From: Calothrix brevissima NIES-22
Lineage (GTDB): Bacteria > Cyanobacteriota > Cyanobacteriia > Cyanobacteriales > Nostocaceae
Length of the DNA: 64,000 nucleotides
Assembly (NCBI RefSeq): GCF_002367995.1
Contig: NZ_AP018207.1
Span: forward strand, 434,001-498,000
Direction: 5' to 3'
Each line of letters starts with the position of its first letter. Positions within the stretch are counted from its first letter, which is position 1. A program made the translations under genes and the position numbers. A model generated the notes under the pieces. That model did not search any database. It was not told the origin of the DNA and saw only the letters and a list, made by a program, of their open reading frames with translations. Positions 1 through 64,000 of this stretch are shown here, piece by piece.

Positions 1-1313
1 TCATTGTATAGAAAATCTTGCAACCCAGAACTTAATCTGTTGCCGATACTTTCACAAAATTTATATATTTCGTATGCTAATGGTTTTCCCCATAGAGGTT
101 GCTTGTTAGAGTTAAATTCATCCAATTTATTCCTAATTATATAAGGGTCTGGATAAAAAATCACTTCTGGTTCTTGAAGCCCAAGAACTGCATATGTTGA
201 TTTGATAGCTGACGTAGCTTTTTCTTTATCAATTGGTACAGTGAAATATAAATAATACTGTTGCCAAATAGATGACAAGTATATATTGTCAATTAATGGT
301 CTGGTTGCATCAGTAGTAAATTTAGTTAAGTTTACTAATTCAAACAGTGGGCTAATATCATAAATATCATTTTCACCTAAATGTAGTTCTCTAAGATTTA
401 TTAGCTTAGATAAAGGACTTAAATCGGAAATTTGATTATCACCTATACTCAGTTTAATTAAATTATGTAAACCAGATAAAGGAGTTAAATCATAAATTCT
501 GTTTTTACCGATATCTAGGGAAATTAAATAAGTCAATTTAGATAATGGGCTGAGGTCAGAAATTAAATTATCATCAATATGTAATTCTGTTAAATTAGTT
601 AAATCACCTATAGGCATCACATCAGAAATCAAATTCCTTCCTAAAGATAATTCCTTAAGGTTAATTAACTTAGATAAGGTACTCAAGTCAGAAACTTGAT
701 TATCGCCAATATGCAATACTGTCAATTTTGTTAAATCAGATAACGGACTCAAATCAGATATTAAGTCTGATATTTGGTCTTCTGGCTCGCGATTGTAGTT
801 AAGAAAAAGTTGAGTTAAATTAATCAGGTTAGATAGTGGAATCAAACTAGACATTTGATTGTAACTAACATCTAGTAGAGTCAAATTAATAAGTAAGGAA
901 AATTGACTCAAGTCCACATTGATTTTATTACGCCAGACAAATAACTTCGTTAAATTAGGTAGACTAGACAACGGACTAAAATCGGCAATCTGATTATGAC
1001 CGAGTGCCAAGTGACGCAGATTACTTAAACTAGATAATGGACTAATGTCACAAATGTTATTCCTAGTTAACTCTAAGTAAGCCAGATTGGTCAATGTAGA
1101 TAATGGACTTAGATCGGAAATTTCCTCATTGTATAGCCTCAGTCTGATAAGGCTTGCAAGTTGTTGCTCTGCTTGGTAGCAATCAGAAGTAATAACTTTC
1201 TCCAATACTAGATCAACTGTGTGTCTGGCTTCAGGTGAGAGGCTATCTTTGTGCAAACACCAGTCAGCAAAGCGGCGAAAGTTCGGACTCTGATTTGGCT
1301 GTAGTTCAGACAT
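1..1313 (-). CDS. Leucine-rich-repeat protein, C-terminus cut by window edge
   Basis: The frame is open from an ATG at 1313 down to base 1 without a stop, giving 437 codons, so the C-terminus lies outside the window. After about 60 helical residues come roughly twelve 22-residue leucine-rich repeats of the SDS22/internalin type, with the recurring core NQISDLSPLSKLINLREL. After the repeats (from about residue 350) there is a non-LRR domain beginning near WQQYYLYFTVPIDKEKA, which I cannot assign securely. No signal peptide is visible, so a cytoplasmic protein-protein interaction role is likely. The near-identity of neighbouring repeats suggests recent internal duplication. The function is unknown; the LRR call is secure. 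Confidence 0.85.
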   Translation of the reverse strand, partial: MSELQPNQSPNFRRFADWCLHKDSLSPEARHTVDLVLEKVITSDCYQAEQQLASLIRLRLYNEEISDLSPLSTLTNLAYLELTRNNICDISPLSSLSNLRHLALGHNQIADFSPLSSLPNLTKLFVWRNKINVDLSQFSLLINLTLLDVSYNQMSSLIPLSNLINLTQLFLNYNREPEDQISDLISDLSPLSDLTKLTVLHIGDNQVSDLSTLSKLINLKELSLGRNLISDVMPIGDLTNLTELHIDDNLISDLSPLSKLTYLISLDIGKNRIYDLTPLSGLHNLIKLSIGDNQISDLSPLSKLINLRELHLGENDIYDISPLFELVNLTKFTTDATRPLIDNIYLSSIWQQYYLYFTVPIDKEKATSAIKSTYAVLGLQEPEVIFYPDPYIIRNKLDEFNSNKQPLWGKPLAYEIYKFCESIGNRLSSGLQDFLYN

Positions 1314-1337
1314 TGGCTAGTAGCTGGCAAAGAAAAT

Positions 1338-1742
1338 TTAACTAAGGATGCCTAAGTTGGTGTATATCTCAATTAAATTGCCATCGGGATCGCGAAAATG
1401 AGCTGTGCGGATTCCCCAGTCTGGACGATCTGTAGGTGGAGCCATAAGAATGCCATTATGATCTTTAAGCCGTTGATAAACTTCATCGACGTTATCGACA
1501 GCAAAAATTAAGGATGTTTTATCTTGACTAGCAAAGGATGAAGGCTGATTGATGCTGGGGATGACTTGAGCCATGAATTCTTTTTTGAATACAGCTAGCT
1601 GAATAGATCCGGTATTAAACTCGGCATATCCAGTTTCTTCATCACCCCAATCTACATTCAATCCCAGTAGATCCCGGTAAAACAAAAAAGTCTCTTTATA
1701 ATTGGATACGAGTAGTCTGAGGTGCGTTAACTGAAGTTTCAT
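1338..1742 (-). CDS. VOC (glyoxalase/bleomycin-resistance fold) protein
   Basis: This 134-residue protein is the usual length for a single two-module VOC protein. The N-terminal part reads LTHLRLLVSNYKETFLFYRDLLGL, the classic first beta-alpha-beta module. The C-terminal part ends in AHFRDPDGNLIEIYTNLG, the family signature with the metal-ligand Glu in LIEIY. Members are metal-dependent lyases, isomerases, dioxygenases or drug-binding proteins; nothing here fixes the substrate. It is transcribed in the same direction as the LRR gene 24 bp downstream and 20 bp after the miaE stop, so co-transcription with miaE is possible. A broken gene of the same superfamily lies about 0.8 kb upstream. Confidence 0.85.
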   Translation of the reverse strand: MKLQLTHLRLLVSNYKETFLFYRDLLGLNVDWGDEETGYAEFNTGSIQLAVFKKEFMAQVIPSINQPSSFASQDKTSLIFAVDNVDEVYQRLKDHNGILMAPPTDRPDWGIRTAHFRDPDGNLIEIYTNLGILS

Positions 1743-1762
1743 AATTCAAGTACGTTGATTTA

Positions 1763-2407
1763 CTAACTATGAATTCTAGGCTCTGAGTGTAATGTTGCTA
1801 ACAGCTCGCTTTCGACTATTGCGAGTTCATCCAACCGTTGCATGACAATTTCACGGTCAAAGTAAGTATCAGCTAGTACCCAATAAGTACCGAAATGACG
1901 GGCTTCAGATGCCATCAAACCTTTGTAAAATTTGGCTAATTCTGGCTCAGGACAGTGTGTAGCTAATAATCCTAAGCGTTCGTGACTGCGTGCTTCTATT
2001 AATCCGGTGACGAGTAAAGAATCTAAAAATCTATCTGGTTCTTGGGGACGAACTTGTGCTTTTAAACCTGCGCCGTAGGGTGGTGGTGGTAAGGGTGCGA
2101 GGGGGATGTTGCGACGTTCTAGCCACTGATTGACGAGTTCAAAGTGTTCTAGTTCTTCACGAGCGATCGCAGTTAATTCTCTGACCATTTTCGCATTGGA
2201 AGGGTAGCGAAACATAAAATTTAACGCCACCCCTGCAGCTTTGCGTTCGCAGTGGGAATGATCGAGCAGAATTATATCTAAATTAGCGATCGCTTGTTCT
2301 ACCCAAGCGAAACTGGTAGGTTGTTTGAGGGCGTTGATTTTTGGTAATTCAGTAAGCACAGGATGACAAACTCCAGATATCTCAATGTAGCTGAGATAGC
2401 CCAGCAC
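1763..2407 (-). CDS. miaE: tRNA-(ms2io6A)-hydroxylase MiaE
   Basis: MiaE is a ferritin-like diiron monooxygenase that hydroxylates the isopentenyl group of ms2i6A37 in tRNAs reading U-starting codons. Diagnostic stretches are LDHSHCERKAAGVALNF and REELEHFELVNQWLERRNI, containing the Glu and His ligands of the diiron centre, and EARSHERL and SEARHFGTYW for the second half. The length, about 214 residues, fits cyanobacterial members. The longest frame starts with GTG at 2407. A GTG at 2359 (reading VLTELPKINALKQ) with a GGAG 13 nt ahead is an alternative and may be the real start, since the first 16 residues look unconserved. Confidence 0.9.
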   Translation of the reverse strand: MLGYLSYIEISGVCHPVLTELPKINALKQPTSFAWVEQAIANLDIILLDHSHCERKAAGVALNFMFRYPSNAKMVRELTAIAREELEHFELVNQWLERRNIPLAPLPPPPYGAGLKAQVRPQEPDRFLDSLLVTGLIEARSHERLGLLATHCPEPELAKFYKGLMASEARHFGTYWVLADTYFDREIVMQRLDELAIVESELLATLHSEPRIHS

Positions 2408-2518
2408 ATTGATTTTAATCTGGTCTGGGGCGATTGGGCGAAAGAGTGCGATCGCTTGGGCTAGTTTTTGATTACCAATCGATGATTTGGAGAATCCCAG
2501 TTTGTTAGAGATTCATTC

Positions 2519-2551
2519 AGATCCCCGACTTCTTCAAGAAGTCGGGGATCT
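2519..2551. repeat. 33-bp perfect palindrome, copy 1
   Basis: Two 16-base arms (AGATCCCCGACTTCTT and its complement) flank one central base. A second copy lies at 31346-31378 with one changed base in each arm that keeps pairing intact. It is a dispersed hairpin repeat between miaE and the broken VOC gene. No T-run follows, so it is not an obvious terminator. Confidence 0.85.
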
Positions 2552-2587
2552 AGACAGCAAGCTTTGTGCTAATTACGCCAGAGCATT

Positions 2588-2764
2588 TTAAAATTGGTTA
2601 TTACCAAAATGCATCCAGCGTTCGCCATTGAATACCCCTTCGGCTCTTACATACCAATCTGGGAATATTGTTTGATAAAAGTTTTTCGTGGCGTCGATAT
2701 CTTTACAAGAAAGGTTGATATGTTCCATTAGAGACGCGATAACCCTTGTCTGTACAATAGTCAT
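2588..2764 (-). pseudogene. Truncated VOC-family gene (N-terminal module only)
   Basis: The sequence from MEHINLSCKDIDATKNFYQ to GERWMHFGNNQF is a convincing first VOC module, but the frame stops at NNQF, about halfway through the roughly 130 residues expected. Downstream bases run into the palindrome at 2519-2551 and show no continuation of the family. Likely starts are the ATG codons at 2764 or 2728; further upstream the frame is low-complexity spacer. It is read as a deletion remnant. A very small single-module VOC protein is possible but less likely. Confidence 0.6.
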
Positions 2765-2811
2765 TTGTCCCCTTTGTCTTCCTTCCCTTGTCTCCCTTGT
2801 CCCCCTATTCC

Positions 2812-3585
2812 TCACGTGCGCCGATTCACCAGGGTGGCGCTAGCTTGATCGACAGGCATCAGGACTATCTCATTAATATTGACATGGGGCGATCGCGTGA
2901 CGCAGAAAAATATTACATCTGCTATATCATCAGGAGTTAGGGGCGTAACTCCCTGGTAAACTTTTTTGGCTCGTTCCGTATCGCCATGAAATCGCACATC
3001 GCTAAATTCCGTTTCTACCATCCCAGGATCAACGGAAGTGACACGAATCGGCGTACCGAGTAAATCTAGCTTTAAACCTTCAGAAATAGCTCTGACAGCA
3101 GCTTTCGTCCCACAATAAACATTACCATTGGGATAGGTTTGATGTCCGGCGATAGAACCAATATTTACCACATGACCGCGATCGCGTTTTACCATCCCCG
3201 GTACTACATAACGGGTAAGGTAAAGTAAGCCCTTAATATTGGTATCTATCATTTCTTCCCAATCTGTAAAGCTACCTTCATGTAACTTGTCTAAACCGCG
3301 ACTCAATCCCGCATTGTTGATGAGAATGTCAATATCAGCCCAGGCGGGAGGTAGGCTAGAAATAGCAGCTTCTACCGCAGCGCGATCGCGCACATCTAAC
3401 TGTATTAAATAAACCTCAGTATTAAATTCTTCCTTAAGCGTCTCAGCTAGCTCCTGCAAGCGTTCCAGCCGCCGCGCCGCTAAAATTAATTTTGCACCTG
3501 TATTAGCAAATACTCTGGCACAAGCAGTACCAATACCACTACTTGCGCCAGTGATGAGAATGATTTGATTTTGTAGGGAAATCAT
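2812..3585 (-). CDS. Short-chain dehydrogenase/reductase (YdfG-like)
   Basis: This 257-residue classical SDR has the NAD(P)-binding TGASSGIG motif at residues 12-19, NNAG at 90-93, and the catalytic Ser144, Tyr157 and Lys161 (YCGTK). The stretch AARRLERLQEL places it near the YdfG/serine 3-dehydrogenase-like SDRs, which favour NADP and oxidise 3-hydroxy acids such as L-allo-threonine; the exact substrate cannot be read from sequence. The start at ATG 3585 gives the normal short lead into the Rossmann strand (LQNQIILITGASSG). No operon partner is evident. Confidence 0.9.
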   Translation of the reverse strand: MISLQNQIILITGASSGIGTACARVFANTGAKLILAARRLERLQELAETLKEEFNTEVYLIQLDVRDRAAVEAAISSLPPAWADIDILINNAGLSRGLDKLHEGSFTDWEEMIDTNIKGLLYLTRYVVPGMVKRDRGHVVNIGSIAGHQTYPNGNVYCGTKAAVRAISEGLKLDLLGTPIRVTSVDPGMVETEFSDVRFHGDTERAKKVYQGVTPLTPDDIADVIFFCVTRSPHVNINEIVLMPVDQASATLVNRRT

Positions 3586-3640
3586 TGTTAGTCAAGAGTC
3601 AAGAGTCAATTGTCCATTGTCCAATAATTCGGAACTAATG

Positions 3641-3669
3641 AAAAACTCCACTTACGGATCGGAGTTTTG
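3641..3669 (-). terminator. Rho-independent terminator after the glycosyltransferase gene
   Basis: On the minus strand, AAAACTCC (3668-3661) pairs with GGAGTTTT (3649-3642) across an 11-base loop and runs into five Ts. It lies about 60 bp past the stop of the glycosyltransferase gene, and the heptamer repeats lie between the two. Confidence 0.6.
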
Positions 3670-3690
3670 CGATTGTTAGGTTGAAAATAG

Positions 3691-3727
3691 GGTTGACTGT
3701 TGACGGTTGACTGTTGACTGTTGACTC
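3691..3727. repeat. Heptamer short tandem repeats (TTGACTG type)
   Basis: About five copies of GTTGACT, one carrying a C-to-G variant (TTGACGG), abut the stop codon of the upstream gene. The same family recurs at 7024, 17775, 27257, 38751 and 54067; the related TCAATAG, TCAGTAG and TCATTTG types are elsewhere in the window. Confidence 0.9.
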
Positions 3728-4831
3728 TTAAGAGAGATTTTTTCGTGATTGACTAGCTTGAAAATATTCTAGTACAGCAGCTGCGATCGCTTCATTGCCT
3801 TCTTTGGCTATCGGTTGAGAAAGTTTGGGTTGTAATAGAGGTTGACGCAGAAAATCCCAATCACCTTGAAAAAATTCAGTTGGGCTAAGGATTTGATGCT
3901 GATTATAATTAGCTAACCCTGCTAATAAAAAAGCGGCTTCTGCAAAATCTTCCCGTGTAACTGTAACAAGCGGTACTTGCAATTTGGTAGCCTCAGCAAA
4001 AGTACCGTAACCAGGTTTAGAAACAACTCGCCCACAAATCGGCATAAAATCTACAGGGCGGTATTTTCGGTCGGTAATCTTCACCAAGTTAGGTAATTCT
4101 GGCGCAGATTGATCGAACACAATAAATTGCCAATCGGGGAAATGCTGTAGGTTATCGTAGGGAAATTGCTGTAAACCCAAACCGCCAAAGGTTAGCAGAA
4201 TTGTTTTTTCTACAGGTGCGGTAATCCGCCAATGCGATCGCAGGTTATCAGCATCATAACGCGGCGAACCACCTGTTAAACCCACATCTATAATATTGGT
4301 GAATGCTGACATCGGTTCGTGAAATGGGAGACGATATAAGCGATCGCATTGAGCATAACAATCACTAATCCAATCAGCGATGGCTAAAAACTCTCCTCCC
4401 CAATCCCGATAAATAAAATCCCAGCCAAAGTTACTCATCGACCAACAAGAAATATTTGCTGCTTTAGCGATCGCCGAAGCCAAAAAGGGAATATCCGCTA
4501 AAATCAAATGGACAAAATTTTGCCGAATAAAATTAACTTCCCCAGCGATCAAAGAATGTTGATTTTTTTTAATTTCTAATAACTTTTCTAAAGTAGCTGC
4601 TCGATCCATCGTCAAGCTATCTGCTTGTACTACACCCAAATCAAAAGCCCGAGGACGATGAATAAAATCGCCGTCAATATAGCAATCTAGTAACCAGTGT
4701 GGCGCAGTAGTCACCATAATGAGGAGAACTTCTGGGCACAATTTTTGAATTGTGTCAGCGATTGCGGCCATGCGCGTCGTATGACCAAAACCGTGGTTAG
4801 TAATGGCCATGTATAAAATAGGGCGTTCCAT
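3728..4831 (-). CDS. Glycosyltransferase-like protein (GT28/MurG-like fold)
   Basis: The protein opens with MERPILYMAITNHGFGHTTRMAAIADTI, the glycine-rich GHTTR loop seen at the start of MurG-type and L-arabinokinase N-terminal GT-B domains. The second half has LLTFGGLGLQ and VSKPGYGTFAEATKLQVPLV, matching the nucleotide-sugar-binding half (KPGYGT, E, P). It is therefore a GT-B fold enzyme of about 367 residues, or a protein derived from one; acceptor and donor are unknown. I start at ATG 4831 because the only upstream in-frame start is a TTG at 4858 without a ribosome site. A terminator-like hairpin follows. Confidence 0.8.
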   Translation of the reverse strand: MERPILYMAITNHGFGHTTRMAAIADTIQKLCPEVLLIMVTTAPHWLLDCYIDGDFIHRPRAFDLGVVQADSLTMDRAATLEKLLEIKKNQHSLIAGEVNFIRQNFVHLILADIPFLASAIAKAANISCWSMSNFGWDFIYRDWGGEFLAIADWISDCYAQCDRLYRLPFHEPMSAFTNIIDVGLTGGSPRYDADNLRSHWRITAPVEKTILLTFGGLGLQQFPYDNLQHFPDWQFIVFDQSAPELPNLVKITDRKYRPVDFMPICGRVVSKPGYGTFAEATKLQVPLVTVTREDFAEAAFLLAGLANYNQHQILSPTEFFQGDWDFLRQPLLQPKLSQPIAKEGNEAIAAAVLEYFQASQSRKNLS

Positions 4832-4926
4832 CAAAGAGAATGTATCTATAGGCCACAATTAATTTACTGGGTCTGAGAAAATTTAACAACTGACTTTTGA
4901 TACACGAAGCACAGTAATATAGATTG

Positions 4927-4950
4927 TATATGCTGAGTAATCAGCATATA
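4927..4950. promoter_or_regulatory. Perfect inverted repeat upstream of the hybrid kinase gene
   Basis: Ten-base arms TATATGCTGA and TCAGCATATA are separated by GTAA, 69 bp upstream of the kinase start and 95 bp upstream of the divergent glycosyltransferase start. The size and divergent-promoter position suit an operator, but a small hairpin is equally possible. No regulator can be named. Confidence 0.45.
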
Positions 4951-5018
4951 TGTCCAAGAATAAAATTTGAAATTTAATATAAATTAGTCAAGTTTGAAAA
5001 GTATTTTTTGAGGTATGA

Positions 5019-7019
5019 ATGGATGCTAGTAGTTACAAGCAAAATGTCATATTATTCGTAGATGACAATTACCAAAAATTAAACTTATTACTGGAATATT
5101 TAGAAGAAACAGGATTTAAAGTATTAGTAGCAGACAACGGTATCAGCGCTATTAACATAGCCGAAAATGCCTCACCCGATTTAATTTTATTAGATGTTTT
5201 AATGCCAGGGATTGACGGCTTTGAAACTTGCCGACGGTTAAAAAGCAATCCAGTTACGGAAAATATTCCCGTGATTTTTTTAACTGCCCTTGCAGAGCAG
5301 GTGGATAAAGTTAAAGGGTTAAATTTAGGCGCAGTAGATTACATCACCAAACCCCTAGATCATGAGGAAGTAATAGCGCGAATTAAAATTCATTTACGTT
5401 TGCAAAATTTGACCAAAAAACTCACAGAACAAAATGAATATTTAGCAGCAGAAATTAACGAGCGCAAGCAAGCAGAAGATAAAATCAAAGAACAGGCAGC
5501 TTTGTTAGATATCACCACAGATGCCATTATTGTCCAAGATTTAAATAACCAAATTCGCTTTTGGAATAAAGGCTCAGAACATCTGTATGGGTGGACGCAA
5601 ACAGAAGCGATCGCAAAAAATGCCAACACCCTACTGTACAAACCAGAAACACTATATCAACTCCCAGAAATCCACAAAAGTTTGGCTAAAAATGACTTGT
5701 GGCAAGGTGATTTATATCAAAAAACTAAAACAGGGAAAGAAATCATCGTTTCTAGTCGGTGGACAGTTATGCCAGATTTGGCGGGACAGCCAAAATCAAT
5801 ATTAATTGTCAATACTGATATTACCGAGAAAAAACTCCTAGAAACCCAGTTTTTACGAGCGCAACGGATGGAGAGTATTGGGACTTTAGCTAGCGGAATT
5901 GCCCACGATCTAAATAATGCGCTGACACCGATGTTAATGATTGCCCAGCTATTAGAAATTAAGCTGGCAGATGAAAATAGTAAACAATGGCTAGCTATCC
6001 TGGAAACCAATATTAAACGCGCAGCCGATTTGGTCAAACATGTGTTGTGTTTTTCACGCGGTTTTGAAGGTAAATTTATCACATTACAGGTAAAAAATGT
6101 CATTGCCGAAATTGAACAAATTGTTAAACAAACCTTTCCTAAATCTATTGCTGTAAATCTAGATATTCCTCAACAAAGTCTGTGGAATATTTCAGGTGAT
6201 GCAACACAAATTCACCAAGTATTATTGAACCTGTGTATTAATGCCCGTGATGCTATGCCAGAGGGCGGTTTGCTGAAAATTTCGGCGAGAAATATCTGGG
6301 TTGATAGTAACTGTGCGCGGATGAATATGGATGCCCAAGTCGGCCCTTATGTGACGATTAGCGTAGCCGATACAGGCAAGGGAATTCCTCAAGAAATAAT
6401 TGACAGAATTTTTGAACCTTTTTTTACGACAAAAGAAGTCGGACAAGGTACAGGTTTGGGCTTATCTACAGTCATGGGTATTGTTAGAAGCCACAATGGT
6501 TTTGTGAAAGTAATAAGTGCAATTGGTAAAGGCACAGAATTTCAAATTTATTTCCAAGCGAGTCAGAACCTAGAAACAGATAATGCTTTAACCAGCTATG
6601 ATGAATTACCAGCAGGAAATGGCGAATTAATTCTCATTGTTGATGATGAAGAATCAATTCGGGAAATTACGAAAACAGCCTTAGAAAAAAATGGTTACAA
6701 AGTTTTAGTCGCTAAAGATGGCATTGAAGCAGTAGCGTTATATACCAAACATCAAAAAGAGATTAGTGTCGTATTAATCGATATGATGATGCCATCAATG
6801 GACGGGCCAATGGCTATTCGGGTACTGCAAAAAATTAATCCCGAAGTCAAAATTGTTGTGGTGAGTGGTTTAACTTCTAATCATGAATTACTGGCAACAT
6901 TGGATGATAGTATCACCACATTTTTACCCAAACCCTATACATTTGGGGAATTATTCACAAGTTTACAGGTAATATTAAATGCTGAGGTAGGGTCAAAACA
7001 TTCGCAAAGTAGTATTTAG
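5019..7019 (+). CDS. Hybrid histidine kinase: REC-PAS-HisKA-HATPase-REC
   Basis: This 666-residue cytoplasmic kinase has no membrane segment. An N-terminal receiver (about 9-125, phospho-acceptor Asp59 in LLDVLMPG) is followed by a coiled coil and a PAS domain (about 155-270). The HisKA H-box is GIAHDLNNALTP. The ATPase has an N-box (NLCINARDAMPEGG), DTGKGIP, FEPFFTTK and GTGLGLS. A C-terminal receiver (about 540-655, Asp in VVLIDMMMPSMDG) completes it. The layout indicates a phosphorelay kinase whose activity is set by an upstream phosphoryl donor through the first receiver and by a ligand or redox cue at the PAS domain. No cognate regulator is adjacent. A GAGG lies 5 nt ahead of the ATG. 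Confidence 0.92.
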   Translation: MDASSYKQNVILFVDDNYQKLNLLLEYLEETGFKVLVADNGISAINIAENASPDLILLDVLMPGIDGFETCRRLKSNPVTENIPVIFLTALAEQVDKVKGLNLGAVDYITKPLDHEEVIARIKIHLRLQNLTKKLTEQNEYLAAEINERKQAEDKIKEQAALLDITTDAIIVQDLNNQIRFWNKGSEHLYGWTQTEAIAKNANTLLYKPETLYQLPEIHKSLAKNDLWQGDLYQKTKTGKEIIVSSRWTVMPDLAGQPKSILIVNTDITEKKLLETQFLRAQRMESIGTLASGIAHDLNNALTPMLMIAQLLEIKLADENSKQWLAILETNIKRAADLVKHVLCFSRGFEGKFITLQVKNVIAEIEQIVKQTFPKSIAVNLDIPQQSLWNISGDATQIHQVLLNLCINARDAMPEGGLLKISARNIWVDSNCARMNMDAQVGPYVTISVADTGKGIPQEIIDRIFEPFFTTKEVGQGTGLGLSTVMGIVRSHNGFVKVISAIGKGTEFQIYFQASQNLETDNALTSYDELPAGNGELILIVDDEESIREITKTALEKNGYKVLVAKDGIEAVALYTKHQKEISVVLIDMMMPSMDGPMAIRVLQKINPEVKIVVVSGLTSNHELLATLDDSITTFLPKPYTFGELFTSLQVILNAEVGSKHSQSSI

Positions 7020-7023
7020 AATT

Positions 7024-7051
7024 TGTCAGTTGTCAGTTGTCAGTTGTCAGT
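7024..7051. repeat. Heptamer tandem repeats (TTGTCAG)
   Basis: Four copies of TTGTCAG lie directly after the kinase stop codon, head to tail. Confidence 0.9.
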
Positions 7052-7109
7052 GGGTGCATCCCAGTTTTTAAAACGCCCGCAGGCTGGAAGCCTGGGGCTA
7101 TAAATACGA

Positions 7110-7157
7110 AGCCTGCCTCCGCAGGCTATAAGTTTTTGAAGCCTGCGGAGGCAGGCT
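7110..7157. repeat. Paired inverted GC-rich hairpin repeats
   Basis: An 18-base unit (AGCCTGC, CTCC loop, GCAGGCT) at 7110-7127 is repeated in inverted orientation at 7140-7157 (loop GGAG). Each unit is itself a hairpin, and together they could form a larger one. The tail TTTGTTTGTGTAGC is shared with the single copy at 15479-15510, which marks a dispersed element. The remainder of 7158-7280 shows no gene. Confidence 0.8.
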
Positions 7158-7280
7158 TTGTTTGTGTAGCAATACCCTTCTAGGGTATTGATTAAAAAAG
7201 TGGGATGCTCCCGTTGTCAGTTTGTCACAAGCAAGAGGAGATTATTTTGAATTTTGAATTCTTTCCCCCTGCCCCCTACT

Positions 7281-7577
7281 TTAGTTCCAATCCTGTTCTT
7301 CCTTCTTGCCGCGACTTTTGTAGATTCCGCCAATATCGTGGAGTTGGCGAGTTTTTGCGAATAATTCGGCTTCTGTTAGACCCCAGCGTTGCAAAACTTG
7401 ATCTAAGTCTTGTTGAATCTCTCTAGCTCCGGGAAACCCTTGATAGCGAATCATGAGGCGAGCAAGTTCTGCTAAGTTATAGTCTGTCGCCTCCTGAGCT
7501 AGTAGAATATCAATAGTGGGGCGATCGCGGTTTTGCAAAGGATGCTGTTGGTCTTTACCTCCAGATGCTTCAGCCAT
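7281..7577 (-). CDS. Conserved cyanobacterial protein, DUF3288-like
   Basis: This small soluble protein of 98 residues contains ATDYNLAELARLMIRYQGFPGAREIQ and DLDQVLQRWGLTEAELFAKTRQLH. I recognise these as typical of a short protein family found across cyanobacteria, probably DUF3288; the domain number is from memory. It has no membrane segment and no catalytic motif. It is charged and mostly helical, the central helices probably forming a small bundle. It stands alone between the kinase repeats and the divergently transcribed clpC-like gene. The function is unknown. Confidence 0.75.
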   Translation of the reverse strand: MAEASGGKDQQHPLQNRDRPTIDILLAQEATDYNLAELARLMIRYQGFPGAREIQQDLDQVLQRWGLTEAELFAKTRQLHDIGGIYKSRGKKEEQDWN

Positions 7578-7869
7578 CGTTAGTCCTACAATTACAAGTA
7601 ATGAGTTTTTAGTTTAGCCCACAGCCAAGGCCGAGAGAAGTTAAACATTCATACTGAAGAGGTCACTGTCATAATCACAACTTCCCACCTCACCAATATT
7701 CTCTGGCAAAAATTAACGACGGCAACCCCACCCGAAATCTTACGGCTCTCACTACTGTCATTCAACTTTAAATAAAGATACATTGTCATTAAGAAAATAC
7801 ATGAAACTTTAGATAAGGGTGAAGAGTATTTCACCTAAAGTACAAGCAGCAAGGGAGCAAGAACCCGCT

Positions 7870-10317
7870 ATGTTTGAACACTTCACTTCCGAAGCAATTA
7901 AAGTAATAATGCTAGCTCAGGAGGAAGCACGTCGCCTGGGACATAACTTTGTAGGAACAGAGCAAATTCTCCTCGGGCTGATGGGAGAAGGAACTGGGGT
8001 TGCTGCTAAAGTACTGACCGATTTGGGCGTAAATCTCAAAGAAGCACGCCGCGAGGTCGAAAAAATTATTGGTAGGGGTTCTGGTTTTGTACCACCGGAA
8101 ATTCCTTTTACTCCTAAAGTAAAAAGCCTATTTGAGCAATCATTTAAAGAAGCTCATAGTCTGGGGCACAATTACATTAATACAGAACACTTACTTTTAG
8201 GTTTAACTGAAGCAGGCGAAGGTGTAGCCGCCAAAGTATTGCAAAATCTAGGCGTTGACCTAAAAACTATCCGCAGTGCAGTCATCCGTTACTTAGGTGA
8301 AAATGCGACTGTATACGCTGCTGGTGGTAGTCAAAAGCGCAATCAGCCACTGAGTTTGGAAGAATTTGGCAGAAATCTCACCAAACTAGCGCAAGAAGGC
8401 AAAATAGACCCGATTGTGGGTCGCGATAAAGAAATTGAACGCGCAATTCAAATTCTCGGTCGCCGCAGTAAGAACAATCCCGTATTAATTGGCGAACCGG
8501 GAGTTGGTAAAACTGCGATCGCGGAAGGACTGGCACAACGGATAATTAACCAAGACGTACCCGAAGTATTGCAAGACAAGCAAGTTATCAGCCTCGATAT
8601 GGGCTTGCTAGTCGCCGGAACTCGCTTCCGGGGTGACTTTGAAGAACGGATCAAGAAAATCGTTGAGGAAATTCGTTCCGTTGGCAATATCATCCTCGTG
8701 ATTGACGAAATTCACACCTTAGTTGGTGCGGGGGGTACAGAAGGCGGATTAGATGCAGCCAATATCCTCAAACCAGCCTTAGCTAGAGGTGAACTGCAAT
8801 GTCTCGGTGCCACCACCTTAGACGAGTACCGTAAGCACATTGAGCGCGATGCAGCCTTAGAACGGCGTTTTCAGCCGATTCTGGTCGGCGAACCCACAGT
8901 TCAAGAAACCATTGAAATTCTTTACGGTTTGCGGGGAGCATACGAGCAACATCATAAAGTGACAATTTCCGACGCTGCGGTATTAGCAGCTGCACAATTG
9001 TCCGACCGCTATATTAGCGATCGCTTTTTGCCAGATAAAGCCATAGACTTGATTGATGAAGCTGGTTCTCGCGTGCGTCTGCGCAACTCCCAGATTTCCG
9101 CTAACAAAGAACTCAAGCGCGAACTTCTTGGTGTTACCAAAGCCAAAGAAGAAGCAGTTAGACTGCAAGATTTCGACAAAGCTGGAAAGCTGCGGGATCA
9201 AGAATTAGAACTACAAGCCAAACTCAACGGCGATGAAAGTGGTACACCCGCCAAAACACCAGTCGTTGATGAAGAAGACATCGCTCAAATTGTCGCTTCC
9301 TGGACTGGCGTACCCGTCAACAAACTCACAGAATCCGAATCTGAGTTGCTGTTGCATTTGGAAGATACCCTGCATCAGCGCCTTATCGGTCAAGAACAAG
9401 CAGTTACCGCCGTTTCTCGTGCCATTCGTCGCGCTAGAGTCGGCTTAAAGAATCCCAATCGCCCAATTGCTAGCTTTATCTTCTCCGGCCCCACTGGAGT
9501 AGGTAAAACAGAACTAGCCAAAGCCTTAGCCGCTTACTTCTTCGGTTCCGAAGACTCCATGATTCGCCTGGATATGTCCGAATACATGGAAAGCCATACA
9601 GTATCCAAGCTCATTGGCTCACCTCCTGGTTACGTAGGCTACGACGAAGGCGGACAACTAACAGAAGCCGTGCGCCGCAAACCCTACACAGTGTTGCTTT
9701 TCGACGAAATTGAAAAAGCACACCCCGATGTATTCAATATGCTGCTGCAACTGTTAGATGACGGTCATCTTACCGATGCTAAAGGTCGGAAAGTAGACTT
9801 CAAGAACACCTTAATTATCTTGACATCTAATATTGGTTCCAAGGTAATTGAAAAAGGTGGTGGTGGTTTAGGCTTCGACTTTGACAACCAAGCCGATGCT
9901 AGTTACAACCGCATCCGTAACTTGGTAAATGAAGAACTCAAAGCTTACTTCCGTCCAGAGTTCCTCAACCGTCTCGATGACATTATCGTCTTCACCCAAC
10001 TTTCCAAGGATGAAGTCAAGCAAATTTCTGAGATTCTCCTGCGTGAAGTTGCTGGTCGCTTGACAGAAAAAGGAATTACCTTAGAAGTCACAGACCGCTT
10101 CAAGGAACTGGTAGTTCAAGAAGGTTACAACCCCAGCTACGGTGCGAGACCATTACGTCGCGCGATTATGCGCCTGTTGGAAGATTCCCTCGCGGAAGCT
10201 TTGCTATCTGGTCAAATCGTTACTGGTGACAAAGCTATTGCTGATGTCAACGACGACGGACAGGTACACATCCAAAAATCCGAGCAACGGGAGTTACTGC
10301 TGGCAAATGTTGGCTAA
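7870..10317 (+). CDS. clpC: ClpC-type AAA+ chaperone, probable second paralogue
   Basis: HSP100/Clp ATPase of 815 residues that unfolds proteins for the ClpP protease. Two Clp_N repeats (about 1-140, each with LGHN..TEH/Q-LLLGL) precede AAA-1 (Walker A GEPGVGKT at 208-215). A UVR segment (about 425-460) identifies ClpC rather than ClpB. AAA-2 has Walker A GPTGVGKT at 540-547, followed by the C-terminal D2-small domain. I start at ATG 7870 ([15 protein letters not shown]), the position conserved in ClpC, with AAGGGAG about 12 nt upstream; an in-frame upstream start adds only unconserved residues. The second Clp_N repeat and linker differ noticeably from the highly conserved cyanobacterial ClpC, suggesting a second copy. 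Confidence 0.9.
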
Positions 10318-10666
10318 TGGTAAATCAGCATTGATTTATACCATGTCACTTTTGCGGTAACATATGAGAACCATTCCACATTCCTGCCTGCCGCAGAAGA
10401 GCAAGAGAGGAGTATCCTTGATAGAACTGAAGTGAAATGGTAATAGCTCTTTCAAACCCTGGTTATTTCACCAGGGATTTTTTTTCTTCTATTTCTTCTC
10501 TCTCCGTCCTTGGCGTCTTGGCGTCTTGGCGGTTCATAAAAATAATTAACTTATATTTCAGCGTTTTTATGTTAAATAATTTTGTCTCACGCATTCGACG
10601 AAGTCGTTCCCGCAGGGTAGGCGCAAAGACGCAAAGAAGAACGCGAATAATAAGTTTGGTGACGAA
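10318..10666. other. Gene-free spacer after clpC with dispersed repeats
   Basis: No convincing gene is present. Near 10510-10535 is the repeat CTTGGCGTCTTGGCGTCTTGG, also found inverted near 46217-46240. Near 10590-10650 are GACGAAGTCG and CGCAAAGACGCAAAG repeats, related to the CGCAAAGGAACGC sequence near 12132. The convergent clpC and trmFO genes end on either side. Confidence 0.6.
10457..10486 (+). terminator. Rho-independent terminator downstream of clpC
   Basis: CCCTGG (10457-10462), an 8-base loop and CCAGGG (10471-10476) are followed by A and eight Ts. The geometry is textbook on the plus strand. It lies 140 bp past the clpC stop, so the transcript would carry a long 3' tail or a separate short RNA. 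Confidence 0.8.
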
Positions 10667-11980
10667 TTACAAACTATTGATCCAGGTTGCTAAATCAGTT
10701 AAAGAGCGATCGCGGTATTTTCCGTAACGTTCTTGTTTATTCTTGATTTTTACGCCTAATTCGGGGAAAATACCGAAATTTGGCGGCATTGGTTGGAAGT
10801 GCTTCGGGGATGCCGAACTGATAAACTCAAATAATGCCCCCATCATGGTTGTTGGTGGCAGAGTTAAAGGTTCTTTGCCTAAAGCTAATCTAGCGGCATT
10901 AATTCCCGCCAAGCAACCACCAGCCGCCGCCGCCGTGTAGCCTTCAGTCCCAATCAATTGTCCGGCGGCTAATAAAGTCGGACGCTGTTTAAATTGCAGT
11001 GTTGGGTGCATTAATTGAGGTGCATTAATAAATGTATTGCGGTGCATCACTCCCAACCGCACAAATTCGGCATTTTCTAAACCGGGAATTAAGCGGAAGA
11101 CGCGCTTTTGTTCGCCCCAACGCAGATTAGTTTGGAATCCTACCATATTCCACAGTTGACCGGCTTTGTCTTCTTGGCGCAACTGTACCACTGCATAGGG
11201 ACGTTCCCCGGTGCGGCTATCAGATAATCCTACTGGCTTTAAGGGGCCGAAACGCATGGTATCCTCACCCCGTAGTGCTTGTTCTTCAATGGGGAGACAA
11301 GCTTCAAAAAATTTCGCCGTTTCGCGTTCAAAATCTTTTAATTCTGTTTGTTCCGCTTGCTTGAGTTCTGACCAAAAATGCAGGTATTGCTCCTTATTCA
11401 TGGGACAGTTGAGATAAGCTGCTTCGCCTTTGTCATAGCGAGAAGCCATAAAAGCAATATCGCGGTTAATCGATTCTCCCACAATAATCGGGCTAGCCGC
11501 ATCAAAAAAGCTGAGGTATTCCATCCCCGTCAAGCTGCGGATATCTGTTGCTAAGTCGGGACTAGTTAAGGGGCCTGTAGCTAAAACTACTATGCCTTCA
11601 GGGATAGCGGGGACTTCACCGCGACGGAATTCTACTAAAGGATGGTGGGATAGAGTTTCGGTTAACTCTTGGCTAAATTGTCCTCTATCTACGGCTAAAG
11701 CACCACCGGCGGGAACTGCATGTTCGTCAGCTTTAGCTATGACAATAGAATTGAGTTGTCGCAGTTCTTCATGTAATAATCCAGTAGCGCGATCGCTCGC
11801 CATTGCACCAAAGGAATTACTACAGACTAATTCTGCCAGATGTTCTGTATGATGGGCAGGGCTAAAGCGTTTCGGCCGCATTTCGTGTAAAATCACTGGT
11901 ATCCCGGCTTGGGCTATTTGCCATGCTGCTTCTGTTCCAGCTAGTCCACCTCCAATTACTTGTATCGATTGTTGAGTCAT
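10667..11980 (-). CDS. trmFO: tRNA m5U54 methyltransferase TrmFO
   Basis: TrmFO is a folate- and FAD-dependent enzyme that methylates U54 of tRNA using methylenetetrahydrofolate. The N-terminus [31 protein letters not shown] is the dinucleotide-binding signature specific to this family. Further family marks are [16 protein letters not shown] and, in the C-terminal half, [25 protein letters not shown], the FAD-contacting stretch. The length of 437 residues matches the family. ATG 11980 directly precedes the Rossmann strand. The gene ends convergently with clpC and appears to be monocistronic. Confidence 0.95.
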
Positions 11981-12213
11981 AGTTACAATGTCGATTCCTA
12001 ATTAATTAAATCCGCTTTGCTGGGATTATTTATCTATAGTCATGATAAATGATTTAGGACTTAGGCACACTCTATGAATTGGTGGATGATGAAAACTAAG
12101 TACCGCTTTGCATAAGTTCATAAATTTTTAAACGCAAAGGAACGCGGAGGTTAACGCAAAGTTTCGCAGAGTATTTCCTAAGCCAATTTGCTATGAATTA
12201 ATGAAATTGTGTA

Positions 12214-13455
12214 TTAAGTTTTTAACTGATATTCTGCTTTAATGTTTTGTACTTCTTGTCTCAGTCCCTCAGCATGGAATAAGCCAACATAACCACTAAA
12301 TTTGCAATCACCATTGCGATCGTAAACATAAATATGAGGAATTTGAGCTATATTATCGCGTAGATTTAATTTTCCACTACTATCTGAAAATTGAAAGCTT
12401 TCTCGAAGCTTATCAAGTTCGCCAAGGTAATGATGCCAAGACTGATCTATTTTATAATCATTAGTTTGTATGGAATCTTTAGCATCCATAAAATTAATTG
12501 TCATTCCCGGAATTTTCTTGAATCTCTCAATAACGAGATTTAATATTTTTTCCTCATTTCCTAACATAGTATCGACAATGATTTTTGCTGTTTGAGCACA
12601 TTGCCAGTAATTAAGATGTGCATCTGCTGCACCTGATGCTATCATTCCTAGTGATAAAGCTTGATTTATTTGTGGGTTGAGATTGCCAGCAGTATTATAT
12701 AAAGCACGCATATTATTTTCCCAATCATTAGCCACTGTTGATATAAATCTATCTTTAACTAATAAATTACATGAATCATTGAAATTTAAGCTAGAGCCTA
12801 TAGGATAAGCAATTAAGTCAGAAGAATGAATGATGTTTGTCCATCTGATAGGTTGCTGAGAAAATTTGAATACGCAATTTTGAACCTGTTCAGAGGTAAC
12901 ATCAAAAATCATATTGAATAAAAGAATGGGAGAACCCATTGTGTTAATACTTTTTAATGTAACTTTTTGATTAATTAGTGAACGTATTTTATAGGCAGCA
13001 TCGTCAGAAGAGAATTTATCAGAAAACAAAATATCCCATAAAATTACCGTACCCATAGAATGAGCAATAATGTGAAGCTCTTTTTCTTTGGGGTGAGCTA
13101 AAATAAAATCTTCTAAATGTCCGGCAATTGATTCGCGGATTTTCGCGCCACGTTCCGTGTTTAGGTAAGTGAAAGCATCTCCGACAAAATCGGAAAGAAA
13201 TTCTCGCCTGATTTCTTGTCCGCGAAATATATCTTGAAGATTAACATTAGGGTTTTGTTGCTTCTGGTTTTGTAAATCTCTATCTATACAATTCCAGATT
13301 TTGTCCTTTTTATTGAGAACATCTGCATAAAAACCAGAATGAAAATATGGTAGTTCTTGACCGCGCTGTAATAATTCATCTTTAATGAGATGTTTTAAAG
13401 GCTGGGCAAATTTAACTTTTGATTCAGCAACACCATGAATAAAAAATACTAGCAT
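12214..13455 (-). CDS. Putative alpha/beta-hydrolase (lipase/esterase-like)
   Basis: This 413-residue protein starts with MLVFFIHGVAESK (beta strand plus HG oxyanion loop). It has a nucleophile-elbow-like LHIIAHSMGTVILWD with Ser133 in the G/A-H-S-M-G pattern, and a following GSPI segment typical of lipase-like folds. Candidate Asp and His residues occur later but I cannot assign the triad with certainty. No signal peptide is present, so it is cytoplasmic. Cyanobacterial proteins of this kind are poorly characterised; a serine hydrolase acting on lipids or esters is the best guess. It is isolated, with a 289-bp divergent spacer to the next gene and a 214-bp spacer to trmFO that holds only CGCAAAG-type repeats. 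Confidence 0.65.
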   Translation of the reverse strand: MLVFFIHGVAESKVKFAQPLKHLIKDELLQRGQELPYFHSGFYADVLNKKDKIWNCIDRDLQNQKQQNPNVNLQDIFRGQEIRREFLSDFVGDAFTYLNTERGAKIRESIAGHLEDFILAHPKEKELHIIAHSMGTVILWDILFSDKFSSDDAAYKIRSLINQKVTLKSINTMGSPILLFNMIFDVTSEQVQNCVFKFSQQPIRWTNIIHSSDLIAYPIGSSLNFNDSCNLLVKDRFISTVANDWENNMRALYNTAGNLNPQINQALSLGMIASGAADAHLNYWQCAQTAKIIVDTMLGNEEKILNLVIERFKKIPGMTINFMDAKDSIQTNDYKIDQSWHHYLGELDKLRESFQFSDSSGKLNLRDNIAQIPHIYVYDRNGDCKFSGYVGLFHAEGLRQEVQNIKAEYQLKT

Positions 13456-13744
13456 TTGGCATGATGAGAAATAACAGCGCTTCCAATTTAATTTATGCGT
13501 TTATAAATCGCCAATGTGGAAACAACTTAAATCAAGTAGTACCCAAACCAGAAGTTATAAAACTTGATAGTCAAAAAGTTATTACAGTCAATTTGATGAA
13601 CTTTTGAAAATGCAAATGATAAAATGCAATGCTAATAAGCAAAAATTGATGAGTAACTGAGTTGTACTATCCCACACTTATAAGAGCAATTTTTTAACCC
13701 CCTCTTTACTTCTGCCTCCTGCCTTATTCCTAAAATAAACATAT

Positions 13745-15415
13745 ATGAATAACACTGCGGCAATTTTTTATAAAAAAGATGGTTACGATACCTCTGGAAA
13801 CAGACTGCTAGGGCGTCAAGCTGCGGGTGAAGGTTTCCTCAAGGCTTTAGTGCAACATGGAACAGCCGATTTCCTATATTGTTACACCTCTAGCCAAGGG
13901 GAATTTATGGAATTTTGCGATCGCATTAAACCTTGGATGAAACGTCGGCGTCAAGTTACTTGGTTACCTAGCAACAATCATCAAGTACTTGCACAAGCGG
14001 GAACCATCTATCACCCAGATCCTATGTTATCTCACCATGCTTGGGCGCGAAGATTTGATAATCAACGGGGTTATAGTATTTGCGGTGTCACCCATACAAT
14101 TGCAAGTATGGGCGTCATGGATGGGATTGGTGATGCACTCATCGCTCCGGTTCAGCCTTGGGATGCTATTATTTGCACATCTATGGCAGTAAAAAATGCT
14201 GTCGATCGTCTTTTTGATACATGGGCTGAATATTTAGCTCAACGCATCGGTGCTAAACCGCAGATTAATCTCCAACTACCAGTAATTCCTTTGGGTGTTG
14301 ATTGCGATACTTTTGATCAAGGTGAAAATACAGAGAATATCAGGCGCGGTTTACGTCAAGCCCTTGGTATTCCTCAAGATGAGATTGTAGTGCTATTTGT
14401 TGGGCGATTGTGCTTTTACGCCAAAGCCCATCCTGTACCAATGTATTTAGCCTTAGAAAAAGCCGCCCAAGCCACCAATACTAAAATTAATTTTGTCTTG
14501 GCTGGTTGGTTTGAAGATGAGAAAGAGAAAGTTAGTATTATCCAAAGTGCGCAAACTTTTTGTCCCTCAGTTAATTGTATTTTTGTGGATGGGCGCAAAC
14601 CAGAAATCCGCGCGGGAATTTGGGCTGCGGCTGATATTTTTATCTCTTTAGTAGATAATATTCAAGAAACATTTGGACTCACACCAATTGAAGCGATGGC
14701 TGCGGGGTTACCTGTAATTGTCTCCGATTGGGATGGTTATCAAGAATCTGTACGCCATGAAATTGATGGTTTGAGAATTCCTACATTCATGCCTCAACCA
14801 GGGTTAAGTTTAGATTTAGCCGCAGATTATTACAATAATAGTTTAAATTACAGCACCTATATAGCTCATTCATCAATGGTAGTGGCAGTTGATATAGATG
14901 CAGCCGCTAACGCAGTCATACAATTAATTACTCAGCCAGAAATGAGAAAGCGTCTGGGTGAGAATGGGAGACAACGCGCCAGAGAAACCTACGATTGGTC
15001 AGTGGTTATCGCCGCTTATGAAAATTTATGGCAAGAATTAGCAGAAATTCGCGCCACTGCACCAATGTCTGTACCATTACAACCAAGTAGCCCACCCATA
15101 CCTTTATGCGACGATCCTTTTAGATTATTTGCCCATTACACCAGTAACACACCCAGCCCAGATTTAGTATTAAGATTAGGGGCGATGGGGACACCAGAAA
15201 ATCTCCAACGAATTCGGCAAAATTGGATTACTAATTTTGGTGCAGACAGAAGAAACACCAACTCAACCATAGATGCAATCTTAAATGCGATCGCGCAAAA
15301 TGGCACAGTTTCAATTGACAGCATCCTCAGTTCTCATCGCGATGTTCCGGCTGGGCAATTACTCCGTACATTGTTGTATTTAATTAAGTTTGATATTTTA
15401 AGTATTAATTCGTAA
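13745..15415 (+). CDS. Family 4 glycosyltransferase (GT-B fold)
   Basis: This 556-residue protein has the GT4 C-terminal half clearly visible: VVLFVGRLCFYAKAHPVPMYLALEKA, ADIFISLVDNIQETFGLTPIEAMAAGLPVIVSDWDGYQESV (the E-x7-E donor-binding motif), and MRKRLGENGRQRARETYDWSVV. The N-terminal half supplies the acceptor domain (RLLGRQAAGEGFLKAL). About 100 extra residues follow the GT fold and are not recognised. Such enzymes build cell-surface glycans or exopolysaccharide, but the sugar is unknown. It is monocistronic with a 289-bp upstream spacer. Confidence 0.88.
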   Translation: MNNTAAIFYKKDGYDTSGNRLLGRQAAGEGFLKALVQHGTADFLYCYTSSQGEFMEFCDRIKPWMKRRRQVTWLPSNNHQVLAQAGTIYHPDPMLSHHAWARRFDNQRGYSICGVTHTIASMGVMDGIGDALIAPVQPWDAIICTSMAVKNAVDRLFDTWAEYLAQRIGAKPQINLQLPVIPLGVDCDTFDQGENTENIRRGLRQALGIPQDEIVVLFVGRLCFYAKAHPVPMYLALEKAAQATNTKINFVLAGWFEDEKEKVSIIQSAQTFCPSVNCIFVDGRKPEIRAGIWAAADIFISLVDNIQETFGLTPIEAMAAGLPVIVSDWDGYQESVRHEIDGLRIPTFMPQPGLSLDLAADYYNNSLNYSTYIAHSSMVVAVDIDAAANAVIQLITQPEMRKRLGENGRQRARETYDWSVVIAAYENLWQELAEIRATAPMSVPLQPSSPPIPLCDDPFRLFAHYTSNTPSPDLVLRLGAMGTPENLQRIRQNWITNFGADRRNTNSTIDAILNAIAQNGTVSIDSILSSHRDVPAGQLLRTLLYLIKFDILSINS

Positions 15416-15939
15416 CCAGAGCTTTGAAGAAAGGCAGAAGTTTAAGAGTATCAAATAAAACGAAAAACTAAGTTTATTAGCCTGCCTCCGCAGGCTTTGT
15501 TTGTATAGCCGCACCCTTGAGGGTGACGGCGGGATTTCGGTATAAGCGAGGGTATTACCCCTAATTCACCAGCAGCATCCTTATAGGGTGTAGGTGCAAG
15601 ATATCCGTAATGACTAATGACAACTGTAAAGGCGGATTCACCGTATTCACAAAGATTCAAATAAACCCGCCCCTACGGAGCAATGACTAATAACAATACA
15701 GTTTTCTGCACATTTAGATACAGGATATTGCAGGTATTGGTACTAAAAGTTGTATCTATGTTTGCATAAAAGCTGAAGGACTAATTTCTCTATTTTTTTT
15801 AATCTATTAATTGTTAAAGATTTTAATTGCCCAAATAAAAGCATTAAGTCTGAACAGATATCAATCCCAAAATACTGGCTAAATCTAGTCGCAAACTCAA
15901 AAAATAATTCCTAATTATCGTTCTCAAAAGGAGGATGCA
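15416..15939. other. Gene-free spacer with a palindromic repeat and protease leader
   Basis: It contains the hairpin repeat AGCCTGCCTCCGCAGGCT at 15479-15496, with the same TTTGTTTGT tail as the pair at 7110-7157, then CACCCTTGAGGGTG (15513-15526). The AT-rich stretch from about 15700 is the likely promoter region of the metalloprotease gene. An apparent minus-strand reading frame across the repeat is not considered a gene. Confidence 0.6.
15928..15934 (+). promoter_or_regulatory. Perfect Shine-Dalgarno for the RTX metalloprotease
   Basis: AAGGAGG ends 5 nt before the ATG at 15940. It is one of the few full-length ribosome sites in the window and fixes the start. Confidence 0.8.
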
Positions 15940-17682
15940 ATGTCTACTTTTGTTGGCTCTACAGGTGGTGTAACTCAAACTAATTCAATTTATGTAAACA
16001 GTTTACTATGGGGTAGTCGTTGGAAAATAGAAAACGACAATAGAAAGCTGACTTACTCTTTTGTTGATAATCAATCCTGGGACTATCCTTTATACAATGC
16101 TGAAGTCACAGCCTATACTAATGCTTTAAAAGCTTGGGCTAATGTGGCAAATTTTCAGCTTGAGTATTCTGGTTTTAACGATGGTAATGCAGAACTAACT
16201 CTTCATAGTGCTGATTCTTCTGCTTTTGATTCTGATGGCGTACTAGGGATGGCTATGCCACCAGGAGAATCTTCCAATCTGTTTTCCGAAGGAGATGTTT
16301 TAATTAATTGGCAAGCTTATCAATCCAATCCTGATGCTGCTCTTGTAGTTGGTGGCTATGGCTACTATATTTTTGTTCATGAAATTGGTCATGCATTAGG
16401 ATTAGCTCATTCTCACGATCATGGCGGAAATTCTGCTGTTTTTCCTGGTGTTGATAGCCCTGATGATTTTGGCGATTTGAATCTCAATCAGTTTTTAACG
16501 ACTGTTATGTCTTATGTTGTTACTGACAGCCCTTATTCGCCAGGGTATGAGACAAATTGGGGATATGCTGCGGGGCCGATGGCTTTTGATATTGCTGCTA
16601 TTCAACATATTTATGGTATAAATCGCAATTACAATACTGGTAATAATGTCTACTATCTTCCAACCTATAATAATCAGGTGGGGACTTACTGGTCTTGTAT
16701 TTGGGATGCGGGCGGAACAGATACAATTTCTGGTCAAGGGGCAACAAATTCGGTCATTATCAACTTAAACAACGCGACTTTGGCAAATAATGACCCCAAT
16801 GCTGGCGGCTTTATTAGCCAAGTAGTTGGTATTAAAGGCGGATTTACAATTGCTAATTCTCAGGGTGGTATCAGTGTCATTGAAAATGCTATTGGCAGCA
16901 ACTACAATGATACGCTTACGGGAAATCAGTACAATAATTATCTTTTTGGTGACGGTGGAAACGATCTGATCGATGGAGGCGCTGGTAATGACAGCCTCAA
17001 TGGTGGTAGTGGCAACGATACTATTTATGGTGGGGCTGGTAATGACACCCTCAATGGTGGTAGTGGTACTAACACGCTTTATGGTGGTACTGGCAACGAT
17101 CGCTATATTTTTAGTAGTGATAATTACATCACCATTTATGAATATGTTGGTGAAGGTGTAGATACTGTTGAATCGGCTTACAGTTTTAATTTAGGGACAG
17201 CAGAACTAGAAAACCTGGTTTTGACGGGTACCGCAGCGATTAACGGCACTGGTAACAATCTGAATAACAATATTACAGGTAATAGTGCTAATAATAATCT
17301 CAATGGTGGGTCTGGTAATGATATTCTCGTGGGTGGTGGGGGTAATGATACTCTGACAGGTGGTACGGGTGGCGATCGCTTTACTTTCAATTCTTCCAGT
17401 CAAGGCATTGATAGAATTACTGATTTTAGCGTAGTTGATGATACAATTGTGGTGTCGGCGGCTGGGTTTGGTGGCGGGTTAGTTGCTGGTGCGGCGATCG
17501 CGGCTAGTCAATTTGTGATCGGTTCTGCAGCGACGACAAGCAGTCAAAGATTTATCTACGATCGCAATAATGGTGGTTTGTTCTTCGATCGCGATGGTAC
17601 AGGAGCGATCGCTAAAATTCAATTTGCTACCCTCAATACCGGGCTGTCTTTAACTAATGCAGATATTTTCGTGACGGCTTAA
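15940..17682 (+). CDS. Serralysin-like M10 metallopeptidase with RTX repeats
   Basis: Secreted zinc protease of 580 residues. The catalytic motif HEIGHALGLAH (residues 147-157) gives three His ligands and Glu148. The Met-turn is Met190 in TVMSYV. A C-terminal segment from about 335 carries calcium-binding GGxGxDxLxGG nonapeptides in two blocks (about 335-385 and 440-475), then a domain ending with conserved DRITDFSVVDDTIVVS and FIYDRNNGGLFFDRDG. There is no Sec signal, so export should use a type I (ABC, HlyD, TolC) system recognising the C-terminus; none is encoded in the window. The N-terminal 90 residues match the catalytic domain of astacin/matrixin-like enzymes. Its targets are unknown. 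Confidence 0.9.
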   Translation: MSTFVGSTGGVTQTNSIYVNSLLWGSRWKIENDNRKLTYSFVDNQSWDYPLYNAEVTAYTNALKAWANVANFQLEYSGFNDGNAELTLHSADSSAFDSDGVLGMAMPPGESSNLFSEGDVLINWQAYQSNPDAALVVGGYGYYIFVHEIGHALGLAHSHDHGGNSAVFPGVDSPDDFGDLNLNQFLTTVMSYVVTDSPYSPGYETNWGYAAGPMAFDIAAIQHIYGINRNYNTGNNVYYLPTYNNQVGTYWSCIWDAGGTDTISGQGATNSVIINLNNATLANNDPNAGGFISQVVGIKGGFTIANSQGGISVIENAIGSNYNDTLTGNQYNNYLFGDGGNDLIDGGAGNDSLNGGSGNDTIYGGAGNDTLNGGSGTNTLYGGTGNDRYIFSSDNYITIYEYVGEGVDTVESAYSFNLGTAELENLVLTGTAAINGTGNNLNNNITGNSANNNLNGGSGNDILVGGGGNDTLTGGTGGDRFTFNSSSQGIDRITDFSVVDDTIVVSAAGFGGGLVAGAAIAASQFVIGSAATTSSQRFIYDRNNGGLFFDRDGTGAIAKIQFATLNTGLSLTNADIFVTA

Positions 17683-18040
17683 TGTTGGTTAAAGATTGCA
17701 GATGACAAAAGCGTGAATTACTGAAGATGTTGTGGGCGCAACCAAGATGATGGTTGTGCCTTTACTTATATATAGCTGTTGACTGTTGACTGTTGACTGT
17801 TGACTGTTGACAGCCTTGAAAGGATTTTGTCTTAGCTTGATGTCCTCATCTATCTGGCTACGGCTATCCTTGATATCGTTTGCGGTACAGGTTTGCACTT
17901 TTGTGCATAGGTTAAATATCGCTCTTTGATTAAAATATGCAGATACAGCAAAATGCGACGTTGCTGAGGTACAGATAATTTGCTGAAATAGGCTGTAACT
18001 CACCGATTTTACGTCAATTATAGAAACCTATGCCCAAAAT
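17683..18040. other. Gene-free spacer with heptamer repeat array
   Basis: The repeat array is at 17775-17814. Nothing else is recognisable; an open minus-strand frame across it includes the repeats and is not considered a gene. Confidence 0.6.
17775..17814. repeat. Heptamer repeats bounded by GCTGTTGAC and GTTGACAGC
   Basis: Five TGTTGAC units are bounded by GC at the left and AGC at the right, so the array ends are short inverted repeats of each other. The same terminal form occurs at 38751-38773. Confidence 0.85.
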
Positions 18041-18754
18041 ATGCTATTTGTAAATGTGAGAGAATCTGAAATTTATGGACAGTTACCAGTGAATACACAG
18101 CTGGGTATTCTTGTTGTTGATGACCATCAATTAATTTTGACGGGTACACTGGATGTATTAAAAAGAGAGTATCCCGAAGCTAAGATTATGAAAGCGCAGA
18201 CGGGAATTGAGACGCTTTCACAATTGAAATCTCATCAGCCCTTTGCGTTAATTATGATGGATTTATCGATTCCTTATCAGCCAGGGGAAACCGCAGAAAT
18301 TGATACGGGAATTAAGCTGTTGCAAACTTTGCTCAAAGAATATCCAGAGCAAAATTTCATGGTGCAAACTAGTTATGTTAAAGCCTTAATCCGCATCAAA
18401 CATGAAATAGATAATCATCAAGGTGGATTTGCGATCGCAGATAAGGGATTACCAGAAGCAGAAATGCTGATGCGAGTTAATTTAGCACTCCAAGGGGCGA
18501 CGCACACTAAAGAAATTAAAACCGCAATTGAACTCAAACCTGAATGGTTAGAGGTGTTGCGCTTGGCTTTTGAAGAGAGTTTGATTGATAAAGCTATCTC
18601 TGAGAAAATGCATAAGTCAGAAAGAGCCGTGAGAACTTACTGGACGAAGATTCAGGATGTTTTGGGAGTATATCCTGAAGATTGCAAGCAAAGCGGCAAG
18701 AATATGCGCATTCTTACTGAAATTCGTGCCCGTGAAGCTGGTCTAATTGATTAA
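18041..18754 (+). CDS. Response regulator with C-terminal HTH
   Basis: This 237-residue protein has a receiver domain beginning GILVVDDHQLILTG, with the acceptor Asp74 in LIMMDLSIP. It is followed by a C-terminal helix-turn-helix (EESLIDKAISEKMHKSERAVRTYWTKIQDVLG) of LuxR/NarL-like shape. The HTH departs from the usual DGxSNKEIA wording. The 28-bp spacing to the downstream CHASE2 histidine kinase makes it the kinase's cognate regulator. Its own targets may include the DUF928 gene and the convergent TPR-CHAT gene (inference). Confidence 0.88.
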   Translation: MLFVNVRESEIYGQLPVNTQLGILVVDDHQLILTGTLDVLKREYPEAKIMKAQTGIETLSQLKSHQPFALIMMDLSIPYQPGETAEIDTGIKLLQTLLKEYPEQNFMVQTSYVKALIRIKHEIDNHQGGFAIADKGLPEAEMLMRVNLALQGATHTKEIKTAIELKPEWLEVLRLAFEESLIDKAISEKMHKSERAVRTYWTKIQDVLGVYPEDCKQSGKNMRILTEIRAREAGLID

Positions 18755-18781
18755 TCAAGAGACAATTCAAGGGCAAGTAAA

Positions 18782-20671
18782 ATGAAAAGGAGAATCTGGA
18801 ATCGCATTCGCCAAGAATTTGGTTTGTGGTCGTTAGCTGCACCTCCAGGGATTATTGTATTAATAGTGATGATATTCATCCGCCTAGTTGGGGGAATGCA
18901 GTCTTGGGAATGGATGCTTCTCGATACAATGTTGCGTTTGCGTCCCCAAGAACAGCCTGATGAACGTATAGTTATTGTGGGGATTGATGAAAAAGATATT
19001 GAATGGGTAAAACAATATCCAGTTCCTGATGTCAAAATTGCAGAGTTACTCAGCAAGCTGGAAACTTATCAACCCCTAGCTATTGGCTTAGATATCTTTA
19101 AAAATGTACCTGTAGAACCTGGCGCTCAACAATTAGCCCAGATATTACGCACAAATTCGCAAATTATTGGCATTGAAAAAATTTTACCACCGGGAGAAAC
19201 TGCACCACCTCCAAGTCTGCCACAAGAACGGGTGGGATTTGTCGATTTACCTCACGATCAAGATGGTAAAAATCGCCGCTATTTGTTGTATACAGCCAAT
19301 CCTAAAAATATTCATGAAGATAAAAATTCTTTGGCTTTGCAGTTAGTTATTAAGTATTTAGATGCCAAAAAAATTTCATTAGACACGGGAATTCGTGACC
19401 CCAATACTATCATGATTCGGGGTGTAGAATTACCGCGAATTCACAAGAATTTTGGTAGTTATGTTGGGGTTGATGATGGGGGATTGTATATTTTAATGAA
19501 TTTTCGCAACAATCCTCAGCCTTTTACTGTAGTGTCGCTGCGTGATGTGATTTCTGGGAAGGTTGATGGCGAATTATTGCGCGATCGCATTATCTTAGTA
19601 GGCAACCGCAATCTGAGCGCTGGTGATATATTTTATACATCTGCTTTGCCAAAAGTCAAATTGAGCGGTCAAATTTATGGCATTGACTATCACGCCCATG
19701 TAATTAGTCAAATTTTGAGTACTGTAATTGATCAGCGCCCAATGTTAAACACTTGGGATGATGCAGGGGAGTATACATGGATAGTTATTTGGGGTTTTCT
19801 GCCCCTATTTATTGGTAGAATTACGCAATCTGCATGGAAAAATCTGCTCAGTGTCGGATTAGCAATATTTTGTCTGTTGAGCTTTGGCTATCTGATGTTA
19901 TCGGTGTGGGGGATATGGATTCCCATTGTCCCAAATTTGCTGATATTAGTGATAAATGGGCTAGGGTTGAGTGCTTTTGCGTTTTACCAACACGATAAAT
20001 TCTTGCGATCGCAAATTAGCGAACGTCAAAATACTATCCAACATACTTTTACTGTCATTCATAACGGCCCTTTGCAAACCCTCGCCTATGGTTTAAAGCA
20101 TATACGAGCGCGGGATATTCCCTACGAACAATTAATTGCGCAATTTGAAAAGCTGGATAAAGAAATTCGCGACTTGGGTGAATTTCTCAAACTGGAAGCT
20201 TTAACAAAAGAAGAAATTTTACGTTTAGGTAGCGGTGTGATTTTGGAATTAAACCGCCCATTACATGATTTATTATACGAAGTCTATTCTAGCACCCTTG
20301 AGCGCAATGATTTTGAATATTTTCAAACTTTAAAAGTAAAAGTCCGCAATTTTGACCCAATTGATGATAAGTATTTAAGTAGAGAAGATAAACGAGGAAT
20401 ATGTTTATTCCTAGAAGAGGCTTTATGTAATGTGGGTAAACATGCCCAAGGAGTAAAGCGGGTACAAGCATCGGGTATTTATAGCGAAAATACATATAAA
20501 TTATCGGTGAAAGATAACGGTTGTGGAATTCAATCGAAGAGAGAAAGTAAAGGGACAAAAAATTTTAAAATTCTGGCAAAACAATTAGGGGGAGAATTTC
20601 ACCGCGAGTCAATTTACCCTCGCGGTACTATCTGCGAATTGAATTGGAAACTGAGCCAGAATAATTCGTAA
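18782..20671 (+). CDS. CHASE2-domain sensor histidine kinase
   Basis: 629 residues. One N-terminal membrane segment (about 17-37) leads into an extracytoplasmic CHASE2 domain (about 58-320, with IVIVGIDEKDIEWVKQYP, AIGLDIFKNVP and DRIILVGNRN). Three membrane helices follow (about 334-405), the standard CHASE2 topology. The cytoplasmic kinase has a HisKA_3/LytS-like dimerisation region with His427 in HNGPLQTLAYGLKHIR and an ATPase with EEALCNVGKHAQG and VKDNGCGI. It partners with the response regulator just upstream. The following DUF928 gene recurs after the window's other CHASE2 gene, hinting that DUF928 proteins act with CHASE2. Confidence 0.9.
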   Translation: MKRRIWNRIRQEFGLWSLAAPPGIIVLIVMIFIRLVGGMQSWEWMLLDTMLRLRPQEQPDERIVIVGIDEKDIEWVKQYPVPDVKIAELLSKLETYQPLAIGLDIFKNVPVEPGAQQLAQILRTNSQIIGIEKILPPGETAPPPSLPQERVGFVDLPHDQDGKNRRYLLYTANPKNIHEDKNSLALQLVIKYLDAKKISLDTGIRDPNTIMIRGVELPRIHKNFGSYVGVDDGGLYILMNFRNNPQPFTVVSLRDVISGKVDGELLRDRIILVGNRNLSAGDIFYTSALPKVKLSGQIYGIDYHAHVISQILSTVIDQRPMLNTWDDAGEYTWIVIWGFLPLFIGRITQSAWKNLLSVGLAIFCLLSFGYLMLSVWGIWIPIVPNLLILVINGLGLSAFAFYQHDKFLRSQISERQNTIQHTFTVIHNGPLQTLAYGLKHIRARDIPYEQLIAQFEKLDKEIRDLGEFLKLEALTKEEILRLGSGVILELNRPLHDLLYEVYSSTLERNDFEYFQTLKVKVRNFDPIDDKYLSREDKRGICLFLEEALCNVGKHAQGVKRVQASGIYSENTYKLSVKDNGCGIQSKRESKGTKNFKILAKQLGGEFHRESIYPRGTICELNWKLSQNNS

Positions 20672-20808
20672 TTACATCCTATATTAAAGGTATTAGTGAT
20701 TAATTTTTCAGTAATTGTAAGATTATTATTAATAATATTTGAATATCAAGGTGAGGCTGGTAAGATTTTTACAAGTTAAAGATAGCTATAAAATCAAGAG
20801 CATTTACT

Positions 20809-21543
20809 ATGAGTCATCAATATTTTGCGTTTTGGCGAAATAGCTACAGACTAACAAGCTTGGTTGTAGGCTGGATTTTTCTCATGACTGCATTACCAGC
20901 ATTTGCTCAATTTAAACCGCGCGATCGCAAACCAGCTAGCGGATATACTAGTGCGGGTGGTTCCCGTGGTTGTGCTAATAGTGGAATTCCCCTGACACAA
21001 CTTGCGCCGCAAACATTTATTGGCAAAACTACAGCTACGCGCCCCATGTTAGCTTGGTATATGTCTAGCAATCAAAATGTGCGCTTTCGGTTATTTGAAG
21101 TTAAGTCAAAAGACAACCTCAAAATCATTGGCACAGTTAAAGAAATACCCGCTACTGTAGGAATTAACAAACTTAAACTTCCCCTGGATTATCCCGAACT
21201 CACAATAGGTAAAATCTATTTATGGCAAATCGCTATTGACTGCGACAATGACACCATCCTTAGTCATGCAGAATTTACCGTTGTCAATCCGCCAGAATTT
21301 ACCAAAAAACAATTTACTAGCATTCCCGAAAGCGTCAATTATTATGCTGAACGCGAACTATGGTATGAAGCAATGGAAGAAGCAATCAAAGCGAATAATC
21401 ATGGTAACTTAGGCACCATAGGCGCAAGTTTAGTCAAAGATTTGGCAGAGTCGGAAATGCTCATAGGTGACGAAGCAAACAAACAAAATATTCAACAACG
21501 CATCGAAAATCTGCAAAAAATTGCGAGCGATCGCTCAAGATAA
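20809..21543 (+). CDS. DUF928 exported protein
   Basis: A signal peptide (about 1-33, ending ALPAFAQ) is followed by RGCANSGIPLTQLAPQTFIGKTTATRPMLAWYM, an FRLFEVK strand, and a YLWQIAIDCD stretch with paired Cys. These mark DUF928, a domain found mainly in cyanobacteria. The mature protein of about 210 residues should lie in the periplasm with a beta-rich N-terminal part and a helical tail (ERELWYEAMEEAIKAN). The function is unknown. It follows the CHASE2 kinase by 137 bp on the same strand; the second DUF928 gene (41375) follows the CHAT-CHASE2 gene. Confidence 0.85.
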   Translation: MSHQYFAFWRNSYRLTSLVVGWIFLMTALPAFAQFKPRDRKPASGYTSAGGSRGCANSGIPLTQLAPQTFIGKTTATRPMLAWYMSSNQNVRFRLFEVKSKDNLKIIGTVKEIPATVGINKLKLPLDYPELTIGKIYLWQIAIDCDNDTILSHAEFTVVNPPEFTKKQFTSIPESVNYYAERELWYEAMEEAIKANNHGNLGTIGASLVKDLAESEMLIGDEANKQNIQQRIENLQKIASDRSR

Positions 21544-21580
21544 AATAGTTATAGCAATTTAAACAAAGAATACAACACCT

Positions 21581-21814
21581 GTAGGGGCATGGCAATGCTC
21601 ATTGGTGTCAACTTAACGTGAAACCCGCTTGGTTGCAAGGTTTCGCCCTCACCCCCAGCCCCTCTCCCTCAGGGAGAGGGGAGCAAGAGATTTAATTCCC
21701 CTTCTCCCTGAGGGAGAAGGGGTTAGGGGATGAGGGCGCGAGGTATTTGTACAACACGCGCCGTATATAGCTTTTAGCTTAAGTTGACACGTATGAGCAC
21801 TGCTAAACCCCTAC
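21581..21814. mobile_element. 234-bp nested inverted-repeat (MITE-like) element
   Basis: The outer ends, 36 bases each (GTAGGGGCATGG.. ending GTCAACTTAA; and TTAAGTTGAC.. ending CCCCTAC), are imperfect inverted repeats. Inside, CGCCCTCACCCC (about 21645) faces TGAGGGCG (about 21731), and two further hairpins, CCCCTCTCCCTCAGGGAGAGGGG and CCCCTTCTCCCTGAGGGAGAAGGGG, occupy the centre. No coding capacity. It sits between convergent DUF928 and TPR-CHAT genes. A same-ended element of 231 bp is at 48618-48848. Confidence 0.75.
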
Positions 21815-21844
21815 ATTCGGTGTTTTAGATATAGCAAGGCGACT

Positions 21845-24577
21845 TTAAAGCCAATTACCGATCGCAATCATAGCAGCCCAATAAGCCGGATGCTCATATA
21901 GGGGATTTAAACCCTGTGTCTTTGCATCAATCATTCTAATTTGGGCTGTTTGTAATGCTTGGGCAATAGTCATACCAGCATTGCGGTAGTTGGTGTAAAA
22001 TGCTTTCACTAGTTCTGATGTGGATTGATCGTTGACATTCCATAAAGAAGCGATCGCACTTTTTACCCCTACTTGTAAGGCTACTCCTGCTAATCCTAGT
22101 GTAGCTCGGTCGTCGCCAACTGCGGTTTGACAGGCGGTTAAGGCTAAAAGTTCTACCCTATCGGGTTTACTGTTGAGGTTGCGCAGAGCAGTTTCTAATT
22201 GACTGATGGTCAGTTTTTTATTGTTACCTGTGACTATAAAGGTATCTTCGGGAATGATACCAAATTGCGCGTGACTGGCGATGTGAACAATTGGATATGT
22301 ACTTTTTTTGAGTGTTTGTTGAAACTTCTCCGGGACAAAATTTTCATTAACTAAGGGTTGGCTTTGCGGAAAGATATTTTGTATGGTGCTGATTTCATCG
22401 TTTACAGCAGTGAGTTTCGCAAAAGTTTTACCTTCTATTGTTGCTGTTTCGGTGACACCCAAAATTAATGCTTTTTGGAGACTGCGATCGCGTAACTTGG
22501 GCGTTGTTAGTCGTAAACTGGGAGTTGTAGCTACTGCATAGGTTTGGACTAAATATTTTTGGTTTTCTCTGTTATAAAGTGCTGCCATTGGTACGCTGCG
22601 CAAAAATCCATCCTGAATAAATACCAACGTTGTCACTTTATTTAGTTCCAAATCCGCCGCAAAGGGGCGAATTATCCAATCATAAAGCTGTGCGGCAATT
22701 GTTGGATCGTAATTAATATCTTCTTTTCTTAATAGTCCTTGACGAAACTCAGCAATTTTTTGTTGTAGAGTAGCACTGCTAACTATTTTATCCGTACCTG
22801 GTTGATTGGGGTCTTTAATCCAGTTAAATTTGGTTGGACGATCGGGTAATTGTAATAATATACCGGTTTTATCTTCTAAAATTATCGAACTTAAAAATGC
22901 TGTATTTTTAAAAGTTGCACTATTTTCCTGTAACAGTTCGCCTACTTGTTGAGGATTTAACCCGCTTAAAATGCAATCATTGCCAAAATAATTTTGTAAT
23001 TCAGCTAATTTTAAAGCATCAACGGTTTTCACGACTGCGGATAATTCATTGGCGCGCTTTTCGTCTGCTATTGCTCCAACTCCTAGCAATTCTAGCCGCG
23101 ATTGTGCTAATTTCTGATATAAAGGACGAACAACATCACGAAAATCAAATTGTACATCCCGTTCGGCTGTTAACAAATCCTCGCGAATATCTTCTAGAAT
23201 ATCAAATGCCCGTTGATAAGCCGCGATCGCTGCTTCTGGATTATCTAGTTTATCGAAAATTCTCCCAGCTTGCCACTCCCACAAATATAAGCTATCTTTA
23301 GCGTTTAATTTATTATCTGCGGCGATGATTGCGGCTTGAGTATATTTTAAGGCTGTATTTAGTTTAGTTTTATCTGGTGTTTTGGCATTATTAGCTTGAC
23401 ATTCCCAATAATGTCCTAAAGCACCGTTAGCATAGGAAATTAGGCGATTATCTTGTAAATTTTCGCTCGCTAATACAGATTTCTTCAATAAATCTACCAC
23501 AATTTCATCGGCTAAAAAGCGCTGAGGACAAGTAGTGAAAAGTGCAGTTCCTTGACTATCGCGCTGTAAATAAGCAAGTTCAATTCCGCCATAAACTTTA
23601 CTACTCGAATTAGGTACAGTTGCTAAAACTTGCAAAGCTGCTGTGACATTTTGATTAAATTCATCATCTTGCAAGACTTTATTTTGATTGCTTTGGGAAC
23701 CCAACTGAATTAAATTTAATAATCCGCGTAGTTCCCCAATAACTTGTTGGCGATCGCGGGCACTATTCACACTTGCTTGAAAATATAATTTAGCTTGATG
23801 ATAATCGCTGATAGATTGCTGTGCTAACTCCTTTTCTTTGCTCACAATTCCTGCTTTCTTAGCAGAATCGGCTTGTAAATCTCGCAATTGAGCGCGACTA
23901 TTATAAACATTACCCAAACTATTTAAAAGTAAAAAATCTTCAGGAGCAATTTTTTGTCCGGCTTGTAAATATTTAATTGCTTGCTCATAATTTCCCGTCA
24001 GACGATATGCTTCACCGAGAATTCCCAAAGCTGCTACCTGCGCAATTTTATCATTATATTTACTAGCAATTTGGCTAGCACTTTCAGGAATACAGCTAAT
24101 TTCCTGATTTTTGGGTTTTTCGTAGCTTGGTAACTTATCTACTAGATTGCCACATAACAGCGCGATCGCTTTGCGAGGCTGTCCCAAATTGTTGTAAACT
24201 TGAGCAAGTTCCGACTTCATCCGCCCGACTTGCTGTATATTTTCTACTCTACCATAGTCTTGAATTGCAGCTGTGAAGGATGCGATCGCCGCCGGATTTT
24301 CGCCTATTTGTTGATAAGCTCGCCCTAAATTTTCCTGAATTACCGCCGTTGCTGCGGGATTATTTTTATCTTGCTCAATTGCTTGTTTCCAACTGGCAAT
24401 TGCTTTGATAAAATTACCAGCATGATATGCTTTAATTCCTTGTTCAACCAGTAAATTTACCTGGGAATTTTCTGCTGCTACCAGTTGTCCCCAGAGTAAA
24501 CAAATAACTAGGGATAATAAAAATAATCCTTTATTTAATCGCTGTCGATTTAATTTAAGTTTCCTATAGCAATCCAT
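21845..24577 (-). CDS. TPR-CHAT caspase-like protein (1)
   Basis: About 910 residues from ATG 24577. A signal peptide or anchor (LFLLSLVICLLWGQLVAA) is followed by tetratricopeptide repeats over about 550 residues, a linker, and a C-terminal CHAT domain of caspase fold with catalytic His769 (HIASHAQFG) and Cys816 (LTACQTAVGD), ending in WAAMIAIGNW. CHAT domains are clan CD cysteine proteases; TPR arrays usually bind the regulator or substrate. The signal sequence suggests the protein works outside the cytoplasm. A longer frame begins with TTG at 24721, but ATG 24577 puts the signal peptide at the usual distance. It is convergent with the DUF928 gene. Confidence 0.88.
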   Translation of the reverse strand: MDCYRKLKLNRQRLNKGLFLLSLVICLLWGQLVAAENSQVNLLVEQGIKAYHAGNFIKAIASWKQAIEQDKNNPAATAVIQENLGRAYQQIGENPAAIASFTAAIQDYGRVENIQQVGRMKSELAQVYNNLGQPRKAIALLCGNLVDKLPSYEKPKNQEISCIPESASQIASKYNDKIAQVAALGILGEAYRLTGNYEQAIKYLQAGQKIAPEDFLLLNSLGNVYNSRAQLRDLQADSAKKAGIVSKEKELAQQSISDYHQAKLYFQASVNSARDRQQVIGELRGLLNLIQLGSQSNQNKVLQDDEFNQNVTAALQVLATVPNSSSKVYGGIELAYLQRDSQGTALFTTCPQRFLADEIVVDLLKKSVLASENLQDNRLISYANGALGHYWECQANNAKTPDKTKLNTALKYTQAAIIAADNKLNAKDSLYLWEWQAGRIFDKLDNPEAAIAAYQRAFDILEDIREDLLTAERDVQFDFRDVVRPLYQKLAQSRLELLGVGAIADEKRANELSAVVKTVDALKLAELQNYFGNDCILSGLNPQQVGELLQENSATFKNTAFLSSIILEDKTGILLQLPDRPTKFNWIKDPNQPGTDKIVSSATLQQKIAEFRQGLLRKEDINYDPTIAAQLYDWIIRPFAADLELNKVTTLVFIQDGFLRSVPMAALYNRENQKYLVQTYAVATTPSLRLTTPKLRDRSLQKALILGVTETATIEGKTFAKLTAVNDEISTIQNIFPQSQPLVNENFVPEKFQQTLKKSTYPIVHIASHAQFGIIPEDTFIVTGNNKKLTISQLETALRNLNSKPDRVELLALTACQTAVGDDRATLGLAGVALQVGVKSAIASLWNVNDQSTSELVKAFYTNYRNAGMTIAQALQTAQIRMIDAKTQGLNPLYEHPAYWAAMIAIGNWL

Positions 24578-24903
24578 TAACCCCAGAAATAACTGAGAAA
24601 ACTTATGCAATATCTGCATACACCACCTAACAGAGAGTATAATTTTATAATATTTGTTATTTAAATTACCAGAAATCAACGATAAAAACTGCAATTTACC
24701 AAAGTTTGCAGTTTTCTGCAATTTGAAAATCTAAAATCTGCAACCATCTATGCATAAATGGTGAATGCATTCTCAATTTCCAGGGCGTAATCTGAGTATT
24801 AAAGTCAAGGTTCAGAAATTACAGCCACAAAAAACGTCAATCTATCAACGCTGACTGCTGCATGTTTTCTGAATTATAGCTAAATTCAAGTGAGAGGTTA
24901 ACT

Positions 24904-25266
24904 ATGTTATCTCAATTTCTGCGCAATACTTTAATCGCTGCCACTTTTACCTTACCATTTTTCCCCTTTACTAACCAAACTGCCTTAGCAGGAGATAGAC
25001 GGGATTTTATCGTTTACAATAATAACGAATTAGAAATTACTACCTTATATGTATCATCAAAAGACTCTAAATATTGGGGCGACAATATTCTTGATTCAGA
25101 TTTAGTTACTGGCAGCTATGAAGCCGTGACATTTAACAATAATAGCAATCAGTGCATCTATGATATCAAAGCCATTTATAGCAATGGTACTTATGATATC
25201 AGCCGGACTAATCTTTGCGATACTTATGGAGTAACTTTTTATGGTCATGGAGGCGACCATAAATAA
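24904..25266 (+). CDS. Small exported protein, one compact domain
   Basis: 120 residues with a signal peptide (about 1-29, ending QTALA). The mature part of about 90 residues contains DFIVYNNNELEITTLYVSSKDSKYWGDNIL and CIYDIKAIYSNGTYDISRTNLCDTYGVTFYG. I recognise this beta-rich pattern (YVSSxxSxxWGxDIL ... CxYDIxAxYxxG ... LC) from many small bacterial exported proteins without an established function. Two Cys (in CIYDI and NLCDTY) could form a disulfide. It lies divergent from TPR-CHAT 1 and upstream of the TpsB gene, co-directional with it over a 246-bp spacer. Confidence 0.7.
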   Translation: MLSQFLRNTLIAATFTLPFFPFTNQTALAGDRRDFIVYNNNELEITTLYVSSKDSKYWGDNILDSDLVTGSYEAVTFNNNSNQCIYDIKAIYSNGTYDISRTNLCDTYGVTFYGHGGDHK

Positions 25267-25512
25267 GATTATCGCCTACTAATAACTTGATGATTTGCAT
25301 CTTTATGCAATCATCAAGTAAACTCTCATAAGATTGTTAAATTTTTATCAAATTGGCTCTCATAACATAATACACTTTTTACTGGTCTAGCAAAAATTAA
25401 ATAGAAATTTTATATCTATTCTGTAAAAGACTTGGAGATATCATATTAACTATTTCCTGTCAATTTTTATGTCCGATTTTTATGAATATAAATAAATTAA
25501 TTAAATAAAATA

Positions 25513-27243
25513 ATGAATGCCTACTTGCGATTGCAAAAGCTTTTTTTCATCTTACTCACCTGCATCAGCATAACTCCAATTGCTGTATTTGCCCAATCTA
25601 CACCTCCATCTGGCGTGACAATTCCCCCCACAATACCAGGAAAAGTAGATGAAACTATTCCCCCACCATCCCCTACACCAAATACCTTACCAACACCCCA
25701 ACCGAATATTCCTATACTTCCATTACCTCCCCAAGAAAATTTACCTAACACGAATTTTCCCAGTGACGAAAAATTTTTAGTTAAACAAATTCAAATTATT
25801 GGCGCTACTGTATTACAAACAGAGATTAACCAATTAAAAAAGCCCTTAGAAAATCAAAAAATTACCTTTGAGCAATTATTACAACTGCGATCGCAAATTA
25901 CCAAACTCTATATTGATAACGGGTATATCACCAGTGGCGCATTTATTCCCAACAATCAAGATATAGCTAGCGGTATCGTGCAAATCCAAGTAGTAGAAGG
26001 CGAACTCGAAGATATTGCGATTACAGGGTTGCAAAGATTACAACCAGGATATGTGCGATCGCGAATTGCGAGATTTGCAGGTACGCCGTTAAACCAAAAA
26101 AAATTAGAACAAGCATTACAATTATTACAAATCGATCCCGTAATTGCACGAGTCAATGCTGAGTTAACCGCCGGGAGTTCCCCAGGTAGCAATATTTTAC
26201 AGGTGAAAATCACCGAAGCACCAGCATTTCACGCCGGGGTTAGCTTTAGCAATAACCAATCACCTAGCGTCGGTTCCGAACAAGGTAGTATTTATATTGC
26301 CCATGATAATTTATTGGGGTTTGGCGATCGATTCAATGCTGAATATGCAATCACGGAAGGTTTTGATACTTACAATATTAGTTACGCCATTCCCTTTAAC
26401 GCTTTAGATGGGACTTTGGGTATCCGCTACAGTAACAGTAGTAGCCGCATTATTGACAGCGAATTTCGCGATTTAGATATTCGTAGCGAAGCCGAAACCC
26501 TAGCGGTGAATATCCGTCAACCCCTAATCCGCACCCCTAACAGCGAATTTGCCCTAGGCTGGGCGTTAGATTTACGCCGCAGTCAAACCTATATACTGAA
26601 TGATATTCCCTTTTCCTTTACCGAAGGCCCGGAAGATGGGAGATCCAGAGTTACAGTTATCCGCTTTTCCCAAGACTGGCTACAACGTCATCCTAACAGT
26701 GTCTTAGCCGCGCGATCGCAATTTAGTTTTGGCATTGATGCATTTAATGCCACAGTTAATAATAGCGGTACAGATGGGCGTTTTTTCGCCTGGATTGGAC
26801 AATTTCAATGGGTACAACGTTTATCACCCCGCATCTTAATGCTGACAAAAATTAACGCCCAACTCACCCCCGATTCCCTACTTTCCCTAGAAAAACTTAG
26901 CCTTGGAGGTGCAGACACAGTACGCGGTTATCGTCAAAATCAACTTGTAGCTGACAATGGCGTAGCAGGAGGGATAGAAGTACGAATTCCCCTAGCAGCT
27001 AATGTAGAAACGCTACAGTTAATTCCATTTTTTGATATTGGCACAGTTTGGAACAATCGCGCTAGCAACCCCGATCCTAAAACCATAGCTAGTGTAGGAT
27101 TAGGTGTAAATTGGCAACCTGTGACAGGTTTGGTATTACGTGCAGATTACGGGATTCCATTGATCGATACAAGCGATCGCGGTACTTCTCTACAAGATAA
27201 CGGCTTGAATTTTTCCCTGCGCTATCAACCGATTTCATGGTAA
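25513..27243 (+). CDS. TpsB two-partner secretion transporter (ShlB/FhaC/HecB family)
   Basis: Outer-membrane Omp85-type barrel of 576 residues. It has a signal peptide (ending IAVFAQ), a proline-rich linker (about 30-85), and tandem POTRA domains (about 90-230, FLVKQIQIIGATVLQ and LEDIAITGLQRLQPGYVRSRIARFAG). The 16-strand barrel carries the lid-lock motif VRGY at 470-473 and ends in FSLRYQPISW, a proper terminal beta-signal ending in an aromatic. It exports TpsA proteins after Sec transport. It is convergent with the adjacent TpsA gene (1), and is the only TpsB in the window although there are two TpsA genes. Confidence 0.92.
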   Translation: MNAYLRLQKLFFILLTCISITPIAVFAQSTPPSGVTIPPTIPGKVDETIPPPSPTPNTLPTPQPNIPILPLPPQENLPNTNFPSDEKFLVKQIQIIGATVLQTEINQLKKPLENQKITFEQLLQLRSQITKLYIDNGYITSGAFIPNNQDIASGIVQIQVVEGELEDIAITGLQRLQPGYVRSRIARFAGTPLNQKKLEQALQLLQIDPVIARVNAELTAGSSPGSNILQVKITEAPAFHAGVSFSNNQSPSVGSEQGSIYIAHDNLLGFGDRFNAEYAITEGFDTYNISYAIPFNALDGTLGIRYSNSSSRIIDSEFRDLDIRSEAETLAVNIRQPLIRTPNSEFALGWALDLRRSQTYILNDIPFSFTEGPEDGRSRVTVIRFSQDWLQRHPNSVLAARSQFSFGIDAFNATVNNSGTDGRFFAWIGQFQWVQRLSPRILMLTKINAQLTPDSLLSLEKLSLGGADTVRGYRQNQLVADNGVAGGIEVRIPLAANVETLQLIPFFDIGTVWNNRASNPDPKTIASVGLGVNWQPVTGLVLRADYGIPLIDTSDRGTSLQDNGLNFSLRYQPISW

Positions 27244-27256
27244 TAGCTCAGTAACC

Positions 27257-27287
27257 ACAGTCAACAGTCAACAGTCAACAGTCAACA
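27257..27287. repeat. Heptamer tandem repeats between convergent TPS genes
   Basis: Four ACAGTCA units fill almost the whole 45-bp gap between the tpsB-like and tpsA-like stop codons, taking the place of an ordinary terminator. Confidence 0.85.
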
Positions 27288-27288
27288 A

Positions 27289-30200
27289 TTAAGAACATTC
27301 CCGGCTTAATAACAACTTACCATTACCCAGGCGATAAAAACCTTGGGCTTCAATAATCGGATCGCCTTTTTTCCAAGCACGTGCTGTAGGAGTACTTCTT
27401 ACCTCACCAGTGGTATAGTTAGAAATTAAAACCCCAGGACGATTAGCAGGTAAAGCACCAGAACCTGTAATGATAAACGAATTTTCTTGTCGCCGAGTAC
27501 CGCGAGCAATGCAACTTGACGCAATCAAGGCGTTAGTGTCAATTACTGGCGGTAATTCGCTAAAGCTGTTTTGAATCGAACTAGTATCGGGTGAGTTAAT
27601 ATTGATTACACCTGCAACCCCTAAGTCTGAACTGGCTGTAATATCGCTTTGTTGAGTTTGCCTGGGACGCGACTCAATACCAAAAATACCTTGGGAATTA
27701 ATTTCAACATTTCCCCCTGTACCTGTAAAGGCGTTGGCTGTGATATCGCTATTTTCTTTGGGAATGGCGACGATAAATTGGGAATTAATATTGATGTTAC
27801 CGCCATCGCCCCCCGCTTGTGCTGTCCCCGCAGTGCTAGAAATTAAACCGCCACGACGCAACAGTAATAAATCGCTAATATTGAGGATGATGTCGCCACC
27901 GTCACCTGCTGTGGTTAAAGAAGCGATTCCGCTTTTTTCTCCATCAATTTCCAGATAATTAGCCTGAATTTTGATATTTCCGGCATCGCCTGCGCCTAAA
28001 CTCCCGGAAAAAATTTCCGCATTATTACCAATAAATAGACGATTGGCAGTAATATCTATATCACCGCCTTTACCTTGAGCCGTATCATCAACAGCCGATA
28101 CTATCCCAGTTAAAAACTCGCTGTCTACACCAGTCAAGATGATACGATCGGCTTGTACTGTTAAATTACCGGCGTTGCCATTACCTTGAGTTGCTGATGA
28201 AATCTGCGATCGCTCTTGTATACTTAATAATTGAGTTTGAATATTAATATCACCTGCATTCCCCCGCGCTGCATCGTCAACTTGAGTTCTAATACTACTA
28301 ATTCCCCGTAAATCAATTTGCTGGGCGTTAATCGTAATATTTCCCGCATTACCTTGATTGAATGTCGATGCAGAAATTGCTCCCTGATTGAGGTTTAAAC
28401 TTCCTGTGATTACATTAATATTTCCCCCAGAACCAATACCTTGATTTTGTAAGTCAGCAAACAAACCTGACACAGCAAAGGAACCGTCAACTAGTTGCGG
28501 CCCCGATCCAGTAATATCAAGAGAATCAGTAGCACGAACCAGTATATTTCCTCCTTCTCCCCTGCCTAAAATGACTGAAGTAGAGATGTTTGCACCATTA
28601 CTCAACCGCAAACGTTCCGTTTCTAGAGCGATCGTGCCCCCAGTTAAATCAACATTACTACCAGTCACATTTGAGGATAATCTACTAATAGAGTTTACAC
28701 CACCCAAGCGTGATAAAACTACTTGTGCTGACGGGTCAGATAAAACTGCTTGCACGCTAGGTATGTCTAGTTTCATCAACTGAGACAGAGGTACAAAATT
28801 AAATCCATCCAATTCTACATCTTTCGCCAGGATAGTAATATTTCCTGGTTTACCACTGCTAGCAGCAGACTCAGTGCTAACGTATCCTCCCTGATTTACC
28901 GTGAGTCTGGGTGTTTGGATTGTCACATTACCGCCATTACCACTTGCACCATTACCTGTGGCACTTGATACATTACTCCAGCCTATAAATTGCTGAGAAA
29001 CACCACTAATCTCTACATACTCATCAGCTTGAATCAAAATGTTAGCGGCATTTGCACTACTAAAAGTATTTGTACTAATATAACCCCCATCTTGAAGATT
29101 AACTCGCCGGGTGTGAATGGTAATATCCCCTACAGTTGCTTGCGTTGTACTTTCGGGTTCCACACCTGTCACAATGCTACCATTGGTTACTTCAACAGCA
29201 TTCCGAGCTTGAATCGAAATAGAACCCACACTTCCACCACTAGTATTTGCAGTGATTCCTCCTCCTGTTAAGGTGTTTTGCAATCGCAAAGTACCAGTTT
29301 CAATTTGCAAGTTACCTGCTGAACCCAAATTCCCGCTAGAGATACCTAACCTTCCGCGATCGCTAATATTAACAGCATCTGTTGATTGCACCGTTAAATT
29401 TCCCGCCTTACCTGTACCCCCAGATGCAACAGAAACAAAGCCGCCATTAATATTCACAGAATCACTAGCATTTAAGGTCAGGCTACCTCCATTACCAGCA
29501 CCATTAGTTATTACCGAAATAATACCGCTATTGTTTTCGATTCCATCCCCAGCAATTGTAATTTTCTTGGCATTAATAGTCACATCTCCACCTGTAGCTG
29601 AATCATAGCTAGCAGAGAAAATCCTGCTACTGTTAGCAAGAGTAATGGCATCGCTGGCTTGAATTTGAATCTCACCACCCTTTGCGGCAATCAAACTATC
29701 GCTCAAAATTATAGAGTTGCTATCCAAATTAAATTGGTTTGCATTCACCACAATTGAGCCGCCATTACTACCCAAAATATAAGCACCGATTAGTCCAATC
29801 TGTCCGCCAAATATTTCAATTCCACTATTACCACTAACATCAATGATGCTACCATTAGTTATATTGATAGCTTCTTGGTTTAAATTTGTTGGTAATTTGA
29901 GACTCACAGATGAGCCAATAACATCCAAGCCAACTGTTGTATTTCCCACTACAGCAGCCAGTTTCACCTGTCCGTTGACTGCAAACAATCTGCCACTATC
30001 TACAGTAATTTCACCACCGACTAGCGATAATGTACTACCAGCCACACCCAAGACATTCACAGCTTGATTAGTAATCTTTCCTGGTTGAGTGCCAAACTGC
30101 AAACCAATTGGTACATTAATAGCTAACAAAGGCTGTGCAGAGGGATTGATTGCACTAAACTCTAATCCATTGGCAAAAACTAAGCTATTAGCTGTACTTG

Positions 30201-30663
30201 CTGTAAATGCGCCTTGAAGCTCTAAACTAGCATTTTTACCAAACACAATTCCTTGAGGATTAATCAAAAATAAATTAGGATTAGAACTGCCAAATGTACC
30301 CAGCCTTCCCAAAATTTCCGAAGGGTTATTACCTGTCACTCGTGCAAATATATTCTGGATATCTGCGTTAGGACTGAAGAAATACGCCGCCCTTCCCTCA
30401 CTAATATTAAATTCGCTAAAGCTGTGAAACAGATTAATTTGACGAATAGCACCACCTGTAATCACTTCTATAGGTTGTCCGCCAAAATCAGTAATTACTT
30501 GCGATGACTCGGCACCAAGGGTGTTATCTGGGATGATATTGCTAGACTGCGCTAAGGTTTTCCCGGTGAAGATACTGATAGTTAGCCAGCCCAGAAATCC
30601 TACCAATCCGAACTGCAAACAATTGTTTAAACCATATTTTCTCGTCATCGGTTGTGCTTTCAT
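27289..30663 (-). CDS. TpsA exoprotein (filamentous haemagglutinin N-terminal domain), 1
   Basis: 1124 residues. A long signal region (about 1-38, ending GKTLAQ) is followed by a TPS domain (about 45-260) with NLFHSFSEFNISEGRAAYF, IFARVTGNNPSEILG and NPNLFLINPQGIVFGKNASL. This is the NPNL/NPNG-type recognition domain for TpsB. The rest is a right-handed beta-helix of degenerate repeats (GNAGNITINAQQIDLRG). The end IIEAQGFYRLGNGKLLLSRECS is a conserved cyanobacterial C-terminal pattern. It is probably a surface adhesin or exoprotein, and the natural partner of the adjacent, convergent TpsB. The start ATG 30663 or the ATG at codon 6 are both possible. Confidence 0.9.
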   Translation of the reverse strand: MKAQPMTRKYGLNNCLQFGLVGFLGWLTISIFTGKTLAQSSNIIPDNTLGAESSQVITDFGGQPIEVITGGAIRQINLFHSFSEFNISEGRAAYFFSPNADIQNIFARVTGNNPSEILGRLGTFGSSNPNLFLINPQGIVFGKNASLELQGAFTASTANSLVFANGLEFSAINPSAQPLLAINVPIGLQFGTQPGKITNQAVNVLGVAGSTLSLVGGEITVDSGRLFAVNGQVKLAAVVGNTTVGLDVIGSSVSLKLPTNLNQEAINITNGSIIDVSGNSGIEIFGGQIGLIGAYILGSNGGSIVVNANQFNLDSNSIILSDSLIAAKGGEIQIQASDAITLANSSRIFSASYDSATGGDVTINAKKITIAGDGIENNSGIISVITNGAGNGGSLTLNASDSVNINGGFVSVASGGTGKAGNLTVQSTDAVNISDRGRLGISSGNLGSAGNLQIETGTLRLQNTLTGGGITANTSGGSVGSISIQARNAVEVTNGSIVTGVEPESTTQATVGDITIHTRRVNLQDGGYISTNTFSSANAANILIQADEYVEISGVSQQFIGWSNVSSATGNGASGNGGNVTIQTPRLTVNQGGYVSTESAASSGKPGNITILAKDVELDGFNFVPLSQLMKLDIPSVQAVLSDPSAQVVLSRLGGVNSISRLSSNVTGSNVDLTGGTIALETERLRLSNGANISTSVILGRGEGGNILVRATDSLDITGSGPQLVDGSFAVSGLFADLQNQGIGSGGNINVITGSLNLNQGAISASTFNQGNAGNITINAQQIDLRGISSIRTQVDDAARGNAGDINIQTQLLSIQERSQISSATQGNGNAGNLTVQADRIILTGVDSEFLTGIVSAVDDTAQGKGGDIDITANRLFIGNNAEIFSGSLGAGDAGNIKIQANYLEIDGEKSGIASLTTAGDGGDIILNISDLLLLRRGGLISSTAGTAQAGGDGGNININSQFIVAIPKENSDITANAFTGTGGNVEINSQGIFGIESRPRQTQQSDITASSDLGVAGVININSPDTSSIQNSFSELPPVIDTNALIASSCIARGTRRQENSFIITGSGALPANRPGVLISNYTTGEVRSTPTARAWKKGDPIIEAQGFYRLGNGKLLLSRECS

Positions 30664-30773
30664 TTATTTTATATGAGTATCTAATAAAACTGCATAATTA
30701 AGCAATATTGATAGTAAATATGCAATAATGTGGCTTTTGGTAAAATACGCAATCAAAACAAATCTAGATAACA

Positions 30774-31304
30774 ATGGTAACTCTAGAAACAGAAAGACTG
30801 CTACTGCGCATGTTCCGCGAAGAAGATTTTGAAGACTATGCAGCGATATTTAGCGATCGCCAAGTAACCCATTATCTTGGTGATGGTGAACCATTATCAC
30901 GGGCTACAGCTTGGCGTAGCATGGCATTTATCGTCGGACATTGGCAACTGCGCGGTTATGGAATGTGGGCAGTTGAAGAACGTCACAGTGGGGTTTTAAT
31001 TGGTAGAATCGGCTTTTTCAACCCTGAAGGCTGGCCGGGATTTGAAATTGGCTGGACGCTAAAGCCTACTTATTGGGGAAAAGGTTACGCCACGGAAGCA
31101 GCAAAAGCCGCACTGAATTATGGTTTTAACAACTTAGATAAAGACCATATTATCAGCCTCATTTACCCCGAAAACATCAGATCTATTCAAGTTGCACAAC
31201 GTTTAGGTGAAAAGCTGGAAGACAAAACCACACTTTTCGATAAAGAAGTTTTAATTTATGGCATCAGCAGAGAAACATGGCAAACCCAAATAATTCCTAA
31301 TTGA
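30774..31304 (+). CDS. GNAT N-acetyltransferase (RimJ/RimL-like)
   Basis: This 176-residue protein starts with MVTLETERLLLRMFREEDFEDYAAIF, typical of GNAT enzymes of the RimJ/RimL group. The acetyl-CoA stretch is IGWTLKPTYWGKGYATEAAKAALNYGF, containing the Q/R-x-x-G-x-G/A pattern (here WGKGYA). It may acetylate a protein N-terminus or a small amine; the substrate is not predictable. It is divergent from the TpsA gene with a 110-bp spacer and appears not to belong functionally to the surrounding system. Confidence 0.88.
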   Translation: MVTLETERLLLRMFREEDFEDYAAIFSDRQVTHYLGDGEPLSRATAWRSMAFIVGHWQLRGYGMWAVEERHSGVLIGRIGFFNPEGWPGFEIGWTLKPTYWGKGYATEAAKAALNYGFNNLDKDHIISLIYPENIRSIQVAQRLGEKLEDKTTLFDKEVLIYGISRETWQTQIIPN

Positions 31305-31345
31305 TAAATCTCGAATCAAAATTATCTTGAAAATTCACGGTGTCT

Positions 31346-31378
31346 AGATCTCCGACTTCTTGAAGAAGTCGGAGATCT
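31346..31378. repeat. 33-bp perfect palindrome, copy 2
   Basis: The arms AGATCTCCGACTTCTT and complement flank a central G. Compared with copy 1 (2519-2551) the sixth base of the arm is T instead of C and its partner is A instead of G: a compensated pair. It lies 42 bp past the GNAT stop. Confidence 0.85.
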
Positions 31379-31425
31379 GAATGCTCACTAGTACACTTTG
31401 ACTTCCAAGGTAAGCGGTACTAATT

Positions 31426-32076
31426 CTATCTATCTGGTGCAGGAGTATTTTGACAAGCTAACTCTTCCCGCAACATAGCCGTTTCATTAGCATTCAAAAC
31501 ACGACCATTAATTTTAGGCGCTTCACCATTGCATATCGCAGACATGATATCAAATTTCTGCGGCAAACTTCTTCCTGCATCACTATTAGCCATATTTCTG
31601 ATCTTATCGGCAATCTTTTGTATCTCACTGCGCGTATACTGTTCACGAACCGTGCCTTTTTTGGGATAACAGACAGTATCTTTCACAGAAGTATCTGGCT
31701 TGAGGCGGGTATTTGGTGTTTGCGGAAACCGAATTCGCTTATCTCCACCGCGAATCTCCCAAGCACCAAACCAACCAGAGAGTTTTCCACTGATAAATCT
31801 CACCCTGCTAGTTTCCGGATCAAAAATATATTGTCCTTCCCCATAGGATGGAGAAGAATAATTTCCGTTACCATCAAGCTGTATTTCACCTAAAATGCTA
31901 GGGGGAGCAATACCACCAAAGACGACATTATAACCAGCACAATTGTAAACAGCAGCAGGTGGTGGGTAATCAAGCGGAACAGCAGTTCTTTGAGCATTAG
32001 CTCGTTCAGTTATGAACACAGTAATGCCAATGCAGAATGGGTAAAAGAAAAAATTTCTGATGTGATGTATTCTCAT
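31426..32076 (-). CDS. Exported protein of unknown function
   Basis: 216 residues from ATG 32076. An N-terminal signal peptide (MRIHHIRNFFFYPFCIGITVFITERANA) precedes a proline-rich start and a beta-rich part, YNCAGYNVVFGGIAPPSILGEIQLDGNGNYSSP and GQYIFDPETSRVRFISGKLSGWFG, then a charged helical tail with DTVCYPKKG. I do not recognise the family. A TTG at 32136 would extend it by 20 residues but spoils the signal peptide. A small ORF with a strong ribosome site and a copy of the shared promoter motif lie directly upstream, so it may be the second gene of a motif-driven transcript. Confidence 0.7.
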   Translation of the reverse strand: MRIHHIRNFFFYPFCIGITVFITERANAQRTAVPLDYPPPAAVYNCAGYNVVFGGIAPPSILGEIQLDGNGNYSSPSYGEGQYIFDPETSRVRFISGKLSGWFGAWEIRGGDKRIRFPQTPNTRLKPDTSVKDTVCYPKKGTVREQYTRSEIQKIADKIRNMANSDAGRSLPQKFDIMSAICNGEAPKINGRVLNANETAMLREELACQNTPAPDR

Positions 32077-32182
32077 GCAAAAGACCATAAAAATTACCTT
32101 AGATTGCATGTTTGAAATTATTGATTGTTGTAACAAAAATGGCTGAATTTAGGAACGTAAGCCCGATCGTTTGTTCAAATTC

Positions 32183-32248
32183 TTATCGATAGATTGCACA
32201 CTTGAATTTTTGCTCTGCATCATAGATTTTCTGAGTGAAACGGTTCAT
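32183..32248 (-). CDS. 21-residue small ORF with strong ribosome site
   Basis: ATG at 32248 is preceded by AAAAGGAG with 8-nt spacing, one of the best ribosome sites in the window. It encodes MNRFTQKIYDAEQKFKCAIY plus Arg and stops at 32183. The promoter-like motif copy A ends 39 nt upstream, the right distance for a short 5' leader. It may be a leader peptide or a microprotein expressed with the exported protein that starts 106 bp further on. Without homologues the coding call is tentative. Confidence 0.45.
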   Translation of the reverse strand: MNRFTQKIYDAEQKFKCAIYR

Positions 32249-32287
32249 GTTTTTGACTCCTTTTCTATGTTGTCTTGTTGCTTATAT

Positions 32288-32315
32288 ATATCTCCCATAA
32301 TCAGGAGGTTATGTA
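32288..32315 (-). promoter_or_regulatory. Shared promoter-like motif, copy A
   Basis: Minus strand: TACATA, A, CCTCC, 10 bases, AGATAT. The two hexamers are 16 bp apart, as in a -35/-10 pair. It ends 39 nt before the small ORF at 32248. Copies B-D are at 38666, 35578 and 35701. Confidence 0.65.
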
Positions 32316-32366
32316 AGAATTTGCGGAAATTGCGTCAGGTTTTGCAAGCATACTCAGGCTCAAACC

Positions 32367-35300
32367 TTACAAACTTTCTCCAATTAAAGTAAACGCCGCC
32401 CAATGTATCGGTTCAGAATATTTTTTCATCGTAATTAACATAGCTTGACGCAAGGCTTGAGCTTTATCAGGTGTCTGCTGCATTTGTCGATAAAACTCTG
32501 TCATTAATAACTTAGTAGATTCATCTGGTACACTCCACAAAGAAACAACAACACTGGGAACACCTGCTGCAATTAAAGAGCGAGAAAGTCCAATTACTCC
32601 ATCACCTTTGATATCGCCTTGTCCTGTTTGACAAGCACTTAATACTACTAGTTCGGCTTTTAATTTCATATTCAATATTTCACTAGCAGTCAACAAACCG
32701 TTATTATCCTTTTTTTCGCCATTCGGAAGATTATCCGGTGCCAGAGCGATCGCACCCGGTACACCAGATTCAACAATATTAAGTAATCCATGAGTTGCTA
32801 GGTGAATAATTCTGGCATTTAGCATCTGTTGCTTGACAGTAGATTTAGTAGCTTGGTTACCAACTAGAGATTTTGTATTGAGTATTTGAGCAATCTCAAG
32901 AGCTTCCTTCTCTGCATTTTTTAATGGTTGCAACTGTTGCGGTTTTTCTCCTTTTTTGGGAATAATACTTGGCATAGTCGGGTTACCTACAACTAAAGCT
33001 CCATTTCCTGTAACTTTTTGCCTTTGTTGGTGTGTAAGTTCTAATACCTGAATTGCTGGCGCAGTCAGAATAGTATGTTTTTCAATTAAGTATTGATTTT
33101 GCTCGTCTTTAAGTGCAGGAAATGGCACTAAAAACAATTCGTTTTGGGGGATGAAAATTACCTTTTCATTTGGGTTTGTAGGTAAATATTGAGCAATTGG
33201 TTTAATTAGCAGTTGATATAAATCTTTGCATAGCCTTTCTACAACCTCTGGATCTATCTTATTTAGGGAAGCTTGTGGTAGAAAAATACTACGGTCATCT
33301 ACTCCCATAGCTTGACGGCTGGTCTTGACTAAATCTTGTAAAGGAATATTGATTTCTTTAGATTTAAATACTACTTCCCCAGTTGGTTTAACAACCCAAA
33401 TATAAATTTCTTTACCATCCCATGTTAGGTTACCATCGTTTTTTTTGGGAGGATTAGGAACCGCATACTCTACAATTGTGGCATTTTGTATTTTGGCAAT
33501 TCTCTGAATATCTTGAAGTTTTGGTGGTAAGATTTCAGGAATTTCAATGTTTAATTTATCATTACTTTTTTTTGACATCCGTGCGTATAGCAAATTAATG
33601 AAAGCTCTAGCTCGTCCACGTTCTGAAACTTCTAATGCTTCTTTGAATTTATTTTGGGCAATTAAAGTTTTTTGCAATAGACTATAGGTTTGAGCTTGTG
33701 TTTCAAAAATACAGATTTGATTGTTATCTTTTTTTACTGGTTTCCGTATCGAATCATAAACATCTATAGCTTGATATAAACTAGCTGTAGCTTCAGGTAG
33801 CTTATTTGCAAGAAAGCTAGTCATACCCATCTGTTTAAAAATATTGGCTTGCTCTATCTTGTTCCCTATTTTTTGGGCAGAGCCTACAGCTTGGTTATAA
33901 TAATCGATTGCTTTATTGTATTGTTTTTGATTGTCGTAAAAAAGCCCCAGTTTAAAAAATATGTACGGCTGGAATTGTAAAGTACCAGTATTTGTGCTGC
34001 GTTCTTTTGCTTTGTTATAGTTCTCCAACGCCCGATTATTGTCTTTGAGTTTGACATAAGCATCACCAACCTCAGCAAATGCAAATGCTTCTAATTCAGG
34101 TTTTCCTAATGCTTGGTATGTTTTTAAATTTTCTTGCGCTTGTGCTAACTCTTTTTGAGCATCAGATGAATTTGGGGGAATATTATTTTTACGTTCACAA
34201 GTATTAGATTCTGTGTTATCATCTAGCCCCAACATTTTTTGAGCAAAAAGCATTACAGTGTTGATATCTCTCAGTCCCATTTTGGCTTGTTTTTTTTGGA
34301 TATCAGATGCAACTTTGTTAGCAGAATTATTATTCTCGGCTAAATCAATCACTGATTGATATGCTTTTTGTGATTCTTTATAAGACTCTATTGCTTGTTC
34401 ATAGTTGCCTGTATTACTGTAAATATAACCCATATTAAACAAAATAAACCCTTGCAGATTAGCCTGTTCAAGTTTTTCTACAGGAGAACTCACAACTTCT
34501 GTTTTGACGTTATTAAGAGCTTGTATAAGATATTTCAATGCCTCTTCTGGCTGATTCAAGTTTTTATAGGCAACACCTAATTTGAAGAGGGCTTTTGTAA
34601 TTCCAGATGGAGATTTTTTATCTGTTTGGTAAATCTGCAAAGCTTGCTGGAAAAATTCTACTGCTTTAGGGTAATTACTTTTGAAGTCGTATATTTCTCC
34701 TAGTCCTAAAAAAGCCTTAGCTTGTTTACTGCGATCGCCTATTTGTTGAGCAATTGTTAAAGCTTGCTGATAATCCTGAAGTGCTTTATTCAACAACTCA
34801 TGACCAGTTTCATCCTTGTTGATAATTTTAGTTGCACCAATTGCATAGTAAAGGTCGCCACCAGCATCAAGAAGACGAAGTTCCAGTCTGCGTTGGCGCA
34901 GCTTGTCCTCTGGAGAACCGTTAGCTTGGCGTATAGCTACCAAGGCTTGTTCTAGAAAATCAAGACTTTTCTCAATGTGATTACTACCAATGTAAATCGC
35001 AGCCAGACTTTTTAATGCGATCGCTTCTGTTTCATGATTTTGGCTTTGTCGCGCCACTGCTAGCGCTTTAGAGCAGTATTCAGTTGCACGTTGAGTGTTT
35101 CCTAAGCCCAAATAAACTAGCCCCAAATTACTCAACAGCCTCGCTTCTAAATCAGTGTCATTGATAGCTTGGGCAATTTCTAAAGCTTGTTGATAGTAGG
35201 TAGTTGCTTGTTTGGAATCACCCAAATCATCGTAAGCACTACCGATATTCTTGAGCGCTCTACCTTCTCCCTGACGGTTTTTGATTTGACGGTAAATTTT

Positions 35301-35543
35301 TAAAGCTTGCTGGAAAGCTTCTAAAGCGGCTTGAGATTGATTGCGATCGCGCAGTTCCTCACCTTGTTTGAGTAGTCTATCTGCTTCGGTTTTGCGATTA
35401 TTGGTGCTTTGTGCTGATGCTGGCGCTGTTCTCAAGGGTAGTAGTTCCAAAGCGCCCAAGGGAAATGTGAGGTATAACACCAAAGATGCAAGGGTGAGGC
35501 GTTGTAAGGGTTGAACTATAAAAAGATAAGGACTACGACGCAT
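32367..35543 (-). CDS. TPR-CHAT caspase-like protein (2)
   Basis: 1058 residues. A signal peptide (about 1-44, ending APASAQS) is followed by about a dozen TPRs (residues 50-620; for example GRALKNIGSAYDDLGDSKQATTYYQQALEI), a linker, and a C-terminal CHAT domain with catalytic His918 (HLATHG) and Cys971 (LSACQTGQGD), ending IHWAAFTLIGES. It is a predicted exported clan CD cysteine protease or scaffold. The gene is divergent from the sigma-like gene, and its own start is 34 nt past motif copy C, which suggests it belongs to the same regulon. Its CHAT sequence (GLLTASEILNM) differs in subtype from TPR-CHAT 1 and 3 (LxGVAxxxGxxSxIASLW). Confidence 0.9.
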   Translation of the reverse strand: MRRSPYLFIVQPLQRLTLASLVLYLTFPLGALELLPLRTAPASAQSTNNRKTEADRLLKQGEELRDRNQSQAALEAFQQALKIYRQIKNRQGEGRALKNIGSAYDDLGDSKQATTYYQQALEIAQAINDTDLEARLLSNLGLVYLGLGNTQRATEYCSKALAVARQSQNHETEAIALKSLAAIYIGSNHIEKSLDFLEQALVAIRQANGSPEDKLRQRRLELRLLDAGGDLYYAIGATKIINKDETGHELLNKALQDYQQALTIAQQIGDRSKQAKAFLGLGEIYDFKSNYPKAVEFFQQALQIYQTDKKSPSGITKALFKLGVAYKNLNQPEEALKYLIQALNNVKTEVVSSPVEKLEQANLQGFILFNMGYIYSNTGNYEQAIESYKESQKAYQSVIDLAENNNSANKVASDIQKKQAKMGLRDINTVMLFAQKMLGLDDNTESNTCERKNNIPPNSSDAQKELAQAQENLKTYQALGKPELEAFAFAEVGDAYVKLKDNNRALENYNKAKERSTNTGTLQFQPYIFFKLGLFYDNQKQYNKAIDYYNQAVGSAQKIGNKIEQANIFKQMGMTSFLANKLPEATASLYQAIDVYDSIRKPVKKDNNQICIFETQAQTYSLLQKTLIAQNKFKEALEVSERGRARAFINLLYARMSKKSNDKLNIEIPEILPPKLQDIQRIAKIQNATIVEYAVPNPPKKNDGNLTWDGKEIYIWVVKPTGEVVFKSKEINIPLQDLVKTSRQAMGVDDRSIFLPQASLNKIDPEVVERLCKDLYQLLIKPIAQYLPTNPNEKVIFIPQNELFLVPFPALKDEQNQYLIEKHTILTAPAIQVLELTHQQRQKVTGNGALVVGNPTMPSIIPKKGEKPQQLQPLKNAEKEALEIAQILNTKSLVGNQATKSTVKQQMLNARIIHLATHGLLNIVESGVPGAIALAPDNLPNGEKKDNNGLLTASEILNMKLKAELVVLSACQTGQGDIKGDGVIGLSRSLIAAGVPSVVVSLWSVPDESTKLLMTEFYRQMQQTPDKAQALRQAMLITMKKYSEPIHWAAFTLIGESL

Positions 35544-35577
35544 AGATGAATTGTTAAGACACTGAAATTACCTACAT

Positions 35578-35605
35578 ATATCTTTGGCAATTGGGGGGTT
35601 ATGTA
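35578..35605 (-). promoter_or_regulatory. Shared promoter-like motif, copy C (TPR-CHAT 2)
   Basis: Minus strand: TACATA, A, CCCCC, 10 bases, AGATAT; 16 bp between the hexamers. The last base is 34 nt upstream of the TPR-CHAT 2 ATG, a normal promoter-to-start distance. Confidence 0.7.
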
Positions 35606-35700
35606 AAAGTTTTGTAAATCATCAAATCCATTTTTTGCCAATCAACTCTTAATATCAATCAAAGTGCTGTATCTGAAGCGGAAATGGTTCATCCAAAAAA

Positions 35701-35728
35701 TACATAACTTCAAATTCTCCAAAGATAT
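35701..35728 (+). promoter_or_regulatory. Shared promoter-like motif, copy D (sigma-like gene)
   Basis: Plus strand: TACATA, A, CTTCA, 10 bases, AGATAT; 16 bp between the hexamers. The C-rich block is degenerate here (CTTCA for CCYCC). It lies 143 nt upstream of the sigma-like gene, in the spacer shared with copy C. Confidence 0.6.
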
Positions 35729-35871
35729 AGCTAAGTAGAGAATACGGGAGTCCATTAACAGGTAATGTATATTCAGAAATTTGGCAAAATACTGCCGTTT
35801 AGACGAGCTAGGTGCGATTTTATCAATCTTAACTCACTCTCACTAGTAAAAACACGAATAAACTATCATTT

Positions 35872-37266
35872 ATGGTAGCCAAAAACCATCTGAATCGAGC
35901 AGGGATAGATAGAGCATCTAAATATTGGCTCTTAATTAGCATCAATAGTTTTGGTCGTAGTTGTTGTAATGAACTGATGCAGAATAAAGCGTTTTTCTTG
36001 CAACAGTTTTCCGGGGTACTTGAGCAAGAAAATATACCAGATAGGGATATTCAACGCCAACTGATGCAGTTATATCGTCATGATGAGAACCTTCAGCAAT
36101 TGGCGCTGGGTTGTCTGCGCTGCTTTATTTCTCACGAAATTAAGGCGATTTGTGAGGGTTTAACCAGTAAATTTGGCAAAACCCATGATTTTAGTCTTGA
36201 GGAGATGTTACCACTGGTGCTGGATGGCGATCGCAAAAACGCTAATCATGCTCAATCCCTGACTATGAAGATTTTAGAGACTTTTGACCCAGAAAAAAGT
36301 AATTTATCAACTTGGACAAACAGGATACTCAAGAGCGATCGCACTGTCAAACAGTTTTTACTAGAACATGGTATCGAACAAGTCACAGATTGGATGATTC
36401 TCAACTACACCAGACCAGGAAACCTCGCTCGAATTTTATCAAATTACCAGCGCACACAAATTGAAATTGACCGAGCCATCGAACTACTCAATAGTTATCA
36501 CCAAATTTATCGCACCCATCTATTACAAATTAGAAAAAATGGTGTTAAAACTAGATATCCAGAACCGACTTGGGAACAATTGCAACAAATTGCAAATTTA
36601 TATCAAGAAATCACCGCTCCTGAAGAAATCCGCGAATGTCTGCAAAATCTTGCTCAGTTAATTCGCGCAGAACGCATCCGTGCTAGACAAGGGTTACCTC
36701 GTTTCACTCCTTTAGTAGATGATAATCAAATTTTCATTCCCGAAACATCCCAGGAAGTATTAGCATTTTTAGCCAAATATCAGCAAAATTTCGAGCAATG
36801 TCTGATTAATGCTGCTTTTTTAGTCATTCGAGGTAGATTCGATTATTTACAAGGTAAAAAGACCCCTAAATCTTTAAAAAAGGCAGAAAAATATATTCAA
36901 GCTCTGCATTTATTTCATTGTTGCGGAGTTTCAATGACAGAAATTGCTCAACAATTAAATTTAACGGATCAACCAGAAGTGAGTCGATTATTAGCATTGA
37001 AAAATTTACGCATTGATATTGGTCGCAATACTTTAGCTTGTTTACTTGAATGTGTTAATGATATAGCACAAGCTTATATTCATCCTAGCCAAATACTAGA
37101 ACTAGACTCAAAAATAAAAGCTATCCTGGATGAAGAAATTCAAGCTGTAATGGAAAAAGCGAGAATAGATGCAAGTACTGGAGCAAAGCAACTCATCCAC
37201 AACCAGTTGGCTAAAGCTATTTGCGAATATCTCTGCACGCGCATAGAAATTAGAAAAAGGACTTAG
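35872..37266 (+). CDS. Divergent sigma-70-like protein
   Basis: 464 residues, soluble. The middle has a region-2-like stretch, MKILETFDPEKSNLSTWTNRILKSDRTVKQFL, resembling the helix of sigma factors that reads FDPxxxxFxxWLxRIxxN. The C-terminal third has HCCGVSMTEIAQQLNLTDQPEVSRLLALKNLRIDIGRN, which fits a region-4 helix-turn-helix. The rest does not match standard groups, so it is a very divergent or sigma-derived DNA-binding protein. The next gene, DUF1822, starts 4 bp after its stop. The gene has motif copy D upstream, consistent with autoregulation. The start could be ATG 35872 or ATG 35977 (MQNKAFFLQQ); neither has a clear ribosome site. Confidence 0.65.
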   Translation: MVAKNHLNRAGIDRASKYWLLISINSFGRSCCNELMQNKAFFLQQFSGVLEQENIPDRDIQRQLMQLYRHDENLQQLALGCLRCFISHEIKAICEGLTSKFGKTHDFSLEEMLPLVLDGDRKNANHAQSLTMKILETFDPEKSNLSTWTNRILKSDRTVKQFLLEHGIEQVTDWMILNYTRPGNLARILSNYQRTQIEIDRAIELLNSYHQIYRTHLLQIRKNGVKTRYPEPTWEQLQQIANLYQEITAPEEIRECLQNLAQLIRAERIRARQGLPRFTPLVDDNQIFIPETSQEVLAFLAKYQQNFEQCLINAAFLVIRGRFDYLQGKKTPKSLKKAEKYIQALHLFHCCGVSMTEIAQQLNLTDQPEVSRLLALKNLRIDIGRNTLACLLECVNDIAQAYIHPSQILELDSKIKAILDEEIQAVMEKARIDASTGAKQLIHNQLAKAICEYLCTRIEIRKRT

Positions 37267-37270
37267 TATT

Positions 37271-38521
37271 ATGTATGTACATCATGATGAAACAGATTAT
37301 TTTTTAGAATTCAGTCAAATTTCTGACTCTATTACTTTAACATCAGCATATTTTACTGAAGCTAGTAAGCGTAGTTTAAAATATCACAATCAATCGAAAC
37401 AATGGCAGATTTATTTACAATTTCTAACTTATTTTGCTTGTAGTGAATGGTTAGCAGAACGAGAACCAACACTGAAAATTAATCAAGCTGATTTGATAAC
37501 TTGGCAAGCTAAATATGTGGATGTAATTGATACTGCATTTAATCTATCTATTGGTAAATTTAAAGTTTGTTTAATTCCAAATCTTGATTTTAGCGATGTA
37601 GAGGTTACTATACCCAGAGCATTATTAGATTTACCGGAATTTAATGCCCATTTTTATCTAGTCATTGGTATTGAGGAAGAAATAGAGTTAGCTAGTATCA
37701 GGGGATTTTTACGATATGACGAAATCAGCCAATATCAACCACAACTAAAACCAGATTTAGATTGGAATTATCGCTTACCGCTAGATTGGTTTCACAACGA
37801 TGCTAACGAATTATTGCTGTATTTGCAATGTCTCTCACCTTCGGCAATTACTTTACCAGAAATTCCGCGCGATCGCCAAAATTTTCTCGCCACAATTTCA
37901 GCAGAATTATTAACACTATTACTGCAATTACGTAACTCTCCTCTGTGCAAAGTTTTGACTTGGAAACAGGCAATAGACGTACTAACAACGCCAGATTTAT
38001 TACAAATTGTCACCCAGCCAGCCGTTAATGTAAGGTCATGGTTCAATCATCAATTATATCAAGCAATACCAGAATTATCTTGGCAAGTATTAGCACCATT
38101 TACACCATTCCTGCGCACCAATCAAACCCCTGAACAAGAATTAGACAATATTCTCACTCACATTCAAACTACACATAATATAGATATTCCCCCAACAGCA
38201 GGACGAGCCTATCAAGAAATACAATTAGAATGTTTACTACGCTTATATGCTGTGACTTGGTTATTACCAGATGACAACTCTGGCTGGAATTTACTATTAA
38301 TTTTGAAGACTATTACAAATAATAACTCTTCTACTTCTGGATTTACATTGCGCGTAATCGATAAAACCGAGATTTTAGTAGAAGAAGAATTACAACCTCA
38401 GCAGCAGGATTATATCTTTACTCTCGTTGAGGGAAGTTACGACGATCAATTTTTAGTGAATATTACATCTGCTAACGGACAAACGCAAACATTACCGCCA
38501 TTAGAGTTTAATGGTCAATAG
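37271..38521 (+). CDS. DUF1822 protein, coupled to the sigma-like gene
   Basis: 416-residue soluble protein without membrane segments. The start DETDYFLEFSQISDSITLTSAYFTEASKRSLKYHNQSKQ and later WLAEREP, VEVTIPRALLDLPEFNAHFYLVIGI and LRYDEI match what I know as DUF1822, a cyanobacterial family of unknown function. It is 4 bp downstream of the sigma-like gene, so the two are made together. Tight coupling to a sigma gene would suit an anti-sigma or activity modulator (inference). A second half of about 150 residues with a beta-rich end (FTLRVIDKTEILVEEEL) may be a separate domain. Confidence 0.75.
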   Translation: MYVHHDETDYFLEFSQISDSITLTSAYFTEASKRSLKYHNQSKQWQIYLQFLTYFACSEWLAEREPTLKINQADLITWQAKYVDVIDTAFNLSIGKFKVCLIPNLDFSDVEVTIPRALLDLPEFNAHFYLVIGIEEEIELASIRGFLRYDEISQYQPQLKPDLDWNYRLPLDWFHNDANELLLYLQCLSPSAITLPEIPRDRQNFLATISAELLTLLLQLRNSPLCKVLTWKQAIDVLTTPDLLQIVTQPAVNVRSWFNHQLYQAIPELSWQVLAPFTPFLRTNQTPEQELDNILTHIQTTHNIDIPPTAGRAYQEIQLECLLRLYAVTWLLPDDNSGWNLLLILKTITNNNSSTSGFTLRVIDKTEILVEEELQPQQQDYIFTLVEGSYDDQFLVNITSANGQTQTLPPLEFNGQ

Positions 38522-38575
38522 TCAATGGTCAATAGTCAATGGTCAATAGTCAATGGTCATTTGTCATTAGCTTGA
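38516..38575. repeat. Heptamer repeats after the DUF1822 gene
   Basis: About six TCAATAG/TCAATGG units overlap the stop codon of the DUF1822 gene and end in TCATTTGTCATTAG. The rest of the 353-bp spacer to the CHAT-CHASE2 gene holds motif copy B, a second array and a palindrome. Confidence 0.85.
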
Positions 38576-38665
38576 TAGTTGCTGCTTAATAGCTGGTATC
38601 GCTGGCATATTTGTTAAGTAATATTAAAATATTGTATCTCAAATGATGATTTCTCCGTAAATTTC

Positions 38666-38693
38666 TACATATCCTCCCCCTCATGAGAGATAT
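38666..38693 (+). promoter_or_regulatory. Shared promoter-like motif, copy B (CHAT-CHASE2)
   Basis: Plus strand: TACATA, T, CCTCC, 10 bases, AGATAT; 16 bp between the hexamers. It is 181 nt upstream of the CHAT-CHASE2 start, the extra distance being occupied by repeat insertions at 38751-38813. Confidence 0.65.
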
Positions 38694-38750
38694 GTGACTT
38701 TGAGTAGATCATTTATCTAGTAACGAACTATGTATTTATTTCGTAGTATA

Positions 38751-38773
38751 GCTGTTGACTGTTGACTGTTGAC
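38751..38773. repeat. Heptamer repeats (GCTGTTGAC type) between motif B and CHAT-CHASE2
   Basis: Three TGTTGAC units are bounded by GC and AG, the same form as 17775-17814. Confidence 0.8.
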
Positions 38774-38782
38774 AGTAATACA

Positions 38783-38813
38783 TAGGGTGTGTTGTCGCGC
38801 AGCGCAACGCACC
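38783..38813. repeat. 31-bp palindromic repeat, copy 1
   Basis: TAGGGTGTGTTG ... CAACGCACC, a near-perfect hairpin with one mismatch. Copy 2 is at 62789-62819. Confidence 0.75.
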
Positions 38814-38874
38814 AAAGTCGAGCATATTACACATACTTATCAAATGAAAAATGACAAATGACAACTAAAAAATC

Positions 38875-41382
38875 ATGACGACAACGCGAACATTTTTTAA
38901 CCTAACAGTGACTCGCATTCAATCAGTATGTCAATTTGAATTACAAGGAGAAGGACAAAAAATTACCGAACAAGTTGATTATCCTTTATCATTAACTCAA
39001 CGTTATGAAGATTGGCAAAGAGCTTATTTAGATTATTATCGACATTTACGGGGACGTAAAACTATCCACGATTTGCAGAAACAGGAATTACCTAATATTC
39101 ATCTGCGTGGCTGGAATGTAATTAATAAAAATTTTCGCGGCAGAAAAGTAATTAGCGGTGTTGGTAAAATTACAGTAGACCGTAGCAAACAACTTAAAGA
39201 TGCAGAAGCTCAATTTTTAGATGAATTTTATCGCTGGTTGTTGAGTCCTGATTTAATTAATATACGCCGGGAAATTGCGAATGCGGCGCGAAAATTAGCA
39301 GATAAATATCAATCAGTTGAAGTATTCTTAACTTGTAACCCTATAGAAATAGCTAGATTACCTTGGGAAACTTGGGAAATTGGTACAGATTTAGGTATTC
39401 CTGAAAAAATTAAAATTTACCGCACTCCTGCGACTATTCGCAATCAACCTATCCATCCGTTAAAACGTAAAGCGAGAATTTTAGCTATTATTGGCTATGA
39501 TACGCATTTAAATTTTCAAGCCGATAAACAAGAATTAGAATCGCTGAATTCAATTGCATATATTGAATTTGTCGGTTGGAATACGAAAAAAGCTAAAGTA
39601 CTTAATGCCGATAACGAAACAGAACTAAAAACCGAAATATTTAATGCAATTAATGATGACAAAGGCTGGGATATTTTATTCTTTGCTGGACATAGTAACG
39701 AAAATATTTTAACTGGGGGAGAGTTATATGTAGCGCCTAATGTTTCTATAGGAATTCAAGATATTGCAGAAGTATTGAAAAAGGCGCAAGCTAGAGGACT
39801 ACAGTTTGCAATTTTTAACTCTTGTAGTGGATTAGATATTGCTGAATCACTAATTAACTTGGGTTTAAGTCAAGTAATTGTGATGCGAGAACCAATACAC
39901 AATCACGTAGCACGTAAATTTTTAGTGCAATTTGTCAAGAGTTTAGCTGAATTTAAAGATGTTCATCAGGCTTTGTTAGATGCTTGTCAATATCTCAAAC
40001 AACAAGTTACGCGATTTTCTTACCCTTCTGCTTATCTTGTTCCTTCACTCTATCGTCATCCAGATGCAGAATTATTTCGCCTGAAATCCTTTGGTTTTTG
40101 GAATGCGGTTAAAAAATGGTTACCAAAACCAAAATATGAAAGTTGGCTATTATTGCTTTTATTAATTAGTTTACTGCCTCATGTCCAAGATTTTTTATTA
40201 GATAAGCGGATATGGCTGCAAGCATTTTATCGCCAGTTTACCCATCAATTTTATAAACAAGAGTCTCCCTTAGTTTTAGTAAAAATTGATAATAAATCGT
40301 TAAATGAAGATAAAATTAAACAAGTTTATCCTTTAGATTATAGTTATTTAGCCAAAATAATTCAAAAACTATCTCAATCGAATTCGCAATTAATTGGTAT
40401 TGATTATATTTTAGACCAAGGTGGGCAGCAACCACAGCAAACTAAACTACTAAATCAAGCGATTCGTGGTGCTGTATCTCAAGGAAATTGGTTTGTATTT
40501 GGGGCGGAATCTACTGAAGATAAAAATAGAAAAGAAACTGTCACTGCTGATATCGCTAGTTTAAATTGGAGCATGGAAGGTGATGTTTATATTGCTAGAT
40601 GGTATGTTGAGTTACCAACAAAGATAAATAATGATAAAAATTACCCTTTTAGCTATCTTTTAGCCTTAGCTTATGCTGTACAACATCAAAAGTCATTAGT
40701 TGGGGATTTACCTAAACCTCAATTATCTAGCCAACATGATTTTCGCAACACTGTTACTAAACCAATAAAATCGTCAGATGCAAGATATAATTTTTTGCAA
40801 AACTTGCGATCACATCCCTTATCTGATTTGCAACAATCTTTTCAACCAATTCTTGACTTTTCTCTTCCTCCTAGCCAAGTTTACAAAAGTATCTCGGCTT
40901 GTGAGTTACTTGGTTCTTGCGAATCACAAACTCAAATACACCATAACTTAAAGAATAAGGTAGTAATTATTGTTCCATCTGGATATGAACAAGCAGGAAT
41001 TAGAGGTAAGGGTGAAGACAAGGAAACTATACCTCCAGCAATTTCTTTTTGGGATGGGTGGGGTGATGGTATATTTTCTCGAAGCGCAGCCCATGCTTAC
41101 ATGGTTCACCATTTACTCACCCAAAGATTAGTTGTACCTGTACCGGATTTTTTGATGATTTTAGTAGGTGCTTTGTTAGGTAAAGCAGTGACTTTAATTA
41201 TTATTGAAAATCCTCGCAATCAGGTAAAAATATTTAAGATATTCTGGGGTGGATTAGTCATTTATCTTTTGATTTCATTACAAATTTACACCTCAGCAGC
41301 GATTTTACTTCCCTGGTTTTTTCCCTCATTGACTTTCGGTATTTACATCCTAATTGCTACAAGGAGAAACATTCGTGAATAA
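38875..41382 (+). CDS. CHAT-CHASE2 membrane protein (cytoplasmic protease, external sensor)
   Basis: 835 residues. The N-terminal half (about 1-410) is a CHAT domain with catalytic His273 (FFAGHSN) and Cys317 (FNSCSGLD). A membrane helix at about 424-443 leads to an extracytoplasmic CHASE2 domain (about 463-735: LVLVKIDNKSLNE, LIGIDYILDQGG), then two to three C-terminal helices (about 758-826). There is no signal peptide before the CHAT domain, so the protease should be cytoplasmic and the sensor periplasmic. CHASE2 normally gates kinases or cyclases; here it replaces the kinase with a protease. The last 8 bases overlap the DUF928 start. Motif copy B lies upstream. Confidence 0.88.
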   Translation: MTTTRTFFNLTVTRIQSVCQFELQGEGQKITEQVDYPLSLTQRYEDWQRAYLDYYRHLRGRKTIHDLQKQELPNIHLRGWNVINKNFRGRKVISGVGKITVDRSKQLKDAEAQFLDEFYRWLLSPDLINIRREIANAARKLADKYQSVEVFLTCNPIEIARLPWETWEIGTDLGIPEKIKIYRTPATIRNQPIHPLKRKARILAIIGYDTHLNFQADKQELESLNSIAYIEFVGWNTKKAKVLNADNETELKTEIFNAINDDKGWDILFFAGHSNENILTGGELYVAPNVSIGIQDIAEVLKKAQARGLQFAIFNSCSGLDIAESLINLGLSQVIVMREPIHNHVARKFLVQFVKSLAEFKDVHQALLDACQYLKQQVTRFSYPSAYLVPSLYRHPDAELFRLKSFGFWNAVKKWLPKPKYESWLLLLLLISLLPHVQDFLLDKRIWLQAFYRQFTHQFYKQESPLVLVKIDNKSLNEDKIKQVYPLDYSYLAKIIQKLSQSNSQLIGIDYILDQGGQQPQQTKLLNQAIRGAVSQGNWFVFGAESTEDKNRKETVTADIASLNWSMEGDVYIARWYVELPTKINNDKNYPFSYLLALAYAVQHQKSLVGDLPKPQLSSQHDFRNTVTKPIKSSDARYNFLQNLRSHPLSDLQQSFQPILDFSLPPSQVYKSISACELLGSCESQTQIHHNLKNKVVIIVPSGYEQAGIRGKGEDKETIPPAISFWDGWGDGIFSRSAAHAYMVHHLLTQRLVVPVPDFLMILVGALLGKAVTLIIIENPRNQVKIFKIFWGGLVIYLLISLQIYTSAAILLPWFFPSLTFGIYILIATRRNIRE
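41361..41367 (+). promoter_or_regulatory. Ribosome site that decides the GTG start of DUF928 (2)
   Basis: AAGGAGA lies within the 3' end of the CHAT-CHASE2 gene, 7 nt before GTG 41375. The in-frame start at 41354 lacks such a site and would give a longer leader. Confidence 0.7.
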
Positions 41383-42160
41383 ATTGAAATTATTACAGGC
41401 TATTCTGTTAACAAATGTATTGCTTACTAATTTTGGCTTGACAATATCTAGCGCATCTACTGTTAAAAAACAACTACCGCACAATTCAATTAGTAATCCA
41501 AATAATAATTTTATATCCTTGGGGCTGAGGGATTTATGGACATTATTACGCCGTCCAAAAGTTCCTGCTGGCGGAAGAGATCCACAACTTTGCTTCATTT
41601 CGCCGCAAATTTTAGTAGATCCTGCTTTACCAACAAATATAAATGCAAATACGCCTATTGAGATTTGGAGTTTAAAACCCTTATTTCTTTGGAATATTAA
41701 ATCACCAGGAGATGTCAAGCGCATTCAGTTATTTAAACCAGGTAGTGACAAGGCTTTTTGGGATAAAGAAATTGCTCCAGGTCAAACCAGCATTATATAT
41801 GATGGCGAACCACTACAACCGGGTCAGGTATACAGTTTGTGGGTACATATTCCTTTCCCTGTAGAGAAATTATCTTTTCAAATTATGGGCGAGGAAAAGC
41901 GGAATCAAATTGCTGGTGAATTGCAACAAATCGAAGCTAAATCTAAACAGCAAGGAACGATTACAGAGACGATAGCTTTAGAAAAAGTAGATTTATTTGT
42001 GAGTAAGCAAATGTGGGCGGATGCATTACGGGAAATTTATGCTGTACCCAATCCATCGCCAGAGTTAAAGGAAATTCAGCAACAAATTCCCTCTTTTGAT
42101 TATTGTTCATCAAGTAATACACCTACTGCTATGAAAGATGATTTAGCAAGTAAACCTTAA
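41375..42160 (+). CDS. DUF928 exported protein (2), translationally coupled
   Basis: 261 residues from GTG 41375. The signal peptide is VNKLKLLQAILLTNVLLTNFGLTISSAS. The mature part has VPAGGRDPQLCFISPQILVDPALP, a strand IEIWSLKPLFLWNI, IIYDGEPLQPGQVYSLWVHIPF and a charged helical tail (KVDLFVSKQMWADALREIY), the same architecture as the 20809 protein; I therefore assign DUF928. The start overlaps the last 8 bases of the CHAT-CHASE2 gene, so the two proteins are made together. This supports a role as a periplasmic partner of the CHASE2 sensor. Confidence 0.75.
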   Translation: MNKLKLLQAILLTNVLLTNFGLTISSASTVKKQLPHNSISNPNNNFISLGLRDLWTLLRRPKVPAGGRDPQLCFISPQILVDPALPTNINANTPIEIWSLKPLFLWNIKSPGDVKRIQLFKPGSDKAFWDKEIAPGQTSIIYDGEPLQPGQVYSLWVHIPFPVEKLSFQIMGEEKRNQIAGELQQIEAKSKQQGTITETIALEKVDLFVSKQMWADALREIYAVPNPSPELKEIQQQIPSFDYCSSSNTPTAMKDDLASKP

Positions 42161-42214
42161 ATTGTAGTCAGTTAAGTAGTAGCGTGACAAGGCTAAAATA
42201 GTGCAATAAATTTT

Positions 42215-42309
42215 GTAGGTTGGGTCGTTCGCGTTAGCGTCACGTAGTGAAGAATGAGACCCAACAAATAGATCCTTGTTGGGTTTCGCAAAGCCTCAAC
42301 CCAACCTAC
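42215..42309. mobile_element. 95-bp MITE-like element, copy 1
   Basis: The ends GTAGGTTGGGT and ACCCAACCTAC are perfect inverted repeats, with an internal ACCCAAC/GTTGGGT pair. It lies between DUF928 (2) and the metacaspase gene. A related 74-bp copy is at 53656-53729 and a partial one at 44602-44627. Confidence 0.75.
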
Positions 42310-42398
42310 GCCTAATGCATCATTTTAGTCGTGTCAGTTCACTACTTATACCAATTGTCTGTAAAACAAATTGCATTGCAAGAAAGAATATAGTTATT

Positions 42399-44564
42399 AT
42401 GAAACGCCGTCATTTTTTACAATTCTCTACCTCAACTTTAGCTACTTTAGGATTGAGCCAATTTGATATTTGGCAAAAAGGAAATCGCTATGGACAGGTT
42501 TTAGCTCAGGATACAGGGCGCAAGTTGGCGTTATTAGTGGGGGTTAATAATTATCCTAAGCTGGAAGGAAGTAATCTTCGTGGCTGTATTACCGATGTAG
42601 ATTTACAGCAAGAATTATTAATTCATCGCTTCGGTTTTAAATCTGAAGATATTGTGAGATTAACCAGCCATCCAAAAGATGAACAACCTACTCGGAAAAA
42701 TATTTTAGAAAAATTTGAAAAGCATTTAATTCAACAAGCTAAACCAGGAGATGTGGTAGTTTTTCACTTTTCTGGACATGGTTCTCGTCTGGCTGAATTT
42801 GATGGTAATAAGGTAAATAATGATAATTATAATAGTACATTTGTGACAGCAGATATTGGTAATGAGCCTCTAGCTAGGGATATTACAGGGCGGACTTTAT
42901 TTTTACTAATTTCGGCTTTGAAGACAGAGAATGTAACGGTGGTATTAGATAGTTGTTACTCTGGTGGTGGAACAAGGGGAAATTTAGTTATTCGTTCGAC
43001 ATTGGGTGATAATGATAGAAAAGTATCGGACGAAGAAATTGCTTATCAAAAAGATTTGATGAAACGGCTGAATATTAATGCCGAAGAATTGGCGAGAAGG
43101 CGTAGAGATAATCGGCGTAAGGGCGTAGTTTTAGCTTCGGCGCAAGGATATCAAGTGGCGGCTGATGCTAATTTTGGTGATTTTTATGCTGGTGCATTTA
43201 CTTATTTATTAACGCAATATTTATGGCAACAAACTGGTACTGTAGGTAGTGCGATCGCTCAAGTTACTCCGGTGCTAAACTCAATCTACAACCAGACTCC
43301 GCGAGTTGATGGGGAAGCAAATCAGCCAGTATATTTTATCAATAACAAAATTCCCCCAACTGATGCAGTAATTATTGAAGGTAATGGTGACAAAGCTACC
43401 TTGTGGTTAGGGGGAGTAGATAAGGAAAGTTTAGACGCCTTTAGAGAAAAGGCTACTTTTGCAATTGTGAATCAAAAGGGTGAAATCTCTGGGGAAGTAG
43501 AGTTAGTTTCTCCGCGTAGCGGTTTAAAAGCGGAAGCAAAACTGATTAAAAAAGATAATGTTACTGCTTTAAAACCAGGAATGTTGCTACAAGAATCAAC
43601 GCGCATAGTTCCAAAAGATTTAAAGTTAAATATTGGCTTAGATCCATCTTTGGGTAAAGATATTAATCAAGCGAAGCAAGCATTAGAATCTATCAATCGA
43701 ATTCAAGCAATTTTACCTCAAAAGCAAAACCCACCTTATCCGAATGGCGTACAATATATTTTCAGTCGCATCACACCCACTTATCGCCAAAAATTGCAGC
43801 AGCAATCTTTAGGAAAGATACCAGAAGTGAATAGTTTGTGTTTATTTACAGAAGGTGGGGAACTAGTATTAGAATCTTTTGATAATCCTGGCGAAACAGT
43901 AGAAGATGCAGTGACTAGATTAAATCCAAAATTGAAGTCCATGCTAGCAGCTAGTATTATCAAAAAAACTCTCAATAGCAACTCTTCAGCCTTGGATGTG
44001 GAAGCAGGAATCTATTTACTTGATGAACCTGGGAAAATGCTAGCCAGAACTGCAACAAAACGCCACCCTAATAATCGGGGAAATGCAGAGGAAATCTATT
44101 CTCGCAAGGTAACGTTAAAAAAACAGTTTCAGTTCCGCGTCACCAATAACGAATCAACTCCCGTCTATTTTGCGATTTTGCTATTTGATTCTACTGGTGA
44201 TTTATTAGTTGTATCTCCTTATGAATGGGCTGTGGCTGAACAGTCAATGTTATTACCAGGAAAGACACCTGTCAATATTGGTAATCCCATCCAAGCAATT
44301 GCAAAAGGTACAGGAGAAGCGTTAATTATTATCAGTAAAAAACCCTTAAAGAATGCAGTCAAAACATTGTCAGCTTTAGCCAGAGAACAAAAGCGCGATC
44401 GCGGTACATTAATATTCAGAGGTGAAACCAGAGGTGCAGATGAGTTAATGGGCGATTTATTGAGCGATTTAACAGATGTGCGCGGTGGGATTGTTGTTCA
44501 GCAAGCTACGCCGGTAAGTAATTCTGATACTGCTACCTTGTCAATTACCTTTGATGTTGGTTGA
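42399..44564 (+). CDS. Tat-exported metacaspase-like peptidase C14
   Basis: 721 residues from ATG 42399. The N-terminus MKRRHFLQFSTSTLATLG carries a twin-arginine (Tat) signal, and the mature protein starts LAQDTGRKLALLVGVNNYPKLEGSNLRGCITDVDL, the classic caspase entry. The catalytic dyad is His127 (FHFSGHGSR) and Cys186 (VLDSCYSGG), with AxDxNFGDFYAGAFTYLLTQ following. The C-terminal half (about 450-720) includes QFRVTNNESTPVYFAILLFDSTGDLLVVSP, resembling DUF4384. A longer frame from 42276 would bury the Tat motif. It lies 238 bp behind the DUF928 gene on the same strand, with a MITE in the gap. Confidence 0.9.
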   Translation: MKRRHFLQFSTSTLATLGLSQFDIWQKGNRYGQVLAQDTGRKLALLVGVNNYPKLEGSNLRGCITDVDLQQELLIHRFGFKSEDIVRLTSHPKDEQPTRKNILEKFEKHLIQQAKPGDVVVFHFSGHGSRLAEFDGNKVNNDNYNSTFVTADIGNEPLARDITGRTLFLLISALKTENVTVVLDSCYSGGGTRGNLVIRSTLGDNDRKVSDEEIAYQKDLMKRLNINAEELARRRRDNRRKGVVLASAQGYQVAADANFGDFYAGAFTYLLTQYLWQQTGTVGSAIAQVTPVLNSIYNQTPRVDGEANQPVYFINNKIPPTDAVIIEGNGDKATLWLGGVDKESLDAFREKATFAIVNQKGEISGEVELVSPRSGLKAEAKLIKKDNVTALKPGMLLQESTRIVPKDLKLNIGLDPSLGKDINQAKQALESINRIQAILPQKQNPPYPNGVQYIFSRITPTYRQKLQQQSLGKIPEVNSLCLFTEGGELVLESFDNPGETVEDAVTRLNPKLKSMLAASIIKKTLNSNSSALDVEAGIYLLDEPGKMLARTATKRHPNNRGNAEEIYSRKVTLKKQFQFRVTNNESTPVYFAILLFDSTGDLLVVSPYEWAVAEQSMLLPGKTPVNIGNPIQAIAKGTGEALIIISKKPLKNAVKTLSALAREQKRDRGTLIFRGETRGADELMGDLLSDLTDVRGGIVVQQATPVSNSDTATLSITFDVG

Positions 44565-44570
44565 TTATAT

Positions 44571-44600
44571 GGTCAATAGTCAATAGTCAATAGTCAATAT
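44571..44600. repeat. Heptamer repeats after the metacaspase gene
   Basis: Four TCAATAG units lie just past the metacaspase stop, followed by a GGTTGGGTTGAGGAACGAAAC fragment of the MITE family. Confidence 0.85.
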
Positions 44601-44652
44601 ACAAGGTTGGGTTGAGGAACGAAACTTCAAAAAAATAAATTACCCATATTTC

Positions 44653-44709
44653 GTAGTGCGAGCATCTTGCTCGCTGGTGTTCACTCATCGTGCAAGATGC
44701 TCGCACTAC
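44653..44709. repeat. 57-bp inverted repeat with 18-bp perfect arms
   Basis: Arms GTAGTGCGAGCATCTTGC (44653-44670) and its complement (44692-44709) flank a 21-base loop. It lies between the convergent metacaspase and serC genes. No coding capacity, no T-run. Confidence 0.8.
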
Positions 44710-44809
44710 AAATTTATTTATTGGGTATTTAAAAAATTGGATGTCCCTAACCAGATAAATTTTCGGGGCGGTTGGTTTCGACTTCACTCAACCAACGCCC
44801 CTCAGCATA

Positions 44810-45988
44810 TTAAACTAAAGACACCAATTCAGCTTTAACTGTACTGTAAGCCCAGTCTAACCAAGGAAGCAATGCTTCGATGTCTGCGGTTTCAACTGTT
44901 GCGCCTCCCCAAATGCGCAAACCTGGAGGTGCGGCGCGATAAGGTGCGATATCGTAAGCTACCTTTTCCTTCTCCAGTAACTTAGCTAATTCAGATGCAC
45001 ATTTAGCTTGTGCTTCTGGTGTTTGGCTGGTGAACCAAGAATCAACAATTTTCAAGCAAATGGAAGTACAAGAGCGAGTTTCTGGGGTTTCTGCTAAGAA
45101 ATCTGCCCAATCGCTACTTTCTACCCATTGCGCGATCGCTTTTAAATTAGCTTCGCTACGATTAATTAAACCGGAAAGTCCGCCAATACTTTCCGCCCAG
45201 ATTAAACTATCTAAAGCATCTTCCACACACAACATTGATGGGGTGTTGATGGTATCTCCTTTGAAAATACCTTCAATCAGCTTACCTTTTTGGGTCATTC
45301 TAAATAACTTAGGTAAAGGCCAAGCTGGTTTATAACTTTCCAAACGTTCTACAGCGCGGGGAGAAAGCACAATTACGCCATGCTGTGCTTCACCACCTAA
45401 GACTTTTTGCCAAGAGTAAGTGACAACATCTAATTTACTCCAGGGTATATCCATCGCAAATACTGCGGATGTCGCATCGCAAATAGTTAAGCCTTCGCGA
45501 TCGTCTTTAATCCAGTCGCCGTTGGGTACGCGCACGCCGGATGTGGTACCATTCCACAAAAAGACAACATCGTGGCTAAAATCAACAGAGTTTAAATCTG
45601 GCAAACTGCCATAGGGTGCTTTAATCAAGCGAGTATCAGGTAACTTTAACTCATCTGTGACATCTTTCACCCATTCCTGACCGAAACTTTCCCAAGCCAG
45701 GATATCTAGGGGTCTGCTTCCCAAAAGCGACCACAAAGCCATTTCTACTGCGCCTGTATCCGAAGCGGGAACGATACCTAAGCGGTAATCAGCAGGAACG
45801 CCAAGAATTTTTTTAGAACGTTCAATAACATCGCTGATTTTGGCTTTACCATCTTTGGAACGGTGGGAACGTCCAACACAGGCGTTTTCTAGCTGAGACA
45901 CAGACCAGCCAGGACGCTTGGAACAAGGGCCAGAGGAGAAGAAAGGACTTGCAGGTTTGCTGGCGGGAGGAGACAAGGGTTTAGACAT
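44810..45988 (-). CDS. serC: Phosphoserine aminotransferase
   Basis: PLP-dependent class V aminotransferase that converts 3-phosphohydroxypyruvate to phosphoserine in serine biosynthesis. About 392 residues from ATG 45988 (a GTG at 46000 gives four more). The N-terminus [15 protein letters not shown] and [16 protein letters not shown] are characteristic of this branch of SerC. The PLP-lysine is Lys195 in [17 protein letters not shown]; substrate-loop residues are present in [14 protein letters not shown] stand-alone housekeeping gene in the middle of the accessory block. Confidence 0.88.
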
Positions 45989-46216
45989 AGAGAGATACAC
46001 TCAACGATTATTATCGTATGAGAAATCTTACTTGATATTACGTGCAGCCAATAAGTTGTATGGGAAAAGGCAGATGGCAGAAGGTAAAACTATTGCTATT
46101 GTTAGGATTCAAGGTTTCAAGATTTCCTGACTTAGGGCATTACAGCAATTAAGGTCTATGTATTTTTGTTATGCAGGACTTACGCAAAAATTGCCGAAAA
46201 GCTTAAATTTATTAAA

Positions 46217-46240
46217 CCGCCAAGACGCCAAGACGCCAAG
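46217..46240. repeat. Octamer repeat (CCAAGACG)
   Basis: AACCGCCAAGACGCCAAGAC, the inverted form of the repeat near 10510-10535. Confidence 0.6.
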
Positions 46241-46342
46241 AATATTTAGAGTGTGCGTAAGTCTTATTATGAACAAAGGGCAGGGAGCAGAGGAGAAAAT
46301 ACTCCATACTCCATGCCCTATGCCCCATGCCCAATGCCCAAA

Positions 46343-47467
46343 TTATGCAGGATTAAATTCCGATTGGCGTTGCAGTAGTTGAATAATCGCTGCTTTTTCT
46401 AAAATTCCGACGAGTACGCCGTTTTCACGAATTACAGTCAGTGCAGATAATTTTTGCTGTTCGAGTAGCTGAACTACTTCTGTTAACGGTTTGTCAGATT
46501 GGACTGTGGTAGATTCAGCAATCGGTCGCATTACTTGTTTAATTTGTGTTTGTGACCATTCTGTTGTCGGGATGGTGCGTAAATCATGGGCAGCGATCGC
46601 GCCTACTAATTGTCCGTTATCATCGGTAACTAGGAAGCGATGCCAGCTTTCACCAGTGATAATCCTTTCATCAGCAAATTCTCTTAAGGTAATATTCGCA
46701 GAAACTATCGGGCTATTAGGAGTAACTGCATCTTCGGCGGTTAAACCTGTGAGTTTTTCTTGAACTCTGGCGTATTGTGCCGCATTACCAGCATTTTGCA
46801 GCAAGAAGAAACCGATTAACAAGTTCCAAACGTTAGCAAAGCTGCCAACTAATAGTAAGGGAATTAAACCAGAAGCGATCGCAATCCAACCAAATATTTG
46901 TCCAACTCGGCTGGCAAATGTAACACCTTTATAAGGATTGCCTGTGATTTTCCAAACTAAAGCTTTCAGTATATTCCCGCCATCTAAAGGTAAGCCAGGA
47001 ATTAAGTTAAATAGCGCCAAAGCTAAGTTAACCGCAGCTATTACACCAAGAATTGCGGCTACTGGGCCTGTGGCGGCGGTAGCATAACCAACGCCTGTAG
47101 TGACGGCAAATATCAGTATACTAACTAACGGCCCTGCGATCGCTACCCAAAAAGCCTCGCCAGGAGTTTCTGATTCTTTTTCTAAGCTAGCTAAACCACC
47201 AAAGATAAATAAGGTGATGGATTTAACATCAATTCCTTGACGCAGGGCGACGAAGCTATGTCCTAATTCGTGGGCGACGACAGAGGCGAATAACAACAGC
47301 GCTGTCATCAATCCTAAGATTAAAGCTAGCCCCCCAGATAATAGGGGAAATTGTCCCATCAGTCCGCTACTATAAGTCCAAGTTACTAAACCCAGAACTA
47401 AAAACCATGATGGATGGATATAAAAGGGAATCCCGAAGAGATTACCAACGCGAATTGTGCCATTCAT
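46343..47467 (-). CDS. Site-2 protease (M50) with two CBS domains
   Basis: 374 residues from ATG 47467, which has AAAGGTGA 6 nt upstream (the GTG at 47476 is less likely). The membrane metalloprotease has the zinc motif HELGH at 66-70 and the third ligand in LIPGLPLDGGNILKAL. About six membrane helices are followed by a C-terminal pair of CBS domains (about 245-365). It resembles SpoIVFB/Rip1-like proteases that cut membrane-bound regulators, often anti-sigma factors; the CBS pair suggests control by nucleotides. It lies close to a sigma-like system but no link is shown. Confidence 0.88.
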   Translation of the reverse strand: MNGTIRVGNLFGIPFYIHPSWFLVLGLVTWTYSSGLMGQFPLLSGGLALILGLMTALLLFASVVAHELGHSFVALRQGIDVKSITLFIFGGLASLEKESETPGEAFWVAIAGPLVSILIFAVTTGVGYATAATGPVAAILGVIAAVNLALALFNLIPGLPLDGGNILKALVWKITGNPYKGVTFASRVGQIFGWIAIASGLIPLLLVGSFANVWNLLIGFFLLQNAGNAAQYARVQEKLTGLTAEDAVTPNSPIVSANITLREFADERIITGESWHRFLVTDDNGQLVGAIAAHDLRTIPTTEWSQTQIKQVMRPIAESTTVQSDKPLTEVVQLLEQQKLSALTVIRENGVLVGILEKAAIIQLLQRQSEFNPA

Positions 47468-47588
47468 GTCGTTCACCTTTGATTTCAGTATCTTGAGGTT
47501 TGCTTTCCTCTCGATGTCTCTAGTGTAACGAAATGTAAATTTATTTTAATCTTTCTCGCAGTAGAGGTGTCCGTCCTTTAAAGTGCGG

Positions 47589-48512
47589 TTATTTCGATGT
47601 AGAGGTTTTAACATCTACAGGTACAGCATAAAAACCCAAGTGATTGCTAACTGGACGTTCCCGCATCGGTATTCTGGTATGAATGGGAGCATTTAATACC
47701 TGAGGTTTTTTCATTTTGTCCATAACTAAAGTTACAGAACCGCCACCATCTAAATTAACTGCACTATCTGCACCTAAAGCGATCGCAGTTTGCGCCAACT
47801 CAGTCAAAGTTAAACCTTCACTATACAAAGGCTGTTTACCATCGACAGCAATTAACCAAAGTTTATTACCCTCCCGGTTGATTGCAGCTGCTAACCGGGG
47901 ATAAGGTTTATTCTCAGAAATTTGCGCAGTTACAGTCTTACCACCAGCAACGAACATTTCTTGACCGGCAATTCCCTGTATAGTACCTTGAGGACATTTA
48001 CCATTAGCGATAATTTGCGCCAGATTATTTTTACCAAAGCAAATCGCCGCCTTATCCGATTTTGGTTGAGAATAGCGCAGTCCATTAGAAATAGATTCCC
48101 CTAAAGGATGGGTAGGATCGCCGCTATGGGGATAATAATCCCAAGGATTTTTTTCATAAAACTGTTGAAAGTAACTACCATTTACCGCCAATTGCAGCTG
48201 AAATTCTTGGAGAAATTTGGAAGTAGTGCGGGCGAAGGTTTTTCTTCTCCCTTTATGGGGATTTCCTGGTGTGACGAAAGGTTTAATCCCCGGTGCTGTT
48301 AAATCAACAGTGACAATATGCATTGTCACAGGGCGCGGTTGGGAAATAGCCCGTCGTTGGTAAACAATACCCTGAAACAATACCTGCTGTTCATCAGTGC
48401 GGGATGGGCGTAACAGACACAAAAATCCGTACAAAAGTGCGGGTGATAATAATAAAGTGGCAACAGCCGCAATTAACAAGCGACGGATGTAAACTCGGTA
48501 GCGATTTTGCAT
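47589..48512 (-). CDS. Phosphodiester glycosidase family (NAGPA) protein
   Basis: 307 residues with a single N-terminal membrane segment (about 10-32), probably an uncleaved anchor. The exported domain (about 60-300) has LQLAVNGSYFQQFYEKNPWDYYPHSGDP and ALGADSAVNLDGGGSVTLVMD, the conserved NGSFF- and NLDGGGS-type motifs of this family, related to lysosomal alpha-N-acetylglucosamine-1-phosphodiester hydrolase. Bacterial members act on cell-envelope sugars; the exact substrate is unknown. It lies 121 bp upstream of the site-2 protease gene on the same strand. Confidence 0.85.
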   Translation of the reverse strand: MQNRYRVYIRRLLIAAVATLLLSPALLYGFLCLLRPSRTDEQQVLFQGIVYQRRAISQPRPVTMHIVTVDLTAPGIKPFVTPGNPHKGRRKTFARTTSKFLQEFQLQLAVNGSYFQQFYEKNPWDYYPHSGDPTHPLGESISNGLRYSQPKSDKAAICFGKNNLAQIIANGKCPQGTIQGIAGQEMFVAGGKTVTAQISENKPYPRLAAAINREGNKLWLIAVDGKQPLYSEGLTLTELAQTAIALGADSAVNLDGGGSVTLVMDKMKKPQVLNAPIHTRIPMRERPVSNHLGFYAVPVDVKTSTSK

Positions 48513-49049
48513 AAATTAATTGTTTACAGTCAACTTACTTATTTGCGCACCCTACTAAGTAATTATGACGAAAAAATTTTTACAATACTTGTCGCTAACT
48601 CAAATATATCGCCAGATGTAGGGGCATGGCACTGCCATGACCTGAGGGTATATTTCATCTCAGCGAGAATTGTTATATTAGCCTAGTAATTTATCAAGAA
48701 AGGCAGAGGGCAGGAGGCAGAAGGCAGAAGGGAATTCTGATTCCTGCCTTCTGCCTTCTTCAATGCAAGGCAGAATTCTGGACTCAACAAGGCGTTATCG
48801 GTTGAGTCCGATACAATCTTCAGGGCAAGGCAGTGCCATTGCCCCTACAGGCAAAAATATAAATTCCTACCACCGACAATAGCTAGATTTGTTAATGTAG
48901 AGAAAATAGTGCTAATAATCCTAGCGTAAACAGATAACTCCTACTAAGCAGTATAGGCTAGAAACCCTAACAAATGACCAATGACCGTTAGATTTAATTC
49001 CACCAACCTACTTAAATAATTATTAAAACAGATACTCAGAGTAAGAACT
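48513..49049. other. Gene-free spacer largely filled by a MITE-like element
   Basis: The element at 48618-48848 fills almost half the spacer. The last 200 bp are AT-rich, with no motif I can name, and form the divergent upstream region for the 2TM gene. Confidence 0.6.
48618..48848. mobile_element. 231-bp MITE-like element with shared ends
   Basis: The ends GTAGGGGCATGGCACTGCC and GGCAGTGCCATTGCCCCTAC are inverted repeats with one inserted base, and match the outer ends of the 234-bp element at 21581-21814. The inside differs: a palindrome based on GGCAGAAGGCAGAAGG facing CCTGCCTTCTGCCTTC. No coding capacity. Confidence 0.7.
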
Positions 49050-49553
49050 ATGACAGCATTTGAACCAAACAGTATCCGTTCTTATAGCCAAGAAGATGTA
49101 CAGCAAATTTTGCAATTAGCGATCGCTAGTCATGCGGAAAATATAAATAGAGAATTTTCTTACAATGAGTTGCTAGAAATCGCTGGGGAGTTAGAAATAT
49201 CACCAGATATTCTCAAATTAGCAGAACGGGATTGGCGATCGCAACAAAGCGAAGTTCAACGTCGGCAAGTCTTTAATCTCTACCGCCAAGACAGATTGAA
49301 AAAGCGGTTGGGAAATTACGCCATTGTCAACGTTTTCTTCATCTTAGTAGATTTACTGAGCGGTGGCGGTCTTTCTTGGTCGCGATATATTCTCTTATTT
49401 TGCGGCTTCCTCGTAGGCTTAGATATCTGGAATACCTTACTTATTAAAGGCGAAGAATACGAAAAAGCCTTCCAACGCTGGAACCGCAACCATCAAATTA
49501 AACAAACAATCAGTTCAGTAGTAAATAAATGCGTTAAAGCTTTGCAAGCTTAA
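49050..49553 (+). CDS. 2TM-domain protein
   Basis: 167 residues. A soluble helical N-terminus (about 1-85) with YSQEDVQQILQLAIASHAEN and ELLEIAGELEISPDILKLAERDW is followed by two close membrane helices (about 88-125: YAIVNVFFILVDLLSG and ILLFCGFLVGLDIWNTLL). This is the arrangement known as a 2TM domain, with a charged tail (FQRWNRNHQIKQ). Such proteins are common in cyanobacteria and have no known function. No operon partner is evident. The heptamer array TCATTTG follows directly at 49555-49579. Confidence 0.75.
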   Translation: MTAFEPNSIRSYSQEDVQQILQLAIASHAENINREFSYNELLEIAGELEISPDILKLAERDWRSQQSEVQRRQVFNLYRQDRLKKRLGNYAIVNVFFILVDLLSGGGLSWSRYILLFCGFLVGLDIWNTLLIKGEEYEKAFQRWNRNHQIKQTISSVVNKCVKALQA

Positions 49554-49554
49554 T

Positions 49555-49579
49555 AGTCATTTGTCATTTGTCATTTGTC
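49555..49579. repeat. Heptamer repeats (TCATTTG)
   Basis: Three TCATTTG units lie just past the 2TM gene. Confidence 0.85.
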
Positions 49580-49759
49580 CTCCTTCCCATGCCTCACGCC
49601 CATTTCGTAATAACCACACCTACCTCTATTCCTTACTCTTGCCAATTTGCCAAAATAGAGTTGTAGGCTAGAATAGCTACGCTTTTATTAGCATAGCTCA
49701 ATTGCATATACACAAGCGCAAGGGTAGGCTGGGTTGAAATAATTTCACAGGAAGGGAGT

Positions 49760-50083
49760 ATGGATAATAACAATTGGATGCAGCAGTTATTAATGCTTGG
49801 TATTGGTACAACATCTTTGGTAGCAGATAAGCTGCGGCAAGTGGGCGATGAACTGGTGAAAGATGGTAAGCTGAATCCTGAGCAAGCTAAAGCTGTGATG
49901 GATGATATTGCACAGCAGTTGCGATCGGAACAGGGAACTTGGGAAGCGCAAATGCAACGGCAAATGCGGAATATGATGCAAGATTTAGGGGTAGCGCGGC
50001 AATCAGAAGTAGATGAATTACGCGGTAGGATTGATCGCTTAGAACGGCAAGTACGAGATTTAGAAAATAAGCTTTGGCGTTAA
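49760..50083 (+). CDS. Phasin-like helical protein
   Basis: 107 residues. The N-terminus WMQQLLMLGIGTTSLVADKLRQVGDELVKDGKLNPEQAKAVMDDIAQQL matches cyanobacterial small proteins described as phasin family. The C-terminus DVDELRGRIDRLERQ-like coiled coil (residues about 82-105) suggests oligomerisation. True phasins coat polyhydroxyalkanoate granules; similarity is structural and the role here is unverified. GGAAGGGAG lies just upstream of the ATG. The FKBP gene follows after 76 bp on the same strand and may be co-transcribed. Confidence 0.75.
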   Translation: MDNNNWMQQLLMLGIGTTSLVADKLRQVGDELVKDGKLNPEQAKAVMDDIAQQLRSEQGTWEAQMQRQMRNMMQDLGVARQSEVDELRGRIDRLERQVRDLENKLWR

Positions 50084-50145
50084 GACATCCTTTGTGATTT
50101 ACTAATTGTGTCCTGTTAGTCAAACTGAGACACATTAGCCATTAT

Positions 50146-50152
50146 AGGGAGG
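50146..50152 (+). promoter_or_regulatory. Ribosome site that decides the TTG start of the FKBP gene
   Basis: AGGGAGG ends 7 nt before TTG 50160. No in-frame ATG or GTG precedes the signal sequence, so TTG is the start. Confidence 0.7.
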
Positions 50153-50159
50153 CTTAATT

Positions 50160-50681
50160 TTGAAAGCGATTTTACTCAGCGTTGGGTTAATGCTGGTATG
50201 TGTTGTGGTGTTAGTATTAGCGCAAATTGGTAGTAAACAGGACTCTGCTATTGCTGCTAATCTCACCGACACTGCACCAGCACCCACTACTATTACGGAA
50301 AACAATAATTTGATTGCGAGCAATACGATGTCTGAAGCCAATACCGTGACTACCGACTCTGGGCTACAATACGTTGAACTTGAAGAAGGAACCGGGGAGA
50401 CTCCCAAAACAGGACAAACGGTTATAGTTCACTATACCGGAACTTTAACAAATGGTAAAAAGTTTGATAGTTCAGTCGATCGTGGTCAACCTTTTAGCTT
50501 TCAACTCGGTCTTGGACGAGTCATCAAAGGTTGGGATGAAGGACTTAGCACCATGAAAGTTGGTGGTAGGCGTAAGTTAATTATCCCCCCAGATTTAGGT
50601 TATGGCGCTCGTGGTGCTGGTGGTGTAATTCCGCCTAACGCTACCCTAGTATTTGAAGTGGAATTGCTAGGTATTCAATAA
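50160..50681 (+). CDS. FKBP-type peptidyl-prolyl isomerase
   Basis: 173 residues from a TTG start. An N-terminal hydrophobic segment ([22 protein letters not shown]) directs export or anchors the protein. A linker of about 45 residues leads to a single FKBP domain (about 75-173) with [48 protein letters not shown] and [26 protein letters not shown], all the core active-site residues. Length and form match cyanobacterial FKBPs of the periplasm or thylakoid lumen. Two palindromes lie in the downstream spacer at 50737-50799. Confidence 0.9.
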
Positions 50682-50736
50682 TTACTCGGTTTTCACCTAT
50701 TCAGGGAAGCGCGATAAAATTATACACAGATATCCC

Positions 50737-50760
50737 AGGGGCACAAAATTTTGTGCCCCT
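50737..50760. terminator. 24-bp perfect palindrome past the FKBP stop, possible terminator
   Basis: AGGGGCACAAAATTTTGTGCCCCT is self-complementary over its full length, 55 bp past the FKBP stop. No clear T-run follows, so termination is plausible but not certain. Confidence 0.45.
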
Positions 50761-50774
50761 AACTGTTTAAGCTC

Positions 50775-50799
50775 ATCCTGCCCCTAAAAGGGGCAGGAT
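50775..50799. repeat. Hairpin with 10-bp perfect arms
   Basis: ATCCTGCCCC, loop TAAAA, GGGGCAGGAT. It lies just before an array of TCAGTAG heptamers (50806-50833) and a GCGGCGGG/CCCGCCGC inverted pair (about 50872-50926). It may terminate transcripts from one or both convergent genes. Confidence 0.5.
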
Positions 50800-50805
50800 T
50801 TCGCG

Positions 50806-50833
50806 TCAGTAGTCAGTAGTCAGTAGTCAGTTG
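50806..50833. repeat. Heptamer repeats (TCAGTAG)
   Basis: Four TCAGTAG units between the convergent FKBP and TPR-CHAT 3 genes. Confidence 0.85.
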
Positions 50834-50936
50834 TTTTCTTTACCACTGACCAATGACCACTGACCAATGACGCGGCGGGGTGGCTATCCCTCCTACACCT
50901 TGAAGGAGCAGGCTTCCCGCCGCCTTTGGTAATTAA

Positions 50937-53519
50937 TTACAGCCAATTACCAATAAGTATATATGCAGACCAAAAACGCGGTGCATTGTATTGGGGATCT
51001 TTTAATAATTTTAGCTGGGCTAGGCGCAAGGCTTCAGCTTTGCTAACGTTACCTTGTTGCAGTTCTTGATAAAAAAGTCCGACAAATTTAGCTGTTGCTG
51101 CATCATTAATATCCCACAGAGAAGCGATCGTACTTCTGGCCCCGGCGCGAACTGCAACCCCAGCTAAACCGAGTACGGCGCGATTATCGCCGACGGCTGT
51201 TTGGCAAGCACTTAAAAATAATAGTTCCATGCTGTTAGATTTGCCACCTTTGCGACTGCGCAAAATACTATCGAATTGGGTAACATTAATCGGGCCATCG
51301 GCAGCCAAAATAAAGGTATCTTCAGCACGGGAACTAAATTCACCGTGGGTAGCTATATGCACTATGTTAAAATTACTAGAGTTAATTTTGCTTTCTAAGG
51401 CTTTACTGGTAAATTGCTGTTCTAGAAGCTTGGTTGTCTCTACTCCGGTTTTAGCAATTAATTCAAACTCTTCTTCAATGGCAGGTAAGGGCGGATATTG
51501 AGAAAATCCTGGGGGAGAATTGATTAATCCGGCGGTAACTGCTCTGAGTTTCTGTTTTGCTAAGGGGTGAGGATCGAGGAGTTGCAAACCGAGATTGAGA
51601 GAAACAGCATATTTTTCTAGTAAATATTTTTTACCATCATGCAAAGCTGCCATTGGCACATTACGTAAAGTCCCATCTAGCAGAAATACTAGAGTTTTGA
51701 CGCCAGCAGTTTGTAATTCTGACTCAATCGGTTGAATTAGCCAACTGTAAAGCTGCTGTAACTGTTTTTTTGTCGCTTTGCTAGTATATTGTTGATTGAG
51801 ATTAAATCTTAGTTGATTCGCTATTGTTTCTACTTCTGCTTGCGGTATGTTGGTGGCATAATGTCGCAGGGGTTGCTTAGGAATTTTGACGATTACTTGG
51901 AGTGATTCTGGCAGAATTATCGGGTAAAAAATAGCGGCGGTGGGGTTATCTTCGTCTACTAATTTATCTAGTACTACTGTTTGACCTTGTAAACAAGCTT
52001 CGCGGAAAAAGTTATCTAATTCGGCTAATTGCAAGGCTTCAATGCGTTGGCGAGCTTTCTCTAGAATTTTTTCATCAGCTTTATCGGCTTGGGAGCGCAG
52101 TAATATTTCTACTGATTCCCGATATACTGGTTCGACACTGTCACGAAAGGATAATTGCACATCTTGGTTGACAGTTACTAAGTCACTGCGGAGACTATCT
52201 AGGGTTGCTAAACTCCCATCATAGGCAAGAATTGCATCTTGAATATTTCCTTGTGCTTTGAATATCCTACCCAATTGCCATTGCCAGCGATAAGCTATTT
52301 CTGGTGCGTTGTGAGTTTGAGTTAAAAATAAAGCCTGCTGGGTGAGTTTTTGCGCTTCATTCCACTGTTGTGTTTGTTCGTAGAAATGTCCTAAAGTACC
52401 GAGTGCATAAGCTTCTGCTCGTTTATCGCCTAAATCACGGGCTTGTTGAATGGCGCTAGCTATGAGTTGGGAATTCTTAAGCGTTAAATTTTCTCCCCCT
52501 AATTTCAGCAGATTTTGGACAAAGTTAATCCGCGCATAGATGGCTAAACTGCTGGGGGGAAGTTGGGCGATTTGCGATTGAATTTCTGGTAATAAAGTTT
52601 GCGCTTCCGCAGATTTACCCTCTTCAATCATTAATTTCAGTTGGTTCAGCCTTGCTTGGACTTTAGTTAGGGGTGAGGGAGCGATTTTAACTACCTGTTG
52701 ATAAAATACCAACGCTTCTGTGATTTTACCTTCAGCATGAGCATTATTCCCCAAGCTTAATAAACTGGCTGCTACATCATCAAAAGATTGCAACCGTTGG
52801 GCAATTTCCAGACTTTGCTGTAAAACCTTTTGCGCTGCTGATAAATTACCGACTAATTGCAGACTATCACCAAGCGATCGCAAACTGACAACTTTTTCTA
52901 AAGAATCTGGTTGCGATTGTAACTGCTGCTGTACTTGATTCAGTAATTTTATGGATTTTTGATAAAAACCTTGGATGCGTAAAACTTGAGCTTGATTGAT
53001 TTGCGATCGCACTATGCCACTATTATCTTTTATTTTGGTATATATCTCTGCTGCCTGTTGCCAACTCCTCAAGGCTGCATCTGTTTGTCTCAGACTTAAT
53101 TGCAGACTAGCTTGCACATCTAGCGATTGAGCGAAAACTCCTAAATTTGCCGTCTTCTCTGAATTCGCTGTTAATAACTTAAGACTGGCTGTAATTGCTT
53201 GTTGGGCTTGATTCCAATCTCCCAATTCTTGATAAGCTAGAGATAAATTACTCAAAGTTGCTGCTTGCCTGAGGATATCGCCCTGCTGTTGATATTCTTT
53301 AACTGCTTGCTGTAAAAATTTCACAGCTTCGGCAAATCTGCCAGCATCATATAATTTTTTCCCCTGTTCTAAATTAGAGATAGGGACAGAGATTGATGTT
53401 TGTGCATTTATGGGATTATTAGCCACAAATTTACCCATAGCTGGTGAAACATGGGTGCATATTATCGTAGTTGCTACTACCACCGCCAAAAAAGAGTATA
53501 GTTTATTTTTAAATTTCAT
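50937..53519 (-). CDS. TPR-CHAT caspase-like protein (3)
   Basis: 860 residues. A signal peptide (about 1-30: LYSFLAVVVATTIICTHVSPAMG) precedes TPRs over about 420 residues (AATLSNLSLAYQELGDWNQAQQAI) and a C-terminal CHAT domain with His725 (HIATHGEFS) and Cys772 (LSACQTAVGD), ending ARSTIASLWDINDAATAKFV and FWSAYILIGNW. Both catalytic residues are intact. The CHAT part is closer to TPR-CHAT 1 than to 2. The gene lies downstream of the large TpsA gene on the same strand, the two separated by a broken PIN gene and repeats, so it may once have formed a tpsA-CHAT unit. Confidence 0.88.
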   Translation of the reverse strand: MKFKNKLYSFLAVVVATTIICTHVSPAMGKFVANNPINAQTSISVPISNLEQGKKLYDAGRFAEAVKFLQQAVKEYQQQGDILRQAATLSNLSLAYQELGDWNQAQQAITASLKLLTANSEKTANLGVFAQSLDVQASLQLSLRQTDAALRSWQQAAEIYTKIKDNSGIVRSQINQAQVLRIQGFYQKSIKLLNQVQQQLQSQPDSLEKVVSLRSLGDSLQLVGNLSAAQKVLQQSLEIAQRLQSFDDVAASLLSLGNNAHAEGKITEALVFYQQVVKIAPSPLTKVQARLNQLKLMIEEGKSAEAQTLLPEIQSQIAQLPPSSLAIYARINFVQNLLKLGGENLTLKNSQLIASAIQQARDLGDKRAEAYALGTLGHFYEQTQQWNEAQKLTQQALFLTQTHNAPEIAYRWQWQLGRIFKAQGNIQDAILAYDGSLATLDSLRSDLVTVNQDVQLSFRDSVEPVYRESVEILLRSQADKADEKILEKARQRIEALQLAELDNFFREACLQGQTVVLDKLVDEDNPTAAIFYPIILPESLQVIVKIPKQPLRHYATNIPQAEVETIANQLRFNLNQQYTSKATKKQLQQLYSWLIQPIESELQTAGVKTLVFLLDGTLRNVPMAALHDGKKYLLEKYAVSLNLGLQLLDPHPLAKQKLRAVTAGLINSPPGFSQYPPLPAIEEEFELIAKTGVETTKLLEQQFTSKALESKINSSNFNIVHIATHGEFSSRAEDTFILAADGPINVTQFDSILRSRKGGKSNSMELLFLSACQTAVGDNRAVLGLAGVAVRAGARSTIASLWDINDAATAKFVGLFYQELQQGNVSKAEALRLAQLKLLKDPQYNAPRFWSAYILIGNWL

Positions 53520-53832
53520 TGCAGTATAAAAAACGCAAGTAAGTACTTATCGAGTAATTACTCTAGCTATTTTGTTCAAGTATATTCCTATTCGATTATA
53601 ATATTTAATGGCTATCAGCCAATACGGTTCAGTTAGCGTCAAAAAACTGATTGGCGTAGGTTGGGTTGAGGGACGAAACCCAACATTTTCGACGCTTTGT
53701 TGGGTTTCACTTCGTTCAACCCAACCTACATTTGTAGCGATCATTCTTCAAATTGGTATAACCTTGGCAACACATCAAATCTAGAGGGCATGGCAGTGCC
53801 AGTGCCCCTACAATCTTTCGCATTCTTTTTTT
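53520..53832. other. Gene-free spacer with two repeat remnants
   Basis: It holds the 74-bp MITE at 53656-53729 and a one-ended fragment of the GTAGGGG element (53787-53811). The region next to TPR-CHAT 3 is AT-rich; no promoter motif is identified. Confidence 0.6.
53656..53729. mobile_element. 74-bp MITE-like element, copy 2
   Basis: The ends GTAGGTTGGGTTGA and TCAACCCAACCTAC are perfect inverted repeats, with an internal ACCCAAC/GTTGGGT pair. Same family as 42215-42309. Confidence 0.75.
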
Positions 53833-54066
53833 TTGAATTGGTATTACTTATTAGATACGAATATATGTATTGCACTATTCAATGAAAACCCCCTAGTGGT
53901 TACTAAATTTAATCGCTTTTTCAGTCAGTGCTATCTTTCTATCATTGTAGTTTCGGAACTATATAAAGGTATTTATTGTTCTCAACAGGTAGCTAAAAAT
54001 CTGGAAATATTAGCACAGCTTACAGAACTCTTACCAGTAGAACCTCTTCATATTGAATTGGTATTA
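53833..54066 (+). pseudogene. PIN-domain (VapC-like) toxin gene, truncated
   Basis: From TTG 53833, NWYYLLDTNICIALFNENP has the PIN start with Asp and LLDTNIC. LSIIVVSELYKGIYCSQQ supplies the second acidic residue (Glu in SELYKG). After PVEPLHIELVL the family sequence is lost: the frame continues into heptamer repeats at 54067 and then antisense to the TpsA gene. The third and fourth catalytic acids (normally about residues 95-120) are absent, so an active endoribonuclease is unlikely. No antitoxin gene is visible upstream. Confidence 0.65.
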
Positions 54067-54127
54067 ACTGTCAACCGTCAACCGTCAACTGTCAACCGTC
54101 AACTGTCAACTGTCAACTGTCAACAGC
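54067..54127. repeat. Heptamer repeats that replace the end of the PIN gene
   Basis: Eight TCAACTG/TCAACCG units stand where the PIN domain would continue. It is the longest array of this type in the window. Confidence 0.85.
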
Positions 54128-54164
54128 CCTCACGATGGGTTGTGCAACTTAAAAACACAATAGC

Positions 54165-57100
54165 TTACCGAGAACTCGCGCAAGTAGCAGCTGTTAACGT
54201 CGGACTATGGGGTATAACTTGAGAAGCTTGTGCAACTAAATAGATATCGCCGTTTTCATCCTTCATCAATCCCTGCGCTTCCACAATCTCCTGTGGTGAA
54301 GGATTTTCACTGATGCTACTTTGACTATTACCCGGAGAATTTGGATGATTATCTACACTCACCCATTTTTTGACTATCGAATCTGTTTGCAGATATTCAT
54401 AGGGATTAAAAGGTAAACCACCTCTTCCTGTAATCGTAAATGAACTGGCACTTTGTTTACTCCCAGCTTGACAAGAGTTATCAATTTGTCTAGAAGCATC
54501 CACCAGATTGGTGCTGAGTTGTACTAAGCCTTTACTGGGGTCTACTTCTGGTGTATTGATAGTCACATTACCGCTAATACCCAATTCCGAACTAGCGGTG
54601 ATACCGCTTTGTGCTGTCTGCTGTGCTTGGAATCCGATACCGAAGATTCCTTGAGTAGATATGTTAATATTACCACCTTGACCGCTAAAAGCATTGGCTG
54701 TAATATCGCTGTTTTCTGCGGCAATGGCAATGATGAAGGGACTGTTAATGGTAATGTTACCACCGTTACCGCCTGCAAAATCTGTGCCTGCTGTGGCGGT
54801 AATATTGCTATTACGCCGCACAAATAAGAAATCTTGAATGTCTAGTGTAATTTCACCGCCATTATTACTAGTAGTAGCGGCATTAATAAAGGCTTGATTG
54901 TCTAAAGTTAGAGTACCAGCAGCCAGGGAAATATTGCCGCCTTTACCGCTACCATTACTATTGACGCCGATACCTGCACCGTTTTTAATGATAAAAATTT
55001 CTGGGTCAATGGTAATATTGCCGCTATCACCTGTTGCAGTTTTTTCTGTATTGGCAAATAGTCCGGTATTTGTGCCATCTAAGGTGATATTATCCCGGAC
55101 TTGGACATTGATATTTCCGGCTTTGGCTGTACCAGATGTGGTGGTGAGAAATTGTGCGCCGTTATTGGCTGTTAAAGTATGAGCATTAATGTTGATATTA
55201 CCGCCTTGACCATTCATTGTGGAAGCGGAAATTTTGACGCCATCATTAATATTTAAGTTTTGGGTGGTAATCAGAATATTACCTGCATCGCCTATACCTG
55301 TACTTTCAACTGCTAATTTTCCATTGCCTGCAATGTTAATATTTTCTGGTGCGGAGAGAATTAAGTCACCACCTTTACCGCTACCAGAAGTAGAAGCGGA
55401 AATAGTCGAATTTGGGAACAGGGTAATATCTAAATTGGGTTGATTTTGGTAAGGATTGAGTTTTAATGTACCTGCGGGGGCTTGTCCTTGGGTTTCGGCA
55501 AAAATCCCGACAATGCCTGCTAGGTCTAATTTGGAGGCGTTTAAGGTGATGCTGCCACCGCCTTTGGTGTTGGTAGCTGTTGCAGTGGCGGTGGCAGTGA
55601 TGCGGGCGGTGTCGGATACGATGAGGTTAGGAGTATTGACAATGATATCACCGGCTTTACCTGCACCAGTGGTTTCTACAGAGAGGATTGGCGCAAAATC
55701 TTGAACGCCTTTACCTATATTGACAGAATTTAGGGCGTTAACGCTAATTGTACCGCCATCTCCGCTACCAGAAGTTGTGGCGAAGATTTTACTACCATTA
55801 GTCAGGTTTAAAGTTGGGGTATTGAGTACAATATCCCCTGCTTTACCGATACCAGAAGTTGCGGCGGAAAGGGTGACACCATCTGTTAAATTCAGGTTTT
55901 GAGTGGTAATTTCAATATTACCTGCGTTGCCATTGCTAGAAGTTTCTACAGCTAATGTTCCTTGTCCGCTAATATTAATTGTTTCGGGGGCTTTGACAAT
56001 TAAATCGCCGCCATTACCACTACCAGATGTGGAAGCAGATATTTTTGAGCCGGGGAACAGAGTCAGGTTTAAATCGGGATGATTTTCGTAGGGTTGTAGT
56101 GTTAATCTTCCTGCGGGGGCTTGTCCTTGGGTTTCGGCAAATACACCGACTATCCCTGCTAAATTCATGTTAGAGGCGTTTAAGGTAATGCTTCCACCTT
56201 CTTGAGTATTTGTGGCGGTATTTGTGGCGGTGGCGGTAATGCGGGCGGTGTCGGATATGGTGAGGGTAGGTGTATTGACGATGATATTTCCCGCTTTACC
56301 TGCGCCGCTAGTTTCAACCGAGAGAATGGGGGCGAAGTCTTGCACACCAATACCGAGATTCACGAGATTCGGTGCATTGACAGTAATTTTACCGCCATCA
56401 CCGTTACCTGTAGTTGTGGCGAAAATTTTGCCGCCATTGGCTAATGTTAAAGTGGGGGTATTGAGGGTGATGTCTCCGGCTTTACCGTTTGCTGTGGTGT
56501 TAGCAGAGATTTCTGAGGTATCTGTGAGGGTTAAGTTGTTGGCATTAATTTGAATATTGCCAGCGTTTCCTATACTGCTGGTGTTGCTGACAATTTTACT
56601 ATTATTGAAGGTGACAGTACCAGGACTGGTGATAGTAACATTACCTGCGGGATTGTCACCTTTAGTGTCGCTTTCGATGCGACTATTTTTAAATGTGAGA
56701 TTACCTGTGCTGGTAATATTTACATTCCCTGATTGACCTACTCCACCAACATCTAGGGTAATTTCTTGAAATAATGAAAGCTTGATTGTCACCTGTTTAC
56801 TGGTGATGATGTTAGTATTTGTTAGCGATAAATCACCAAAACCGTTAACTTGAACATCTCCAGATTTGTCAGTAGAAGATAAAGTTAAGATATCTAAATC
56901 TGTAATGTTATTTTTAGCAACTAAAGTAACGTTACCACCCTTTCCAGAATTTCCGTTTGTAGAAACAGAAACGGAATTCAAGGTTGCATTAGATTCATCG
57001 CTATTAATTATGTCCGGAGATAATAGAAACTCCGGAATTGTAAAAACATAGATGTTTCTAGCGTTTCCATCTATATTCCCATCTATTGCACTGAAAGTAA

Positions 57101-59789
57101 TTATTCCCCCATCTCCTGCGTTTCCTGAAGGTGAATATGAGTAGGAGTTAAGGTCTCCTGTAGAGATATTACCCTGTGTGGTAGTTAGAGTGATCTTACC
57201 CCCATCACCTGCGTTTCCTGAAGATGAAAATGAGGAGGAATCTAGGTTTTGAGTAGAGATATTACCCTGTGTGGTAGTCAGGGTGATCGCACCCCCATCT
57301 CCACCGGTTGAGGAGGAGTCTAGATATTGAGTAGAGATATTACCATGTGTGGTAGTCAGGGCGATCACTCCCCCATCTCCACCGGTTGAGGAGGAGTCTA
57401 GATATTGTGTAGAGATATTACCATGTGTGGTAGTCAGGGCGATCGCTCCCCCATCTCCACCGGTTGAGGAGGAGTCTAGATATTGAGTAGAGATATTACC
57501 ATGTGTGGTAGTCAGGGCGATGGCTCCGCCAAAGCCTGCGGCTAACGCACCCCCAGAACCTGTGTTTATTGAATTTGAAAATGAGTAGGATAAAAGGTAT
57601 TTTGTAGAGATATTACCATGTGTGGTAGTCAGGGCGATCGTACCCCCAGAACCAGCATTTCCTTCTTCCAATGAAGATGACAATGAGTGGGAGAAAAGGC
57701 CTTTTGTAGAGATATTACCCTGTGTGGTAGTAAGAGCGATCGCACCCCCAGAACCTGCGTTTCCTGAGCTTGAAAATGAGTAGGAGTTAAGTTCTTGTGT
57801 AGAGATATTACCCTGTGTGGCAGTTACAGCGATCGCACCTCCAGAACCTGCGTTTCCTGATTCTGAAGTTGAGGAGGAGTCAAGGTCTTGAGTAGAGATA
57901 TTACCTCCTGTAGCAGTTAAAGTTATATTACCTCCACCCTGTTGAGAACTAGTATCAATGTTACCTACAGTTAAACTAACACCTGCAATTTCAGTATTTC
58001 GTCCATTGGTTTTAATCGTATCGACAGGATTCATCTGAAAATCACCGATGCCATTAGCATCAACATCTGCCAATATTTTAATCTTATTCTCAGCAACCAA
58101 ACTCCCATTTAGACTAATATTTTCCGTTGCTGATAAATTAACTTCACCGCCATTAGTCGAATTTCCAGCATTAATATTGCCAACGTTAATACTGCCATTT
58201 GTAGCATTGAGAGTAATCGAACCGCTCTCACCAAGGGGTACAATTTTATTGCGAAAAATCAGTTTTGTCCCGTCAGCAATTCCCCAAGGTGCAGTTTCGC
58301 CTGCTTTGTACAAAACTCCTGAACCTTCTGCGAATTTATCTTTTAATTCTAATGGAAAAATTCCTATAGTGAATCCTCCTCCTGTATATACTTCTAATTG
58401 CCAAATTCCTTTTGGATTCTCTCCATTAAAAGATGCTAATCCACGAAAGAATCTTGTTGGATTAAATCTCCCTTGGAAGGGAGGTGAAGCCTTATCAATA
58501 CTCGTTGCTGCACTATCATCTAACAAAGTATCTTGCAACTTATCTCCATCACCTCCTAGATTATAAAATAAAGACAAGTATTGCCCGGATGGTGAATTGA
58601 GAAAAACTTCTAGGTTACTAACTTTAGTATTTGATGCTGAAAACTGTACATCTAAATCTTCGATGGGTTGTTCTTCTGATACTGTGAAGGTAAAAATAGC
58701 ACTTCCATTGGCAGGAATATCACCCCCAGCATCTACATCAACTACAGAAATAATATCTCCTCCTTTCACAAAGGAAGTATCAATATTACCTAATGTCAAA
58801 CTCGCTCCCGAAATACTAATATCTCTGCCATTGGTTTTGATAGTATCGGCTGTATCCATCTGAAAATTACCGATACCATCCCTATCGGCATCAGCGATAA
58901 ATGCAATTTTACCGCTACCGTTAGCTAAATTTAAAGTGTTATTCGTCAGAGCATCAACTGTAATATCATTTGTCCCTTGCAATATCAGATTTGTATTTCC
59001 TGACAAACCCTCTAATGTAGTTTTATCAACTGTAGCATTCTCATTTTCGCCAATAGTTAGGTTTTTAGTATTGAGGAATAATGTAGCTGTAGCGATATTT
59101 CCTCTAGTGATTAAATTTTCTGTACCTGTTAATTGTACTATCCCTTTTGGTGCTGTTAATGTGCCTGTATTAATCACATTTGCAGCAAATAAATTTATAT
59201 TCTTACCAGCATCAACCGTTAAATTACCTTGATTATTAATCGTCGCTTGCTGATTGCTCAACGCATTGCTAAATAACGCCCCTGGTTTGACTGTCAATAA
59301 ATTACTACTTTGCGGATTAGTAGCACTAAATAATCCATTTTCACCGAATCTAATACCATCGGCAGTAGTCGCCGTAAAAGAACCACGAATATCTAAAACT
59401 GCATCTTTACCAAAAATTATGCCATTGGGATTAATCAAAAACAGGTTAGCCTTACCCAATACCCCCAGATTTCCCAGAATTTGAGAAGCATTATTTCCCG
59501 TCACCCTTGTCAAAATATTCTCAATTCCACTGGGATTGGTAAAATATGCTCCTCTTGCTGAGTCAATATTAAATTCACTGAAACTGTGGAAGAGATTACT
59601 ACCACGAATTGCACCCCCATCAATTCTGTCACTGGGAATGCCTTTAATTGTATCAGGGTTGACAACTGAACTTTCAGTACCAAGAGTACCATCTGGGATT
59701 ATTTGCGCCTTAGCCAAGCTAAAGTGAGCCAGAGTCAAGTAAGTCAGACTGCTGACTAATAAAGAACCTATAATTTTTGAAAATCGCAC
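54165..59789 (-). CDS. Large TpsA exoprotein (2) with P domain and tandem repeats
   Basis: 1874 residues, GTG start. The signal peptide is about 1-28 (ALAHFSLAKAQ-like end). The TPS domain (about 30-220) has GGAIRGSNLFHSFSEFNI, RVTGNNASQILGNLG and ANLFLINPNGIIFGKDA. At about 360-485 lies a proprotein-convertase P domain. From about 640-950 are glycine/serine-rich repeats (GGDGGAIALTTTHGNISTQY), followed by beta-helix repeats and the terminal IVEAQGLMKDENGDIYLVAQ. It must use a TpsB for export; the only one in the window is at 25513, 27 kb away. The C-terminal 30 residues after LVAQ are unusual for the family and lie opposite the broken PIN gene. Confidence 0.9.
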   Translation of the reverse strand: MRFSKIIGSLLVSSLTYLTLAHFSLAKAQIIPDGTLGTESSVVNPDTIKGIPSDRIDGGAIRGSNLFHSFSEFNIDSARGAYFTNPSGIENILTRVTGNNASQILGNLGVLGKANLFLINPNGIIFGKDAVLDIRGSFTATTADGIRFGENGLFSATNPQSSNLLTVKPGALFSNALSNQQATINNQGNLTVDAGKNINLFAANVINTGTLTAPKGIVQLTGTENLITRGNIATATLFLNTKNLTIGENENATVDKTTLEGLSGNTNLILQGTNDITVDALTNNTLNLANGSGKIAFIADADRDGIGNFQMDTADTIKTNGRDISISGASLTLGNIDTSFVKGGDIISVVDVDAGGDIPANGSAIFTFTVSEEQPIEDLDVQFSASNTKVSNLEVFLNSPSGQYLSLFYNLGGDGDKLQDTLLDDSAATSIDKASPPFQGRFNPTRFFRGLASFNGENPKGIWQLEVYTGGGFTIGIFPLELKDKFAEGSGVLYKAGETAPWGIADGTKLIFRNKIVPLGESGSITLNATNGSINVGNINAGNSTNGGEVNLSATENISLNGSLVAENKIKILADVDANGIGDFQMNPVDTIKTNGRNTEIAGVSLTVGNIDTSSQQGGGNITLTATGGNISTQDLDSSSTSESGNAGSGGAIAVTATQGNISTQELNSYSFSSSGNAGSGGAIALTTTQGNISTKGLFSHSLSSSLEEGNAGSGGTIALTTTHGNISTKYLLSYSFSNSINTGSGGALAAGFGGAIALTTTHGNISTQYLDSSSTGGDGGAIALTTTHGNISTQYLDSSSTGGDGGVIALTTTHGNISTQYLDSSSTGGDGGAITLTTTQGNISTQNLDSSSFSSSGNAGDGGKITLTTTQGNISTGDLNSYSYSPSGNAGDGGIITFSAIDGNIDGNARNIYVFTIPEFLLSPDIINSDESNATLNSVSVSTNGNSGKGGNVTLVAKNNITDLDILTLSSTDKSGDVQVNGFGDLSLTNTNIITSKQVTIKLSLFQEITLDVGGVGQSGNVNITSTGNLTFKNSRIESDTKGDNPAGNVTITSPGTVTFNNSKIVSNTSSIGNAGNIQINANNLTLTDTSEISANTTANGKAGDITLNTPTLTLANGGKIFATTTGNGDGGKITVNAPNLVNLGIGVQDFAPILSVETSGAGKAGNIIVNTPTLTISDTARITATATNTATNTQEGGSITLNASNMNLAGIVGVFAETQGQAPAGRLTLQPYENHPDLNLTLFPGSKISASTSGSGNGGDLIVKAPETINISGQGTLAVETSSNGNAGNIEITTQNLNLTDGVTLSAATSGIGKAGDIVLNTPTLNLTNGSKIFATTSGSGDGGTISVNALNSVNIGKGVQDFAPILSVETTGAGKAGDIIVNTPNLIVSDTARITATATATATNTKGGGSITLNASKLDLAGIVGIFAETQGQAPAGTLKLNPYQNQPNLDITLFPNSTISASTSGSGKGGDLILSAPENINIAGNGKLAVESTGIGDAGNILITTQNLNINDGVKISASTMNGQGGNININAHTLTANNGAQFLTTTSGTAKAGNINVQVRDNITLDGTNTGLFANTEKTATGDSGNITIDPEIFIIKNGAGIGVNSNGSGKGGNISLAAGTLTLDNQAFINAATTSNNGGEITLDIQDFLFVRRNSNITATAGTDFAGGNGGNITINSPFIIAIAAENSDITANAFSGQGGNINISTQGIFGIGFQAQQTAQSGITASSELGISGNVTINTPEVDPSKGLVQLSTNLVDASRQIDNSCQAGSKQSASSFTITGRGGLPFNPYEYLQTDSIVKKWVSVDNHPNSPGNSQSSISENPSPQEIVEAQGLMKDENGDIYLVAQASQVIPHSPTLTAATCASSR
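57301..57534 (-). repeat. Three near-identical 78-bp in-frame tandem repeats in TpsA 2
   Basis: Copies begin at 57301, 57379 and 57457, each encoding 26 residues (GGDGGAIALTTTHGNISTQY plus LDSSST). Older, divergent copies with a longer Ser-rich insert flank them from about 57100 to 57900. The near-identity suggests recent expansion. Confidence 0.85.
58335..58712 (-). other. P domain (proprotein convertase type) within TpsA 2
   Basis: About residues 360-485 of the exoprotein. Visible marks are IEDLDVQFSASNTKVSNLEVFLNSPSG, DTLLDDSA and GENPKGIWQLEVYTGG. P domains normally follow subtilisin-type proteases and stabilise or bind. The flanking sequence IADADRDGIGNFQM reappears after the domain as LADVDANGIGDFQM, suggesting duplication at insertion. 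Confidence 0.7.
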
Positions 59790-60173
59790 GAAAAAGACCT
59801 GTTTAAGGTGAAAATTGCTTTTTGAGGTATTGTACTATTTTTTGCTGCTAGTTTTACTGAGGAAGCCGGAATGATAAATTAGTAATTATTATTGATTCGG
59901 GAAAAGTGGTTTTTTGATGCTGTTGTGAAAAGATTGTCAGATTTTATCGTGAATCTGCACTGAGAGCGATCGCGCTTTTGTTCTCTCAGCAAGGGATATC
60001 TGCAATAGCCTAAACTTATGGACTATAACCCGTTAAGTTGATATAGGTATGGACTTGCGAAAGCTTATACTGGGCTGATGAAATAGGAAATGCGATCGCA
60101 TCCCCATTCTCAATTGAACACAAATCCACCCTTATCCCCGCGCATCCTTAGCAACTTTGTTGATCGTTGTCAA
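59790..60173. other. Gene-free spacer between TpsA 2 and the integrase
   Basis: It contains one weak hairpin (CTGAGAG facing CTCTCAG near 59960-59989) and two HIP1 sites. I see no gene, tRNA fragment or att duplication. Confidence 0.55.
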
Positions 60174-61367
60174 TTAAAATTCAGGTACGAACAAGTCTCT
60201 TTTATTACCTGCATAGTGTTTATAAATTATCTCAGGAGAATTACCAACTAATCTAGCGACATCTTTCGCATCTAATCCATTTTCTAGCGCTAAGGTAATA
60301 AAAGTGTGTCTAGTTTGATAAGGTTTCCTGTATTCAATTCCTAATCCATCTAGTACAGGTTTCCATACACGGTTTCTAAAGTTGCCAGTATCAATGTATG
60401 TTTTTCCTTGAGGGCTAGGAAACAAAATATCATTGTTGTTTTTACCTTCACATACTCTTTCAAGTATAGGTTTCAATTTTTGATTAACCGGAAATCTCCT
60501 TTTCTCTTGAGTTTTTAAGCCTGATTTTTTAGCCAATCCGTTCTCTGTTAACACAACTGCACTATCAAATGTTACATATCTAAAGTCGCTAGAAACATTT
60601 TTTCTCTCTAGTGCTATCACTTCTGAAGGTCTACAACCAGTGAGAAATAAGAACTCTACATAGTCAGCATAATAAGAATGCTTAACTTTAGAGTACTTAG
60701 AGCAAAATTGATTATTCCGAAATGCTTCAATTATTAAATCTCTTTCATATACACTAAATGGGTTTATTTCGCCATCATCATTTTTTTGAGATTTAGGAAT
60801 TGTCATTTTAGTAGACATCCCTTTAAAAGGGTTATTAGTAATAATTTGTGAATCTATCGCCCAATCACAACAAGCGCTTAAACGAACGATAAATCTTTTA
60901 GCCGATTCTGGAGGAATATTACTTAAAACCCAATCTCTAATTTCAACTGCTTTCTCTAAATCATGAGTAGGTAATTTGGAAAGGTAGTTGCTAAAAACTC
61001 TATATTGAAATCTCATTGTGCTGGGTGATGAGATTTTCTTTTTGTGTTCTATAAATTGTTCCCAAATTTCATTAAGGCTAATAGGATATTCTGATTTCTC
61101 TGCTTCTACTAATCGAAAGGATTCAGGACGGTATTTATTTAATGTGTAGTCAAAAGTTCCTGGAACAAGAATATTAGCTTGAATGTCTCTCTCTATCTCT
61201 TTAGCCTTAGCTTCTGCTATCTGGCGGTTCCCTGGCGTGTCATCTAGCCCAAGTGTTAAGAATTTTTGCTTCCCATCATATAACTGTCTAGGAAGCCGTA
61301 ACCGCAAGCGACTTTGGAAGCTTTGAACTGTGACAGAACCTTTAGTACTGTATTTTCCTGACTGCAT
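60174..61367 (-). CDS. Tyrosine-family site-specific recombinase (integrase)
   Basis: 397 residues. The N-terminal part (about 10-90) is an arm-binding-like domain, followed by a core-binding domain (about 95-175) and a catalytic domain with Arg246 (GCRPSEV), Arg353 (TRHTFIT), His354 and the nucleophile Tyr385 (KHYAG). The canonical first His of the HxxR box is Tyr350 here, and the later His/Trp position is Asn376 (VGNSPE). These are departures but still a recombinase-like set. It faces away from tRNA-Arg(CCU), whose 3' end is 170 bp upstream; tRNA genes are the usual integration targets. A perfect inverted repeat precedes the start. Confidence 0.85.
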   Translation of the reverse strand: MQSGKYSTKGSVTVQSFQSRLRLRLPRQLYDGKQKFLTLGLDDTPGNRQIAEAKAKEIERDIQANILVPGTFDYTLNKYRPESFRLVEAEKSEYPISLNEIWEQFIEHKKKISSPSTMRFQYRVFSNYLSKLPTHDLEKAVEIRDWVLSNIPPESAKRFIVRLSACCDWAIDSQIITNNPFKGMSTKMTIPKSQKNDDGEINPFSVYERDLIIEAFRNNQFCSKYSKVKHSYYADYVEFLFLTGCRPSEVIALERKNVSSDFRYVTFDSAVVLTENGLAKKSGLKTQEKRRFPVNQKLKPILERVCEGKNNNDILFPSPQGKTYIDTGNFRNRVWKPVLDGLGIEYRKPYQTRHTFITLALENGLDAKDVARLVGNSPEIIYKHYAGNKRDLFVPEF

Positions 61368-61368
61368 A

Positions 61369-61408
61369 ATGAATATGATTGACTCTCAGTCTAACATATC
61401 ATATTCAT
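61369..61408. promoter_or_regulatory. Inverted repeat directly upstream of the integrase start
   Basis: Arms ATGAATATGAT (61369-61379) and ATCATATTCAT (61398-61408) are perfect; a third half-site CATATTCATT follows at 61411-61420. Candidates are an autoregulatory operator or arm-type binding sites of the recombinase. Confidence 0.5.
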
Positions 61409-61477
61409 TCCATATTCATTTAAATTGTTTAACAGATTACTTAACAGTGCTTCTGTACTATATTTCAGCAAATAGGA

Positions 61478-61528
61478 CAAAAAAATAAATCCCTAAAACC
61501 TTCATCATTCATAGGTTCCAGGGATTTA
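61478..61528 (-). terminator. Rho-independent terminator for tRNA-Arg
   Basis: On the minus strand AAATCCCTGGAACC and GGTTTTAGGGATTT pair (12 of 14 positions) around a 13-base loop and run into ATTTTTTTG. It starts just 9 bases past the tRNA 3' end. Confidence 0.75.
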
Positions 61529-61536
61529 GGGGGGTA

Positions 61537-61610
61537 CGGGACTGGTGCGTCTCGAACGCACGGCCTAGCGCTTAGGAGGCGCTCGCTCTGTCCAACTGAG
61601 CTACAGCCCC
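61537..61610 (-). tRNA. trnR-CCU: tRNA-Arg(CCU)
   Basis: 74 nt. The acceptor stem GGGGCTG/CAGTCCC pairs with one G-T. The D arm is GCTC..GAGC. The anticodon stem AGCGC/GCGCT carries loop CTCCTAA, so the anticodon is CCU (reads AGG). The T arm is GTGCG TTCGAGA CGCAC. The 3' CCA is not encoded. It is a common landing site for tyrosine integrases; one lies beside it. Confidence 0.95.
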
Positions 61611-61643
61611 AATTAGCAAGCATATATAATAATAGCAGTAGTT

Positions 61644-62765
<1,122 letters not shown>

Positions 62766-62788
62766 TTATAAATTAATTAAATAAAATG

Positions 62789-62819
62789 TAGGGTGTGTTG
62801 TTGCGCAGCACAACGCACC
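62789..62819. repeat. 31-bp palindromic repeat, copy 2
   Basis: TAGGGTGTGTTG ... CAACGCACC; copy 1 is at 38783-38813. TAATTCG tandem repeats lie beside it at 62743-62766. Confidence 0.7.
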
Positions 62820-62843
62820 GAGAATTATTAACCACAAGACTTT

Positions 62844-64000
62844 TCAATTCTTCAATTTTACCTTCAGCTTTAATTCTTCTTTAATGCGGTTGAGAATAGA
62901 AGTTTCATCCAAAGTTGATAAAATCTGACTAATGACAGCTTTCGGCCCGTCAGGCCCCCAAGTTGCACCATTAGCTAAATAAGCTTTTGTTACCTGTCCA
63001 ATTCCATAGGAAGAAACACCAGCAACCCCAGCTTGGGTAACAGCTACGGAAATATAAGGGCCAATAGCCACACCTGCTGTTGCAGTTGCCGAAATTCCCA
63101 GTATTGTTTTTAACCCACTCAAACCTAAATTAGCCAAGAGTTCGCTGACACCAATACCGCCCATACTCAAGGCAATTTTTTGCAGCAATTGTACAGCCCC
63201 GGCTTCAGTCATGGGGAGACCGTAAAGCTTAGACAATCCCAAAATCAGAAAAATATCGATAGCAATGCTACTCAGTATATCAACAACAGTCACCGGATTA
63301 AGTGCGATCGCTAATGCCTTAGTCATCACCGCTTTCCAAATTAGCTGATTGGCATTTTGTTCGCGAATCATCAGTTTACGCTGGATTAATTGCTCATTCA
63401 CCACATCCGTGTAAAGCATAGTATTTAACGCCACTAAAGCCTTACCTTCACGTTGGAGAATTTCTAATATTTTCAGCTTCAGTTCATCAATTTGCGCATT
63501 CCCCGTCCGTAACTGAATCCCCCGACTACCATCAGCCCGCATCACCGCAGTTTTTACCAATGGTGAAGCCGCAGCCATAACAATTTCTAAAGGCGAGACT
63601 AATTCCTTTACTCTTTCATCCCGAATTTTATGATAAATTGCCATCCGATCCGCTTCCGGATACTGGTCTACCTTGTTAAACACCAGAATGATTGGTTTAC
63701 CAGCTTCCCGCAACTGGGAAAGCGCCTGATGTTCTAACTTTGTCATATCCCCAGAAATCACAAACAGAATCAAATCTGCCTGTTTTGCCACCTGTTCCGC
63801 TAAAGCTGTACGGGTATCGCCATCAATTTCATCTAATCCTGGCGTATCGATTAATTCTACTTGCGATTGACCCCCAGCAGGTAAAGTCACCCGCAAAGCT
63901 TTTTCTGTTGCGCCAATTAACTCTTCGCTAATACTCCAATTAACCGTTTGTGCATCGCGAGTTACACCATGTAAAGGCCCGGTTTCAAACACAGGTTGTC
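62844..64000 (-). CDS. Dynamin-like/Era-like GTPase with DUF697, N-terminus cut
   Basis: The frame is open to the window edge, with QPVFETGPLHGVTRDAQTV as the first visible part, so the P-loop (G1) lies outside. Visible are G3 (LIDTPGLDE) and G4 (FNKVD). The C-terminal half (about 215-365) has hydrophobic segments typical of DUF697 (ALNPVTVVDILSSIAIDIFLILGLSKLYGLPMT) and probably sits on the membrane. Cyanobacterial members are thought to act at membranes, but the exact role is unknown. The GTG at 63992 is not the real start because the family continues upstream. Confidence 0.88.
   Translation of the reverse strand, partial: QPVFETGPLHGVTRDAQTVNWSISEELIGATEKALRVTLPAGGQSQVELIDTPGLDEIDGDTRTALAEQVAKQADLILFVISGDMTKLEHQALSQLREAGKPIILVFNKVDQYPEADRMAIYHKIRDERVKELVSPLEIVMAAASPLVKTAVMRADGSRGIQLRTGNAQIDELKLKILEILQREGKALVALNTMLYTDVVNEQLIQRKLMIREQNANQLIWKAVMTKALAIALNPVTVVDILSSIAIDIFLILGLSKLYGLPMTEAGAVQLLQKIALSMGGIGVSELLANLGLSGLKTILGISATATAGVAIGPYISVAVTQAGVAGVSSYGIGQVTKAYLANGATWGPDGPKAVISQILSTLDETSILNRIKEELKLKVKLKN

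Follow-up and report, generated by a model that had tools for sequence, protein, structure and literature searches.

The four sites described here, in a 64,000-nt stretch of DNA (the window), are best read as promoters recognized by a divergent factor of the sigma70 superfamily, encoded at 35872–37266, which would drive its own operon and, together with three paralogues, a regulon scattered over the genome. We put the probability of this reading at about 0.78. Its computational basis consists of the motif with its fixed spacing and direction, the bias of its targets, its co-occurrence with the sigma-like gene and its autoregulatory position; that the protein binds the sites as a sigma factor is what we infer from these.

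Sites and genes in the window

The features concerned, by position, are as follows.

31426..32136 (−): 236-aa protein, no Pfam family; next gene downstream of the site at 32288, possible target
32183..32248 (−): remnant ORF of 21 codons, immediately past the site at 32288 (comparison with a relative's locus)
32288..32315 (−): putative promoter site; precedes a TPR gene in a relative, mostly missing here (pattern match, site model, relative's locus)
32367..35543 (−): TPR-CHAT protein, putative target, with a signal-peptide-like start by eye (Pfam)
35578..35605 (−): putative promoter site ending 34 nt short of the TPR-CHAT start codon (pattern match, site model)
35701..35728 (+): putative promoter site of the sigma-like gene, predicted autoregulation (pattern match, site model, homologous loci)
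35872..37266 (+): sigma-like gene for a 464-aa protein, with a region-2-like domain predicted at about residues 57–170 and a helix-turn-helix (HTH) at about residues 332–399
37271..38521 (+): DUF1822 protein, candidate partner or anti-sigma factor (Pfam PF08852, 1.7e-44)
38666..38693 (+): putative promoter site 5' of the CHAT-CHASE2 gene (pattern match, site model)
38875..41382 (+): protein with CHAT protease and CHASE2 sensor domains, candidate sensor/activator (Pfam)
41354..42160 (+): weak DUF928-like protein after the CHAT-CHASE2 gene (Pfam, below family cut-off)

A sequence check placed all four sites at these coordinates and on these strands with invariant spacing, as the preliminary description had reported, which rules out wrong coordinates as their explanation. 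The sequence TACATAWCCYCC-N10-AGATAT is exact in three of them, and 35701–35728 (+) departs from it at two positions. Allowing 3 mismatches or fewer gives 5 matches in the window (0.20 expected), a number reached in 0 of 100 shuffled sequences. The fifth, 2697–2724 (−) with 3 mismatches, is within chance. Beyond the window, the genome holds further copies. The distances to start codons given earlier also agree with the sequence, the sites ending 34 nt before the TPR-CHAT start (35543, minus strand) and 39 nt before that of a tiny ORF (32248, minus strand). This ORF, described earlier as a small ORF, is a remnant: in the relative a 156-aa TPR gene follows the corresponding site, and most of it is missing from the window. 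The site at 38666–38693 is unusual, since in the fetched loci a site precedes just 5 of 106 homologous CHAT-CHASE2 genes.

A DUF1822 homologue lies within 3 kb after the sigma-like gene in 124 of 130 loci, with a median gap of 10 nt between the sigma-like gene and this likely regulator gene, and a CHAT-CHASE2 homologue within 6 kb downstream in 90/114, a count that may include further CHAT genes picked up by the profile. The DUF928-like gene is perhaps in the same transcription unit as the CHAT-CHASE2 gene. Of 7 proteins scanned with PADLOC, two had matches, one to nothing more than a generic caspase model and the other to two TPR models and a weak oxidoreductase model.

Sites in the host genome

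A scan with the site model, whose training set included at least 5 of the sites recovered, found 30 sites in the host genome at E ≤ 0.05. All 30 are intergenic, and an ORF on the same strand starts within 300 nt of each (true of 9% of random positions), at a median distance of 43.5 nt. A CHAT domain is encoded within 5.2 kb downstream of 23 of them, compared with an expected 2.0% of positions, and in 15 of these 23 cases the first ORF itself carries it; 3 more sites precede sigma genes. The genome has 78 CHAT matches and four sigma paralogues, i.e. three beyond the window gene, which have the core motif in common, and the sites probably represent a genome-wide regulon common to all four paralogues.

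The preliminary description had proposed that a sigma-like factor reading the motif drives its own operon and CHAT genes, and had named genome-wide hits without bias to CHAT or sigma-like loci as grounds for rejecting this. The bias is present, as is the co-occurrence of motif and gene described below. Because of these two results and of the motif upstream of sigma-like genes, the proposal is largely supported, with a regulon wider than foreseen and loci across the genome. The factor encoded at 35872–37266 would transcribe its own operon (sigma, DUF1822 and CHAT-CHASE2), and it and its three paralogues would transcribe scattered TPR-CHAT, caspase, subtilase, trypsin-like and small TPR genes. 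Most of the predicted regulon proteins have signal-peptide-like starts by eye.

The sigma-like protein

Residues 57–170 were modelled by AlphaFold with a pLDDT of 88 and a pTM of 0.80. The best Foldseek match of this fragment is region 2 of RpoS (probability 0.95, TM 0.58/0.68, with a poor E of 0.9), and 6 of its 32 matches are sigma chains as read from their descriptions. These matches weakly suggest that the fragment folds most like sigma region 2. Across the Foldseek searches E-values were poor; the best were 0.3 and 0.9, and not one was ≤ 0.001. In hhalign comparisons, the predicted region 2 and the HTH aligned in order with 10 sigma70 proteins of the same genome, at pairwise E of 7e-4 to 2e-3 and low probabilities of 14–27%. 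Long extra helical segments lie between and after the two domains.

Sequence searches gave no sigma family for the window protein in Pfam or NCBIfam, no sigma family among the 25 of 48 Pfam families listed for 27 homologues, and no sigma region 2 match in the PDB. The gene is absent from the 11 places listed in a PF04542 search of its own genome, and 15 of 17 plasmid records with a relative annotate that relative as a hypothetical protein. With the HTH profile, the one sigma factor matched in the PDB was SigF, insignificant (E 0.24) and behind DeoR (0.022).

Architecture of the motif

The putative −35 box reads TRCATA, in the window type TACATAWCCYC, and a fixed gap of 14 nt separates it from the putative −10 box, which reads RGARWTA and in the window type AGAGATAT or AAAGATAT. 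This gap was found in 66 of 158 sigma-upstream regions, compared with at most 11 for any other gap, 0 for the reversed pattern and 5 for the antisense strand at gap 14. A T-purine step 8–9 nt past AGATAT, seen in the sequence alone, is of the kind expected at a start site, and transcription is predicted to begin there; 54 of 60 sites and 35 of 39 clusters have a purine at this position.

The same sites might instead be composed of an operator and a promoter, with the sigma-like protein or its DUF1822 partner acting as an activator that binds TRCATAWCCYC while the housekeeping sigma factor reads the −10 box. Such an arrangement would accord with the weak sigma2 match, with an HTH closer to DeoR than to sigma4 in searches, and with the partial dyad symmetry of the sites, some of which score on both strands as an operator might. 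However, the spacing of the boxes is rigid and the sites are directional, and 46 of 84 sigma-gene promoters have AGAGTTA, AGAAATA or AGAATTA as their −10 box, unlike the housekeeping TANNNT. We consider an activator of this kind rather unlikely. A fully palindromic operator was rejected for the partial symmetry and the directionality.

We also examined whether the second base of the −35 box varies with the recognition helix. TACATA in the sigma gene's own promoter pairs with a DQP helix in 7 of 9 cases (exceptions, L142 and L144), so that strict covariation of the two is only suggestive. Genomes with a TACATA- or DQP-type sigma factor hold 27 of 30 TACATA sites vs 4 of 31 TGCATA sites, in a comparison for which we assigned the type labels and counted in the sigma genes' own sites. 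The paralogues may divide the TACATA and TGCATA sites between them.

Motif and gene in other genomes

Searched for in 192 genomes of the same family, the 28-base pattern from the window sites occurred 61 times, in 33 of them, and its reverse never. The sigma-like gene is present in 31 of these 33 genomes vs 40 of the other 159 (p = 7e-14, a value that overstates independence because many sites and genomes are related). With the site model, five genomes have sites and no gene, and seven the gene and no site. In a class-wide sample, scanned with stricter filters than the family, the site model was positive in 4 of 194 genomes and the gene present at E ≤ 1e-8 in 55. The motif drifts outside the family; as the site model fails there, the evidence from other orders rests on sigma-gene promoters.

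In fetched cyanobacterial loci, the bipartite motif of the regulon lies upstream of 83 of 142 sigma-like genes, as it does in the window, with 0 for the reversed pattern and 9 antisense; under the pattern used, the other 59 have no site. The corresponding figures are 2/142 for DUF1822 genes, 43/130 for TPR-CHAT genes and 54/706 for other ORFs. A scoring matrix trained without sigma-upstream sites reached a score of at least 6 at 39 of 85 sigma genes and, in the reversed control, at none of the 85.

These counts bear on whether the sites could be promoters of another regulator, linked to the sigma-like gene by shared neighbourhood and lineage only. The co-occurrence is phylogenetically clumped, and some target sites lie more than 1 megabase from sigma-like genes, both of which such a regulator would explain. 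It is nevertheless quite improbable given the frequency of the motif upstream of sigma genes, the tracking of sigma type by TACATA and TGCATA sites, and the occurrence of strict sites in merely 2 of 121 genomes without the gene at E ≤ 1e-20. Chance repeats or a dispersed repeat element, to which the mere four copies in the window and the 3 of 30 family TACATA sites in genomes without a sigma factor of that type (G231, G249 and G300) might point, can hardly be credited, being contradicted by the absence of the reversed pattern from 192 genomes, the CHAT bias, the position of all 30 host-genome sites before ORFs and a conservation that declines beyond the motif (60 sites, grouped into 39 clusters).

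Comparison with known systems

As a sigma factor, the window protein would resemble the ECF group in its predicted region 2 and HTH, in a promoter of its own that often carries the regulon's bipartite motif, and in the likely regulator gene close behind. It differs in its length of 464 aa, its extra helical segments, the lack of a Pfam sigma match and its boxes, TRCATA and RGARWTA. Typical ECF promoter boxes are AAC and CGT.

A neighbourhood of EACC2-caspase, ECF sigma factor and DUF1822 genes, including CHASE2-bearing caspase-like proteins, has been described (PMC8195603), with the proposal that many genes can be under the control of the sigma factor. The trio in the window is of the same kind, with 38875..41382 assigned to CHAT and CHASE2 by Pfam; the section of that paper on the trio contains neither a promoter motif nor a target list. 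The preliminary description, by which such a regulon would be undescribed, missed this neighbourhood and its 'ECF sigma factor'. We did not find the motif-based circuit described in the open-licence literature searched; a described ECF group may cover the sigma-like family.

The type III-E CRISPR CASP/Craspase system comprises Csx29 (TPR-CHAT), the sigma inhibitor Csx30 and CASP-sigma (PMC10028731). As there described, it shares with the window the adjacency of genes for a CHAT-type protease, a sigma factor and a third protein, and sigma motifs at its own locus. In contrast to it, the ORFs scanned here showed no CRISPR effector (none of nine analysed with Pfam matched a Cas family), a CHASE2 domain is present in the candidate activator, and the putative regulon is large and CHAT-rich. 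The CHAT-bearing ORF at 21845–24721 matched the Csx29 model weakly (E 2.1e-5; 23.6 bits vs a cut-off of 300).

By analogy with Csx29/Csx30 and CASP-sigma, DUF1822 would be an anti-sigma factor that holds the sigma factor inactive, and the CHASE2-CHAT protein may release it by cleavage on an outside signal. Extended tentatively, the analogy suggests a cyanobacteria-centred, unnamed sigma family working in closed circuits, in which CHASE2-CHAT cleaves DUF1822, the freed sigma factor deploys exported caspase-like proteases, and the batteries of paralogous circuits in one genome are kept apart by −35 boxes that differ slightly. If true, this would amount to a transcriptional cascade leading from protease to protease, a counterpart of the CASP-sigma pathway outside CRISPR.

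In the open-licence literature we found no paper on what switches on CHAT genes in cyanobacteria. With a promoter defined and a sigma factor proposed, the control of these genes becomes testable, and the DUF1822/CHASE2-CHAT system gains a readout. If the reading as sigma-dependent promoters is correct, it would also add a divergent sigma family missed by the family models used here.

Promoter-like sites around the sigma-like gene

The preliminary description had claimed four copies of a promoter-like motif around a sigma-like gene, and all four were found at those positions with the spacing fixed. The sites and neighbouring genes are as follows.

Sites and genes in the region (window coordinates)
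32288-32315 (-): site, exact match to TACATAWCCYCC-N10-AGATAT
32367-35543, divergent: TPR-CHAT protein gene
35578-35605 (-): site, exact match to the same sequence
35701-35728 (+): site, two differences from it, in the middle box
35872-37266 (+): sigma-like gene (464 aa)
37271-38521: DUF1822 gene
38666-38693 (+): site, exact match to the same sequence
38875-41382: CHAT-CHASE2 gene
Same region: gene for a weak DUF928-like protein
Same region: gene for a caspase-family protein

With up to 3 mismatches, 5 matches were observed in the window against 0.20 expected (100 shuffles), the fifth (at 2697) being no more than chance would give. Compared with a related genome (G292), the window has lost some 610 bp beyond the site at 32288, and with them the greater part of a 156-aa TPR gene; identity is 95% over the initial 86 nt of that stretch. 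The promoter-like site itself is kept and is followed by what is left, a 21-codon ORF (site and remnant together at 32183-32315(-); locus L127:17700-18600). Heptamer repeats (TCAATGG/TCAATAG) occur at 38517-38560, immediately 3' of the DUF1822 gene.

Distribution of the motif

The motif is not confined to the window, further copies being present elsewhere in the genome and in relatives. Allowing up to 2 mismatches, the pattern occurs at 33 places in the 9.26-Mb genome vs 15 for the reversed pattern. The best sites outside the window sit ahead of ORFs, several of which begin with a signal-peptide-like sequence (judged by eye throughout). A strict pattern derived from the window sites and these best matches, TRCATAWCYYC-N10-RAGATAT, gave 61 sites in 33 of 192 genomes of the family and none when reversed. 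Clustering the 60 distinct site contexts at 70% identity leaves 39 groups. The only conserved features are, in order, an A/T tract, T[AG]CATA[AT]C[CT][CT]C, [AG]AGATATA and, at positions 35/36, a T-purine step in the place expected of a start site. The purine of this step is present in 54/60 sites and 35/39 clusters (binomial 2e-7). Several sites score on both strands (L128:7575, L138:18252-18282, L160:8742), and this partial dyad symmetry might permit divergent transcription.

The sigma-like gene is present in 71 of the 192 family genomes at E <= 1e-20, including 31 of the 33 with the strict pattern but only 40 of the other 159 (Fisher 7e-14, a value that overstates the evidence, as do all the co-occurrence p-values, because the genomes share ancestry). 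A sequence-only site model built from 44 sites, with stricter filters, finds a site at E <= 1e-3 in 69/192 genomes, of which 64 have the gene and 5 lack it, while 7 gene-positive genomes are siteless; because the model was trained mostly on sites of these same genomes, this is not an independent test. The site model does not extend beyond the family, with a site in 4 of the 194 genomes of the class sample, where the gene was found in 55.

Motif position relative to the sigma-like gene and its neighbours

The site occupies an autoregulatory position. A matrix trained on the 57/60 sites not upstream of sigma-like genes scores >= 6 in 39/85 regions upstream of such genes (reversed, 0/85). TRCATA followed by RGADWTA is found with a gap of 14 in 66 of 158 sigma-like upstream regions (76 from 80 named loci; some genes twice), where any other gap gives at most 11 and the gap-14 controls give 0 (reversed) and 5 (antisense). 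With duplicates removed and a looser pattern, 84/143 sigma-like genes have a site (reversed 3, antisense 10, ten shuffles 0–5). When one pattern was applied to all genes of the sigma-like loci, sites preceded sigma-like genes in 83/142 cases (antisense 9; the other 59 show no site by this pattern), TPR-CHAT genes in 43/130 (antisense 5), caspase-type genes in 3/17, other ORFs in 54/706 (antisense 31), CHAT-CHASE2 genes in 5/106, DUF1822 genes in 2/142 and the DUF928-like gene in 0/80, and the reversed pattern gave 0 for every class; these target-gene counts are favoured because a few stretches were placed to cover a known site. The site before the window sigma gene is therefore common, and that before the CHAT-CHASE2 gene unusual. 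Among the other ORFs, a crude signal-peptide pattern was met by 18/54 with the motif vs 61/652 without it.

The proposed regulon in NIES-22

The genome scan with the site model (150/2343 candidates scored; 5/44 training sequences from stretches of this genome) gave 48 matches at E <= 10 and 30 at E <= 0.05. All 30 lie outside ORFs of >= 90 aa, and each has a same-strand start within 300 nt (median distance 43.5 nt), vs 9% of random positions in the same stretches; an opposite-strand start lies as close in 6/30. The proposed bias to CHAT genes holds genome-wide: 23/30 sites are followed on their own strand by a CHAT domain no more than 5.2 kb away, vs 2.0% of strand positions (background from 76 of 78 CHAT matches, two second fragments left out). 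The first ORF holds the CHAT domain in 15 cases, and a 16th ORF is truncated by the edge of the fetched stretch; the remaining CHAT-associated sites precede 3 sigma-like genes, 2 small TPR proteins, 1 subtilase and 1 TPR ORF adjoining a CHAT ORF. Of the 7 sites with no CHAT domain downstream, two stand before caspase-family proteins and one each before a trypsin-like, a WD40 and a small TPR protein and a 94-aa peptide; the seventh is the window site at 32288 with the ORF that follows it. The 78 CHAT matches (E <= 1e-3), most with no site found, represent a large expansion. Sites also precede small peptides with stretches resembling double-glycine leaders by eye (L312:1158-1442(+), L136 near 12139), the NIES-22 site of such a peptide having E 0.013; these are possibly secreted members of the regulon.

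Four sigma-like genes are present in NIES-22, with promoters of the TACATA type for the window gene and TGCATA for the other three. Across the family, genomes with a TACATA-type sigma or one with a DQP recognition helix contain 27/30 TACATA sites and 4/31 TGCATA sites (by genome, 8/11 vs 1/22). The counts include sites upstream of the sigma genes themselves, and the genome labels were set by ourselves, with only a fragment of the gene to go by in one relative (G288). This suggests that the -35 preference follows sigma type, two loci (L142 and L144) being exceptions for the helix residue. In G288 the motif is still upstream of a sigma-like copy that is only a fragment (L146:8643-9354(+)).

The sigma-like protein and its possible control

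Pfam and NCBIfam searches of the window protein gave no match to a sigma model, no sigma family was among the 25 of 48 families listed for 27 homologues, and a relative is annotated as hypothetical protein in 15 of the 17 plasmid records that contain one, 1 of the others being unannotated and 1 having no feature there. AlphaFold predicts the individual domains of the full-length protein with confidence (pLDDT 87.6) but not their relative arrangement (pTM 0.54), and Foldseek found no significant match to this model, with probabilities of 0.28 for a Thermus initiation-complex chain (read as sigma) and 0.97 for a DeoR helix-turn-helix. Residues 57-170 modelled alone (pLDDT 88, pTM 0.80) best matched RpoS region 2 (probability 0.95, TM 0.58/0.68, E 0.9), followed by a Synechocystis initiation-complex chain (0.72), E. 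coli sigma-S and an S. aureus SigA complex chain; the chain identities were read from titles, and the structural statistics are weak. In hhalign against 10 sigma factors of the same genome, FDPEKSNLSTWT pairs with the region 2 motif and the helix-turn-helix with region 4, the two in the right order, at low probability (pairwise E from 7e-4 to 2e-3). On these combined grounds, none decisive alone, the protein is taken as a putative divergent sigma factor.

Searches in a library of open-licence papers listed no description of the motif or regulon. A paper on the EACC2/ECF sigma/DUF1822 neighbourhood describes a gene trio of this kind, CHASE2-bearing caspase-like proteins included, and proposes that its sigma factor can control numerous genes; the relevant section gives no motif (PMC8195603). 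DUF1822 is mentioned in two papers of that library, the second being on Tolypothrix genomes, where the passage concerned lists variants only. In the CASP circuit (PMC10028731), the TPR-CHAT protease Csx29 cleaves Csx30, an inhibitor of CASP-sigma, and the locus itself contains CASP-sigma motifs. The trio found here is conserved, DUF1822 following the sigma-like gene in 124/130 loci and a CHAT-CHASE2 homologue lying within 6 kb in 90/114. The sigma-like factor probably recognises the sites; by analogy with the CASP circuit, DUF1822 and the CHASE2-CHAT protein may control it, possibly through cleavage.
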